In this document: piece by piece, positions 1 to 64,000 of the stretch
Position numbering within the stretch: the first letter of the stretch is position 1
How the letters are laid out: each line of letters begins with the position of its first letter
DNA from: Labia minor
Lineage: Eukaryota; Arthropoda; Insecta; Dermaptera; Spongiphoridae
Assembly: GCA_963082975.1 (NCBI GenBank)
Contig: OY720345.1
Location: 56,030,528-56,094,527 of the forward strand
DNA length: 64,000 nt
Reading direction: 5' to 3'
The notes under the pieces: generated by a model
What the model was told of the DNA's origin: nothing
The model's database searches: none
The model's input: only the letters and a program-made list of their open reading frames with translations
Translations under genes and position numbers: made by a program

Positions 1-396
1 TTATTATATTATTATTATTATTAATATTATATTATTATTATTATTATTAATATTATTATATTTAATAATTACTAAAGATATTTATATATGTTCTTATAAG
101 TAATTTTGCAATGATTTAACAGTACTAAGTCCTCCGGGGAAAATTTCTAATATTAAGAAAATTACTAATTTATGTAAATGCAATCAAAGCAAAACAGCTA
201 CATAGCTAAATCAGAATTATCTGCGGTAAGAGTTACAAATAGAAATTAAATTTGATAAGACAGGGTCAATCTCTTGGGAATACTAAGGATTTTCAATGAT
301 AAACGACATTCTAATCCTAAAACATGAACACAATAATAAATTAAATTTATTAATTATTATTATAAATTTTAATATTTAAAACAAACTGCCTATATA
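1..396. repeat. ATT microsatellite, then AT-rich spacer
   Basis: The first 60 bases are an imperfect ATT/ATATT array. The rest is AT-rich sequence in which I see no coding potential or recognised repeat until the HINE-A fragment. Confidence 0.6.
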
Positions 397-732
397 ATTG
401 ACTCGTCTCCACTCTACTATCTCGCAAATTTAAATTGGAGTAATTAACATATATTATATTTAAATTAAATTTAACTAATTATAAATCAAGGATATTTGAA
501 TTAGATTAATTAATTAATTTAAAAAATTTCAATTTACATTATAATATTTTTATTCACTTAAATTAATTAATTAACATAGGTATATTAAATTTAAATTTCA
601 AACCTTTACCTTCATTTTTAAGTAAAAGTTTAAAAAATTAATTCTGGTACTTTCAACGATTCAATCAAGCTTAAATTCTATATATAACAGGTTTATACAA
701 TTTTTAATCTTGTGAAAAACTATCAAACATAC
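397..732 (-). mobile_element. HINE-A copy 1 (3' half)
   Basis: On the minus strand this is the 3' half of the HINE-A family. It runs from the block reading CAAACATA..., through the TTCAGCGATTC-like block and AT-rich middle, to the terminal GCGAGATAGT subterminal repeat and a degenerate hairpin. Like copy 4 (10517) it carries an extra segment of about 100 bp in the AT-rich middle, so these two form a subfamily. The 5' half and its TG microsatellite are missing. Confidence 0.7.
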
Positions 733-819
733 ACGGTGTGGACAATAACCAAGGTGATTGAGACCATAAAAACAAAACGGGTTACAAATTTATAAATTTT
801 ATTTCAGATCATTTAAAAT

Positions 820-1150
820 ACATCCCTTCCTCATTGATACAACTTGAAAATTTTTTGACAAATGAATTGAAGCATAAATAGAAGTCATTCTTTTGGAGCC
901 CCTTTAGGGCCGCGGCTACGTAATTCTGGATTTCGCTCTCCCTTCATGCCTATTTTTAGTTTAATGAATAGCCAAAAGTCAGCTGGGGCTAGATCAGGGG
1001 AATAGGGAGGATGAGCGATAAGAACAACGCCTTTTTTCGACAAAAACTCGGTCAAAATTAGGCACTTGTGCGCATGAGCGTTGTCGTGCATTAGCCTCCA
1101 CGATACTCAGGGCGAATTCGAGCGATTCTCTTCAGCAAACGATCCACAAG
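820..1150 (-). pseudogene. mariner-family transposase fragment
   Basis: Minus-strand translation gives the end of a Tc1/mariner-superfamily DDE transposase. An HDNAHAHK motif matches the second catalytic aspartate (family form HDNARPH). About 30 residues later comes HPPYSPDLAPADFWLF, which holds the third aspartate. Upstream, fragments such as LLKRIARI lie in another frame, so the gene is frameshifted. No terminal inverted repeats were found. The family is confident; the subfamily is not determined. Confidence 0.8.
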
Positions 1151-1799
1151 ACCTTCAATATATATATATTTCTATATTTCTATAAATATCATTTATTCAA
1201 TTAACAAATTAACCAAAAAAAAAAATAAAAATTATTGATTATTGCCATAAATGTTATTCTAAACAATAGGGTGCTCTTTTTTCTTTTTTTTAAAAAAAAA
1301 CATAACCTCATCCAATTACGATAAATTAATTTATTATTATTTTTTAATTATTTTTAAATTTTTTAAATCAGAAACAGCCGCGGTTGGTCTTACTAATACT
1401 TTAAAGCCAATTCTTTCTAAATATATTTATTATGAGAAGGGTTTATTGACTTAAGATAAAATTTTATAAATAGAATTAATTAAATCTGTTTATGAAATGG
1501 GGCTGATTTTTCTCGCCATGTCAGTAAGGAGATTCTAAAGGATTTAAGGCGATTTAATGCAACTTGACATTATTCAAGTGAATTAATATGAAAACCCCAT
1601 TTTCAAACTAAGCTAAAAAGCTTAATTTAAAAAAAAACGATGTTTAATTTATTTTAGTTATCCGACCCTCTTTTAAATGCTTTTATATTGACCTCACTAC
1701 TTTCCCTTCCATTTTATTATGGAATATCCTTAATTATAATAAAGTTAAATCTCAGATTCGGCCTTTTCATTTATAATACGAAAGTACCTGGTTATAATA
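1151..1799. other. AT-rich spacer
   Basis: No gene or recognisable repeat seen; poly-A and poly-T runs only. Confidence 0.5.
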
Positions 1800-2031
1800 A
1801 TTATATAATTTCAGCATGAGTGAATCGCTGAAAGTACCGAAATTAATTTTTTAACTGCTGATCACGCGCCAGCACGTTACGTGGTGCCATCAACAAAGAG
1901 GCAAACACGCGCTGGTTTAATAAATATTATTTATTAAGTTTAATTTATAATTAATTAAATTTAATTTAAATATAATATATGTTAATTAATCCAATTCAAA
2001 TTTGCGAGATAGTCGAGTGGAGACACTCCAG
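1800..2031 (-). mobile_element. HINE-A copy 2 (3' end)
   Basis: Carries the family block around TGAATCGCTGAAAGTACC, the block with GGTGCCATCAACAAAGAG, the AT-rich tract, the subterminal repeat GCGAGATAGT and the terminal hairpin GAGTGGAGACACTC ending CCAG, followed by a T-run. Truncated at its 5' side. Confidence 0.8.
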
Positions 2032-2189
2032 ATTTTTTATTTATTTATTATTTATAATTGTTGAATGGGGTTTCTAAAAATGTCCCATCAAAAAAATTTG
2101 TTTTCTAAAATGAAACAAATTAATTAAAATAACTGGATTTTAATTTCAAGGTGAAAAATATATTCAAATTTACTTGATAAAATATTTGA

Positions 2190-2545
2190 TACTATATCTT
2201 ATATATAAAATTCTCGTGTCACAAAACTTTGAAAAAGTACTCCTCCGAAACGGCTGGACCGATTCTTATGAAATTTTTTATGTATATTCAGTAGGTCTCA
2301 GGGCATGTCAGACTTCCTTCATAAAACCGCTAATTGGTAAGGTGTGTCCAGGGCGTGCTAATTAATTAAAAATAGTTTAGTTACAATGCTAGATCATAGA
2401 GGCGCTGGTGGCGATAATTTGACTTCTTATATATATCATAATAGGAAACATGACAACAATACTGGTCCGTGGGTAAACCAGCTAGCGCGTCATCTTATGA
2501 CTTTGCCCCCTCAGTTCGAAACTTTCAAAGGCACATTTTTTTTTA
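2190..2545 (+). mobile_element. HINE-G, a third Helentron-like family (fragment)
   Basis: Starts near AAAATTCTCGTGTCACAA and contains CTCCGAAACGGCTGGACC followed by GATTCTTATGAAATTTT. This matches the core found in HINE-A and HINE-B (an ACGG box, then GAT..TGATGAAATTTGGTA). No terminal hairpin or second copy was recognised. Short open frames here (2174-2365, 2386-2577) look incidental. The assignment rests on the core motif only. Confidence 0.45.
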
Positions 2546-2734
2546 AGTATTATATATTTTTTTTACAAATTTATTAATTTTTATTATTTTAATATTTTAT
2601 TAAATTATTTTATTTTATTAAATTAATAATTATGTCAATTAATTTTTTCTGCATAAATAAACATATATAAAAAACTATATAAAATTTGAATTTTCATTCA
2701 TTCATTCATTTAAAATGATATTAAAATATTCCTT

Positions 2735-3253
2735 GCATTGCATGACCTCTATGCATCTTCAGAAATAGTTAGGGTTATAAAAGCGAAAAAGCTGCGATAG
2801 GCAGCGGACGTGGCTAGAATGGGAGAGGAAAAAGATATTGGATTGGAAAACGGTGCGGAGACCGATTGGAAAACGTTCGCTTGGAAGACCAAGGACGCGT
2901 AGGAAGGGACGTAAGAGAGATGGGACAAGGGCTCAAGATAGGGACATTTGGAGAAATGTGGTTGCTGCGGCCAAGAACTTTCGAGTTCCTTAGAGTCACA
3001 GAGATAGTTAGATATAACATATACAATAATAATATATAAAATTAATTTACTGATTAAATTAAAATATATTTTAAATAAGAACACAAAAAGAAATGAATGT
3101 TTTATGTAATATACTGATTGAAACAAAATGGATGAAAACCTTTTACTACTCTTAACCAAATACTTTGGGGGGTACAGGGGGCGGAGCCCCCATCTAGGTG
3201 TGGAGAGCGCCGAAGGCGCTCGGAGCAGCTAGTTATATATATATATATATATA
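2735..3253 (+). mobile_element. Non-LTR retrotransposon family R, 5'-truncated copy 1
   Basis: The plus strand encodes, in broken frames, the C-terminus of a non-LTR reverse transcriptase: a VARMG..-type motif, then GRPIGKRSLGRPRTR-like residues and VVAAAKNFRVP. The 3' UTR follows and ends in a GC-rich block with the perfect palindrome GAGCGCCGAAGGCGCTC near 3207 and a (TA)n tail. The 5' end is lost. Antisense open frames across it (2749-3159, 2814-3026) are incidental. The clade is uncertain (RTE- or CR1-like). Confidence 0.8.
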
Positions 3254-3409
3254 TGTATGTTGTTATAATTATATGGTTCAGTTTTATATTTTCAAATTAA
3301 CAATAGCTTATAAACTGTTTCGACCAAGGATTACTATTGATAACAATATAAATTCTGAAATTATATTGACACCTGTACTTATCTATATTTTAATTAAGAA
3401 AGGAGGTTA

Positions 3410-3480
3410 TAATTAAAAAATCCTTAGAGCGGTTTAAAATCTCAAAAATATACCAATATATATATATAAGATAAGATGTA
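3410..3480 (-). repeat. Family E fragment
   Basis: Contains CTTAGAGCGGTTTAAAATCT and a TATATA...AGATAAGAT tail, matching the ends of the longer E copies at 62325 and 62870. Confidence 0.45.
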
Positions 3481-4083
3481 TAAATCCAATTTAAATAGTT
3501 TGATTACATATCTCCAATTTAAGTAGCTCAATTTAATAACAACTTTCTCCATTTCCGGTTCCAAGTTCAATTCGCCTTTAAATATTTAAATATTACAATT
3601 AATAACAATTTCTAAGAAGTCTGATTGGCCTCTTTCAAATAATTTAAAAAAATAGCTTTAATTTAAAATTTAAATATTTATTTTTTATATTTCACCTGAA
3701 TAAGTTGTTATTTAATCTTGAAATAATATTGAATAGTAATCAGTTAGAAAAAAAGTAAGTTCATATTATCTTCGTTATCAATATTTAATAACAAAATCAT
3801 TTATTTTGTTAATGTTTAATTATTTTTATAATTTGAATAAGACTTATGTACATAGAAACTTCCTTGTACAGTAATGCCAAATATATAAAAATATTAAATT
3901 TAATATTTTTTTGTTAATTGAATATTAGTTACCATTCGAAAATGAATATTTTACATGTATTCGAATATCATTTTTTAAGTTTTCCATCTCTTAAATCAGT
4001 CATCTTCATGATTTTATTCACTGAATAATAATAACACATCAACAAAACAATGTATACAATTTATTTAAAATATTGGTATAATA
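3481..4083. other. AT-rich spacer
   Basis: No gene or recognised repeat seen. It ends at the hAT target site. Confidence 0.5.
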
Positions 4084-4091
4084 TTGTATAA
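4084..4091. repeat. Left 8-bp target-site duplication of ZBED-hAT
   Basis: TTGTATAA, repeated exactly at 6698-6705. An 8-bp duplication is the hallmark of hAT insertion. Confidence 0.95.
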
Positions 4092-6697
<2,606 letters not shown>

Positions 6698-6705
6698 TTG
6701 TATAA
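6698..6705. repeat. Right 8-bp target-site duplication of ZBED-hAT
   Basis: TTGTATAA, identical to 4084-4091. Confidence 0.95.
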
Positions 6706-7539
6706 TATAAAATATAAATAAGACAAAATTCGATATTTAATTATACATAAAATATAATTGATTAACGTTATATTTTTTTAAAATATTAATTGCTACCATT
6801 TACAACAAAATATCTAAAAAAGGTTTATTCAAAAGTTCCATCAATTCTTCTCTGATTAAGTTACTCTAATGTCATTATTATCATCCAATTAAAATATTTT
6901 ATAGTTTGAATGAGTAATAATAGTGTAGTTCTACGCTTGGGTTAATAATAATAATGACTCCATTAAATAATAAAGCGAATAAATTTAAGCACATAAGAAA
7001 AGGGATGTCGTCAGAAAATAGATTTTCACTTGCGATTAATAATTCTAATTTATGTTAAAGTGATGTTCCATAATTTCTATTATCTGGGGTCCAACTAAAA
7101 TTTATGATTCAACAAAGGAGGTTGGAATGACTTGAAAACGAATGATTAATCTCAGAATATTTAGGTAAAAGGTCGTTGGGTGGATTATAATTAACCACAA
7201 TAAGTCTTACTCATATTATTAAATATTAAATTTTTTGATCGTTTCATTATAAAATAAATATTTAGAGAGAATTACCATTTAAGACCCCTTTATTATTAAA
7301 TTTGAAATTTTGTTATTCAAAAATTAATAATTAGAAAGTTTTAAAACAAAAATTACCTGATATATAATGAGTGCTATTTTGAGTAAATAATTAATATTAA
7401 TTAATTCATCAAAGAATAATTTTAATAAATCCAATAATAATTAAGAAAATTATATATATTTTAATTATATCTAATTGATATTAATAAAATTAATTATATA
7501 ATTATAAAATATGATTATAAAATATGAAGTAAAATTAGA
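6706..7539. other. AT-rich spacer
   Basis: No coding or repeat signal recognised. Confidence 0.5.
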
Positions 7540-8282
7540 TACATGGGCATTATTCAAAATTCGTAGTTTTCTATCAACTTTGAGAAATGTAGCTCAACAG
7601 GAAGAGTGTCATTACCCACAACGTTTTATTTTTGTTTCTGCTAAAGTGACCGTAAAAATAAAGATATCCGACAAAAAACCACTTCGTGGTAGAGGTTCCC
7701 CGCCAAGTTGTGTGCCCTAAAAAGTTAGGAAATCAAAAAAGTTAGGGCCCCGCAAAGTTGTCTTTCAAAAAAATTAGTGAAATCAAAGCTTGGCAGCCGC
7801 CAAGTTCCTCACCTTACAATATTAATTGTTTTCAAAACGTTCATTTCCTGAATAGTGTATTTAATTGCATTTTCAATAAAACTTTTTCAAATAGTGGTAG
7901 TACCTCCCACATTACCACAGAGTATTTGCAAAAGTTTTATTGGAAATGCAATTAAATACACTATTCAGGAAATGAACGTTTTAAAAACAATTAATTTTGT
8001 AAGGTGAGTAACTTGGCGGCTGCCAGCGCTCCTAGATATGTTTTATAGTTTTTCACATGATTAAAAATTGTATAAAACTATATATAGAATTTTAGCTTGA
8101 TTGAATCGCTGAAAGTACCTGAATAAATTTTTTAACACGAGTGCAAATCACTCGCTGGTTTAATAAATATTATTTATTAATTTTAATATATATAATTTAT
8201 AATTAATTAAATTTAATTTAAATATAATATAATTATTTAATCCAATTCAAATTTGCGAGACAGTCGAGAGGAGACTCTCCAG
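7540..8282 (-). mobile_element. HINE-A copy 3, split by a hairpin element
   Basis: The left part (7540-7667) carries the family blocks ACATGGGCATTATTCAAAAT, the TAGTTTTCTATCAAC block and the GACCGTAAAAATAAAGATAT block. The family continues at 8034 with the GTTTTTCACATGATT block and runs to the subterminal repeat and hairpin ending at 8282. The 366 bp in between are foreign (next entry). The 5' end is missing. Confidence 0.8.
7668..8033. mobile_element. Hairpin MITE inserted in HINE-A copy 3
   Basis: Flanked by AGATAT on both sides (7662-7667 and 8034-8039), consistent with a 6-bp duplication. It contains two near-perfect inverted arms of about 95 bp (7792-7886 and 7931-8024) around a 44-bp centre. 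The outer arm ends read GGCAGCCGCCAAGTT and AACTTGGCGGCTGCC. Left of the arms (7690-7790) lies a diverged tandem pair with GCCAAGTTGT and GCAAAGTTGT. No coding capacity. The exact ends are uncertain because they are not mirror images beyond the arms. Confidence 0.75.
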
Positions 8283-8814
8283 ATTTTTTTTTGTATTGTT
8301 TTACAGTTTATATATATATACAATATGTATTGAATTAATATCATATTCCAATTAAATTTTAATAAAAATAACAATTACAACGGTATATTTCATCAAATAT
8401 TTAATCCATATCGTTATAATAGTTAGGTAACACTCGATTGATCAATTTAATTGGACAAGTTTCTTTCATATTTCAAATGAAATTATTTTTATTTATAAAA
8501 AAAGACATTAAATAAAAAAATTAAACACTATAAGAGAAAACAGTGAGGTCATCAGAAATCAGCAGGTTACCAATTGAATAGGGTATGTATGATTCTGAAA
8601 ACTGATTTGTTTATGAAAAAAATTTTTTTTTTTTTCCAAATTTCAAGACATTTTCACTCAACCATTGCCACACCTGCGAGAAAATTCCGGATATAAATAT
8701 AAACAATCCTCTTTTCTAGATCAGTTATAGTTTTTGCAGTCTGACATCGTAATTCGTAGAAAATATGAAAAATTTTTAGAAAAAAAATAACAAGTTTGGG
8801 ATTGAGTTTGATTT
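8283..8814. other. AT-rich spacer
   Basis: Nothing recognised beyond poly-A/T tracts. Confidence 0.45.
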
Positions 8815-9170
8815 TATATATTTTATCTTATTATACTAGCAAAAATTGTATATATATCTATAGATATTTGTATAAATCTTTGTTTTTTTGAGATATTAAA
8901 CCGTTCTAAGGATTTTATTGAAATTCACACAATAGATAATTTTTATAAAGAAAAATCAATCTGTATTGGTTTCAGCCTCCTGAAAAATCATATATACTGT
9001 TTTTTTTCACCACAATATTGAAATTTGCCTTCTGTCATATACTTTTTTAATTGATATTGTTATTTTTTATATTTAAAATATTTTATTTAATTTCGAAATA
9101 AAATTAAAAATATTTGTTTTAATAATAATTACAATAAAATTACGAAATATATATTTATCATTCGCCTACT
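8815..9170 (+). repeat. Family E repeat copy
   Basis: Begins TCTTATTATACTAGCAAAAA, then TATATA steps, an AAACCGTTCTAAGG block, AAATTCACAC..GATA and a TAAAGAAAAATCAA block. The order matches 49845-50190 and, inverted, 62325-62545 and 62870-63190. Parts resemble the second half of HINE-B, so E is probably related to it. Non-coding. Confidence 0.6.
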
Positions 9171-10480
9171 CAAAAAAAAAATATTCATGAAGTTAGTAAT
9201 ATATAAAGGAATTTCAAATAAACAGTTACCTGAAAAGCGAACAATGTAATTGAAATAGGATCGCTTGTTGGCATCAAGACACTGTGCCATGTTTTCGGCC
9301 TTTTCAAGTGCTAATAAATTAAATGACTTTTATTTCTTAAGGTTATGGAGAATAGACGAGGTGGTGAATTAGTAGAACATCTCATTGAATGAAGACACGT
9401 AAAGAACACACCCACATGAAGGAGAAAATCTGCCCCAAAAAGTATAAATCTCTAAAAAGTAGCTAACTGGTCGACCCCTTTTAAAAATTGCAATACTAAA
9501 CATTATAAAATTTGATAATTGACCACATTAAAATAAATTAACTCTATTTTTAGTTAATTTATAAGGTATAATTTCCCTTGATACCCCTATTATGATTATA
9601 TTAATTTATTTCATCAATAAATATTAATTTTATCATAATTCAATATTTTATTTTAATCTGATTCAAATTTTCCTCTTCCCTGATCTACTTTCGCAGTGGA
9701 TTCATCATACTAATTTCTATTAATAATAAACACATGTGCTACCAATTAAATAAAAGATCAATTTTATTAATTTCTAACCCAATTTTTAATAGCCCAACCC
9801 ATACTAATAAGCCTCCAATATGCGACAATATATATATATATTTATATGAATATGTAATTTTAATAAATATACATTACTCAAAAAATTTGAAATTTAACTT
9901 ATTAATAAATATATATTGATTTAATTAAAATTAGAAAAAAATAATTCAAATATTTAAATTAACGTTTTAATTAACTTTTTTTTTAAAATACAAAATTTAA
10001 TTAACTAATGTAATAGTTAAAAATTTCGTTCAGTTTACTATTCACTTTATTTAAACATTAACTGATTTACTAAATACTGTCAAAATTTCCCCTCCTTGTA
10101 TATATCATTTAATGAAATTGAATTTGAGTACTTCCATCATCCATTTTCCTAACAGCTTAATTCATTGATGATGGATTTAATGAAATAGACATCAAGATAT
10201 CAAATGAATGTTAAGTCAAATATATATAAGATAATTTCTAATCTTACTATCAAAAGGATAAGTTAGATTAATTTACATTTTTAATATACTGTATATCGCG
10301 AATATAAAATGCAATAAACAAAAATAGGTGTAATACTCGTATATATTTATAGAAAATTAATAAAAATGGTAAAGTAGCAAGAAGGGTGTTTTTTACCTAT
10401 TTGTTTATATTGGATAAATAATTTGTAATTTAGAGTAAATGAAAAAAAGAAAATGTATACGAACCGATTCTATACTAAAC
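9171..10480. other. Spacer, no gene recognised
   Basis: A slightly less AT-rich patch at 9230-9480 and ordinary AT-rich sequence elsewhere. A 61-codon open frame at 9734 has no recognisable feature. Confidence 0.4.
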
Positions 10481-10513
10481 AATACCTCCCTTACTATCGT
10501 CGGTCGGTAAAAA
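10481..10513 (-). mobile_element. HINE-B 5'-end fragment
   Basis: Only the 5' terminus of HINE-B remains: AATACCTCCCTTACTATCGT, then CGGTCGGTAAAAAT. It lies 3 bases from the 3' hairpin end of HINE-A copy 4. Confidence 0.7.
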
Positions 10514-10516
10514 TAT

Positions 10517-11209
10517 CTTGAGTGTCTCCACTCGACTATCTCGCAAATTTGAATAGGATTAATTAACATATATTATATTTAAAATTAAGTTTAATTAAAA
10601 CTAAATTATAAATTAAATATGGATCAATGAATGAATTAATTAAAAAAATTAAATTAACTTAATTAATTAACATATATTAAATTTAAATTTAAAATCTTTA
10701 CCTTCATTTTAAAGTCAAAATTTAAAAAAATTAAAAAATTAATTCTTTGTTGATGACACCACGTCACGTGCTTGCGCGTGATTGTCAGTCAACGTGTTAA
10801 AATTAATTCCGATACTTTCAGTAATCAAGCTGAAATTTTATATATAGTAGTTTTATACAATTTTTAATCATGTGAAAAACTATCAAACATTTATCTTTAT
10901 TTTTACGGTCAGTTTAGAGGAAAAAAAATGAAAACGTGGTAGGTAATGACCCTTTTCCGGATGAGCTACATTTCCCAAAAGTTGATAGAAAAGTACGAAT
11001 TTTGAATAATGCCCGTGTACCAAATTTCATTATTCTAGCTCAAACCTTTTTCGCGTAATCTTGTCTACATACACTTACACACACATACACACAGACATTT
11101 TTCTCAACCTTGGTGAAAATGACTCAGGGACCTTCAAAACGTATAAAAACATCAAAATCTCGACATCGAAAATTTTCGTGATCGCAATACTATCTCTGCC
11201 GAGATAGTA
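10517..11209 (-). mobile_element. HINE-A copy 4 (near full length, 693 bp)
   Basis: Read on the minus strand: 5' end ACTATCTCGGCAGAGATAGT (subterminal repeat within a short palindrome), a GATCACGAAAATTTTCGA block, a short GT-rich microsatellite, the conserved central blocks, the AT-rich part with the extra segment shared with copy 1, then the inverted repeat GCGAGATAGT and terminal hairpin. Non-coding. Confidence 0.85.
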
Positions 11210-12071
11210 ATAAAGTAAATTAGTAAAATAAAAAAAAAGATGGTGGGTTTACTCATTACCCTTTTTTTTGCTTGAGATATGGCCTGTCCCGATGCAGCTT
11301 GAAATATATCCTTTTTTTACATTCCTTGCTTTATTGCGACTCCAGGAAACTTAAGCTTGTCGAAGAACACTTTTTCTCTGCATCCAATTCAAGATTTTTT
11401 TTTATTCTTTGAGATAAGACACCAATACTAGAAAAAAGTCAATATATATAGAATATATTTTTTTTAAATAATTATAATCTCTATTATCTATGGAATCATC
11501 ATTTTAGAAATTCATTTTTCTTTTTGTACATTTTTTTTCTTTTAATTTGTATAAAAAAAGAAAGGAATTTAGAATTATTATCAAAAAAGGAGTTATTAAC
11601 TATTGCTAATCTATTTAGTAGTTTCTTCCTCAAGTGCTGGGGACATGTTCACCAACTCCAAACTCACTGTTCTCAGTTGTTCTTGTTGGATGAATTGTAT
11701 TTGTTTTGTATTCGTTTGTGGTGCTTTATTGGTTAATTCACTCTATTAAGATTAGTCTTTCTAATAAAATTTAAAATTTATCTTTGAACATTTTACTGCA
11801 TAGCCAACTTTATTATGATCGCCTTTTAGGGGGCCCTCCCTTTTTATTAATCTCTGTGAGGGCTCGATAAACTATTTCTCTATTTCACCTTCCATTTGAA
11901 CGTTATTCATACAATTTTAATTTATAACTTTCTAAATATCTAAGTGGAGGTAATGTTCTTTTGAATGATGATGTTCTAAATTTCGAGGCTAGTAAAATTG
12001 GAGTAATTCCTACTCTTTGGAATTTATTGATCCTCTGCAATAAAAACAAATATATGGACAATATATCAAAA
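11210..12071. other. Spacer, no gene recognised
   Basis: AT-rich. A 70-codon open frame at 11524-11736 shows no domain or composition suggesting a real gene. Confidence 0.45.
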
Positions 12072-12387
12072 TTAGCTGGAGTGTCTCCATTCGACTACCA
12101 CGCAATTTAAATTGGATTAAATAACATATATTATATTTAAATTAAATTTAATTAATTATAAATTATAAATTCAAATTAATAAATAATATTTATTAAACCA
12201 GCGCGTGTTTGGCTCTTTGTTGATGGCATCACGTGACGTGCTAGCGCGTGATTTGCAGTCGTGTTAAAAAATTTATACAGGTACTTTCAGCGATTCAATT
12301 AAGCTGAAACTCTATATATATAGCAGTTTTATACAATTTTTAATTATGTGAAAAACTCTCAAACATATGTCTTTATTTTTACGGTCA
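12072..12387 (-). mobile_element. HINE-A copy 5 (3' half)
   Basis: The 3' half on the minus strand, ending CACTCCAGCTAA followed by TTTTGATA. It is cut at the TTTATTTTTACGGTCA block, where family F starts. Confidence 0.8.
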
Positions 12388-12862
12388 ATTGTTTTGTTTC
12401 CATTTTATCGGGGACATATACAATGTATAAAAAAAATATATTTTCTCTATACCATCTGAGGGGAAGAAACCCCTCCTTATTGGCAATACAACTGATTTAT
12501 AAGAATTCATCATTAATTTTAATGCTATGAAATATTTTTAAATACATTCAAAATGAAAATCTATCCTGAAATCAATATTTATGTTTCAAAATCCGTCGAA
12601 AAAAAATTAATCGGAGCAATGCAAAAGGAGTTAGTTACTAAAAAAGTAATTAATCTCTAAATAATTACACTTAATTAATTATAATTCAATTATATTTCTT
12701 CTATACCTTCTAGGGATCCATTGAAATATCTATAAAAATTTTCAAAAGTCTAAATATCTCAATAAAAAGTCGATGAAAAATCGATTTTAATTTGTCTAAA
12801 GAGCGAACAGAAAGACAAAGAGACAGACGCCAAGTGAAGTTAGAAAAACGTTATAATAAAAA
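12388..12862 (+). repeat. Family F repeat, copy 1 (uninterrupted)
   Basis: Same sequence as 23895-24968 in opposite orientation. Landmarks are GTTTCCATTTTATCGGGGAC, CTGAGGGGAAGAAACCCCTC (a small palindrome), ATCCGTCGAAAAAAAATTAA, the TAGGGATCCATTGAAATAT block and AGAGACAGACGCCAAGTGA. No coding capacity. It supplies the empty-site reference for the HINE-A insertion at 24126. Confidence 0.75.
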
Positions 12863-13349
12863 ACAAACTCAATTGGCTCTTCGGTAGGCATTTAACTCTT
12901 ACTCATTCCTTAAAAACCGGTTAAACAATATAATTCTTAAATAAATTGATTTTTTTTCTATATTAAATTAGAATATAATAATAAAATTTTGTATTAATAT
13001 AATATAATAATACTTAATAAAATAAATTATTCTATAATAATGAAGGGACTTTGAAAGGTGTGGGGGATGGGTGTTGAGACTTCGAAGCAAAAATATTTAT
13101 GCTTATATAAAATCGATTCTCTATTTTTTTCAATATCCATTATCTTCCTTCCTTTTTATAAATCTCTGTATTATTTCTAGGCAGGACCTCTTTGGGTTCT
13201 TTTTTTGACCTATTGTTCATGATTTATTTTGTTTTGAAGATGAAATAAATTCCAACGAATTGGATTCACGATAAAATTATCATCTAAAAAAGTCATTATT
13301 AATTCGATTGAATTTTAACCTTTTTTATGTAAAACGAATGTTATATATA
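12863..13349. other. AT-rich spacer
   Basis: Nothing recognised. Confidence 0.45.
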
Positions 13350-14219
13350 CACGAGGTTTGTTCAAAAGAAAAGATGTATTTTGAATTATTTCAAAAAGTA
13401 TTTATATAATCATCAATTTCCATTTTGCCCCCTTCAAAGTAATTCCCCTCATATATAATGCAATTATGCCAGCGCTTCTTCCAATCGTCGAAACACTTCT
13501 GAAATGCGCTTTTCGGTATGGCGATCAGCTCGTTCTTCGATTCCGACTTTATCTCATCAATTGTGACAAAACGCTTTCCTTTCATTGGTCTCTTCAGTTT
13601 TGGGAATAGGAAATAGTCGCAGGGAGACAAATCTGGTGAATATGGTGGTTGTAGCATGATATGAGTATTGTTTTTTGTCAAAAAATCACGAACAAGCAAT
13701 GATATGTTAGCTGGTGAATTATTGTAATGCAGAATCCATGATTTGTTTTTCTACAATTTTAATCGTTTGAGCCGTATTGCTTCACGCAAACGTTGCATAA
13801 CTTCCTTGTAGTATTCCTTATTCATAGTTCGAACTGTTGACAAGAACTCATGATGCACCACGCCATAGAAATCGAAGCAAACAGTGAGCAAAACCATCGC
13901 ATTTGGTCGAACTTAGCGTGCTTTTTTAAAGCGCTTGTACCACTTGTTTTTATTTTTTTTTAAATAGTAGACTTACCGAATGTCAGAGTCAACATTTTAA
14001 GTGCATTGGAGCACTTTATTTTATTTTTAACGCAAAATTTAATACAGATTATTTAAAAAATCGAAGAACATACAAACTTATCAAACAAACTACTAATTCA
14101 AAATGGCTGATAATATCAACATATGAGAAACATATGTATACCAACATAACAAAAAAAATTTCCATAATCGAATGTTCACAGCCCACGAAAAGTCAAAATT
14201 CACCTTTTCTCAGACCTCG
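13350..14219 (-). mobile_element. Internally deleted mariner, copy 1
   Basis: Terminal repeats ACGAGGT..G and the inverse ACCTCGT lie next to TA dinucleotides. The left end carries TTCAAAAGAAAAGATG; the right end has AATTCACCTTTTCTCAGACC. At 870 bp it is shorter than an intact mariner (about 1.3 kb). The transposase's N-terminal part is deleted around 13930-14000, while both ends and the C-terminal third remain. The same family recurs at 43493-44766 and as an end fragment at 36261. Confidence 0.85.
13391..13699 (-). pseudogene. mariner transposase C-terminal segment
   Basis: 102 codons of a D,D34D mariner transposase (SETMAR-like). QPPYSPDLSPCDYFLFPK holds the third catalytic aspartate region, followed by KLKRPMKGKRF and a C-terminus with WHNCIIYEGNYFEG. 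Sequence upstream in the gene (to about 13930) continues in shifted frames, and the N-terminal helix-turn-helix part is absent. Not functional. Confidence 0.9.
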
Positions 14220-14272
14220 TATATCATTTGTTTATATTCGTATATATATAAACGGACATAAATATACGCATG

Positions 14273-14705
14273 TATATATATGTCCGTGAAAGAATTTATT
14301 ATTATTAGAAATCACTTTTAATTGTGAAATTTTGATATCAGCGTTTTGGCCTCCATTTTGGCACCATTTTTAAAAGAATTTATTTAATTCTTCGGAAGTT
14401 AAAAATCACCCACTCATTCAACCCAAAATCATCACAACAGTCACACAGACTATAACCCAGAATTTCAAAAAAATATTCCCTTCTAAAAAAACTCTTTTCA
14501 AAATGAGGCCTGAGGTCGGGTCCTAGTCGACTTTTGGTCATATAGACTTATAGACTACGACCCAGAATCCCAAAAAATTTTCTCCTATATAAATTATCTT
14601 GAAAATGGCGCCAAAATGGGCACCGAAACGTCGAGACTCAAATCACACAATTAAACGAGGATATAACCCGGAAACAATATTTTATAAAATAAAAACTTTC
14701 ACGAA
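14273..14705. repeat. Imperfect fold-back region
   Basis: CGTTTTGGCCTCCATTTTGG near 14343 is roughly mirrored by AAAATGGCGCCAAAATGGGC near 14593. Outer GTCCGTGAAAG and CTTTCACGAAAT match inversely. This could be an old inverted-repeat element. No TSD found. Confidence 0.4.
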
Positions 14706-15514
14706 ATCCTAAATGAACAAATATATATATATAACATTAGAATATCTCCTAAGATCTATTTGGCTTTTGGGCATTGAAAAAATTTATTCAAGTTTATATA
14801 AGTGAAATTGAAAAGAGTATTATTTTTTTTTTTTTCTTTTCTTTCTATGTGATTGATTGATTAAAATTATTAATAATCATTTCACTCCGATTGACCTGAT
14901 TGGTACATTTCTAATTTCTCGTCTCAATGGATATTCTAAATCGAAATGTTGAAACACTATTTTCAATTATTTAAAGCAAAAATAAATTATTATTAGGTAA
15001 TTTCGTGAACGATATTAAATAACGATCTGAACCCAAGTCTTGTCTTTCAACGACCTGCTTCATTTGTTTGGTGCCAATGTTAACGACAACGACCGGACCA
15101 TTACACAGCGACTTTCAAAGTCAGTGACCGCGAATTTAATTAAGTTTTGAACTTATTAGCACTCAATATTTATTCGAATTTAGGCATTCTGGATGGATGA
15201 TTCCCCTCAATCACTTAGGGATATTTACCCTTTAACATTGAAAGATGGTGATAAGAGATATTTCTTTTTTGCTTTCCTTATGACTGGATTTTATTATAGT
15301 ATAGGTATATTGTGTTTTTGAATTAAAAAGTGAAAATAATAATTGATGAGGTACTTTTAAAATATATATATTTGTATATTTTCTAATTATCATCCAATAA
15401 TTATTTGAAATATAATTTAACTCCTAAATTAATTATTTAGTTATATATATATTTTACAGTAATTTATTTTTATAAAATATTAAATATTTTCTAGTGACCT
15501 ACATGAAATAGCTA
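14706..15514. other. Spacer, no gene recognised
   Basis: 15000-15250 is less AT-rich and single-copy in appearance, but I could not recognise a coding frame. Confidence 0.4.
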
Positions 15515-15645
15515 TCAATCACTCTGGTACTACTGATTTTCGAAAACTTTTAGCAGCAGCCACATTTCTCCAACCATCCGTACCCTGAGTCAATTCCATC
15601 CACAATTTCTTTCTCTTCCGATTCCCATTCATTACTTTTCTCTTG
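15515..15645 (-). pseudogene. Non-LTR retrotransposon C-terminal fragment
   Basis: The minus strand reads GNRKRKKLWMELTQGTDGWR followed by NVAAAKSFRK, the usual C-terminal tail of many insect non-LTR reverse transcriptases. Only this tail is present. It differs from family R. Confidence 0.6.
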
Positions 15646-15727
15646 TTCTCATCAATCTTTCATCACTCCTACGAGTCATTTACCCCCTTAACCCCTCTAT
15701 ATATCATTTCTTTTAATCTTTTGTGTA

Positions 15728-15790
15728 GAAATATTATTTTATTCTTTTTAGTCCATTGGAAAAACGTTATTTTATAAAATTTTTTTATAT
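15728..15790. repeat. Family D edge fragment
   Basis: TTTAGTCCATTGGAAAAACG and flanks match the sequence next to the terminal repeats of the D copies at 26100 and 61800. Confidence 0.55.
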
Positions 15791-16380
15791 TTATATGTTT
15801 TTTTAAGAAGCATATTTTAAAAAATTTTGAAAAAAAAGTACGAAAAATCTTAATTATTTTAAAAAATCTGGACAATAGGCTGTCTCGAAGACTTTTTTCG
15901 GGACGCCGGGACAGAGCACCTTAAAACGGCACGTTTGGTCACGTCCCAATTTGTCGTTTTAACGGTGGAGGTTCAATATATATCAACTTAGTAATAATCA
16001 TTAATTTGTAAATATTTATTTGTAAATGTAACATACTAGATGTTTAATTTGCAAATGTACTTCAAAGAGTGGAATGAATAAATAAACAAAATGCATATAC
16101 TTTAGACGTAAAAAGTGATTAATTGGACAAGTAAATAATAAAATGTGTAAAAACTACATTTTGAATTTTGTCAATAATTTTATAAATAATAATTAACGGT
16201 TGTTACAATTATTAATTTGGAAGTTGCATTGTCAATAAAAAAAATAAAAAAAATAACCATACTGGGTGATCCAATCGTTAAAATAACTGAATTCTTAAGT
16301 CCTTAAAACCCAAAGAAATGCCACATTAATGCAATTCTTGTACACATTTCTTTTGAATAGAAAAATACTAATACATTAAG
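15791..16380. other. AT-rich spacer
   Basis: No gene recognised. 15890-15960 is a GC-richer patch of unknown nature. Confidence 0.4.
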
Positions 16381-16505
16381 AATATATATATATATATATA
16401 CTAGCTGCTCCGAGCGCCTTCGGCGCTCTCCACACCTAGACGGGGGGTCCGCCCCCTGTACCCCCCCCCCCCGAGTGTCCCTATTCTGAGCTATAACCAT
16501 CTAAC
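16381..16505 (-). mobile_element. Non-LTR family R, 3'-end stub (copy 2)
   Basis: Read on the minus strand: the last few codons (IAQNRDT), a C-run, the GC-rich 3' UTR with palindrome GAGCGCCGAAGGCGCTC, then a (TA)n tail. Strongly 5'-truncated. The 65-codon minus frame here is an accident of this UTR. Confidence 0.75.
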
Positions 16506-16509
16506 AAAT

Positions 16510-16686
16510 ATAAACATAAATATGTGGTTTCAACAAGACGGTGCCACATGCCATACAGCCCGTGAAACACTTCAATTACTGCATGAGACATTTCCAGGTC
16601 GTGTACTCTCTCGTTTCGGTGATCAGAATTGGCCCCCTAGATCGTGTGATTTAACACCATTAGATTTCTTTTTATGGGGATATAAA
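16510..16686 (+). pseudogene. Transposase fragment, Tc1/mariner superfamily
   Basis: Encodes WFQQDGATCHTARETLQLL, the second catalytic aspartate region, and NWPPRSCDLTPLDFFLWGY, the third acidic region. This is a third transposase lineage, distinct from the others in the window. The frame is cut off at 16686, where HINE-A copy 6 begins. No start or N-terminus is present. Confidence 0.8.
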
Positions 16687-17204
16687 TTTTTGATGTTGAG
16701 ATTTTGATGTTTTTCTACGTTTTGAAGGTTCCTGAATCATTTCACTAAGTTTGAGAAAAATGTCTGTGTTTGTGTGTATGCATGTGCGTGTGTGTGTATG
16801 TATGTAGACAAGATTACGCAAAAACGGTTTGAGCTAGAATCATGAAATTTGAAACATGGGTATTATTCAAAATTCTTAGTTTCGTCTAAAGTGACCGTAA
16901 AAATAAAGGTATATGTTTGATAATTTTTCACATGATGAAAAATTGTATAAAATTGATATATATAGAATTTCAGCTTGATTGAATCTCTGAAAGTATCAGA
17001 ATTAATTTTTTAACACTGCAAATCTCACGCGCCAACACGTGACGTGGTGCCATCAACAAAGAGCCAAACATGCGCTGGTTTAATAAATATTATTTATTAA
17101 TTTTAATTTATAATTTATAATTTATTAAATTTAATTTAAATATAATATATGCTATTTAATCCAATTCAAATTGCGAGATAGTCGAGAGGAGACACTCCAG
17201 CTAA
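16687..17204 (-). mobile_element. HINE-A copy 6
   Basis: Lacks only the extreme 5' end. Contains a short TG microsatellite, the core AAAACGGTTTGAGCTAGAAT with GAAATTTG, the later blocks, and a 3' end with GAGAGGAGACACTCCAGCTAA followed by T8. By sequence it is oriented 5' to 3' along the plus strand as written. The strand label follows the convention used for all copies: minus for those whose hairpin is at the right. Confidence 0.8.
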
Positions 17205-18306
17205 TTTTTTTTAAGAGAAGTTATTATTTCGTGTTAGAGCATCTTTGAATGACTTACAAAGTATTTTCCTTGAAACATATTTAGTTTCCAGACTTTTGTC
17301 TTTTTAATGCCTTTTGTTTTCTAAAAAAAATATCAAGATTCAACAACTTATGTAGTTAAACAAAGCATCAAATAAAGAAAAATAAACTCTGGAATTCTAA
17401 AATATTTCATCGCATTCACATTCCTTTGCATAAGTTATAATCTAATATACCTTCTACTGGCAAATAATTAAGTGATAATAAATTAAAAATATCATTTGTA
17501 TAGAATAAAAAATTAAACAATTTAATAAAAAAAGTATTTTTAATTTTAATTATTTTATGATTTGATATTCATTAAAATAATTTTCAAAACTAAGTTGTAA
17601 TTAATGTAAAAAATAAATATAAAAAAAATAAATTAAAAATATATATTCTACTTGTTCTTTACGGACATTAATCCCATTTATTATTAATTATATAAAGGTG
17701 AAAGTTTTATTATTATTTAAAAATTATTGTTTAATTGAAAAAATAACATAATATATAAATATATATACTATAAATTAAACATTCTTCCTTTTCCTTCATC
17801 GTGTAAATTTTAATTTAGTAATTTCGGTCATTGATCTAATAAATGAAAGGTCCTATTTAATTTTTTTTATAAGTAACTATTCAAGTAATATAATTAATAA
17901 AATGACATTTGTCTGAAAAATTAAAATTTTTATTATTCACTTAATATTTCTTGTTTTAACCATATGATAAATTAGAAATACAATCAATCTTGATAAATAT
18001 TATTTTAAAAAAATTTAAGAATTTTTTTTATTATTTAATTCATATATTATTATTAGTAATTAATACATTATTATTAGTACGAACCATTTGCAAACGGAGT
18101 AAGTTTAAACTGAATGTAACTAACTTCATAATGTTACAGACATCACATACATACATTCGACGGAAATTATATATATTAGATTATTATATAGAAAGGTCAA
18201 GACGACATTTTCCCAGATCATTAGGGTCATATTTAAATTTTATTGACTTTAATAAATAATTAAATAATTAGCTAAATAATTATAACTAGAAAATATTAAA
18301 ACTTAT
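17205..18306. other. AT-rich spacer
   Basis: No gene recognised. An 89-codon frame at 17990-18259 is compositionally AT-driven. Confidence 0.45.
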
Positions 18307-18332
18307 GTAGTGTGTGTGTGTGTGTGTGTGTA
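18307..18332. repeat. (GT)n microsatellite
   Basis: About 12 GT units not attached to a HINE copy. Confidence 0.9.
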
Positions 18333-18618
18333 AATATACCATCAATATAATTCATTTAATTAATTGAAGCTAATTTCAGACAACATATATGACCGACTGA
18401 ATGAACGAACAAAATAGTCTCTTGATATGGATTGTTTATTTTATCAAAACTATTGTAGGGATTGTAAATGATTCCAGACTATACTAGTATAAATAAATAA
18501 TTAATTTTTATTATAATTAAATAAAAACCTATAGTGAAGTAAAGGGAGGCTTTGTATCGTTTTGAGAAACAAGTAATATAAAGAAATATTTTATTTTAGT
18601 TACTTTTTATTAAAAAAT
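18333..18618. other. AT-rich spacer
   Basis: Nothing recognised. Confidence 0.45.
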
Positions 18619-18868
18619 CTGGAGTGTCTCCACTCGATTATTTCGCAAATTTGAATTAGATTAATTAACATATATATTATATTTAAATTAAATTTAATTA
18701 ATTATAAATTAAAATTAATAAATAATCAATTAAAATTAATAAATAATATTTAATAAACCAGTGCGTGTTTGGCTCTCTGTCGGCGGCAACACGCCACGCG
18801 CTAGTGCGTGATTACCAGTCAACTTAAAAAATTAATTTCGGTACTTTCAGCTATTGAATCAAGCTGAA

Positions 18869-18899
<31 letters not shown>

Positions 18900-19148
18900 C
18901 AGTTTTATACAATTTTTAATCATGTGAAAAACTATCAAACATATATCTTTATTTTTACGGTCAGTTTAGAGGAAAAAAAATGAAAACGTGGTAGGTAATG
19001 TCCCTCTTCCGGGTGAGCTACATTTCTCAGTTTTTGATAGGAAACTACGAATTTTGAATAATGCCCGTGCACCAAATTTTATTATTATAATCTTGTCTAC
19101 ATACTCACACATATATACATACATACATATATATACAGACATTTTTCT
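18619..19148 (+). mobile_element. HINE-A copy 7
   Basis: Hairpin end at the left (CTGGAGTGTCTCCACTCG, then ATTATTTCGCAAATTT). It has a duplicated AT segment near 18720 and a (TA)n expansion at 18871-18899, and ends in the CATACATACATA microsatellite and ACAGACATTTTTCT. The last part, with the 5' subterminal repeat, is lost. Confidence 0.8.
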
Positions 19149-19903
19149 ATTATATTTCGAGATGATTAAATGTTATATGAAAATTAAACCTTTTTCATGT
19201 TTTTTTCAACAAGTGGATAAATATCCAAGAGCAGGACTGAAGTAAAATCAGATAAGGAAATATCATATATTTTCTAAATTTTTTCAATAAAATTTCATTA
19301 AACCAAACCTTATATTTATATATTTATTAAGATTTAAATGTTATCAATAATGTTCCATGAAATAGTAGTTCTGATTAAAAACAAAATCGCTAATTGATTT
19401 TTTTTCTCTCTCTTTAATATCCTTTTAATTTTATTTAGACCTTTGCCTCATCAATCATTTTTCGTTATGAAAGAAATACACATCAAAAGGTTTGAATTTG
19501 AATATTTCACACAAACACACACACACATTTATAAATAAATTATAAATTTAAGATAAATAATTTAAATCGTTTTTTTAATCAAATTATTAATTATTTTTTG
19601 ATGAAAAAAAAGGAGGAAAATTTTTCATTTTTTGAGTAAATCCTATCATCTCTATTGAGTATTTTGTTTTATAGTAAAAATAAAATAATTTCATTGCAGA
19701 GTATTTACAAATTTTTTAATCAAGGTATGTTAAATTATTTAATTTAAAGGTTTTTGGTAGTAATATTTATGTTAAAGTTATAAAAATAAAAATCAATTCA
19801 TTTGATAAAATATTTATCTCCATAGAATAAATTTATTTTGAGATGAAACCAATATTTTGATGCTCAATCTTCATTTTTCTTTATTTTTCCATTTGTAATT
19901 TTT
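19149..19903. other. AT-rich spacer
   Basis: Nothing recognised. Confidence 0.45.
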
Positions 19904-20158
19904 ACTATCTCGCCTAAGATAGTATTGCGATCACGAAATTTTTTGATCTTTTTATACGTTTTGAAAGTCCCTGAGTCATTTTCACTAAGGTTGAGAAAAA
20001 TGTTGTGTATGTGTGTATGTAGAAAAAACGGTTGTAGCTAGAATAATGAAATGTGGTACACGGGTATTATTCAAAATTTGTAGTTTTCTATCAACTTTTG
20101 AGAAATGTAGCTTATTTTCATTTTTTTTCCTCTAAACTGACCGTAAAAATAAAAATAT
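19904..20158 (-). mobile_element. HINE-A copy 8 (5' half)
   Basis: Starts with the 5' subterminal repeat ACTATCTCGC, here CCTAAGATAGTATTGCGATC, after a T-run. It runs to the GACCGTAAAAATAAAAATAT block, where it is cut. A family R tail follows directly. Confidence 0.8.
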
Positions 20159-20206
20159 ACTAGCTGCTCTTCACACCTAGACGGGGGCTCCGCCCCCTGT
20201 ACCCAC
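20159..20206 (-). mobile_element. Non-LTR family R, tail only (copy 3)
   Basis: About 48 bp of the GC-rich 3' UTR: CTAGCTGCTCTTCACACC, then GGGGGCTCCGCCCCCTGTAC. The main palindrome is deleted here. Confidence 0.6.
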
Positions 20207-20381
20207 GATTGGTACATTTTTTTGAAATTCACACCAGAGATAGTATATAAAGAAAAATCGAGTTTTATTGATCACATCTCTGGGAAAAATCATCTTCATT
20301 AGTTTTTTCTTAATTTAAATGTATCTATTAATGCAAAAAAAAACAGATTTGATATTTTTAAATTTATTTTATTTATAATAT
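20207..20381. repeat. Rearranged family E / HINE-B piece
   Basis: The first part follows E (AAATTCACACCAGAGATAGT). From about 20325 the sequence matches the end of HINE-B in inverted orientation (CTATTAATGCAAAAAAAAAC..ATTTATAATA). An internal inversion or compound insertion next to the LTR element. Confidence 0.4.
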
Positions 20382-20959
20382 TGTAGGGAATTTCGTTGTC
20401 TAGGGGTTGTTTAGCAAAAAATATCTGTTTTGTTTAAATGGTTGCAAAAATATCGTTTTATTGAATAAAGATGAACAAGATAAAAATACAGTGTAAAAAT
20501 AAATGAAAATGTAACTTCTTCGTTTCTTGAATACTTCTGGCGATGTACAAAGGACTGTAAAGTGTCGACTGTAAAAACTATAAAACTAAAACTTAAACTG
20601 AAACTGTACAACTAAACTCGAATCGTGCCGGTGTTTCTTTTAAAAGGAAGTCCAAACAGCTGGAACTCGGTTTCTATTGGTCGGTGGCGTGGAGTGGGAG
20701 AATGGCGGCGACGGTGATGGTAGCGCATGGTGGGGGGGCGGCGACGGCGTCTGGGGCGCTCGCTGCTTGGAGCGGCGTTGAGAGGAAGCACCAACTCCGA
20801 CGATATTGTGGTTGAGAATGGCCGACCCTGAGGCAGTAAGATGTGCCAGGCTTTTGATGATTCGGACGGTGATGAGCCAAAAGGCTCCATTCCCACATTC
20901 GGCCGTCCTGCGATGTATTCGGCCTCGAATACGTTAATCTTCTTTTCCTTATCTCTCCA
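20382..20959 (-). repeat. 3' LTR
   Basis: 578 bp, direct repeat of 22503-23080. It supplies codons 396-510 of the upstream frame and a minus-strand AATAAA near 20460, a plausible polyadenylation signal. Confidence 0.8.
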
Positions 20960-22144
20960 CTTCGCCTTCGTTTTTCGATATTTATCGATTTTTTTCTTCA
21001 CGTAAAATAGTATATCTTGTGATTTGGATAAATCATTTATGCCTGTTTCTAAATTTAAATCCACATTAAAATCTTCATTTTCTTTATTTAAAACACTATC
21101 TTCAGTTTCAACTTTACTTGCAGTTTGTGTTTTATCATTATCTTTAAAACTTTCTTCTTTAATTTCGTCTAATTTTAAAAGGACATTTGCTAAATTTAAT
21201 TTTGCTTCTTTATTTCCTTCATTTGCTTGTTTTTCATAAATCACTTTTGCCAATTTTAAAACTTCCCACGCCAAATTTAAATTAGGAACGTCACCTTCTT
21301 CATTGTCTTTCTCACCATCTTCACTTTCAGGCATTGTTTCATCAAGATAAAAAATTTTATCATTGGGATCAATCTCTTCTTCACGAATTGTTTTATTTCG
21401 ATCTTCTGAAGTGCTTTCATCCTTATCAACTTCCATTGATTCATCGTCATTTACTTTATCCTCTTCATTAACTTCACTTTCGGTCTTTTTTTCATTATCA
21501 GTCGTTAGAGATTCTTTATCTTCATTCTTTTCTTCTTTGACTTCCTGTTTTTCAGTCTCTCCTTTTTTATTAGATTCTTTCTTTTCAGTCTCTTCTTTTT
21601 TCTTAGATTCTTTCTTTTCAGTCTCTTCTTTTTTCTTAGATTCTTTCTTTTCAGTCTCTTCTTTTTTACTAGATTCTTTCTTTTCAGTCTCTTCTTTTTT
21701 ATCAGATTCTTTCTTTTCAGTCTCTTCTTTTTTATCAGATTCTTTCTTATCAGTCTCTTCTTTTTTATTAGATTCTTTCTTTTCAGTCTCTTCTTTCTTA
21801 TCAGTCACTTCTTTTTCTTCTTCTTCATCATCTTCGTCCAGTGTACATAACCAAGATAGAATGTTACCTCTGATTAGTTCGTCGCTGTCTTGCTCAGGAA
21901 GATTGAGTATATTAGATGTTCGACGTAGTTGCTTACTGGTAAGTTTTTCCTTTAATTCTTCATTTTTCTTTTCGTATTCCTCAGAACCTTCAACAAAGTT
22001 GAACCCTTCAAAGTTGAGTAGGGTTTTTCTACTGAGGCGGCATGTTGCGTCACCCGTTATTATCGTTTTTAATCCTTTCAATTCATATGGTTTGGCCTCA
22101 TTGATGTTTTTTGCGATTTTTGGAAAAAAAAACAAATTCAACAT
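20612..22144 (-). CDS. DEK-like / NASP-like chimeric protein, 510 aa, in an LTR element
   Basis: Start at 22144; an in-frame TAA lies 15 nt upstream, so this is the first usable ATG. Residues about 40-100 resemble the pseudo-SAP region of the chromatin protein DEK: LLNFEGFNFVEGSEEYEKK, a lysine-rich helix, then SNILNLPEQDSDELIRGNIL and SWL. An acidic stretch leads to repeats of KKEETEKKES (about 115-200) and more acidic sequence. Residues about 286-330 (DVPNLNLAWEVLKLAKVIYE, then KEAKLNLANVLLKL) resemble a TPR repeat of the histone chaperone NASP, which also has a long acidic insert. From residue 396 the frame is LTR-encoded, with RPRRRRRPP and RHRR clusters. Such a protein would probably be nuclear (inference). 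Both homologies are from memory; expression is unknown. Confidence 0.7.
   Translation of the reverse strand: MLNLFFFPKIAKNINEAKPYELKGLKTIITGDATCRLSRKTLLNFEGFNFVEGSEEYEKKNEELKEKLTSKQLRRTSNILNLPEQDSDELIRGNILSWLCTLDEDDEEEEKEVTDKKEETEKKESNKKEETDKKESDKKEETEKKESDKKEETEKKESSKKEETEKKESKKKEETEKKESKKKEETEKKESNKKGETEKQEVKEEKNEDKESLTTDNEKKTESEVNEEDKVNDDESMEVDKDESTSEDRNKTIREEEIDPNDKIFYLDETMPESEDGEKDNEEGDVPNLNLAWEVLKLAKVIYEKQANEGNKEAKLNLANVLLKLDEIKEESFKDNDKTQTASKVETEDSVLNKENEDFNVDLNLETGINDLSKSQDILFYVKKKIDKYRKTKAKWRDKEKKINVFEAEYIAGRPNVGMEPFGSSPSESSKAWHILLPQGRPFSTTISSELVLPLNAAPSSERPRRRRRPPTMRYHHRRRHSPTPRHRPIETEFQLFGLPFKRNTGTIRV
20960..20977 (-). other. Polypurine-tract-like sequence
   Basis: The minus strand reads CGAAAAACGAAGGCGAAG just before the 3' LTR. 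It is purine-rich and in the right place for plus-strand priming, but lies within the open frame. Confidence 0.4.
21540..21805 (-). repeat. 30-nt coding minisatellite (KKEETEKKES)
   Basis: About nine units of 30 nt within the chimeric frame. Units differ at the codon after KKES (N, D, S or K), consistent with expansion in whole-codon multiples. Confidence 0.85.
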
Positions 22145-22174
22145 CTTAATATATTTTTATTTCTTTAATCTTTA

Positions 22175-22440
22175 CTGTATTAAATCTTGTATTTTCTTTC
22201 TTGCTGATTATTCACAAAAAAATCTTGAAAGTGAATAAGTTTCCAATCTTAAATCTTGTATCTTTTCCTTGACAATTATTCACAAAAATCTTGAGAGTAA
22301 ATAAATCTTCAATCTTGAATCTTGTATCTTTTCTTTAGAATTATTCACAAAAATCTTGAACGTGAATAAGACATGAATCTTGAATCTTGTATCTTTGCTT
22401 GAAGATTATTCACATAAAATCTTGAGAGTGAACAAGTCTA
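22175..22440 (-). repeat. Four ~63-bp tandem units in the leader
   Basis: Each unit carries AATCTTGTATCTTT..., ATTATTCACAAAAATCTTGA and GTGAATAAG (plus-strand reading). They lie between the primer-site-like sequence and the start codon, where LTR elements often carry repeats. Confidence 0.8.
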
Positions 22441-22483
22441 GAAATCTTCTTTTGCCCGAACGATAAACGAGTTGTTTTCAATC

Positions 22484-22500
22484 ACGGACTGAGCCTCCAA
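22484..22500 (-). other. Primer-binding-site-like sequence
   Basis: The minus strand reads TTGGAGGCTCAGTCCG just inside the 5' LTR. The TGG start suits pairing with a tRNA 3' CCA. The tRNA was not identified. Confidence 0.5.
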
Positions 22501-22502
22501 TT

Positions 22503-23080
22503 TGTAGGGAATTTCGTTGTCTAGGGGTTGTTTAGCAAAAAATATCTGTTTTGTTTAAATGGTTGCAAAAATATCGTTTTATTGAATAAAGATGAACAAG
22601 ATAAAAATACAGTGTAAAAATAAATGAAAATGTAACTTCTTCGTTTCTTGAATACTTCTGGCGATGTACAAAGGACTGTAAAGTGTCGACTGTAAAAACT
22701 ATAAAACTAAAACTTAAACTGAAACTGTACAACTAAACTCGAATCGTGCCGGTGTTTCTTTTAAAAGGAAGTCCAAACAGCTGGAACTCGGTTTCTATTG
22801 GTCGGTGGCGTGGAGTGGGAGAATGGCGGCGACGGTGATGGTAGCGCATGGTGGGGGGGCGGCGACGGCGTCTGGGGCGCTCGCTGCTTGGAGCGGCGTT
22901 GAGAGGAAGCACCAACTCCGACGATATTGTGGTTGAGAATGGCCGACCCTGAGGCAGTAAGATGTGCCAGGCTTTTGATGATTCGGACGGTGATGAGCCA
23001 AAAGGCTCCATTCCCACATTCGGCCGTCCTGCGATGTATTCGGCCTCGAATACGTTAATCTTCTTTTCCTTATCTCTCCA
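22503..23080 (-). repeat. 5' LTR
   Basis: Identical by eye to 20382-20959 (constant offset of 2121). The minus-strand frame 23017-22733 is simply the LTR copy of the chimeric protein's C-terminus and has no separate meaning. Confidence 0.8.
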
Positions 23081-23083
23081 CTT

Positions 23084-23894
23084 GAAAAATACATGAGGAA
23101 TTTTTTTACCAGGAGAAAAATTATTCTCGTATCGTTGATTAAAAAATATTTATTTTTATTATTATTTTTAATAACATCACGCATATTTTAATCTTAAGCG
23201 TTATTTTCTTTATCATTATAATTAATTATTCTAAAAATATTAATTTTATTATATAATTATTTATTATATATGTGTGTATATTTATTATCTAATATAAAGC
23301 AAACTATCGTGTATGATTTGTTTTCTTATTCCTATAATTAAATTTGGATATTGGAAAGTATCATATTACTCTTTTGTAATCATTGGTCTTCATAAATTCA
23401 TTTAATTCAATCTTATAAATAATAGGTTAAAATATATTATATTTGTTACCACATCGGAAAATGATTAAGTAGGAAGTTAAAAATCAATCTATCATAATTT
23501 TATATGATATAATATAATTTATTTTGAAAAGGAATTAGATCAAACATAGCTAGGTTTAATGATTATCTCGAAATGAAGAGAAAGAAGTGTAAAGAAAACT
23601 ATCAAAAACTTGAGAAAGAGTAGAAGGGGGGCGGGGAGAGGAAGGATTTCCGTTGGCAGGATACTAGCGAAAGGATGAAAAGCTCTAAAAAAAGACAACT
23701 TTGTTACAGTGAAATAATATCATTGAAGGGATTTATAAATAAAGAGTTATTTTATCGTGTTTTCACTTTATAAAGATTTTGTAATTTTTATGATCTACTA
23801 AAAAACGCTTGTTGACAGTAAAAATAGATTTATGAATTTTTTCATTTTTTTATTTTATTATTAATTTACTTACTTTTGATAGAAATAAGAGTTT
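23084..23894. other. AT-rich spacer
   Basis: No gene recognised. A purine-rich patch lies at 23570-23650. Confidence 0.45.
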
Positions 23895-24240
23895 TTATAA
23901 CGTTTTTCTTAACCTCACTAGGCGTCTGTCTCTTTGTTGAATTAAAATCGATTTTTCATCGACTTTTTATTCAGATAGACATTTGAAAATTTTTATAGAT
24001 CTTTCAATGGATCCCAAAAAGGTATAGAAGAAATATAATTGAATTATAATTAATTAATTGTAATTAATTAGCGATTAATTACTTTTAGTAACCAACTCCT
24101 TTTCTATTGTTCCGATTAATTTTTTACTATCTCGCCAGAGATAGTATTGCGATCACGAAAATTTTCGATGTTGAGATTTTGATGTTTTTATACGTTTTGA
24201 AGGTTCCTGAATCATTTTCACTAAGGTTGAGAAAAATGTC

Positions 24241-24284
<44 letters not shown>

Positions 24285-24968
24285 TGTGTATGTATGTAGG
24301 CAAGATTACGCAAAAACGGTTTGAGCTAGAATGATGAAATTTGGTACATGGACATTATTCAAAATTCATAGTTTTCTATCAACTTTTGAGAAATGTAGGT
24401 CAACCGGAAGAGGGTCATTACCTACAACGTTTTGATTTTTTTTCCTCTAAAGTGACCGTAAAAATAAAGATATATGTTTGATAATTTTTCACATGATTAA
24501 TAATTGTATAAAACTGCTATATATAGAATTTCAGCTTGATTGATTCGCTAAAATTACCAGAATTAATTTTTTAACACTGCAAATCTCACGCGCCAACACG
24601 TAACGTGGTGCCATCAACAAAAAGCCAAACATGCGCTGGTTTAATATTTATTATTTATTATTTATAATTTATAATTAATTAAATTTAATTTAAATATAAT
24701 ATATTATGTTATTTAATCCAATTCAAATTGCGAGATAGTCGAGTGGAGACACTCCAGCTAATTTTCAACAGATTTTGAAACATAAATATTGATTTCTGGA
24801 TAGATTTTCATTTTGAACGTATTTAAAAATATTTCATAGCATTAAAATTAATGATGAATTCTTATTAATCAGTTGTATCGCCACATGAGGAGGGGCTTCT
24901 TCCCCTCAGATGGCATAGAGAAAAGATCTTTTTTTTTATATATGTCCCCGATAGAAAGGAAACAACCT
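23895..24968 (-). repeat. Family F repeat, copy 2, with HINE-A inside
   Basis: Two blocks (23895-24125 and 24762-24968) match 12388-12862 in reverse order and strand. They join at the poly-T site where HINE-A copy 9 sits. The GGGGCTTCTTCCCCTCAGAT palindrome and TCCCCGATAGAAAGGAAACA end are retained. HINE-B copy 1 begins right after. Confidence 0.75.
24126..24761 (-). mobile_element. HINE-A copy 9 (full length, 636 bp)
   Basis: The type copy. ACTATCTCGCCAGAGATAGT opens the element after T6. A (GT)n array lies near 24246-24300. The core AAAACGGTTTGAGCTAGAAT with GATGAAATTTGGTAC follows, then GGGTCATTACCTACAACG, the GACCGTAAAAATAAAGATAT block and GGTGCCATCAACAAAAAGCC. Its 3' end is GCGAGATAGT, hairpin GAGTGGAGACACTC, then CAGCTAA followed by TTTT. 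Non-coding. Confidence 0.92.
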
Positions 24969-24974
24969 TTTTTT

Positions 24975-25621
24975 ACCGACCGACGATAGTAAGGGAGGTA
25001 TTGTTTTCACACCAAATTTCACATGTGGAGATTTTTACATATCTCCACGAATCATGCATTTTCTTAACAGAAAAAAGTATTTTTAGCATGATGTCTGTCC
25101 GTCCGTCCGTCTGTCCGTCCGTCCGTATAGATGTGTACAGCCTGAACGGCTCAACGGATTTTGATGAAATTTGGTATATTTACTTAATGCATCAGTGGGA
25201 TGAATTGATCAACTTTTGGTGCAAATCCGGAAACCGGAAGTGGTAGTATTAGCGATCGACGATAAGAAGGGAAGGGTTATTTTCGCACCAAATTTCACAT
25301 AAGGAGATTTTTTTACATATCACCACGAATGTATTGGTTTTATCCTCGGGAAAAATAATCTTCATTATGTTTTTCTTAATTTAAAATTATATGACGTCAC
25401 CCAGCCCTTCATGACATCACAGCCTCGGGTAACGCCGGCAACGCCGGCTACTTCAGCTATATATTATAAATAAAATAAAATTAAAAATATTTATGTTATA
25501 TCCATATCTGTTTTTTATTACATTAATAGATATATTAAAATTATTTGAAATTGTTTCTGTAGCTGGAAATTAATTTATTTCAAACCGTCGGTCGGTTCGG
25601 ACCTGGCCACAGGTCAACTTA
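24975..25621 (+). mobile_element. HINE-B copy 1 (full length, ~645 bp)
   Basis: 5' subterminal repeat ACCGACCGACG; block CACCAAATTTCACATGTGG; a GTCC/GTCT microsatellite at 25095-25128; core GAACGGCTCAACGGATTTTG then ATGAAATTTGGTA; a TATGACGTCA block; inverted repeat CGTCGGTCGGT; terminal hairpin GACCTGGCCACAGGTC; end AACTTA before TT. Same architecture as HINE-A with unrelated termini. The 81-codon frame over the microsatellite is not a gene. Confidence 0.9.
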
Positions 25622-26140
25622 TTATTGCTTCATATTCAACTAGAAACGTTGGGCGCTTTTAGTTTTCATTTTATTTCTACGTAATTAACTTCCTTAATAG
25701 CGCTATAATTCATATATATTTACTAAGATACATACATCACTATAACACTTCATTAACAACTATTTCTTCTAATTTCTTCTAATATTATCATACATTTTGG
25801 ATTTGATTGATAATATGTAAATTTAATAAAAATTCTTTTAAATTCTGATACATACTTTGATATAAGTATATTACAGTGAAAAATAATAAAAGATTAATTT
25901 CTTAGCTCTTAAACTATCAATTTTATTGCATGATAAAAAAAGTTGTAAGTTAATGTGTTTAATCAAATTTTTATTATTACAAAAATTTGACTTGATTGTT
26001 CATATAAAAAAAATTAAACTAAATGCGCCCAACGTTTTTCGTTGCATATGAAGCAATTCATCCATAAACTTTGTCAGGCTTATAGAAAAAATATTTTATT
26101 CTTTTTAGTCCATTGGAAAAACGTTATTTTATAATTTTTT
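25622..26140. mobile_element. Family D inverted-repeat element, copy 1
   Basis: Ends carry AACGTTGGGCGC (left, damaged) and GCGCCCAACGTTTTTCGTTG followed by CATAAACTTTGTCA (right). The interior is AT-rich and matches 61850-62320 in inverted orientation. The left end is cut where HINE-B copy 1 stops. Confidence 0.7.
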
Positions 26141-26160
26141 TTTATTTATATTTTATTATT

Positions 26161-26589
26161 ATGCCTATTATTTAAAGAGACAACAAAAACTATAACTTAA
26201 TATCCAATTAATATTAGATTTATCATTTGTAGATTGAAGAAATAAAAAAAGGACATCAGCTTCCTTATCCGCTTCAATGATTGTCTTTCCAAAAGATTTA
26301 ACAGTGGCTAGGAGAAAAATAATCAAGTTAATTTCCGTTGTTTATGATGAAAAATAATCATATATATATATATCGTGAAAAATATTCAGATAATGAAAAA
26401 TTTACAGTAAAAATGAACATCAATTATTTTTTTATTCGTTCGAATATAATTTTTATAAACAACAAAAAATTAAAAATATATTTTTATTTACATATAAAAA
26501 AACAAACAAAAAAACCTCTGACTTTTGTACATTCTACGCAAGGATAACGTCTAGCATGTGACATATCAATTATGATCAGTAGAACGGGC
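26161..26589. other. AT-rich spacer
   Basis: No gene recognised. A 69-codon frame at 26338 has AT-driven composition. Confidence 0.4.
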
Positions 26590-26770
26590 CCTATCAATTG
26601 ATTGTCTTGATCGGAGGCGCTACTTTTTTTTATCGAGTAACTTCCCAATTTCGATCCCGGAGACGAGATTAACTCCGTCCCATAAACCCCAGCAAGAAAA
26701 ATTTCATTGCCAGGCCCGGGACTTGAACTAAGGACCTTGAGAATGTCAGCTAACTCTTACATTTAGCTTA
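26590..26770 (-). mobile_element. tRNA-derived SINE, copy 1
   Basis: The minus strand carries a pol III B-box-like TAGTTCAAGTCCCGGG (about 26715-26731), then CCTGGCAATGAAA, a GTTTATGGGACGGAGTTAAT block and CTCCGGGATCGAAATTGG. The order is shared with 30318-30530 and 49300-49476. Confidence 0.65.
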
Positions 26771-26777
26771 GTTTAAA

Positions 26778-27360
26778 TAAGTTGACCTGTGGCCAGGTCC
26801 GAACCGACCGACGGTTTGAAAAATTAATTTCCAACTACAGAATTTCAAATAATTTTAATATATCTATTATATGAATATAACATAAATATTTTTAATTTTA
26901 TTTTATTTATAATATATATGTAAGACCAGGCTGTGACGTCATGAATGGCTGGATGACGTTATATAATTTTAAATCAAGAAAAAACTAATAAATATGATCT
27001 TTCTCGAAGATAAAACTAATACAAAGTGCATGATTCGTGGTGATATGTAAAAAATCTCCTCATGTGAAATTTGGTGTGAAAATAACCCTTCCCTTCTTAT
27101 CATCGATCGCTAATACTACCACTTCCGGTTTCCGGATTTGCACCAAAAGTTGATCAATTCATCCCACTGATGCATTAAGTAAATATACCAAATTTCATCA
27201 AAATCCGTTGAGCCGTTCAGGCTGTACACATCTATACGGACGGACAGACATGCTAAAAATACATTTTTCTGTTAAGAATTCGTGGAGATATGTAAAAATC
27301 TCCACATGTGAAATTTGATGTGAAAACAATACCTCCCTTACTATCGTTGGTGGGTAAAAA
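26778..27360 (-). mobile_element. HINE-B copy 2 (near full length)
   Basis: Hairpin end first (AAGTTGACCTGTGGCCAGG), then ACCGACCGACGG. It ends with CCCTTACTATCGTTGGTGGG, a decayed 5' repeat. Its GTCC array is shrunk to CGGACGGACAGACA. Confidence 0.88.
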
Positions 27361-28527
27361 TTATGTTTATTCGTCAATTTGTTTGTTATTGGTTTGTTTT
27401 ACTAATATATATTATAAAATGAAATAAACTTAATAGAATAAATATAGTAAGAAAGACATAATCTTTAATATTATTTTGTAAAGTAATATTATATTTCTTA
27501 TTAGTCCTTATTTTTAATGCTAAAATTTAGTAAACTATTAAACTTATATAACCAATTTATTTATAGATTTAAATTTGTATTTAATTATATTTTCTTTTAT
27601 AAATTTTACATTTTATGAATTTTTTGAGAAACAACAAGAAAAGACTTATTTATTTATTATTTACTCTTGTGACCAAGTTCTGAAATAAGAAAATATTATA
27701 ATTAATCTGTTTCTACTAAACAGTTGTTAAAAAATTGAAAAATCATGGAATAAATTTCACACTTGAAAGATACCAAATATCTTATCAAGTGTTTTAAAAT
27801 ATTAATTTAATTTATAAAATATCATATGGAAAATATTAAGGTTGAGAACGATCATCAAAGGAAAAATATATAAATTTATAAATTATCCTACAATTAGTCA
27901 CGTATTGTGCTTTCAATTGGTAAATTACCAATCGGTTGTAGGGGCTCCCAAATTGTGCCCCGCGCTACACCATTCAATAATATTTATATTATACAAAATT
28001 TAAAAGATTTAATTAAAAATTTTTTTAAGAAAGATTTTTTTTAATAAATAAATTTTGTTGATTTTTAATGAGAGTTGTATCAAGAATTTTTAATTAACAC
28101 AAGAATTCTTTAAAGACATCCTCTGGAAGAAAAGCAAAGGGGAGATTCGTCGCTTCACTTCAATGAGAAAGCATTTGGACTTTGACTGAACATGAATGAA
28201 TTGAAATGTTGAATCTAGACACATTTTATTTCAATTCTAATTTCTGTTTAATATTTAAGAGATCTGTGTAATATAGAAATTAATATATATATTTTTATCC
28301 TATTATATCAACAACTATTCTGTTATACCAATGTTATACCTATAAATAATAATAATTACATTATGATCAACTTTAAAAGAATAAATGAAAATTTTAGAAG
28401 AATCAATGAAAAATAAATATTATTTCTATAAAAATATAGTTTATATATATTATTGAGGATATATTTTAAATATAATTAATATAAATCGTAATTTGTAGCC
28501 TTTAAATATGTATTTTAAATTGATATA
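27361..28527. other. Spacer, no gene recognised
   Basis: AT-rich. 27900-27975 contains a GC-richer stretch with AATTGGTAAATTACCAAT, an imperfect palindrome. Confidence 0.4.
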
Positions 28528-28980
28528 CATTCTGTCAAAAAAGAACCGGAAATTGTTTAATAAGACGCAAAATAATTGTTCAATTATTAAAATTTGTTTT
28601 GTCGCCTTCATTCAAAACAGGCTGCATTCACATATGCTAACGATTATTCGAGTTATCAAAGCACCTTTGAAATGCGTTTGAAGGGATCGCCTGCAGCTCC
28701 TTTAGAGAATTCTCCTTAATGGCCTGTATCGATTCAAATCGGTATCCGCAGAGTGAGTTTAAATTTTGTAAAAAGAAAAAAAATCACAGGGGGCTAAATC
28801 CGGTGAATAGAGTGGTTGTTCGAAGGTATTTGTCGAAAAGCGCGCGCGATCACAATATGAGTTTTGTGCGACGTTTAGTTATTATGGAGCAAGACCCATG
28901 AGTTATATTTCCACAAATTTGGCCGTTTCTTACGCACATTTTTTCTCAAACGCCGCAAAACTTCCATTATAGTATTATCT
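28528..28980 (-). pseudogene. mariner-like transposase, C-terminal part
   Basis: The minus strand gives FFLFTKFKLTL, an ESIQAIKENSLKELQAIP helix segment and FQRCFDN, characteristic of the last third of mariner transposases. Stops follow near the C-terminus. The upstream SPD motif region is eroded. A plus-strand 60-codon frame at 28719 is its shadow. No terminal repeats identified. Confidence 0.75.
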
Positions 28981-28999
28981 AATTTATTTATCTTTTTCG

Positions 29000-29215
29000 C
29001 ATCAAGCATCACATTTCCACAACCATCTCTATCCTATTTCATCCCCATTTAGTTCAAATCTTCTTCCAATATTACGATATCTTTCTTTATATTGTTTGTA
29101 CAGCACATCTGCGTCTATGCATCGCTCGTCACCCAATTGGTTTTCAAATCACGAACTTTAAGTTATACTTTCTTCACCCATTTGAACCACATATCCCATC
29201 AATTGTAACCTCCTG
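29000..29215 (-). pseudogene. Second non-LTR retrotransposon, tail fragment
   Basis: The minus strand carries GATATGTGGTTCAAATGGGT and downstream sequence also present at 43385-43490 (+). Its translation (GYVVQMG) resembles the GHVARM motif of non-LTR C-termini. Confidence 0.5.
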
Positions 29216-30317
29216 GATTTTATGACTTTTAATATATTCTACTATTTAATTTAGAAATTTATGTTTTTTAATCTTTCATTCATAACTTTCACAAATGTTA
29301 TTTAAGCCAAACGATAATAATTACGTCAATTTCAATTGAAAATTAATCCAATTTCATATTATAAAATTAATTTCGAATTTGGTCTACCAAATGACTAAAT
29401 TAAATTTAGGCTTGAAGATAGATATCACATATTATAATTAAATAATTATAATTGAGTAAAAAATAATAAATATATAATAAATTCACCTTATCTAAAGAGA
29501 TATTCTTAAGGTCGATAAGTGGATAAAACTATTTTGATAAGTTGTATACTATATCTAAATATTATATTCAGTAGATCTCTAACTCTAAATTTAACACAAA
29601 AATTAAAAAAAAAATGTTTTATATGATTCGGATTTGTCTCTAAGGTAGAAAAGGAAGAACTACTAATGCCAATCAACAATCAGAAATAATCAAATCATTG
29701 TAAATGACTTAATATAAAGTCACTCGTTATCACCAATTTTATTAGCGTTTGAAGATTGATTTTATTAGACTAATAAAATCCAATTAATCAAAAATACATA
29801 TTAAATTACTCGGCCAATTTAAATACTTATACATATTAGAATTAGGAGGGGTTAAACCTTTGCCCCCCTCCCATTCCCCTTCTCTCTATTATATACGCCT
29901 CTGTCAAACGTAATAATTGAATATTTATTTATTTAAATTTTAAATTATCAATTTAAAATACTATAAAATGTATTTAATAAAATTGTAAACTTATAACAAA
30001 TAAAACAACTAACAAATATTTAATTACAAATGAATCATCTACGAAAATCTATCGAAAGCGTAGGTTGAATTATAGAAATTCTCTGAATCGTTTTATATGA
30101 AATATTGAATTTAATTAATTTAAAGATAAAATAAACTAATCCGGCATACATAATTTTACAAACGTCATCATCATCTTCATTTTATAATTCATAACAATCC
30201 AGATCCTATATTTCTGAGTTCAATTGGTATTTAAGCTGACTTTTATACATCTTATGAAAGAACATCAACAATTAAATCGGATACCATCTAAACTGAGTAA
30301 AGGTGTTGTATTATCAG
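29216..30317. other. AT-rich spacer
   Basis: No gene recognised. Confidence 0.45.
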
Positions 30318-30530
30318 TACAACTATTCCTTTCAACCTTTATCTGGATTTTCTTGATCGGGGACGGTACTTTTTATTTCAAGTAGCTTCCAAATTTTTAT
30401 TATGTAGGTTGTGGGACCTCGTACCCATAAACTCCAGCTAGAAACAAGTTCTCTTGCCAGGCCTGGGACTTTAACCGGAGGCTGAGACACAAGCGTGTTT
30501 CCCCCAGACTGAGTGACCAAATCATCCATC
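30318..30530 (-). mobile_element. tRNA-derived SINE, copy 2
   Basis: The best copy. On the minus strand, TTTGGTCACTCAGTCTGG resembles an A box and CCGGTTAAAGTCCCAGG a B box, about 50 nt apart. The shared body GAGTTTATGGGTACGAGG and a CCGATCAAGAAAATCC tail follow. The 65-codon minus frame through it is incidental. Confidence 0.7.
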
Positions 30531-30757
30531 TTATAAAGAAATATAATTCAATCAATCAATTGCTTATTACCCCCACACTTAATGATTGTTAGGTTACCTC
30601 TTATTTGGTTAATTTCTTATCTCTGATCCGAGATTACCTATTAATTTTAAGTAATATTTTATTAGGATGGTGCATAATTCCTAACTCTAGCTTTAAGAGA
30701 TATCAAATAATTTTAAATTCAAATCATTAAAACAATATTTGTTTTTATTTGTTTTAG

Positions 30758-31047
30758 GTAGAAAAAGATGGCGGCCATTCATGCAAATATTAGCTTCCAA
30801 AATTGGACAGAGTCAGAATTCTACAATATTTCTTTAGAAGATTACATTCTAAAAAATCGTGGCGCGAAATCACTTCCGAGAGGGGAAGCCCTGACGATGA
30901 CAGCAATATATATGGCCATCTTGGTCACAGGGGTTGTTGGTAACGCCCTTGTATGCTTGGTCATCATTCGTAACTCTGTAATGCGGAGTGCCACCAACTA
31001 TTATCTCTTCAGTCTGGCTGTCTCCGACCTCACCTTTCTTATTGTGG
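30758..31047 (+). CDS. Neuromedin-U/PRXamide receptor-like GPCR, first coding exon
   Basis: Coding from ATG 30768 (context AAAAAGATGG) to a donor at 31048 (GTACGT). An acceptor-like T-rich tract ending TTTTAG lies at 30757, so an upstream non-coding exon is likely. The exon encodes about 93 residues. The extracellular N-terminus has three N-glycosylation sequons (NIS at 7, NWT at 12, NIS at 20). TM1 follows with the conserved [12 protein letters not shown], then an intracellular loop and the start of TM2, [13 protein letters not shown] with its conserved aspartate. [15 protein letters not shown] is typical of capa and pyrokinin receptors, which signal through G proteins at the plasma membrane; which of the two is undecided. 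Reading past the donor gives 57 more codons of intron only. No later exon recognised. Confidence 0.88.
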
Positions 31048-31052
31048 GTACG

Positions 31053-31064
31053 TTTCAACTTCAT
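31053..31064. repeat. 12-base flanking duplication, left
   Basis: TTTCAACTTCAT, repeated at 31594-31605. It begins at intron position +6 of the GPCR. Confidence 0.8.
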
Positions 31065-31593
31065 GTATTTATTAAAGCTTTTGTGGTTATTTTGATAATT
31101 ATTAAGGGAATTTTTATTAAAAGACCACATTGTTTGTATAAAATTTTTTATAAAATTAAAATAACTGTACAACGTTTCGACTGCTTATTCTGCAGTCGTT
31201 TTCAAGTAACCGTACGCTAGCTCCGATTCAAGCGACTCATGATGGGACACGTCATCTCTTATATAGGCAGTGATATTGGCTCCAATTTTCTCCCGCCAAT
31301 TTTAATATCACCATGAAGTCAGCAGCCATTGTTAAAGCAAGCGTTTACAATTAAGAAGTATGACAGTGCATTATGTCTTTACAATAAAGATAGTAAATTA
31401 TTGCTATAATCAAGATATATACATATATACACACTAGATTAATTATATAACATTCATATCTGACATGGGAGCAAGCGTACGGTTGCTTGAAAACGACTGC
31501 AGAATAAGCAGTCGAAACGTTGTGCAGTTATTTTAATTTAATAAATAATTTTATACAAACAATGTGGTCTTTTAATAAAAATTCCCTTAATAA
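31065..31593. mobile_element. Inverted-repeat element at the GPCR donor (Penelope-like?)
   Basis: 529 bp with long inverted arms: about 31101-31218 and 31482-31593, beginning ATTAAGGGAATTTTTATTAA and its complement. Each arm contains a strong stem, GACTGCAGAATAAGCAGTC, followed by GAAACGTTG. Similar stem-plus-GAAACG units occur in the terminal repeats of Penelope-like elements, whose ends may be inverted and whose target duplications are of variable length. The 12-base duplication fits that. No reverse transcriptase is present, so it is non-autonomous at most. About 36 bp at the left have no counterpart at the right. Confidence 0.6.
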
Positions 31594-31991
31594 TTTCAAC
31601 TTCATATTGATCACTTTCATTATTTTTATTCAGAAAAATCCAATTCATTATTTTCTTATTACTTTTTGTTTTATATTATTTAATTTACTAAATTATAATT
31701 TTTTCACCATTCAATATGAATATATAATTTTCTTATTTATTTATTCACACCTTTTCTCAATCTTATATAATTACTGAAGGAAGGGAAGGTATTGTTTTCA
31801 CACCAAATTTCACATGTGGAGATTTTTACATAGCTCCGCGAATCATGCAATTTATTGACAGAAAAAATTATTTTTAGCATGATATCTGTCCCTCCGTCTG
31901 ACCATTGTGTGTCCATATAGAGGCGTATAGCTTGAACGGCTCAACGGATTTTGATAAAATTTGATATAATTTAAATATATTTTCTTAATGC

Positions 31992-31999
31992 ATCAGTAG
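31992..31999. repeat. Left 8-bp TSD of the short hAT
   Basis: ATCAGTAG, exact copy at 33172-33179. Confidence 0.95.
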
Positions 32000-33171
32000 C
32001 AGGGCTTCGAACCGGAACTGAACCGAAAACCGAAAAAAACCGGTATTTTTGTCGGAACGAAAACCGGAGCTGAACCGAAAAAAATAATATCGGTTTATTT
32101 CAGTTCAGTGTTCAATCCAGAGTTGCCAGAAGTGGTGTTTTTGGGCGTTTTGGCAACACACAAGCCCGAATTTTTTTCAATTAGTTATGTCTCGCACTGC
32201 ATGGTGTCGCTAAAAACTTTGTTTCAAAAATTAGTGTCCTAGTCATACTCTCCCTTCGGTTGTGTTGGCAGCGTCTCGTAGTCGCAATACAGAATTTAAT
32301 GTTTTCATCGTTTGTTTAATACTGATACTTTGATTTAATGATAGTATTAATTTTTTAAATTATTTATTCCATTTGTTACAGGGTTATGTATTGATATAAA
32401 GAAAATGATTCATAAATATAAATAAAATTATTAAATAAATTTAAACAAACATTGAATACCTTTGACCAAGTACGAAGATTAGACAGTAAAAAACTTATTT
32501 TAGAATTTTGGGAGGAAAATAAAAATACATATCCTCATTTTAACAAAATTGCAATGGTGGTTTTAGGAGATACTGCAACACAAGTTAGTGTTGAAAGAGC
32601 TTTCTCTGGTTTAAAGTTTATTTTACGAGACAATAGAAATAGTTTAAATACAAATATATTGGAAGATATTTTAATAATTAGAGGTAATTTTCATCTTTTA
32701 TAATTATAGTTATAATTGTAAGTAAATATATCCAAGAATCCTGTATACTTTAACATTAAATATACGAATTTGTTTCGTTTGTTGAGTGTTTGAAAGTAGA
32801 AGGATGTAAAAAAATATTCATACTTATTTGTTCCGTTTAATAAATTATATTAACATCTTATATTATATACTTCTAATTATACCTTTAATTAATTATTATT
32901 ATTTATATTATATTGTATCAATTCATGTAGTATGATTTAGGGTGGTAGCAAGAAATATTTTTATATATTTATGGCAGACTCGGCATACCCCGACCTAAAT
33001 TTCTAATACAAATAAAAGGTCTTTAAAATTAATTAATCGGAACTGAACCGAAAACCGAAAACCGAAAAAACCGGTATTTTTGCCGGAACGAAAACCGGAA
33101 CCGAACTGATATTTTTTTTTATTGAACCGGAACGAAAACCGAAACGAAAAAAATAATGGTTCGAAGCCCTG
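32000..33171 (+). mobile_element. Short hAT element with CAGGGCTTCGAACC ends
   Basis: 1172 bp bounded by CAGGGCTTCGAACC and GGTTCGAAGCCCTG (perfect 14-bp terminal repeats) with identical 8-bp duplications. Besides the inverted ends, it carries a subterminal block of repeated AACCGAAAACCG and AACCGGAACGAAAA motifs at both sides (about 32005-32095 and 33040-33150) in the SAME orientation. Only the last part of a transposase gene remains. Confidence 0.93.
32452..32703 (+). pseudogene. hAT transposase C-terminal dimerisation domain
   Basis: 83 codons matching the hAT C-terminal domain: FWEENKNTYPHFNKIAMVVL, then SVERAFSGLKFILRDNRNSL and NILEDILIIRGNF. In intact hAT proteins this mediates dimerisation and follows the catalytic core, which is absent. 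The frame is intact and ends at a TAA. It could be the last exon of a deleted transposase; whether it is translated alone is unknown. Confidence 0.9.
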
Positions 33172-33179
33172 ATCAGTAG
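33172..33179. repeat. Right 8-bp TSD of the short hAT
   Basis: ATCAGTAG. Confidence 0.95.
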
Positions 33180-33709
33180 CATGAATTGATCAACTTTTGG
33201 TGTATATCCGGAAACCGAAAGTGGTAGTTTACAAAGTAGTAATTTTATATTCATTGTCAGAAAATTTTTCACTTAAAATATACAAGTAGTAATTAATAAT
33301 TGAGTAATTAAACTAAAGATAAAAACCAAGATAATATAATTTAGTCATTTTAATTCAAGTTTTAAAAATATTTTTTTTATACTTTATATATATGATATAT
33401 ATAAGATAAAGTTGTTTGGAAATTAATTTATTTCAAATCGTCGGTCGGTTCTGTGCCTGGCCACAGCTTATTATTTTATTTTAATTTATCCACCTTCTTA
33501 CATTAGTTTTTATATTTTTTATTCATTATTAAAACTTATCTCTTCTTTTAAAATTTATGAAAACCTCAATTTTTTTTAATTAGAAAAATATTACTCGATT
33601 TAATGTTAATAGTGTTAAAAATATTTTATATATACCTATATATTATTTCTTTCTCTCTTTTTTCGACAGAAGGTAAAATTCAGATAAATACAACGCTAAT
33701 GATCTAAAA

Positions 33710-33971
33710 CAGTGGTTCCCAAACTTGTTTGGCCAAACGCCCCCTTAGAAATTAACTTTTTTTAATTTTAATAACAAATGAATAGATAGATAAACGTACC
33801 TATTTATTATTATAATATTATAAATAAAGGTGTAAATTAGAAATATTAAATTTATGTATCTATTTATTGATCTCAGAATAGAAAAGTAATATACAAGTAA
33901 TTTTACCTAAATGCTCCTGTGACCAACACTGCCCCCCTGGATCGCTCCAGCGCCCACTTTAAGAAACACTG
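33710..33971. mobile_element. hAT-type MITE 1
   Basis: 262 bp from CAGTGGTTCCCAAACTTG to the inverse of CAGTGTTTCTTAAAGTGG. Flanks ATCTAAAA and GTCTAAAA match at 7 of 8 positions, as expected for a hAT duplication. Non-coding. Confidence 0.85.
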
Positions 33972-33979
33972 GTCTAAAA

Positions 33980-35015
33980 AATAATAAAAAAATGGAAAAA
34001 ATATTTAATGTTTTATAATTTTTCTTCTTTTATCATTAGTTTTTAATATCGAGTTATATATTTTTTAAGAGAAAAAAATTTTCCCATTTGAATGAATCTC
34101 TACCCACAAAGAAAAAGTAATATTAATTTTATATGTTATAATTGGAAAAACATAAAACAAATTATTTCTTTTTGGAATATTAATAAATATTTTATTGCAT
34201 ATGAATGTTTCTAATTTTAAAAAGCGATATGTTTAATATAAAAACAAACCAATAAACGAGAAGAGATGTTAGCACTAAAATGAACAAAGAATGGAAATGT
34301 ATCTATGAATTTAAAACGGAAACTTAAAAGTTGGATGAATTTTATATCAACTTATATCTTTTTCTCTATGGGAAATTTCTCCTACCATCGGGATTCCATT
34401 AAATAGAAAACAAGGTAAAATGTAGGTAGATAAAATGTTCAGTTAAATTTAGTATAAAAACATATTTTATTTAAAAACGATTCCATCATGTAGCTGCAAT
34501 ATTTTAAAAGGAATTTAATTTGTTTGCTAAACTTGAATTATATTAGTATTATTATTATTATTATCATATTTAATTTAAACATTTTTAGTTTTTGTTCAAA
34601 TCTATATTATATAGTATAACATATCCTACATATTTTTCGTTACTGGAAATTATTATTTTTATTATTAAATTTTCTGTTGAAATCACGAATTTGAATTATA
34701 ATTATTATGTTTAGTATGAAATATTCTTGGTATTCATTCAAAATAATAATATATATTAATTGATATATCTATGTATATAAATATTTACTCTGCTTAGATT
34801 TAAATACTTTTAATTTTTTTGAGTTTCCTTACTTTAGAATCCAAATATTTTTTTAAATTGTTGTATCTGTGTCTCAGAATTGATTGAATGGATTATAATA
34901 AATTTCCTTAACAATCTTCTTATTTATTTCAATTAAATGGAATTTGATTTAAATTGCTTTTTTTTCCTAACATCTTATTATATTCTACTTATATTTCTCG
35001 TTATGAATTTACATA
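33980..35015. other. AT-rich spacer
   Basis: No gene recognised. Confidence 0.45.
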
Positions 35016-35017
35016 TA

Positions 35018-36245
35018 TTAGGTTGGGGAATAAGATCGTTCGTTTTTTTTTTCAAAGAGCATTATTGAAGTGATTTGTTTGTTGATTAGAATAGTTTGTT
35101 TACATTAGAAAGTGCTTTATCTACTCTAAAAAACTGTGTTATTTATTTTTTAATATAATTTTATTTTTTCCTATTTTCCAACCTTAGAAATAGAATATTT
35201 AGGAGGTAAAAATCAGCATGTTCGACACCTACATTTTATTGCTCGTCATTGCAATCAAAAAGCAGTTGAAGCCGCTCGTGACATATGCAACTTGTGTGGA
35301 GAAGGTGACTTAAGAGAACGGGAAGCTCAAAAATGGTTTGCTAAGTTCAAAAACTTCGATTTTAACCTCGCAACCGATGTCCTGCGGAATTCGATGAAGA
35401 GCATCTCAGGTTGTTTTTGAAGGGCAAAAATCGTGAATTGTCCGAAAAAAAGAACTGCGATCATAAAACGATCCTCAATTATCTTCATTCAGTGAGATTT
35501 AGCGAAAAACTCGGAACCTAGGTGTTAACAAAGGAATTGCTTGAAATCACTACTCAACACCTCATACGCATTCGAGCAATACGCGGTCATAAACAACACT
35601 TTTTGTACCGAATCGTCTCGGGTGATAAGAATGGTGTTTGTACGTCAATATAAAGCAAAGAAAGGAGCGGGTGGCCCCAGGAGAAGCCGAGAGTCAAGCA
35701 AGATCTCCACCCGAAAAAGACCATGATCTAAGTTTGGTGGGACTGGGAAGGCATAATTACGATGGGAAATGCTTGGAAAGAACGCCACGGTCAACAAGGA
35801 ACTCTACATCGTCCAACTATGCCGCGTAAATGAGGCTATGCGATCGAAAAGACCCGATCGATAAGGCCATGTCATCTTGTTACATGACAATGCCAGACCA
35901 CAAGTAGTCAAAACCGTACTTCAAAAGCTCGAACGGAAGGTTCTTTAGCATCCACTGTGCTCTTCGGATCTTGTGCCAACCGATTATCACCTTTCCCGCT
36001 CCATGTCGAATCAAATGAGAGGTGTTACCTTCGACGGGGAAGAGGACCTCAAAAATTGGCTCACTAATTCTTCAACACCTGGCCAGGTGATTTTGGGCGG
36101 AATGGCATCAACAATTTGGTCGAGAGGTGAGAGGAAGTGGTAAACAGTAACATCAAACAGATAATTAATTAATTTGTTATAATAATTGTTCTTTGTTTAA
36201 ATAAAGCTCTTTGAAAAAAACGCACGAACTTATTCCTCAACCCAA
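35018..36245 (+). mobile_element. Full-length mariner (cecropia/mellifera-like), inactive
   Basis: 1228 bp between TA dinucleotides. The ends TTAGGTTGGGGAATAAG and (inverted) TTGGGTTGAGGAATAAG extend as repeats to TTTTTTTCAAAGAGC. The length equals that of an intact mariner. The internal gene has stops and frameshifts (next entry). Confidence 0.92.
35205..36143 (+). pseudogene. mariner transposase, disrupted
   Basis: Segments in order: FRHLHFIARHCNQKAVEAAR and ICNLCGEGDLREREAQKWFA (N-terminal DNA-binding helices), FLYRIVSGDK (first aspartate region), LVT.QCQTT in a shifted frame where LLHDNARPH is expected, then the region of the third aspartate, and LKNWLTNSSTPGQ-like residues near the C-terminus. 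Nonsense codons and frameshifts are spread throughout. Small frames at 35541 and 35638 are pieces or shadows of it. Confidence 0.85.
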
Positions 36246-36260
36246 TAATATTCATTTATA

Positions 36261-36360
36261 TATGAGGTCTTTTAAAATGAATTTTGAGTTTTCGTGGGCT
36301 GTGTTCATTCGATTATCGAAATTTTTTTTTTTTGTTATTGTGGTACACATGTTTATCAAA
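36261..36360 (+). mobile_element. Solo mariner end (family of 13350/43493)
   Basis: GAGGTCTTTTAAAATGAATT, then TTCGTGGGCTGTG and ATTCGATTATCGAAATTTT match the right end of the 13350 mariner in reverse orientation. The rest is missing. It lies 15 bases beyond the 35018 mariner. Confidence 0.7.
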
Positions 36361-36635
36361 AATAATATTAATGTAATCACCACTTTGCCGTTCATTTCGT
36401 CTACTACTAGCGCCAGCGCTCTTGCTTATCTGTGATTTATGTAAATGAAAAGGAACATTCTATATAATTTTAAAAATTGATAATAATAACAATACCAAAC
36501 GGCCTAATATTAACATGTTTATCAAAAATAATATTAAATTAATCAAAAAGATTTATTTTCGACACACAAATAGATTTGGCTTTAGTGTGATCCAGAATTC
36601 TTTCAAATTAAATATATTATTATATTATAACATAT
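36361..36635. other. Spacer
   Basis: CATGTTTATCAAAAATAATA occurs twice, at 36348 and 36514, suggesting a local duplication. No gene. Confidence 0.45.
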
Positions 36636-37282
36636 ACCAGCTGGTCAGAGCGCCTTCGGCGCTCTTCACAGCTGGACGGGGGCTCCGCCCCCTGTACCCC
36701 CGAGTGGTACATCGTATTTGGTTAAAAGTAGTAAAAGGTTTTCATCCATTTTGTTTCAATCATTATATTACATAAAACATTCATTTCTTTTTGTGTTCTT
36801 ATTTAAAATATATTTTAATTTAATCAGTAAATTAATTATATATATTATTATTGTAAATGTTATATCTATCTATTTATATAACTCAAAGATACTCGAAAGT
36901 TCTTGGCCACATTTCTCCAAATGTCCCTATTCTGAGCCCTTGTCCCATCTCTCTTACGTCCCTTCCTATGCGTCTTAATTCCCTTTGATAATAATTTTGA
37001 TGAGATAAGCCTCTTTACTGCATGATAACAGGCGTTTCCCGATTGATACCTCGATTTAAATTCTTCTCAAATATTATCCTTCGTGATTACATTCAATTTT
37101 TCTACATATTCAAATTTTACATTTTGTATATTAAGATTTTGTATGTTAATACTGTTCCTCTTTGTCACTAAATATTTTTTCTTATCACTATTAATTTCAA
37201 ACCTCCATTAATTTTTCCTCGCTATCTGTAATTGCAATTGCCGAATCTCTTATAATATTTAAGACGTCTGCTTAGCCTAACT
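36636..37282 (-). mobile_element. Non-LTR family R, copy 4
   Basis: Minus strand, 5'-truncated: it begins at the reverse transcriptase region after the YADD box (decayed to .ADV), NIIRDSAIAIT, passes an internal deletion of roughly 300 bp relative to 54960-55500 near 36980, then the C-terminal GLRIGTFGEMW-like part, the 3' UTR and GC-rich palindrome GAGCGCCGAAGGCGCTC at about 36648. Confidence 0.8.
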
Positions 37283-37293
37283 TTTCAATTTTT

Positions 37294-37971
37294 ACTATCT
37301 TGCCAGAGATAGTATTGCGATCACGAAAATTTTCGATGTTGAGATTTTGATGTTTTTATACGTTTTGAAGGTTCCTGAATCATTTTCACTAAGGTTGAGA
37401 AAAATGTCTGTGTGTGTGTGTGTATGTGTGTGTGTATGTGTGTTAGAGACTTGTGTGTCATGTGTGTGTGTATGTGTGTATGTGTGTATGTGTGTGTGTA
37501 TGTATGTAGGCAAGATTACGCAAAAACGGTTTGAGCTAGAATGATGAAATTTGGTACATGGACATTATTCAAAATTCATAGTTTTCTATCAACTTTTGAG
37601 AAATGTAGCTCAACCGGAAGAGGGTCATTACCTACAACGTTTTGATTTTTTTTCCTCTAAAGTGACCGTAAAAATAAAGATATATGTTTGATAATTTTTC
37701 ACATGATTAAACATTGTATAAAACTGCTATATATAGAATTTCAGCTTGATTGATTCGCTGAAATTACCAGAATTAATTTTTTAACACTGCAAATCTCACG
37801 CGCCAACACGTGACGTGGTGCCATCAACAAAAAGCCAAACATGCTCTGGTTTAATATTTATTATTTATTATTTATAATTTATAATTAATTAAATTTAATT
37901 TAGATATAATATATTATGTTATTTAATCCAATTCAAATTGCGAGATAGTCGAGTGGAGACACTCCAGCTAA
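37294..37971 (-). mobile_element. HINE-A copy 10 (full length, 678 bp)
   Basis: Nearly identical to copy 9 apart from a longer, interrupted TG/TATG microsatellite (37408-37506). It starts ACTATCTTGCCAGAGATAGT and ends CACTCCAGCTAA followed by TTTT. The small frames through the microsatellite on both strands are not genes. Confidence 0.92.
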
Positions 37972-38185
37972 TTTTGTTTAATTGCATTTCGAGTGATTTT
38001 TTCCCAATTTGTGTAATCACATACTCACAACATGCAACATATAATTGGCTGTGGGAAAAACATGGGGATTGCAAATGAACTCCGCAGCACTTGAGTGTCT
38101 GGCCCTGAGCTTTGTTGATAGTATGTTTGTTTCCTTAGAACCTTTACCTCCACAAAACATACCCACATTGCACTTTTATAATATA

Positions 38186-38490
38186 TACCGGGACCCTGAG
38201 CCTTGCTCTCGGTACTTAAGTTAAAAAAATGATTCATTATTATTGGATTTGGCTGGTAATATTAATACCTGGGACACCGAGCATTCGCTCTACCCTTTGA
38301 AAAATATTGATATACAATTCTTTAATTATTTATTACAATTATTAAATGTTACACATTTGCATCAATCTGATTAAAATGAATGAACTTGTGCTCCTCAATA
38401 ATACATAAATATATAATATATAGGTTCATATATATTTTTTCTATAGTTTTTTTTTGAAAAACTGTTTAGCGCCCCAAGTGGTTATAAAAC
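38186..38490 (+). repeat. Family C repeat, copy 1
   Basis: Opens with TACCGGGACCCTGAGCCTTG and CTCTCGGTAC (a decayed hairpin), then GGTAATATTAATACCTGGGA and CACCGAGC, then AATCTGATTAAAATGAATGA, and ends GCGCCCCAAGTGGTTATAAA. Copies at 51295 (inverted), 62548 and 50527 (partial). The hairpin end suggests another Helitron-like terminus. A non-coding minus frame at 38025 crosses the left boundary. Confidence 0.65.
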
Positions 38491-38520
38491 AAACAATTTT
38501 AGCTAGTATAATAAGATTAA

Positions 38521-38892
38521 TCCAAGTAATATCGTCTATTTCTATTCGACACTATTTTCACTCCTTGGGTAGCGGCCCAGTCAATGATCTTATATGTCGC
38601 CAAATTCAAAATCAGTGTTTGACACTACAGTTGTAATTGCATATATATATAATTGGCCATTTTATAAAAATATATTAAGATCATATAAATTGGAATTTGT
38701 CATCCAAAGAATATCTATATATTTGTTTTTATTTATAATACACGAAAACATTCAAAATTATATGAATAAATAATTTTAATTTTGATTTCATAATTGGATT
38801 TTCATTTTCAATTGACGATTTGAATTCATAAAATATTAAAAAAAAACTTTTAAAACTTTTTAAATATGTGTGCTGGTGGCTCGCTCTCACCA
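38521..38892. other. AT-rich spacer
   Basis: Nothing recognised. Confidence 0.4.
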
Positions 38893-39402
38893 GTGAGATT
38901 TTTACATATCTCCACGAATCATGCATTTTCTAAACAGAAAAAAGTATTTTTAGCATGATGTCTGTCCGTCCGTCTGTCCGTCTGTCCGTCTGTCCGTCTG
39001 TCCGTCCGTATAGATGTGTACAGCCTGAATGGCTCAACCGATTTTGATGAAATTTAGTATATTTACTTAATGCATCAGTGGGATGAATTGAAACCGGAAG
39101 TGGTAGTATTAGCGATCGACGATAGGAAGGGAAGGGTTATTTTCACACCAAAGGAGATTTTTTTATATATCACCACGAATCATGCACTTTGTATTGGTTT
39201 TATCCTCGAGAAAAATCATATTTATTAGTTTTTTCTTGATTTAAAATTATATGACGTCATCCAGCCATTCATGACGTCGCAGCCTGGTCTTGCATATATA
39301 TTATAAATAAAATACAATTAAAAATGTTTATATTTATTATTTATATATCCATATCTGTTTTTTATTACATTAATAGATATATTAAAATTATTTGAAATTG
39401 TT
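38893..39402 (+). mobile_element. HINE-B copy 4 (both ends missing)
   Basis: Begins inside the GAGATTTTTACATATCTCC block. Contains a longer GTCC/GTCT array (38961-39006), the core GAATGGCTCAACCGATTTTG, the TATGACGTCATCCAGCC block, and stops at TTTGAAATTGTTT before the 3' repeat. Confidence 0.85.
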
Positions 39403-39655
39403 TGAATTTGAATTGAATATTCCTTTAAAAAAATTCTCTCAAATAATTTAACTTATGTAATAAATAAATTGATTAATTAATAGAATAAATTAAGTTATAT
39501 ATTCATGATAATAAACTATTTATTTCACTTAAGTAATATATTCTATAGTATAATTATTTCTACTATCTCTCCAGAGTTAAATGTCTGTGACTGACTCTCT
39601 CTCTCTCTGTGTGTTTGTGTGTGTGTTTTTTTCTATAACGAAGGAAATACGTATC
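39403..39655. other. Spacer with CT/GT microsatellite
   Basis: (CT)n then (GT)n near 39593-39626. Otherwise AT-rich. Confidence 0.5.
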
Positions 39656-40714
39656 ATTAGGTTTACCTAGTATGTCGAGCTCAAGATGTTAATACCGACT
39701 AAACCCTCCGCTTTCCTCTAACCTCAATCCCTGACGGAAACCGTCGTTAGGCATTACTTCGTGGGGGGAGGACATAACATTGTTTGTACTCTGCGACTAG
39801 CTCCGTCGAGTCAGATTGCCGATAACCACACTGAGATTTTCTTCTTTTCTTGAAACATTCTTTACAGGGCGCTGATATGATCGCCCCACCAATAAACCGA
39901 AGATCCTCGATTCATGCTACGCTTACGGGCCATGCAGGTGTCGCAAGCTTGGGCCACTCTCTTCATCAGGTCCTTAGTCATTTCTTCTGCGTATCCAGCT
40001 ATGATCGGTTCACTATTTAAGGCAGTTACAAAAGCACATGGGTCAAAAGATTACCTTCCACCCAATGGTGTTAACTTTCCTTTCTAGGATTCTGGTCATT
40101 AGGTACTTCCCAGAGAATCGCATTGTGGTCACTGGCTGTTTAGATATCCATCACCCTCCATATGTAGTTACCTCGGACGAGGCTGCTGCTGACAACTTGC
40201 GTCGCCTTTGGTGTAAGTTGGTGTGTCCCCACTGTTGAATAAAACCATATCTAGTGCAGTAAAGGCCTCCAGGAGTGCTTTTCTTCGTGCGTTGGTGTGC
40301 CTGCTGCCCCAGTCCACTGCCCAGGAGTTGAAGTTCCCGGCTATTGCCACTGGATGGTGTTGTTTCGCGTCCTCGGACAGCCGATGCGAGAAGTCCGTAA
40401 ATCCAACAGTGGAGCGTAGCAGCTGTAAAAACGGATGCCATTCACTGACGCCGCCACAAAACCGGAGCTGCCGTTACCAACGACACTCCGGAAGGGGAGC
40501 CTGCCCTTCAACCGGTCGTACATGCTTCGGATTGAGCGTGCCATTTTCTTTATCTCGCCATGCACGTTATGCCTAGGCTCAACAAATTCCAACAGTTAGA
40601 CATTTTTCTTCCCGAGGTCTCCAAGGACCTCCTTTCCCTTCTCTTCACTTATAGCAATAAAAGCAACAGAGGCCAAGTTGTCAACCCCTGAAGCACTGCG
40701 GTCGCTAGTTAACG
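39656..40714 (-). pseudogene. R1-like non-LTR retrotransposon fragment
   Basis: Minus-strand segments in several frames: about 40592-40341 with MARSIRSMYDRLKGRLPFRS and GFVAASVNGIRFYSCYAP (early endonuclease); about 40350-40168 with MAIAGNFNSWAVDWGSRHTN and FNSGDTPTYTKGDAS (the endonuclease GDFN/AW..WGS motif); about 40020-39830 with CDTCMARKR and VYWWGDHISALRKECF (linker before the reverse transcriptase). All are characteristic of the R1 clade, found in arthropods. Frameshifts separate the pieces and the reverse transcriptase is missing. It is much less AT-rich than its surroundings. Plus-strand frames here are shadows. Confidence 0.88.
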
Positions 40715-40715
40715 A

Positions 40716-41157
40716 TGTGTGTGTGTGTGTAGACAAGATTACGGAAAAACGGTTTGAGCTAGAATAATGAAATTTGGTACAGGGGCATTATTCCAGTTTT
40801 CTATCAACTTTTGAGAAATGTAGCTCAACCGGAAGAGGGTCATTACCTACCAAGTTTTGATTTTTTTTTCTCTAAAATGACCGTAATAAAGATATATATT
40901 TGATAGTTTTTCACATGATTAAAAATTGTATAAAACTGCTATATATAGAATTCGCTGAAAGTACCGGAATTAATTTCTTATTACGTTGACTGCAAATCAC
41001 GTGCCAGCACGCGACGTGATGCCATCAACAAAAAGTCAAACACGCGCTGGTTTAATAAATATTATTTATTAATTTTATTAATTAAATTTAATTTAAATAT
41101 AATATAGGTTAATTAATCCAATTCAAATTTGCGAGATAGTCAAGTGGAGACACTCCA
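40716..41157 (-). mobile_element. HINE-A copy 11 (5' end missing)
   Basis: Starts inside the TG microsatellite directly at the R1-like fragment's boundary. The core ACGGTTTGAGCTAGAATAAT and later blocks follow, ending GTGGAGACACTCCA followed by AATCTTTT. Confidence 0.85.
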
Positions 41158-42038
41158 AATCTTTTCATATTAGTAAAATTAAACAAATATAATATTTTTA
41201 AATGTTTTTTTTTCTTTTCTTTTAGAAAAAATACTAACTTTTCATAAACACGACATTGTGAAAGTTATCTTTTGTTTTTATGAATGAATTATAATAAAAA
41301 AAAGGATTCCTCCAACCCGGCTATTCTATAAGTAATGTTGAATAACCTGACAGGAGAGGCTTTTTCGGATGGAGATAATGTTTCTGTTGATTAGTCCATA
41401 AGATATGCATGACTGCTTAACAAACAAGTTAACTTTTGTATTTACATTTCCCATTGAAATAATCAAATCTATTCATTAGTAAATCTTAAAATAAATTATA
41501 ATAAAAAAATAAAAAATAGTTAATGTTTATTCAAAATCAGATTTTAAACCAATTAATTCATGTCATGGGTCTTGTCGGGTAAAAAGTAAAAACAAGTATC
41601 ATTTATTATATATAATTATTATCTGTCATGTATAATTGCAAAGCAATGATTATCAATAATACTTGGATATTAAGATAACATTTGAAATATTAGTATGCAA
41701 GATTTAAAATTAGTTAAAATTTGTTTTTGAGTAATTGATAAAAATTTAAATATTAGTTTTTTTTATTATATCAATTTCCCGTTTATATAAAAGAACGATA
41801 AATGAATAAAAAAAGATAATAGTAATATCAATAAAAAAAGATAATAGTAGAATAATGATAATTAGGTAGAAATGAAGGAAGCGTCAATTTTTTAATTGTC
41901 TTATTGGAAATGATTAAGAGGAAAAAATGGTTGGGTGTTTTATATATTTTGTTTTAAAATAATTAATTCCTCTAAAATTATATTTTTCTTCTATTATTAA
42001 TTGAATAATATCAAAAAATAAGCTCTGTAACGATATTA
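41158..42038. other. AT-rich spacer
   Basis: AAAAAAAGATAATAGTA is duplicated near 41811 and 41835. No gene recognised. Confidence 0.45.
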
Positions 42039-42523
42039 CGAGGGGAGGTCAATATGTCCGTGACTTTTCGAATGAAACAGAGTTTTGGATAATTTTATTT
42101 TTCAATGTAATCTCCTTTGAACTATATACACTTGTTTCTTTAATTTTTTTATCCCTTCCAGAAAATAAGATTTGTCGAGGACATCAAAATAGTATTTTTG
42201 TTTGTGAGATGATTTCATTGTTGGAGTCAAATCTCTTTCCGCAGTGTCATTTTCTCAGGTTTGGAAATTAGAAATAGTCACTCGGAGCTAAATTCGGAGA
42301 ATAGGGCGGATGAGGGAGCAATTCGTATTCCAATTCATGGATTTTCATGAAAATTCACTTTTTACAAATTTTCTTCTCCAATCATGAGGGAGTGTGCTAT
42401 TAATGGATGTCAAACAAAAACTAAAAGAACCAGCCGATAGTTGCCTGCTGACAGGAGCAGAGTTGTCATTTCATTGAAGAGACGAGAAATTCAAAAAGTC
42501 ATTGACTTATTGACCTACCGTCG
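42039..42523 (-). mobile_element. Internally deleted mariner of a second family, copy 1
   Basis: Ends TACGAGGGGAGGTCAATATG and (inverted) TACGACGGTAGGTCAATAAG. The minus strand retains the transposase tail (YSPNLAPSDYFLFPNL region at about 42260-42310) and then skips to the other terminus, about 485 bp in all. A sister with a similar deletion is at 59776-60212. The 69-codon plus frame at 42441 is not a gene. Confidence 0.85.
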
Positions 42524-42659
42524 TATTTTGTCAGTTATAATATTTAGAGATTTCTTTCTTAGGGAAATATTTGGACCCGAAACAAATTTTAGAGAAGATT
42601 ACATAAACAAAAATCAATATGATTTCTATTCTATGCAGCCTCAAATGTAAAATCACAAA

Positions 42660-42905
42660 GATAAAGGTTATGATGGGGTTAGAATGGGTGAGAAGGAAGA
42701 TATTTTTAAGTATACCACTTGGGAAATGATCGAGCAATAGTTAGAGGAGGCGATGGGTAGACAGGATATACCAATAAAGGAATTAGGAGTAGATAGGAAG
42801 TGTATCGAGGGGTAATCAAGGAAGAGGAAGTTGGAGGAATGTGATTGCTGCTGCTAGGAATTTTTGAGTTTTACAAAGATAAATAGATGGTAGGATTATT
42901 TCGAT
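42660..42905 (+). pseudogene. Non-LTR retrotransposon C-terminal fragment
   Basis: Broken frames give VRMGEKED and an end like WRNVIAAARNF. Related in type to family R but different in sequence. Confidence 0.5.
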
Positions 42906-43384
42906 CCCCGAGATGAGGAATTCAAATAACGAGCGATAAAATTGATACAATAAATAGAATTCTTCTAAGCTTTGTGACTTTCAAATAATCATTGGCATTT
43001 CATACACATCAGAAAAGACCATTTTAGGTAGACTCTTATAGGCAGTGTATTCTCTTTAAAGAAGCTTCGGAAGCGGCATTTCTGTTCGAAATAATACTAT
43101 TTTACATTACATAGATTATTTAATTATAATATGATGCATCTAACATCAAGTATAAATTTAATTACGTCATTTGGAAGATGAAAAATTAAATTAATTTTAT
43201 AATAGAAAATCGGATTGTTTTTCAATTAAAATTAACGAAAATATTAACATTTGAATGGAACGTTGCCTACATTCCAGACGCTTAATTAACACTTTTGTAA
43301 ATCATTAATGCAAATAAAAAAAATAAAAAGTTAAAAACAAAATTAATTTTATCACTACCATTATTGATTTTTAAATTAAACAAT
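42906..43384. other. AT-rich spacer
   Basis: Nothing recognised. Confidence 0.4.
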
Positions 43385-43490
43385 AAGGTTGCCATTGGCA
43401 GGTTATGTGGTTCAAATGGGTAAAGAGAGTTTAAGGAGAAGTTCGTTATTTGAAAAACAAATGGATGATTGATGCATAGATCGCAGATGG
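43385..43490 (+). pseudogene. Second non-LTR retrotransposon, tail fragment
   Basis: Matches 29000-29215 (inverted), including GGTTATGTGGTTCAAATGGG. Ends where the mariner begins. Confidence 0.5.
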
Positions 43491-43492
43491 GA

Positions 43493-44766
43493 TGTTCAAA
43501 AGAAAAGGTGAATTTTGAATTATTTCGAAAAGTATTTATTTATTCATCAATAGTATCCATTTTGTCACCTTCAAAGTAATTCCCCTCAAAAATAATGCAT
43601 TTTTGCCTGCGCTTCTTCCAATCGTCGAACCACTTTTGAAATGACCATCAGGCTCGTTCTTCGATTCCAACTTTATCTCATCAATTGTGGCAAAACGCTT
43701 TCCTTTCATTGGTCTCTTCAGTTTGGGACTAGGAAAAAGTCGCAGGGAGTCAAATCTGGTGAATAAGGGATTGAGGCATGAATACGGTGTTGTTTTTGGC
43801 CAAAAAATCACGAACTAGCAATGATTTGTGAGCTGGTGAATTATCGTAATGCAGAATCCATGATTTGTTTTCCACAATTCCGATCTTTTGAGCCGTATTG
43901 CTTCACGCAAACGTTACATAACTTCCTTGTAGTATTCCTTATTTTTTTAAAGTAAATTAGCTGGAGTGTCTCCACTCGACTATCTCGCAATTTGAATTGG
44001 ATTAAATAACATAATATATTATATTTAAATTAAATTTAATTAATTATAAATTATAAATAATAAATAATAAATATTAAACCAGCGCATGTTTGGCTTTTTG
44101 TTGATGGCACCACGTCACGTGTTGACGCGTGAGATTTTCAGTGTTAAAAAATTAATTCTGGTAATTTCAGCGAATCAATCAAGCTGAAATTCTATATATA
44201 GCAGTTTTATATAATTATTAATCATGTGAAAAATTATCAAACATATATCTTTATTTTTACGGTCACTTTAGAGGAAAAAAAATCAAAACGTTGTAGGTAA
44301 TGACCCTCTTCCGGTTGAGCTACATTTCTCAAAAGTTGATAGAAAACTATGAATTTTGAATAATGTCCATGTACCAAATTTCATCATTCTAGCTCAAACC
44401 GTTTTTGCGTAATCTTGCCTACATACATACACACATACACACATACACACATACACACACACATACACACACACAGACATTTTTCTCAACCTTAGTGAAA
44501 ATGATTCAGGAACCTTCAAAACGTATAAAAACATCAAAATCTCAACATCGAAAATTTTCATGATCGCAATACTATCTCTGGCGAGATAGTAAAAATCGAA
44601 GTACACAAAACGTGACTAACTATTTCAGTTGTTACAAACATGCTACTAATCCAAAATGGCTTATAATGTCAACATATGAGTACCAACATAACAAAAAAAA
44701 ATTCGATAATCGAATGTACACAGCTGAGAAAATTCAAAATTCACCTTTTCTTTTGAACAGACCTCG
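43493..44766 (-). mobile_element. Deleted mariner copy 2 with a HINE-A inside
   Basis: The left end GTTCAAAAGAAAAGGTGAAT and right end TTCACCTTTTCTTTTGAACA plus GACCTCG form the terminal repeats. The minus strand 43936-43536 carries the transposase tail with frameshifts (KLKRPMKGKRFATIDEIK). HINE-A copy 12 sits at 43967-44590. The same N-terminal part of the gene is missing as in the 13350 copy, so both probably derive from one deleted progenitor. Confidence 0.85.
43967..44590 (+). mobile_element. HINE-A copy 12 (full length, 624 bp)
   Basis: Hairpin end at left (TTAGCTGGAGTGTCTCC), all blocks present, an ACACACATAC microsatellite at 44420-44476, and right end CTATCTCTGGCGAGATAGT followed by AAAAA. 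It lies in the mariner. Confidence 0.93.
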
Positions 44767-45792
44767 TATAATTATATTGGAAAAAGATTTAAACTAAATG
44801 AGAATGGCTTCGGATAGAGGTGTTTAAAAAATGTGTTTGTTAAGACATGTGATAAATAGATAATTACTACCCCATATCTATATTCTATGAATGTAAAAAA
44901 TAAAATTAATTAATAATTTCAGAAATGATAATAATAATGAGATTCAAATTGTCGAAATCATAAAATATTATTTTTTTTTAAAAAACTACTTTCGTAAGAC
45001 TCTTCTATCCAAATTTATGGAACTTGTGAGGTTTTACTGTTCGAGATTAAAAATATAATGAATCTTACTGTCTATTATCGCGAATTACATTTTGTTTTTA
45101 ATTAAACTCTAAATCGATGTCTTTACAAATTTAATTAACGTGAATATGTGTGTGTTAAATAATTATTTAGCAAATTGAATATATAAAGATAAATTTTTAT
45201 ATAATGATATTTCAGTTTCAAAGAAGGCATAAAAATTCCATATTTTGTTTCTTGGTCTCTATAGAACAGAATAAATTCATTTAAAATTAAAATTTTTTAT
45301 TAAATTTATGTTTTATTACTTATCCTATTTTTTTTTTTTTACAAAATCTTTGGGAACTTGAAAAAAATAAATCAATAAAAAATTCAAAATTTATTATTAT
45401 ATCAATATGTATATATCCATATCTCTGGTGAATATTTTAACGCTAAAACCTTTCGAATCCCAACAGAGTAGTAAATGTCCCAATGCAAATGAATGGTGAA
45501 GTTAGTAATCATATAAAAAATTACTGTCACAGGGGAACTTTAAAAGTATTGCTATTTAACTTCACCAAGTGAATATTTTTTTCCCAATAAAAAGAATTTT
45601 AAAGTCAAATTGTATGTGAAAATGTTTTTTTCTTGCTGATATCTAGTGGGGATATTTTCTTTCGTAATAAGACTTTAATAGATGTTATTTTGGGCCATCG
45701 TCGTGATGGTTTGTTGCAGAAATGTGAGAGGGATGATGGGATAAGATAGGAGGAATGTGGCATCGGCCTTTTCCCATGATCGATAAGAAAAT
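44767..45792. other. Spacer, no gene recognised
   Basis: AT-rich. 45690-45780 is purine-rich and might be retrotransposon debris. Confidence 0.4.
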
Positions 45793-45968
45793 CTGGAGTG
45801 TCTCCATTTGACTATCTCGCAAATTTGAATTGGATTAATTAACATATATTATATTTAAATTTAATTAATTATAAATTAAAATTAATAATAATATTTATTA
45901 AACCAGCGCGTGTTTGACTCTCGAAAATTTTCATGATCGCAATACTATACTATCTCTGACGCGATAGT
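45793..45968 (+). mobile_element. HINE-A copy 13, 176-bp derivative with both ends
   Basis: The hairpin end and AT-rich part through CCAGCGCGTGTTTGACTCTC join directly to the far 5' end CGAAAATTTTCATGATCGCA with ACGCGATAGT. The whole middle (microsatellite and core) is deleted. Flanked by A/T runs like the full copies. Confidence 0.88.
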
Positions 45969-47054
45969 AAAAATTTAATAATATATCATAACTCATAACA
46001 CATAAACAGGCAATATTCAATAATCTATCTATGAAGAAAATTTGCGGTCCAATAAATGGAATTGAACTTTCTAACCCAATCAATATGTTAAATCAACTTT
46101 CATCTCAAGAGACGATATTTAATGTAAATAATTTACAAATTGATCTGAAATTAATTAACAACTATTTTTATAGTATGGCGGAAGAGAACCAGGATGAATA
46201 ATTAATTAATTTATATATTTGACATATTCATAGTTACTAAATTTATTAGTATAATATTATCTTAAATTTTTAATTAATAGTATATGTTGTTCGAGCGTGG
46301 CTCGAATATTTTTTTTTGCAATTTTCAAACTTGTCAATCTATTGGTGTTATATATTAATTATGTAAAAAAGTAATTACTTATATATAGGTATTCATATTA
46401 TAATTCGATACTATGGTCAATATAATTCAATTAATTATGTAACTTTCTAAAAAGCAAAGAGAACTTTCGGGGGTTGGTATTTACGAATGAAACTCCCCTC
46501 CTAATTTTTATAATTCAGCTCAGAGCATCAAATGATGACTCGACCTCATTCTTGGTTCAACCTGCAATGGGTAAACAAGAGGGTCTATATTATAGCGTTA
46601 ATCACTCAAGATTTAGTTTCTTGGGTTATAATTTTTGTTGTAATTAATTTTATTATTAAAAATTAATTCCTATATAAGTAAATCTTACTTTAAAATTTTT
46701 GTACAAAGGGCTTACTTATTTGCTAATATTATATTGCGTTTCAATTTATTAAACAAATCCGATTCAATCATTATATTTTCACGGGGTTTTATTATTTTTT
46801 ACCACCAGGAATTTCTCTTTGCTTGAATTGTTCATATTATTATCATAAATCATTATTATAATCAATTGTTCGTACCCTTTTTTCGTATTATCATTTTGCC
46901 TTATTTTTATTAAAATGTAAATAAACAAACATTGATTGTTTTATTACTTTAATCCTTTACCATTTAAATTTTGATTCAATATTAGAGTAGCATTGTTTGC
47001 CGGGTCCTTTCCAATTTTTCTAAACGAAGTCCGATATCTTTATTCGGTTATAAT
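45969..47054. other. AT-rich spacer
   Basis: No gene recognised. Confidence 0.4.
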
Positions 47055-48045
47055 TTTATAGTTATAGGGAACCAACCGACAGAAACTTTCGAAATTCGAA
47101 ATGGGTTAAAACAAGGAGATGCATTATCACCAATTTTATTTAATTTAGTTCTGGAATATGTAATTAGACAAATTGGGGAGAAGTCAAACGGAATCGAATT
47201 AAACAAAAAAAATTCAAGAATTAGGTTAAGCAGGCGACTTAAATATAATAGGAGATTCGGCAATTGCAATTAATTTTTCTATAAATTAATTGAAGCAAGA
47301 AAAGAGGTGGGACTGGAAATTAATAATGCTAAGACAAAGTATTTAGTAACAGAGTGGAATAGTATTAACACACACAAAATCTTAACATACAAGATATAGA
47401 GTTTGAAAATGTAGAAAATTTAAATACTTAGGTTCTGTGATAACGAAAGATAATAATATTCAAGATGAGTTTAAAGCGAGATTACAATCGGGAAACGCCT
47501 GTTATCATGCAATAAAGGGGCTTATCACGTCAAAATTATTTTCAAAGGGGATAAAAATTAAAATATATAAAACAAATTATTTTACCGGTTGTATTATATG
47601 GGTGTGAGGCATGGTCTATGACCTTAGGTGACGAGAGTAGATTTAGAGTATTTGAGAACAGGATTCTGCGAAACATTTATGAAAGGTGAGGTCACTGGGG
47701 AATGGCGGAGACTGCATAACGAGGAATTGCAAGAGCTTTATGCATCTCCAGATATAGTAAGAATTATAAAATCGAGAAGGCTGCGGTAGGCAGGACAAGT
47801 GGCTAGAATGGGAGAAGATAAAATGGAGAAATATATATATATATATATTGGTAGGGAGACCGAGTGGGAAACGTCCGCTTGGAAGACCAAGGACACGATG
47901 GGTGGATAATGTGGGAAGGGACGTGAAAGAGATGGGAGAGGATAGGGACTGGAGGGTTGTGGCTCAGAATAGGAATACTTGGAGGGGTGTGTTTGCTGCG
48001 GCCAAGAACTTTCGAATTCTGTAGAGCCACAGATATAGATAGATT
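47055..48045 (+). pseudogene. Non-LTR family R reverse transcriptase, copy 5
   Basis: The second-longest copy. NGLKQGDALSPILFNLVLEY is RT motif 4, followed in another frame by AGDLNIIGDSAIAI, where the catalytic YADD has decayed. Then come LPVVLYGCEAWSMTL-type residues, FENRILRNIYER, a VARMGEDK motif with a (TA)n expansion at 47832, RPLGRPRTRWVDNVGRDVKE and VFAAAKNFRIL ending at TAG 48022. Several frameshifts. It ends near the ATAGATAGAT sequence and lacks the GC-rich tail. The antisense frames here are shadows. Confidence 0.9.
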
Positions 48046-48823
48046 GTTTTCATATTTTCTATAAAATATAGACGACACACACGGTCTCTCAATTCTAAAA
48101 ATCCATAATACTCTAATTTCCCCTAAATTTTTTTAATTCCATTTTATTTAACTTTCCATTTTCATTTCCCTTATTGGCACAAATCAGGGGTCCTTTTTGT
48201 TTATTATATTCTTTTTATACTATAGTTGAGAGGTGTTTTTACAAAATTTCTTTCTGTTTCATACACTCATATTATACCTTCATTTATAATCCCCTGTTCT
48301 TTTGTGTGCTGGGCGCGTTTGCATATGTATATTAAACAAATCTATTTAATTCGATAAAGAGAGATTTCCTTTAAAGTAAATGAGGGTTGTCCACATTCTT
48401 TCTAATTATTTGTATTGTATCAAACCGAAATAGAGAAAGTAGAAAGCATGAAAATTTTATATATCTTCTAAAAACATTTATTATAAAAGGTAATTGCTCT
48501 TTTCTTTCTCTTTCCAATGAACATCAACCAGGAAAGTGGATTCCTCCACTTAAATAATTGAATTACACTCTGTGGACAGGGATTAAAAAGATTGCCTTGT
48601 TACATTTGAGTTGAGTTCTAAACCAAGAATCAGATACTCTCTTGTCTCTGTTAACGCAGACGATTAATTAAAATGGCTATCGGTTTCTAATCCAATTCTT
48701 TATCGTTAATTTAAATGTAAATCGTACATTTTTATTTAAAGAATTTCAATAAAATAATCATTCATTTTATTATTAGTATTGTACTTATTATCCCATTATA
48801 TATTTAGTTACTTTTTTATAATT
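48046..48823. other. AT-rich spacer
   Basis: Nothing recognised. Confidence 0.4.
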
Positions 48824-49074
48824 ACCGACCGACGATAGTAAGGGAGGTATTGTTTTCACACCAAAGTTCACATGTGGAGATTTTTACATATCTCCACGAA
48901 TCATGCATTTTCTTAACAGAAAAAAGTATTTTTAGCATGATGTCTGTCCGTCCGTCCGTATAGATGTGTACAGCCTGAACGGCCCAACGGATTTTGATGA
49001 AATTTGGTATATTTACTTAATGCATCAGTAGGATGAATTGATCAACTTTTGGTGCAAACCCGGAAACCGGAAGT
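48824..49074 (+). mobile_element. HINE-B copy 5 (5' half)
   Basis: Starts ACCGACCGACGATAGTAAGG, has a short GTCC array, the core GAACGGCCCAACGGATTTTG, and is cut after GGAAACCGGAAGTTG. Confidence 0.88.
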
Positions 49075-49299
49075 TGTGTTTTTTGCTGCCAGTATTGAAG
49101 TTAATTTCTGTTAATTAAAATAGTTACTAATTTCTGTTAGTTTTTGTTAATTAATTAATTAATATTTTTGTGCTTTAAATTTAATTTTTCCCTATAAACA
49201 ACTATTCCTAATAAGAAACTTTTTTATTGAAATTGGTTCAAATGAGTTGCTTATATGGAGCGTTCACTGAATTATAAAAACAATATCTGATTTTTGTAC

Positions 49300-49476
49300 A
49301 TCCTATGAAAGGACAGTGCCAATCAAGTCGTTTCCCAATTTTGATCTCGGAGGCTAAGTGGACTCCGTCCCTTATATACTAACTAGAGAAATTACCTTAT
49401 CAGGTACGGAATTTGAATCCAGACCACGAAGTTGAGAATCAAGCGCCTTTCCTCCTGCTTGTTGTCCAATGCTTAT
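49300..49476 (-). mobile_element. tRNA-derived SINE, copy 3
   Basis: The minus strand carries TCTGGATTCAAATTCCGTAC (B-box-like, near 49407-49421), the AAGGGACGGAGTCCACTTAG block and a tail GATTGGCACTGTCCTTTCAT. Confidence 0.65.
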
Positions 49477-49844
49477 AATAATTTTTAAATAATTTAGTCT
49501 TGATTATTTTTAATTCGACTTGCAATTATAATTTTAATTTTATTTGTTGGATACATATTCTGCCTAAACCTGCAATTTCTCAACCTTTCCAAAATCAATT
49601 TAAATTCATTCAAAATAATCTTATATATTACTACTAATCTTGGCCCGTCGAACTTGAGGTCAAGGGACAAAACCTCTCAAATTTCTTGTAATTTATAATT
49701 TAATAAATAGTTTATATTGAATAAAATATGAAAATAATAATAAATAATAAATTGATATGTGAGATTGGATAAAAAAATGTTGAAAATTTATAAACTTAAT
49801 GAAATTTGAATTTATACATACCTATATAGAATGATTTTATATCT
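49477..49844. other. AT-rich spacer
   Basis: Nothing recognised. Confidence 0.4.
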
Positions 49845-50190
49845 TATCTTATTATGCTAGCTAAAATTGTATATATCTATCTATTTATCTATATATATTG
49901 GTTCTCAAAAACCGCTCTAACGATTTTTTTCAAATTCACACTAGATATAGTATTTATAAAGAAAAATTAAGTTTTATTGATGATATCTCTTGAAACATAC
50001 AGCTTCATTATTAATTTCTTAATTGAAAATTATATATGGAAAACGTCAAAATTGGCATCCATTTTTATTTGTATTAATATTTTTTTTTATTTAAAATATT
50101 TTAAAATTTATTATTTAATTTCGAAATAAAATTAAAAATATTTATTTTTAATAAAATATATATAGATATTTATTAATCTCTCTCAAAAAA
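49845..50190 (+). repeat. Family E repeat, reference copy
   Basis: Runs TCTTATTATGCTAGCTAAAA, TATATA tract, GGTTCTCAAAAACCGCTCTA, ATTCACACTAGATATAGTAT, ATGGAAAACGTCAAAATTGG, then AT-rich end. The same order, inverted, is at 62870-63190. Confidence 0.65.
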
Positions 50191-50264
50191 AAAAAATAAA
50201 TAAAAAACATCAAATACTGCTAAGAGAGTAAAAAAATGACAATTTTTTATCTAAATATATATAG

Positions 50265-50345
50265 TACAGAGGCTAAAGTGATGTTTTAACGAGTGGATTT
50301 CGTCGGTTCGAAACTCGCCGGGTGAATCGTTATTTAAAAATGAAA
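50265..50345 (+). other. Possible tRNA-like/SINE remnant
   Basis: GTCGGTTCGAAACTCGCCGG is a near-canonical B box in an otherwise AT-rich area. No cloverleaf or clear A box seen. Confidence 0.3.
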
Positions 50346-50526
50346 ATAATGATTTTGTTATTTTTTTTTCTTTTTATCTATTGTTTACTTTTTAATAAAT
50401 TACTATTTTATATTTATTTATTCATTGTTCTTTTATTAATTAAGTTTTAGATAGTTTTATAATTTTTAATATTTTTTCAATAAAATATTATTTAATATAT
50501 TTATTAATATTATTTTATTTATTATT

Positions 50527-50640
50527 ATTGAGTACCCGAAGTTCCATTCATTTTAATCAGATTGATGCAATGATGCAACAGTTAATAATTGTAATATTGT
50601 AATAAATTTCTATCTTGAAAATTGTTACATATTATTCAGG
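50527..50640 (-). repeat. Family C fragment
   Basis: ATTTTAATCAGATTGATGCA and flanks match the middle of the other C copies. Confidence 0.55.
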
Positions 50641-50723
50641 ATATTTTAAAAACAATTTCTTTCTTTAATTAATTTTCATTTTTTCTATAAGTCAGATATA
50701 TTTCCAAATATTAAATAATTTTT

Positions 50724-51216
50724 GAAGTGAAAACTTCTTTAGCGGCGTTGAGCACTTTTGCGGGATGGGGAAAAAGTATAGAACTCGCGTGATCGTGACC
50801 AACACCATGAAGCTAGCACATTACGTCTGCTTTCAAATTTCTTATAACAGAGCGCGAAATTTGAATTGTCATTAGAACTGTTTTATAATTCTTATCTCTA
50901 ACATATAAATATATATTTATTATGTAAAGTTCATTTCATATATACATATATAATCAAAATTATACGAAATGAACTTCACATAATAAATATATATTTTATG
51001 TTAGAGATAAGAATTATAAAACAGTTCGTATTGCAATATTTTAAACAAAGTTGTGTATTTATATATATATAAATATAAGTTACAAATTTGTTTAAAATAT
51101 ATGTTTAAAATAATATATAAGTTATATATATATACATGCATATGAAATTCATCTTTCTCGTGAAATAGCGCGAATTTCGTCTGTTTTAAAATTTCTTACG
51201 CAGAAGTTTTCACTTC
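50724..51216. repeat. Nested palindrome element
   Basis: Outer 15-bp inverted match GAAGTGAAAACTTCT (50724-50738) with AGAAGTTTTCACTTC (51202-51216). Inner near-perfect arms of about 61 bp (50876-50937 and 50966-51026) start AACTGTTTTATAATTCTTAT and enclose a 28-bp loop. Could be a fold-back transposon. No coding sequence. Confidence 0.7.
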
Positions 51217-51294
51217 TGTCGGCCAGTCCCACGACTGCCAATTTTGCTTTTTTAATTCCGAAAAGCTGCAAAGCACGTTTTTTTGTCTTTAGTT

Positions 51295-51602
51295 TGTTTT
51301 ATAACCACTTGGGGCGCTAAACAGTTTTTCAAAAAAACACTATAGAAAAAAAATATATGTACCTATATATTATATATTTATGTATTATTGAGGAGCACAA
51401 GTTCATTAATTTTAATCAGATTGATGCAAATGTGTAACATTTAATAATTGTAATAAATAATTAAAGAATTGTGTATCAATATTTTTTAAAGGGTAGAGCG
51501 AGAGCTCGGTGTCCCAGGTATTAATATTACCAGCCAAATCCAATAATAATGAATCATTTTTTTTAACTTAAGTACCGAGCCGAGGCTCGGGGTCCCGGTA
51601 CT
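51295..51602 (-). repeat. Family C repeat, copy 2
   Basis: Inverted copy with an intact terminal hairpin region GTACCGAGCCGAGGCTCGGG and GTCCCGGTAC at its right edge. The 76-codon minus frame over it is not a gene. Confidence 0.7.
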
Positions 51603-51605
51603 TTT

Positions 51606-53049
51606 AATTAAATTGATATTGTAAAAAAAATTTATTAAATAATAAAAAAAATATGTACTATTTTTAAATGAATAAATTGAATAGCTATTTAAAATTCTTG
51701 GGCAATTTCCATCCATTTTGTCATCCCAATCAATCTATCCAAGATCCATCGATCTAGCTCCCTTCATTTTTCCTATTTTTCCTTTTTCAGACCTAGAACT
51801 GCAATTATAATCCCTTCCTTTATACGACCGGATTTTCCGCTTTGTTATATTAGTAGAAGGGATAGAATGAGTGAATTGCTTTGTGGTAACGCTCGCTACT
51901 TTAGTCAATTCCTTCCTCTTTTATGAAAAAAATAAACTAAAATCAATCATGAAAAAAAAAACAATTAAAGTAAAGTATTTTATTTATTTTTTTATTGAAT
52001 AAATCTATATGATTAAGTTAATGATAAATTTAATATATTGAATAATAGGATGTTTAAATTATATTATTGTGGAATTACCCTTTAATTTACGTTTCTGAAT
52101 AGCAGAAATAAATCAAATTGAATTAAAGTTGCACCAAAAAGGGAAAAGGATCATTTTTCTGTTTCCATTTTAATTAAAAATAAAATAATTATTAATACGA
52201 ACAATTCATTATTATAATTTCAACATTAATTTCAAAATAGAGTTATTATTTTATATTTTCAATATATTTCCTAATTTTAAGTGACATCAAAAACGAATAA
52301 AAAGAAATAGAAAAAAAAAACTTTTGATTCGAATAATGACGATGTCTCCGAGCTCTTTTAGGAGAAATGAAAAAAAAAACTGTGACCCAAAGGGAGACAA
52401 ATTATTGATTAATAAAGAATTACTTTTTTTAGTGGATGTGGATGGATCAAGAGTTGATAGGAAAAAGATTTAATCTGGGAAAAAGAAAAACCTATGAGAA
52501 AAAATTACTTATTGTGTGTTTGAGACAAGTTCAGCATTCGAAATAAGGATATTTGTTAGATTTAGATATATAGATATATATATTGTAAAAATTTTCTTAA
52601 AAAAAGAATTTAAAAAATTCTTTATAAAGCTTTGATGAAGTAAAAATCAAAAAAAAAAAACAAAATAACTGAAAAAATGGATTTATTATTTTTTTTTAAA
52701 GAGACGAAATATTAATAATGATGATTAAAAGGAAAAAAATTTGAATCAAAGGTTGATGGTATGAATGTGTTTTAAACATTTTAAAGAGCATGAGGAAAAA
52801 TGAAAAAAGTAATAATTATAATTTAGAAGACTTAAATTGCCGTGAATTTATATTTATTTAAGATGTGTAAAACACTGTTTCCATTTGTTTATAACATCCA
52901 GTATTTTGGTAAGAAAATGGCAAAATGTTGACTTGGAACAAAGAGAATGATTTTTTTCAATACCTGAGACTGTTTTTAAAATGTTGAGTGCCCAATAAAA
53001 CAATTTTGTGGAAAAGTCATGAAATACGTAAAAGCCCAAATTTTTTCTA
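51606..53049. other. AT-rich spacer
   Basis: Purine-rich runs at 52300-52480. Small frames at 52854 and 52976 show no recognisable domain. Confidence 0.4.
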
Positions 53050-53467
53050 AGAACAAGCTTTCAAAGTTATTATCAAAAGAAATTAAAATTAAAATATATA
53101 AAACAATTATTTTGCCGGTTGTATTATATGGGTGAGAGGCATGGTCTATGACCTTAGGAGACGAGACTATATTTAGAGTTTTTGAGGGTAGGATTCTGCG
53201 AAGCATTTATGAAAGGTGAGGTCACAGGGGAATGGCGGAGACTGCATAACGAGAAATTTCATGACATCTATGCATCTAGTTAGAGTAATAAAAACCAAGA
53301 TGGGCAGGACACGTAACAAGAATGTGCGAAAATTATATTTGTGGGGAGACCGATTGGGAAACGTTCGCTTGGTAGACCAAGGACGCGATGAAATGAAGGA
53401 AATAGGAGTTGGATGGTTGTAGCTCAGGATAGGGGTACTTGGAGGAATGTGCTTGCTGCGACCAAGT
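53050..53467 (+). pseudogene. Non-LTR family R, copy 6
   Basis: Encodes, with frameshifts, ILPVVLYG.EAWSMTLGDE-type residues, FEGRILRSIYER, TGEWRRLHN, IVWGDRLGNVRLVDQGRDE in one frame and a CVLAATK end. Both ends are truncated. Confidence 0.8.
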
Positions 53468-53693
53468 GATAGATTTTTCAGTAAAATAAGAAATATTTTT
53501 GAAATTTTAGCGGAGCAGCGGTTAATTAAGATGGCAAAGTAAATAAGTTTTTCCGATATGTAAATAAAATCTATATTATTAATTTAAATTTTATTGTAAA
53601 AAAAATTGTTAATAAAACTAAGACTTGGAACTAATATATAAAGTTAACTAATATAAAAAATAATATATATAAACTAATATAAAGATAACTAAT

Positions 53694-53868
53694 ATAAATA
53701 AGTTGACCTGTGGCCAGGTCCGAACCGACCGACGGTTTGAAATAAATTAATTTCCAGCTACAGAAACAATTTCAAATAATTTTAATATATATATTATTGT
53801 AATAAAAAAAAGATATGGATATAACATAAATATTTTTAATTTTATTTTATTTATCTATATATATAAAG
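53694..53868 (-). mobile_element. HINE-B copy 6 (3' end only)
   Basis: Hairpin GACCTGTGGCCAGGTC and repeat ACCGACCGACGG at left, then AATTAATTTCCAGCTACAGA. Stops at ATTTATCTATATATATA, where another element begins. Confidence 0.8.
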
Positions 53869-53887
53869 GAGAGTGTATGTATGTATG

Positions 53888-53918
<31 letters not shown>

Positions 53919-54200
53919 TTTGTTTACTTTTTTGCTGTCATAGAAACAAACAAAAAAGAAATTTCCTACTTAACCGACACTTTACCGGTAATTTAGAATT
54001 ATGAACATCAAAAAAAGAAACGATTTCTATGAAATTACATCACAATATTCTTATATACCTCTATGGTAACATAGGCTATAGATTTTATTAATATCTAATC
54101 AATAACCGCAGAATGTAATTTTTTGAAGTTTATATAGTTCTCCGTGTTGTTCATTCAAGAGCCAGGCGTGGCCCACTGACTGGCGGACTGTATATAACTA
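53869..54200 (+). mobile_element. Possible further Helentron-like element with (TATG)n
   Basis: TATATAAAGGAGAGTGTATG leads into about ten TATG units (53875-53917). A moderately complex 250-bp segment ends near GGCGGACTGTATATAACTAG. The microsatellite position recalls HINE elements, but no terminal hairpin or second copy was identified. Confidence 0.35.
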
Positions 54201-54708
54201 GCGATTCCCAATCAAAGAATTATTATAATATTTAACTTTTTATTTTAAATTCTAATATTCAAATATCATTTCAATTAAATAATTTATTCTAAAAGTTCTC
54301 ATTTTAATTTATATAATAAAATATTTAAATCATATTTAACTTAAATTATTTTGTAATTATTCTTTCTATATTTGAATACTTCTTTTATTTTAAGGGAGGG
54401 AATTAACTATGATCTAAAAAAATTAATAAATGAACTTAATAATAAAAATCAAATAAACCCATTAATTTAAATTAATACTATTAATGTATATATTATTAAT
54501 TTATCTTTAGTTTTAATCAATACTTTTATACCGTTAATTTTTAAAAATTAATTTTTATAAATTGTCTCAAGTCTAACTTCATTTTCTCAAATTTTATTAT
54601 AATTAAAAATATTCAATAAAAATCAAGCAATGAAATTAAAATATCAAAATGAAATGATCAAGAAATATTATACTCTATTATAACATATACAATACTTATA
54701 AACTATAG
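54201..54708. other. AT-rich spacer
   Basis: Nothing recognised. Confidence 0.4.
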
Positions 54709-55735
54709 GCGGAGGAAATATTAGACGATATCATTGCGGGTTCATGCCAAATCGATCAACATTAATTAAGATATTTTCATTATGACAGATATTAAAAAAA
54801 CCGCGAATTCAATATCTCTGTTCACTAATTATTTGTAGACTTTTTAGTAAAACCTACGCATGACTCAATAGATCCGGATAAACTTTTTCAAATTTTGATC
54901 TTAAAATTTATCTTGAAGGTAGTAAAGAAAGAGTAAGATGCGGAAATCAATTGTAAGATATTAGGTGACCCAGACGACTTAAATATAATAGGAGATTCGG
55001 CAATTGCAATTACAGATAGCGAGGAAAAATTAATCGAGGTAGGAAAAGAGATGAGGTTTGAAATTAATAATGATAAATAAATATATTTAGAAACAAACAG
55101 GAGCAGTATTAACATACAAAATGTAGAATTTGAATATTTAGAAAAATTGAATGTAATCACGAAGAATAATAATATTTGAGAAGAATTTAAATCGAAGTTG
55201 TAATCGGGAAACGCCTGTTATCATGCAGTAAAGAGGCTTATCTCATCAAAATTATTATAAAAGGGAATGAAAATTAAAATATATAAAACAATTATTTTGT
55301 CTGTTGTATTATATGGGTGTGAGACATGGTCTATGATCTTAGGAGATGAGAGTGGATTCAGAGTATTTGAGAATAGGATTCTTCCCAGCATTTATGGGCC
55401 AAAGATGAGGACACCAGGGAATGACGTAAGAGAGATGGAACAGAGGCTCAGGATAAGGACACTTGGAGAAATGTGGTTGTAGCTGCCAAGAAATTTCGAG
55501 TAGATAGATATAACATATTCAATAATAATATATATAATTAATTTACTAAATAAATTAAAATATATTTTAAATAATCACACAATAAGAAATGAATGTTTTA
55601 TGTTATACATTGATTGAAACAAAATGGATGAAAACCTTTTACTACTTTCAACCAAATACTATGTACCACTCGGGGGTACAGGGGGCGGAGCCCCCGTCTA
55701 GATGTGAAGAGCGACGAAGGAGCTCTGAGCAGCTA
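54709..55735 (+). pseudogene. Non-LTR family R, copy 7 (longest)
   Basis: Reaches furthest 5'. RRYHCGFMPNRSTLIKIF is RT motif 2a/3, followed by KKPREFNISV and LFVDF. The motif 4 region is deleted, then DDLNIIGDSAIAITDSEEKL (after the YADD site; here PDD), an altered VLYGCETWSMILGDESGFRV segment, a further deletion, and GLRIRTLGEMWL. The 3' UTR ends at 55735 with a mutated GC palindrome (GAGCGACGAAGGAGCTC). Multiple stops. Confidence 0.9.
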
Positions 55736-56034
55736 GTAATATATATGTAAGACTAGGCTGTGACGTCATGAATGGCTGAATGACGTCATATAATTTTAAA
55801 TTGAGAAAAAACTAATAAAAATGATTTTCTCGAGGATAAAACCAATACAAAGTGCATGATTCGTGGTGATATGTAAAAAATCTCCTCATGTGAAATTAGG
55901 TGTGAAAATAACCCTTCCCTTCCTATCGTCGATCGCTAATACTACCACTTCCGGTTTCCGGATTTGCACCAAAAGTTGATCAATTCATCCCACTGATGCA
56001 TTAAGTAAATATACCAAATTTCATCAAAATTCTG
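55736..56034 (-). mobile_element. HINE-B copy 7 (middle part)
   Basis: From TATATGTAAGACTAGGCTGT with TGACGTCA blocks to CCAAATTTCATCAAAAT. Lacks both ends and the microsatellite. It directly abuts the retrotransposon tail. Confidence 0.85.
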
Positions 56035-56395
56035 TCATATAATTTAATAGATTTCTCTATAATCTCCTAATGAATATTATCAAAAGCAAAAAATCATTGT
56101 AATTTAATTATACTTTCTATATTATATTAAACTTTACTTTAAATATTATATTTACATTTTCTATTTTAAAGTGCGCCATGCTAAATAAATAACGATTATT
56201 ACTTACATTTGGAGAGCTGTATTTAAATCATTTCATCGTCATGAAAGATGGAGAAAAGATAATCAAGAATTCAAATCAATATTCAGTAGCAGGAACGAAG
56301 ATTGAAACATGAAATAGAAGAAGAAAAATAACTTATTAGTTTATAATCAATAAATTTAAATTGAATTAAAAATAAAATTAATAATAAATACTGAC

Positions 56396-56481
56396 CTCGG
56401 AGTTAATAAAGGGTTGATATTACTCGCAGATTCAACTCGAAGAACAGCTCGTAGACTTGAATTGATGTCCATCACTCTCGC
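56396..56481 (-). CDS. Candidate small coding exon (unknown)
   Basis: On the minus strand a pyrimidine-rich tract ends TTTCTTTATCGAG, an acceptor-like site. The next 86 bases are open, include ATG at 56472-56470, encode ARVMDINSSLRAVLRVESAS then NINPLLTP, and stop at AG before GTCAGT, a good donor. The composition is less AT-rich than the flanks and the splice sites bracket it tightly. I do not recognise the peptide. It could be chance or part of an unknown gene on the strand opposite the GPCR. Confidence 0.3.
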
Positions 56482-57201
56482 CTCGATAAAGAAAAATATA
56501 ATTAAGATTAGATATTTATATATTATATACAGGAAATAAAAAAATAAGATATAAATAAATAAATAAAAAAGCGTATAGATTTTTAAAAATATTATCTTAT
56601 TTCTGTAATATTAAAATACTAAAATTATTTTACCATATATAGAACCATGATTATAATAAGTTATAATACGCATTTAATAGACATATAATAAAAATATCTT
56701 AGAAAACATCAGAAAACTAATTATGATTATATTATTAATTTCACGAAGATTTTATTCTGTTTAATTGATATATACGAGTAGGTAATAAAAGTATTATTCA
56801 TTTTTCAAAAGTGTTATAATAATATGAAATTGACAAAACAATATTCATATGAGAGTTGAAAGGAACGGTGTGAGCGATAATGAGATTAGAAAGAATATAT
56901 AGAATATTTAAAATTATATATTCCTATATGAATATAAGAAATTATATTTTTTTGATTTATAATTATATTAAATGAATTTTGAAAATAATCAGCACATCTT
57001 CATATTTTTTAAATAAATAAGTTTTAATGGGATTAATATATATATTAATATTGAAATTTAAAAAATATTTTAATAAATATATTTAAAGAAAAATAAAATT
57101 TTGTATATGATTTTTTAATTTTTATATAATTTTAATTTAACTTTTAATAAAATTTAATTAATGAGATCTGATAGAATATTTAAGATTAATTCTTTTCAAA
57201 G
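56482..57201. other. AT-rich spacer
   Basis: Nothing recognised. Confidence 0.4.
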
Positions 57202-57246
57202 ATTTGAATGGCTGGATGATGTCATATAATTTTAAATTAAGAAAAA
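57202..57246 (-). mobile_element. HINE-B fragment
   Basis: ATGGCTGGATGATGTCATAT and TTTTAAATTAAGAAAAAA match the middle of HINE-B. Confidence 0.55.
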
Positions 57247-57498
57247 AATAAGCGGGAGTGTCCTCCCCTAGACTTTCCCGCATATAAATAGGTATAAAGA
57301 GTTGTGAATGAATATTTTCAATATATTTTTTTATTATCGAGTGATTAAGAGTTGATTTTAGCCGAAATCAGCTCTGCGTATGAATGCACTGCGCTGTGAG
57401 TGTGTGTGAGTGCTCACTTGCCTACTGAGGCCGGACGAAGGAGTAGGAAAGCGAAGGGGGCTCGGGGTAGAGGAAGGGTGCGCGCGCATTCAAAAACA
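57247..57498 (+). mobile_element. HINE-A-related terminus with GC-rich segment
   Basis: AGCGGGAGTGTCCTCCCCTA, then GACTTTCCCGCATAT, aligns position by position with the HINE-A 3' end (CTGGAGTGTCTCC..CTCGACTATCTCGCAAAT). It contains its own hairpin GGGAG-TGTC-CTCCC. The following 230 bp are unusually GC-rich for the window, with GTGAGTGTGTGTGAGTGCTC. Probably a distinct HINE subfamily. Confidence 0.5.
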
Positions 57499-57778
57499 GA
57501 ATTATTTGCAAATTCATGAAATAATTATAATTATTTATTAAATTTGATTTTAATCTTTTAATTGAATTTTAAGGTACGTTTTACACATATTAAAATTTTT
57601 TTTTGCTCATTTTTAAAAACTATTTTGTTCCAAATATTTAAAAACTTCATCTTTATCCATTAACCACACATTAATAAATTGGATATTATAACATCACACT
57701 GACATATGATAATAAAAAAATCAATATGATTTATTATATAAATTTTATATAATTAATTTTAATATTTAATAATTTTAA

Positions 57779-58251
57779 ACGGCTCAACCGATTTTGATGA
57801 AATTTGGTATATTTACTTAATGCATCAGTGGGATGAATTGATCAACTTTTGGTGCAAATCCGGAAACCGGAAGTGGTAGTATTAGCGATCAACGATAGGA
57901 AGGGAAGGGTTATTTTCACACCAAATTTCACACGAGGAGATTTTTTTATATATCACCACGAATCATGCACTTTGTATTGGTTTTATCCCCCGGAAAATCA
58001 TATTTATTAGTCTTTTCTTGATTTAAAATTATATGACGTCATCCAGCCATTCATGACGTTACAGCCTGGTCTTGCATATATATTATAAATAAAATAAAAT
58101 TAAAAATGTTTATATTTATTATTTATGTATCCATATCTGTTTTTATTACATTAATAGATATATTTAAATTATTTGAAATTGTTTCTGTAGCTGGAAATTA
58201 ATTTACTTCAAACCGTCGGTCGGTTCGGACCTGGCCACAGGTCAACTTATT
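57779..58251 (+). mobile_element. HINE-B copy 8 (3' two-thirds)
   Basis: From the core ACGGCTCAACCGATTTTGAT to the complete 3' end CGTCGGTCGGT, hairpin GACCTGGCCACAGGTC and AACTTAT. Confidence 0.88.
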
Positions 58252-58353
58252 TCTGTTAAGAAAATGCATGATTCGTGGAGTTATGTAAAAATCTCCACAT
58301 GTGAAATTTGGTGTGAAAACAATGCCTCCTTTACTATCGTCAGTCGGTAAAAA
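58252..58353 (-). mobile_element. HINE-B copy 9 (5' end), tail to tail with copy 8
   Basis: TTCTGTTAAGAAAATGCATG to TACTATCGTCAGTCGGTAAA is the 5' 100 bp in the opposite orientation, starting at the base after copy 8 ends. A minus frame 58398-58198 spans the junction and is not a gene. Confidence 0.85.
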
Positions 58354-58740
58354 GATATTACTGTGAAATATTTGTTTGTTTTTGTTTTTGTTTTTCAAAT
58401 GTTATTATTAAATTTTTGTATTTAATATATTATAAAATAATCTTTGTAAAATATTTTTTATTGGATAAATAAAAGTACATCATTTGATTTAATAAATAAT
58501 AAAAATAATAAATAAATATAATAAACTTTTAAATTGAACTGTCCTTATTATATCGGAACGGAACTGAAGAATATATATTAATAATATTTATATATTGAAT
58601 TTATTTAATATAAAAAGCTTGTCTTACAAATAATTATTTATTAAAACGAATTAATGAAAGTAAAATAAATATCAATATTGAAGAGGATGGAACCCTCTCG
58701 AACATAGATTTTATATTTGACCTTAATATAGATTCGTTTC
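58354..58740. other. AT-rich spacer
   Basis: Nothing recognised. Confidence 0.4.
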
Positions 58741-59122
58741 TTAACACGTTAATCGCCAAGATAATTTCAGAAAAATTTTCACATGGGCCATGGTAACTTT
58801 ATTAGATAATTTAATTAAAAAGGTATCAATGAAACTTGAAAAAAAAATTCCAGGAAAAACACTATTTTTATGTCACATTTATATGACTGACATGGCCCTA
58901 TAATAACTATGTTTATTTCATTTTATTGTTTGTAGTAAGCCAAGAAATTTTCAGGTTTTGTTCCTGGTAGGCCAAGCTTTCGAAACCTAAGGCAAATGTA
59001 CCTTTTTCGTCGGACACAGGTGGCCCTTTAACAAATCGCGTACTTCAGACATACATATCTGACATGGCACATGAAGAACTTCTTAGTGTCAGATATGAGT
59101 GACATGGCGATTAACGTGTTAA
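58741..59122. mobile_element. piggyBac-type MITE with TTAA flanks
   Basis: TTAA at 58741-58744 and 59119-59122. Between them, 374 bp begin CACGTTAATCGCCA and end TGGCGATTAACGTG (perfect 14-bp terminal repeats). Subterminal TGACATGGC-type motifs occur near 58885, 59070 and 59100. TTAA duplication and short terminal repeats are the piggyBac signature. No transposase inside. Confidence 0.88.
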
Positions 59123-59775
59123 TATATGGTATGGGCTGCTCTGCTGCTCTCTCACAAGACTTTTCCATAAGTTTTTAAAACTGCAAAGTTCAGATTTCGG
59201 ATGCATTTGTGGCGTATCGTAGCCCAACAAAAACATGACAATCAAAGGGAAATACAATAGATTCAATACATTTTTTACCAGCATTAACATTGCAACGCCT
59301 TAACCTACCATCAATTTCCTATTCCTTGTAATTGTAACCTCTTTTCTTCTGATAATTGAAGGATAGGCACGGCGAATTTTTATCCTCCTTACTGGGCCAC
59401 TGCACACTTGCCATACATTAAACAAAATGTTTAATAGAGGTTAAATAATGAGAACATTGTATCCATATTGTCATTATATATTAGGAACCTTGCCTCATGC
59501 ATGGTCAGTAATTCTTGTGAAAACTAGACAAAATAAACGTACCATATTGATTATATCCATATATAAACCTAGTGACCTTATCTAACTTACCCGAAAATGA
59601 TGATCTTTGATTTTTCTATGATAACTTCTAGATTATTGTATTTTCACTAGATTGATGTAATAATATAATCAAAGAAGACATACACATTGAAATGAAAATA
59701 AAGCAAGTCAACAAGTCCTCAAAATAAAAAAATATTAATATTATTACCAAATATATAGCATATGATTATAATATA
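59123..59775. other. Spacer, partly less AT-rich
   Basis: 59130-59410 looks like single-copy or old coding-derived sequence. I could not find a convincing frame. Confidence 0.35.
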
Positions 59776-60212
59776 CGAGGGAAAGTCAATAAGTTCGTGA
59801 CTATTTGAATGAACTAAAGGTTTTTGGATAAAAATATATTTATTTTTTCAATACTTCGTCCAACGTTTCTCCAATTGTTTTACCCCTTCCAAAAAATAAG
59901 ATTTGTTTGTGAGATGATTTCATCGTTGGAGTCAAATCTCTTTCCGTCGAGCCATTTCTTCAGATTTGGAAACAAGAAATAGTCACTCGGGGCTAAACCC
60001 GGAGAATAGGGCGGATGAAGAAGCAATTCGTATCCCAATTCATGAATTTTCATTTTCTTCTCAAATTACGAGTCTGCTATTAATGGAAGTAAAACAAAAA
60101 CTAAAAGACCCAGCTGGTTGAAATTTCGACAGTTGCCTGCTGACAGGAGCAGTGTTGTCATTTCATATAAGAGATGGGAAATTCAAAAAGTCACGGAATT
60201 GACCTACCTTTG
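59776..60212 (-). mobile_element. Internally deleted mariner of second family, copy 2
   Basis: Ends TACGAGGGAAAGTCAATAAG and (inverted) TACAAAGGTAGGTCAATTCC. Same retained pieces as 42039-42523, with GGAGAATAGGGCGGATGA encoding the SPD-motif region on the minus strand. It lacks about 50 bp present in the sister copy. Confidence 0.85.
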
Positions 60213-60383
60213 TATCTAGTAGAAAAGTTAAGGATAACTATATAATTTAATGAGTACTTGCAGATTTTTGCTTGTATTTAATTGTCAATTTATAGAATTT
60301 TAACAAATATATATTACAATGTTTTTTTTTGCAATTTTGGAAATTTCTTTAATGATCTAGTCTCTAAATTCTAGAGTCTAGAA

Positions 60384-60643
60384 CAGTGGTGGGCAACTCG
60401 TGGGTTGCGAGAAAAATTTTCCGGTCGCTAAATTTAAAGAACTTTATATATAACAATAAAAATATAGCGCGCTCGTAAACCTGGTGTGATGTCAATCAAC
60501 GTTTTCCTAAGTATCGCACTAATAAATATCTTCACGTAGGTAAACTAACTTCCTTAACGATTAAAAAAAACTTCTATCTACTCAGGGGTCGCGACAAATT
60601 TTTTCAAAAAATGTCGCAAATGAAGATAGGTTGCTCACCACTG
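60384..60643. mobile_element. hAT-type MITE 2
   Basis: 260 bp from CAGTGGTGGGCAACTCG to the inverse of CAGTGGTGAGCAACC. Flanks GTCTAGAA and GTCTATAA (7 of 8). Non-coding. Confidence 0.88.
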
Positions 60644-60651
60644 GTCTATAA

Positions 60652-61796
60652 TATCCAGATGTGAGAAAAATAGAAGAATTTTGTTGAGTTGTTCTTCTTT
60701 GATTCTGGTTCAACTTGACTTTTTTGTTTTTTTAAGGAAACTATTGCTTCTTTATGACGATTCATTTAAATTTCATTTGTCACAAATATTTCCATTAACG
60801 AGAAGGGAAAGACTGATTAATTTAGCTTTTCCAATCACACAGGACATGACCACTTAGTTAATAGATAACTCTCTCTAATAGAATTTAATTGGAAATAAAC
60901 CATTCAATATCTATTTATATAAATAATTTTCAAATTAAACAAATTATTTTGTTATTATAATTATATTTAGAATCCTGTTTTTCCATTTTAATTCTCATAT
61001 TATTTCATTAATTATTTAATTATTATTTTTTCGCACAAAATAGATTTTTTTTTTTTGTTTTTTTCATTTCATTTTTTTTTAAATTCAAGTTTTACTCTTA
61101 CATTTAGTTTTTATAAAAAAGTTTAATTTTACAAATTAAAAAATTTATATTATTTATTTAAATAATATAAATTATAATAATAGATACAATATGGGATTTT
61201 GATTGCATATTTACTGAATTTTTTAACCTCCAATAATTAGGTAAATTCTCATTTGAAATAATTTTACCAGTAAATTACCAGTATAACATAATATATAGAG
61301 TGACTATTGCGACTTGTTAAAGTTAGTTTAATTAAGGTCTTAACGTTTGAATTGATTCTATTGATTACAAACGCGTTGACATAATTCTATTGTACCGTTG
61401 TAATTTTTTTCTTTTTAATAAATAAAATTTAATAATTTTAATAATAAATATGATAAAAAAAATTTTAAATTTTTTAAAATAACAACAAAACAATATGAAT
61501 TGTCCAATAGAGGACTGCAATGTAAGAATAAAAAGAATAAATATAATTTAAATAAATAATTAAAATTAAAATACAAAGAGTATAAGAACATTAGAAATAT
61601 CCCTGAAAATATCTTATAAAATATCATATATATTTTTAAATTAAATGAAACCTCATATTCGATATCTCTTGAAGAAAATTAATTAAATAAATTTTCTTCT
61701 TTAATAATATCTCTTGACAAAATTTCAAGAATTTTATAAATAGTTAAAATTTTCCAGTTTTTGAATATAAATAATACAAATATAAAAATGTTTTAT
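60652..61796. other. AT-rich spacer
   Basis: Nothing recognised. A 70-codon minus frame at 61415 is AT-driven. Confidence 0.4.
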
Positions 61797-62322
61797 AAAA
61801 TAACGATTTTCCAATGGACTCAAAAGAATAAAATAATTTTTCTATAAGCCTGACAAAGTTTATGGATGATTTGCTTTATATCCAACGAAAAACGTTGGGC
61901 GCATTTAGTTTAATTTATTTATATGAACAATCAAGTCAAGTTTTTGTATAATAATAAAAATTTTATTAAACACATAAACTGACATTTTTTATCATGCAAT
62001 AAAAATGATAGTTTAAGAGCTAAGAAATTAATCTTTTATTATTCTTCTCTGTAATATAGTTATATCAAAGTATGCATCAAAATTTAAAAGAATTTTTATT
62101 AAATTTACACATTATCAATCAAATCCAAAATGGTTGATTCTATTTGAAGAAAGTGTTACTTGTTAATTAAGTGTTTTAGTGTGTTATGTATCTTATGTAT
62201 AGTATATATATGAATTATAGCTCTAAAAAGGAAGTTAATTGCATAGAAATCAAATTAAAACTAAAAGCGCCCAACGTTTTTCGTTGAATATGAAGCAATC
62301 CATCCATAAACTTTGTCATGAG
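61797..62322. mobile_element. Family D inverted-repeat element, copy 2 (complete)
   Basis: Terminal repeats of about 55 bp: TGACAAAGTTTATGGATGAT, then CAACGAAAAACGTTGGGCGC at left, and the inverse ending CATAAACTTTGTCA at 62319. The AT-rich centre is non-coding. The flank with TTTTCCAATGGACT is shared with the other copy and with 15728, so the element or its target may extend to 61797. Confidence 0.8.
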
Positions 62323-62324
62323 TA

Positions 62325-62545
62325 AAATATAGATGACGTGGTTAGTGAGTCATATAAATTTAAATTAATAAAAAACAAATGAATATATTTTTCTCCAGAC
62401 TGAAACCAATACAGACCAATTTTTCTTTATAAATATTATCTATGTGGTGTGAATTTCAAAAAAATGCTTAGAGCGGTTAATTAATTGAAAATATACAAAT
62501 ATATCTATCTATATATATACAATTTTTGCTAGTATAATAATATAA
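62325..62545 (-). repeat. Family E repeat copy
   Basis: Inverted copy ending ACAATTTTTGCTAGTATAAT, immediately followed by family C. Confidence 0.6.
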
Positions 62546-62547
62546 GA

Positions 62548-62765
62548 GTACCGGGACCCCGAGCCTCGGCTCGGTAATTAAGTTAAAAAAAAATAATTCA
62601 TTATTATTGGGTTTGGCTGGTAATATTAATACTTAGGACACCGAGCTGATATACAATTCTTTAATTATTTATTACAATTATTAAATGTTGCATCATTGCA
62701 TCAATCTGATTAAAATGAATGGAACTTGGGGTCTTCAATAATACATAAATATGTATTATTAGGTA
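62548..62765 (+). repeat. Family C repeat, copy 3
   Basis: Begins GTACCGGGACCCCGAGCCTC with GGCTCGGTA (intact hairpin) and continues through AATCTGATTAAAATGAATGG. Confidence 0.65.
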
Positions 62766-62869
62766 TGTTTCTAAGTGCATGAATATTTTTTTTTATTGGA
62801 AGAATGATAAATATATATCGTAAATTATAATTATAAAATATTATTTAAATATATATTTTTAATTTTATT

Positions 62870-63190
62870 TCGAAATTAAATAAAAAATTTTAAAATATTT
62901 TATATATTAAAAAAATATTAATACAATATCCTTTAAAAAAAGGCGGGAGTAAAATTTCAATATGGATGCCATTTTTGACGTCTCCATGTATAATTTTAAA
63001 TTAAGAAATAAATAATGAAGATGTACTTTTCCAGAGATATGATCAATAAAACTTAATTTTTCTTTATAAATACTATATCTAGTGTTAATTTCAAAAAAAT
63101 CGTTAGAGCGGTTTTTGAGAACCCATGGCTATATATATATACAATTTTAGCTAGCATAATAAGATAAGATAAGATAGGATAAGATAATTG
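62870..63190 (-). repeat. Family E repeat copy
   Basis: Contains ATGGATGCCATTTTTGACGT, the TTAGAGCGGTTTTTGAGAAC block and TTTAGCTAGCATAATAAGAT with five AGATA-type units. Confidence 0.65.
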
Positions 63191-64000
63191 TTAAGGCTCG
63201 TTGAATTGGCTAGATCTTGAAGGCCATGTAATTAACTAAAAGAAAAAAAAACAATTTGATTTATAAATAATCAATTAAAAGATGTAAAAGACAATAAAAA
63301 AAATAGAATAATAATAAAATAAAAGCATTAATGCAGCATTATAATAATTATTTGGAGATAAACATTGAGTAAGGAGATATTAATTCAGTTAAGAGCTTTT
63401 TTTATTAAAATTTTATAGACTTGGATTATTAAGAGACTTTTAAAAATTATTGGATAATAACCTTAGTAGTTTTTGACATTTGAAAATTTATTAATAACAT
63501 AAAAAGATGATATTCTCAAAAATTTTTAGATTCTATCAACGTTGCATTAATGTCAAATTCAAATATGTCAAATAAATCTTAAAAGAGGCTTAATTTTACG
63601 ATCACTTAATATACAAAAGAAAATTAGATATAGGTATTCTGATATTGAGCTATTTAATATAATCTATTTAATTTAATTAAAATTGAACAATCATTAGATA
63701 TCGAATATTGATTTTGTTGATTTATAATCATCTTTAATTTATATAATTAATTTACTTTTCATTAAATTTTCAAAAAATATTATTATGTTAATTATATTAT
63801 TAATTAAATATTATTATGTAATATATTACAAATAGAAAAGAATCAAATTTAAAGACAATATCTCATTTTGTTTAGACGTAATCTCGGTAATGAACGTCCG
63901 TCCGGCAGGTTCAAAAAATTTTTTTTGCAGTTTTGGATTCAGAACCGTCTGAAAAGTGGAGATCTCAAAAAATCTCGGAGCAAAAATTTTCAAAATTTTC
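63191..64000. other. AT-rich spacer to window end
   Basis: No gene recognised. 63870-64000 is less AT-rich (GACGTAATCTCGGTAATGAA, GTCCGTCCGGCAGG) and may be the start of another repeat cut by the window edge. Confidence 0.35.

Follow-up and report, generated by a model that had tools for sequence, protein, structure and literature searches.

A non-autonomous Ty3/gypsy element in Labia minor joins a DEK-like Gag domain to sequence captured from host NASP and an ADD-domain gene

Between two direct repeats in the genome of Labia minor lies a single open frame that begins like DEK and continues like NASP. The locus was studied within a window of 64,000 nucleotides of contig OY720345.1, the whole stretch of DNA that was analysed. 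A first-pass annotation had read it as an LTR element whose gag-pol was replaced by captured parts of these two host genes, or of one host fusion gene. Which parts of the frame derive from host genes, and how did they come to stand between two LTRs?

The element is oriented on the minus strand (Table 1). The annotated 578-bp direct repeats are real and identical (582 of 582 bases at 20381-20962 and 22502-23083), but the true LTRs, which start with TG and end with CA, are only 516 bp long; most full-length genome matches stop 61 bases before the end of the 578-bp repeat. The two LTR copies are identical. Next to the upstream LTR stands internal 3′-end sequence, a pattern that a piece of a head-to-tail array would show. 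Such an array, located on C5, has at least four units with zero differences among them, and the window unit differs from these units at 4 of 2121 bases. The 510-codon frame between and into the repeats was confirmed. In the autonomous relative L012 the internal 3′ end lies mostly beyond the stop codon, whereas the window element reads through it in frame.

Table 1. Features of the element in the window (positions within the 64,000-nucleotide stretch).
Feature	Position	Strand	Remark
5′ LTR, 516 bp, TG...CA	22503..23018	-	same as 3′ LTR
3′ LTR	20382..20897	-	~90% identical to LTR of autonomous L012
65-bp internal-3′-end leftover of neighbouring unit (array remnant)	23019..23083	-	included in the annotated LTR
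Putative primer-binding site	22481..22499	-	imperfect relative to the 18-nt site exact in L013 and L020
Leader containing some four tandem repeats of 65 bp	22183..22439	-	leader common to autonomous L012
Single 510-aa frame	20612..22144	-	extends into 3′ LTR
DEK-like N-terminal Gag domain	21830..22144	-	residues 1-105
33-bp (11-codon) Lys/Glu-rich repeats, 7.7 units	21549..21801	-	like that in the acidic insert of host NASP
Segment derived from host NASP: acidic insert and start of next TPR	21161..21835	-	upstream end uncertain (low-complexity)
Segment derived from host ADD-domain gene	21013..21171	-	overlap with the NASP match is the 11-nt junction microhomology
Short stretch	20950..21012	-	partly common to family F elements
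Internal 3′ end common to L012	20898..20949	-	in-frame read-through

The other hallmarks of an LTR element were examined in the window copy and in its relatives. The annotated TGG-type primer-site-like sequence lies internal to the upstream LTR, separated from its end by three bases; the purine-rich tract is there, but weak. In the sister copies L013 and L020 an 18-nt primer site is exact, and it complements the 3′ terminus, once CCA is appended, of a tRNA-like gene (L045) in the same genome. The sole genomic match to the tRNA search pattern was called Leu(AAG) by ARAGORN; we read it as a decayed tRNA-Pro. LTRs were present around NASP/ADD copies in a scripted search, by which the surroundings of L017 and L018 were mainly satellite repeats; for family D, LTRs were seen in L020. 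Target-site duplications (TSDs) of 4 bp flank L006, L011, L014 and L016. No TSD was found at the ends of the window copy, and the scripted search gave no TG...CA with TSD for the family E copies L021, L022 and L028. Copies within TA runs are uninformative for TSD scoring.

A search of the 604-Mb genome, as the annotation had proposed, revealed 59 rows of at least 93% identity to the N-terminal piece; in 56 of these the match lies in a long open frame and contains no stop. This multicopy state, the autonomous Gag-Pol relatives and the piece of a third protein (from an ADD-domain gene) were absent from the annotation. The internal region of the window element has no reverse transcriptase (RT) or integrase frame and no such Pfam match. 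L012, in contrast, encodes a 1398-aa Gag-Pol with a DEK-type domain at the start of Gag. Both L012 and L021 contain RT, RNase H and integrase above the Pfam cut-offs and in Gypsy order (PF00078, PF17917/17919, PF17921, PF00665), while RVP exceeded the cut-off only in L012, zf-CCHC only in L021, and Retrotrans_gag in neither. Domain order, LTRs, primer site and TSDs identify the lineage as Ty3/gypsy LTR retrotransposons, and the window element is a non-autonomous derivative. It is 92% identical to L012 from the LTR through the leader to the DEK domain, and 91% from the 3′ end through the LTR. 'Gag-pol replaced' was partly right: pol and most of gag are gone, but the first ~105 Gag residues are kept. 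Among viral contigs, 12 pattern matches to the DEK-like piece yielded 0 confirmed cases, and a search of literature titles found no report of these elements.

When the frame was split and compared with PDB, the annotated order was recovered, DEK-like (E = 1.9e-4) and then NASP-like (E = 2.4e-6). The DEK part is, however, not a captured host gene. A module map of 18 frames placed the DEK-like domain at the Gag-Pol N-terminus of intact Ty3/gypsy elements of the same genome, and it is common to seven families. Residues 1-110 thus match gag, an outcome that the annotation itself had named as contrary to its reading, and which applies to the DEK-like half. Identity of the DEK-like part to its counterpart in an autonomous Gag-Pol is 89%, against 26% to the host DEK exon.

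Could the likeness to DEK be convergence in a Lys/Glu-rich helical Gag region? No Pfam model matches the DEK-like region (the window frame had 0 Pfam matches, and its pieces only chance-level ones), and a single-sequence fold prediction was poor (pLDDT 47.8). Yet a profile of the seven families retrieved only DEK chains below E = 0.1 (best 5.9e-15). Run as a local profile against the 114 frames of L036, the multi-exon host DEK gene, the same seven singled out the host DEK exon (2e-14). The fold predicted from 12 sequences, one of which was the host DEK exon, had a pLDDT of 92.8; the top five PDB structures matching it were all DEK (TM 0.62-0.80). Profile and predicted fold both recover the DEK pseudo-SAP/SAP region and mark the Gag domain as a true DEK relative; convergence is extremely improbable. 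The C-terminal DEK_C gave no Pfam match among nine element frames scanned, and its three matches in the genome all lie at loci other than the elements. Two of these three, L034 and L035, are other genes, by our reading a slingshot-type phosphatase and a SWIB-type gene; L036 is DEK.

Nine nucleosome-DNA contact residues of DEK, including R107 and K124, are named in PMC12263440. The positions of R107 and K124, mapped by eye to K23 and R39, are basic in all seven families, whereas the other seven contacts differ among families or have been lost; DEK's arginine anchor for the acidic patch precedes the aligned stretch. The domain is under purifying selection, with 16 S and 16 N changes over 15 sequences (ratio 0.26, p = 2.5e-4). 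The domain may tether Gag to nucleosomes. None of the literature titles searched reports a Gypsy Gag that begins with a DEK-type domain.

As annotated, the LTR element does hold chromatin-gene sequence of its host within the open frame, and NASP is one source. Of two candidates scored, only L029 has an SHNi-TPR match, and it is the host NASP gene. Its DNA is 84.4% identical to the window segment over 703 columns, and 89% to the NASP segment of L013; this part is a genuine capture from host NASP. What the element took from it is confined to the acidic insert and the beginning of the TPR after it; the first TPRs are absent and SHNi-TPR was not found in the element cargo, the host gene being its sole location. 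The NASP family combination of TPRs with an acidic insert plus SHNi-TPR is therefore incomplete. A second host gene is indeed involved, as annotated, but it is an ADD-domain (ATRX-like) gene rather than DEK: the segment is 81% identical to the host gene L033 over 170 columns. The first 68 residues of L033 match the ATRX ADD finger (E = 0.0042); the entire frame gave no match in Pfam or PDB.

There are two types of NASP-to-ADD junction. At one, the source genes have an exact run of 7 nt in common, which grows to 11 nt if one mismatch is allowed; at the other, the exact run is 10 nt. Among joins made at random, 0.35% share at least 7 nt and 0.15% at least 8 nt. In L032 and L023, where the module order is ADD-NASP-ADD, the ADD-to-NASP junction shows no clear microhomology. 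The annotation had expected intron-containing parents. Host DEK is multi-exon, but the source segments of NASP (in L029) and of the ADD gene (in L033) each form one uninterrupted frame, so the cargo of the window element itself cannot show intron loss.

Sister families carry other cargo. That of families C and D (D833) is intron-free, whereas GT-AG introns, 82 and 232 bp long, interrupt the two source genes; hence, this cargo derives from spliced mRNA. Host sequence lies inside LTRs, with introns absent for C and D833. One of these two captures is 99-100% identical to its source gene within the 340 bases examined. A coiled-coil cargo had no match in PDB; its source is presumably a Girdin-like gene. 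The annotation had considered transduction of host genes rare, but here the sources include four host genes, and the cargo of D915 and D930 likely adds two more source loci.

Does the cargo serve the element? The NASP/ADD acidic sequence and the DEK-type domain could act together on histone supply or heterochromatin and thereby aid silencing evasion. All three parts relate to chromatin proteins, the open frames of the close copies are nearly universal, which could mean that the fusion protein matters, and an identical NASP-ADD junction occurs in families whose capsid regions are only 35-39% identical. Moreover, in ten open copies each of the seven gap runs has a length divisible by three, and the 79 changes in these copies include 0 stops where 4.7 would be expected if unselected, although these copies were chosen for being open and the stop-bearing L007 was left out. 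Conversely, the NASP fragment lacks the first TPRs and SHNi-TPR, sister families carry unrelated cargo such as the coiled coil, and template switching in A/G-rich low-complexity sequence would also favour acidic or Lys/Glu-rich genes. The dN/dS of the cargo is mostly 0.5-0.9 relative to the host and 0.71-0.90 among copies. The NASP segment had 6 S and 20 N changes over 14 sequences (ratio 0.71, p = 0.44), a borderline contrast with the DEK-like domain (Fisher p = 0.056); the counts for the ADD segment in 14 sequences (1 S, 2 N) are too small for use. A functional cargo is therefore unlikely, and most likely the truncated, near-neutral cargo without SHNi-TPR is a passenger. Slightly more doubtful still is a broader scenario, in which the Gag of this Gypsy lineage docks on nucleosomes by its DEK-type domain, helper-dependent members repeatedly capture host mRNA in Gag fusions, and the acidic NASP and ADD/ATRX-type cargo has been selected for disturbing histone deposition or heterochromatin at the element.

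Two alternatives concern the entry of the cargo. A duplicated host DEK-NASP (or NASP-ADD) fusion gene with incidental LTRs would explain one open frame with its domains in order. This origin, which the annotation had allowed, has next to no probability: in the host, DEK (L036), NASP (L029) and the ADD gene (L033) each occupy a locus of their own, the DEK-like part resembles the autonomous Gag-Pol far more than the host DEK exon, LTR, leader and 3′ end match the autonomous element on both sides, and dozens of copies are dispersed. Entry as DNA, by ectopic recombination or read-through transduction, is compatible with intron-free NASP and ADD host segments, and tandem arrays reveal DNA recombination acting on these elements; the spliced sequence from two intron-bearing genes in families C and D nevertheless makes it improbable, and the ADD-NASP-ADD order and NASP-to-ADD microhomology suit RNA copy choice.

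Very probably, the elements are Gag-host fusions made by template switching and moved in trans by autonomous Gypsy elements. The series would start from an autonomous parent like L012, with a Gag opening with the DEK-type domain. RT may have switched templates inside particles with packaged host mRNA, so that a relative lost pol and gained the NASP-ADD chimera in frame. L013, which retains capsid, zinc knuckles and protease, would represent the intermediate. A later internal deletion, or another switch, would have removed the rest of Gag and joined the DEK-like domain to NASP-ADD, giving the window type, which enzymes of autonomous elements would copy in trans. We infer trans-mobilisation from the LTR, leader and 3′ end in common with L012 and from the copy number; the order of steps and template switching as the mechanism are likewise our reconstruction. 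Several observations count against this account: the missing TSD and the imperfect primer site of the window copy, the uninterrupted host segments behind its own cargo, the ADD-to-NASP junctions that lack clear microhomology, the borderline contrast in selection between domain and cargo, and the nearly universal open frames.

The maize LTR retroelement Bs1 contains three transduced host gene segments (PMC13317346). Both systems combine several host-gene fragments in an LTR element with a hybrid frame; here, however, several families of an animal Ty3/gypsy lineage sample several host genes, helpers are present, one cassette is common to distant families, and a DEK-like Gag domain is added. In acute transforming retroviruses, spliced host mRNA is fused to 5′ gag (gag-onc), pol is replaced and a helper is needed. 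The in-frame host fusion to 5′ gag replacing pol is the same, as is the presumed need for a helper, but here it occurs in a germline retrotransposon, involves chromatin and other genes, and has dozens of copies and no known phenotype. In metazoans, the machinery of LTR elements also copies host mRNA (Tan et al. 2016, via PMC8232201). By contrast, the present chimera retains both LTRs and multiplies as a family. Such retroposition reportedly involves template switching. The chromatin tethers of MLV p12 and foamy virus Gag are peptides. Like them, the present Gag includes a part with predicted nucleosome binding, but here the putative binder is a folded DEK-type domain.

One animal genome thus contains the autonomous parents together with likely intermediates, the end products and the source genes of the host, which makes the process traceable step by step. 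Moreover, the DEK-type domain that opens this Gypsy Gag is a concrete, testable candidate for the means by which a retrotransposon may hold on to chromatin.

We conclude that the window carries a helper-dependent Ty3/gypsy derivative, in which a DEK-type Gag domain is fused to fragments of the host NASP gene and a host ADD-domain gene. Its direct repeats are identical (582/582 bases), and flank and extend into a single 510-aa frame on the minus strand. The repeats and the frame were in the first-pass annotation, which gave a repeat length of 578 bp. A search of the window's own genome (604 Mb, 71 contigs; 40 of 282 candidates scored) returned 66 match rows, and hence the element is repeated. 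Most of the full-length rows stop 61 bases before the end of the annotated repeat, which sets the LTR at 516 bp.

On contig C5, at least four head-to-tail units without a single difference among them lie in a TA run; compared with these, 4 of 2121 bases are different in the window unit. Together with the 65-bp internal leftover beside its LTR, this suggests that the window copy is a fragment of an array of this type. A TSD was not found for the window copy. The TSD is 4 bp in the copies L006, L011, L014 and L016; the 6 bp first given for the latter two came from taking an inner boundary. Arrays with identical or near-identical units occur in families A, B and D, with unequal exchange or circle insertion as candidate mechanisms. 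Satellite arrays adjoin copies of several families, and an insertion preference for satellite DNA is possible.

Features in the window and at related loci of the same genome
Locus	Coordinates	Strand	Feature
Window	4607-6365	plus	Two frames resembling a decayed hAT-type DNA transposon, by eye; Pfam, weak zinc-finger match only
Window	20382-20897	minus	LTR, 516 bp, identical to the next
Window	22503-23018	minus	LTR, 516 bp
Window	23019-23083		Internal-region 3' end, 65 bp, right of LTR
Window	30762-31220	plus	Rhodopsin-type GPCR exon (PF00001, 6e-9)
C5	65615086-65624086		Head-to-tail array
L016	1497-9261		Head-to-tail array
L019	1-10000		Head-to-tail array
L015	1-3967		~160-bp satellite array
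L017	1-7601		~160-bp satellite array
L018	1-2703 and 6800-10000		~160-bp satellite arrays
L026	6522-9926	plus	1135-aa frame adjoining family E fragment; first residues Ty1/copia-type-Gag-like, by eye

The DEK part had been taken for captured cargo. Instead, it heads the Gag-Pol polyprotein of Ty3/gypsy elements (examples read; six scanned by Pfam). In L012 (1398 aa) and L021 (1422 aa), it is followed by a capsid-type gag, CCHC knuckles, protease, RT, RNase H and integrase. With residues 1-105 as query, the genome search returned 140 rows (150 of 260 candidates scored). Identity was at least 93% in 59 rows, the window included, of which 57 lacked a stop in the match and 56 also lay in a frame open for 457 aa or more; 15 of the 59 loci were read, counting the four array units. 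Many lower-identity rows lay inside frames of 700-1430 aa.

Seven families (A-G) share the domain, and the other six are 29-89% identical to the window's. In the PDB, their joint profile matched human DEK (E=5.9e-15) and nothing else below 0.1; it also found the host DEK exon at 2e-14 among 114 plus-strand frames at that locus. An AlphaFold model from 12 sequences, including the host exon, had a mean pLDDT of 92.8. Its top five Foldseek matches were DEK, four of them nucleosome-bound, and no viral matches were found at E 0.001 or better. Among the nine DNA-contact residues of human DEK named in PMC12263440, two are basic in all seven families, while the others vary. Host DEK is multi-exon and its exon is only 26% identical to the window domain, which argues that the domain entered Gag long ago. 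It is dispensable in some helper-dependent copies, since L031 and L032 (family F) have lost it yet keep capsid, knuckles and cargo.

In contrast, the proposed NASP capture held up. Host NASP lies in one frame of 707 aa without interruption. Its identity to the window element is 84% over 703 alignment columns, and to the intermediate-type element L013 it is 89% over 606, which indicates that the NASP-like part was captured from this gene. The cargo consists of the acidic insert plus the beginning of the following TPR. As a genome query it gave 80 matches (100/100 candidates scored); C1:91120469 is the host gene and the others, where read, sit inside elements. The sole genome match of the SHNi-TPR, of two candidates scored, is at host NASP. 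The sequence after the NASP cargo derives from a second host gene (81% over 170 columns), whose N-terminal stretch matches the ATRX ADD domain (E=0.0042). At the NASP-to-ADD switch in families A and B and in L031 and L032 of family F, the sources share 7 exact bases (11 with one mismatch); at a different junction, that of L024 and L023, they share 10. Random joins of the two genes share a run of at least 7 in 0.35%. The order is ADD-NASP-ADD in L032 and L023, and clear microhomology was not found at their ADD-to-NASP junction. Cargo DNA of families B and F is 84-92% identical whereas their capsid regions are 35-39% identical, which indicates that the cassette passed between families.

The window element matches the autonomous L012 at 92% over LTR, leader and DEK domain and at 91% over the 3' end and LTR, and its match to L013 extends through the whole cargo (93%). 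The simplest series, with its direction inferred, would start from the L012 type, pass through the L013 type with cargo in place of pol, and reach the window type by loss of the remainder of gag.

Synonymous and non-synonymous changes numbered 16 each in the DEK-like domain (15 sequences; ratio 0.26, p=2.5e-4), against 6 and 20 in the NASP segment (14 sequences; ratio 0.71, p=0.44), a borderline contrast (Fisher p=0.056). Pairwise ratios agreed, both pooled (0.22 vs 0.75) and in family A alone (0.35 vs 0.90). Between cargo and host NASP, 14 of 15 ratios were 0.49-0.93 and L032 (67 codons) gave 1.93; of 22 sequences entered, L023 yielded no frame, and no module was obtained for six. Ten open-frame A copies, a set biased toward openness by excluding L007, which has a stop, carry 79 changes, among which 4.7 stops would be expected if selection were absent; each of their seven gap runs has a length divisible by three.

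Sister families carry other cargo. Nine D833 copies without stops (99-100%) hold a 310-aa piece from a coiled-coil gene, which on C9 matches in four separate blocks; the two blocks read (100% and 99.4%) are separated by a 232-bp GT-AG intron. Family C cargo matches a C1 gene at 96-97%, and the gene's 82-bp GT-AG intron is absent from the element. D915 cargo matches C1:117798802 at 97% aa, and D930 cargo matches C9:46657569, where a joined query makes the percentage not meaningful. With NASP and the ADD gene, four host genes are shown as sources, and the D915 and D930 loci are likely two more. Two captures are of spliced RNA, which, with the multiple sources, speaks for template switching, inside packaged particles, between the RNAs of element and host. 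Such switching is described for plant LTR elements in the review PMC13317346.

Within the open-licence PMC texts, the new points are the DEK-type Gag domain, the number of captures found together in one genome, and the transfer of a single cassette from family to family. The kind of event itself is not new. Gag-onc fusions and Bs1 are known instances of it.
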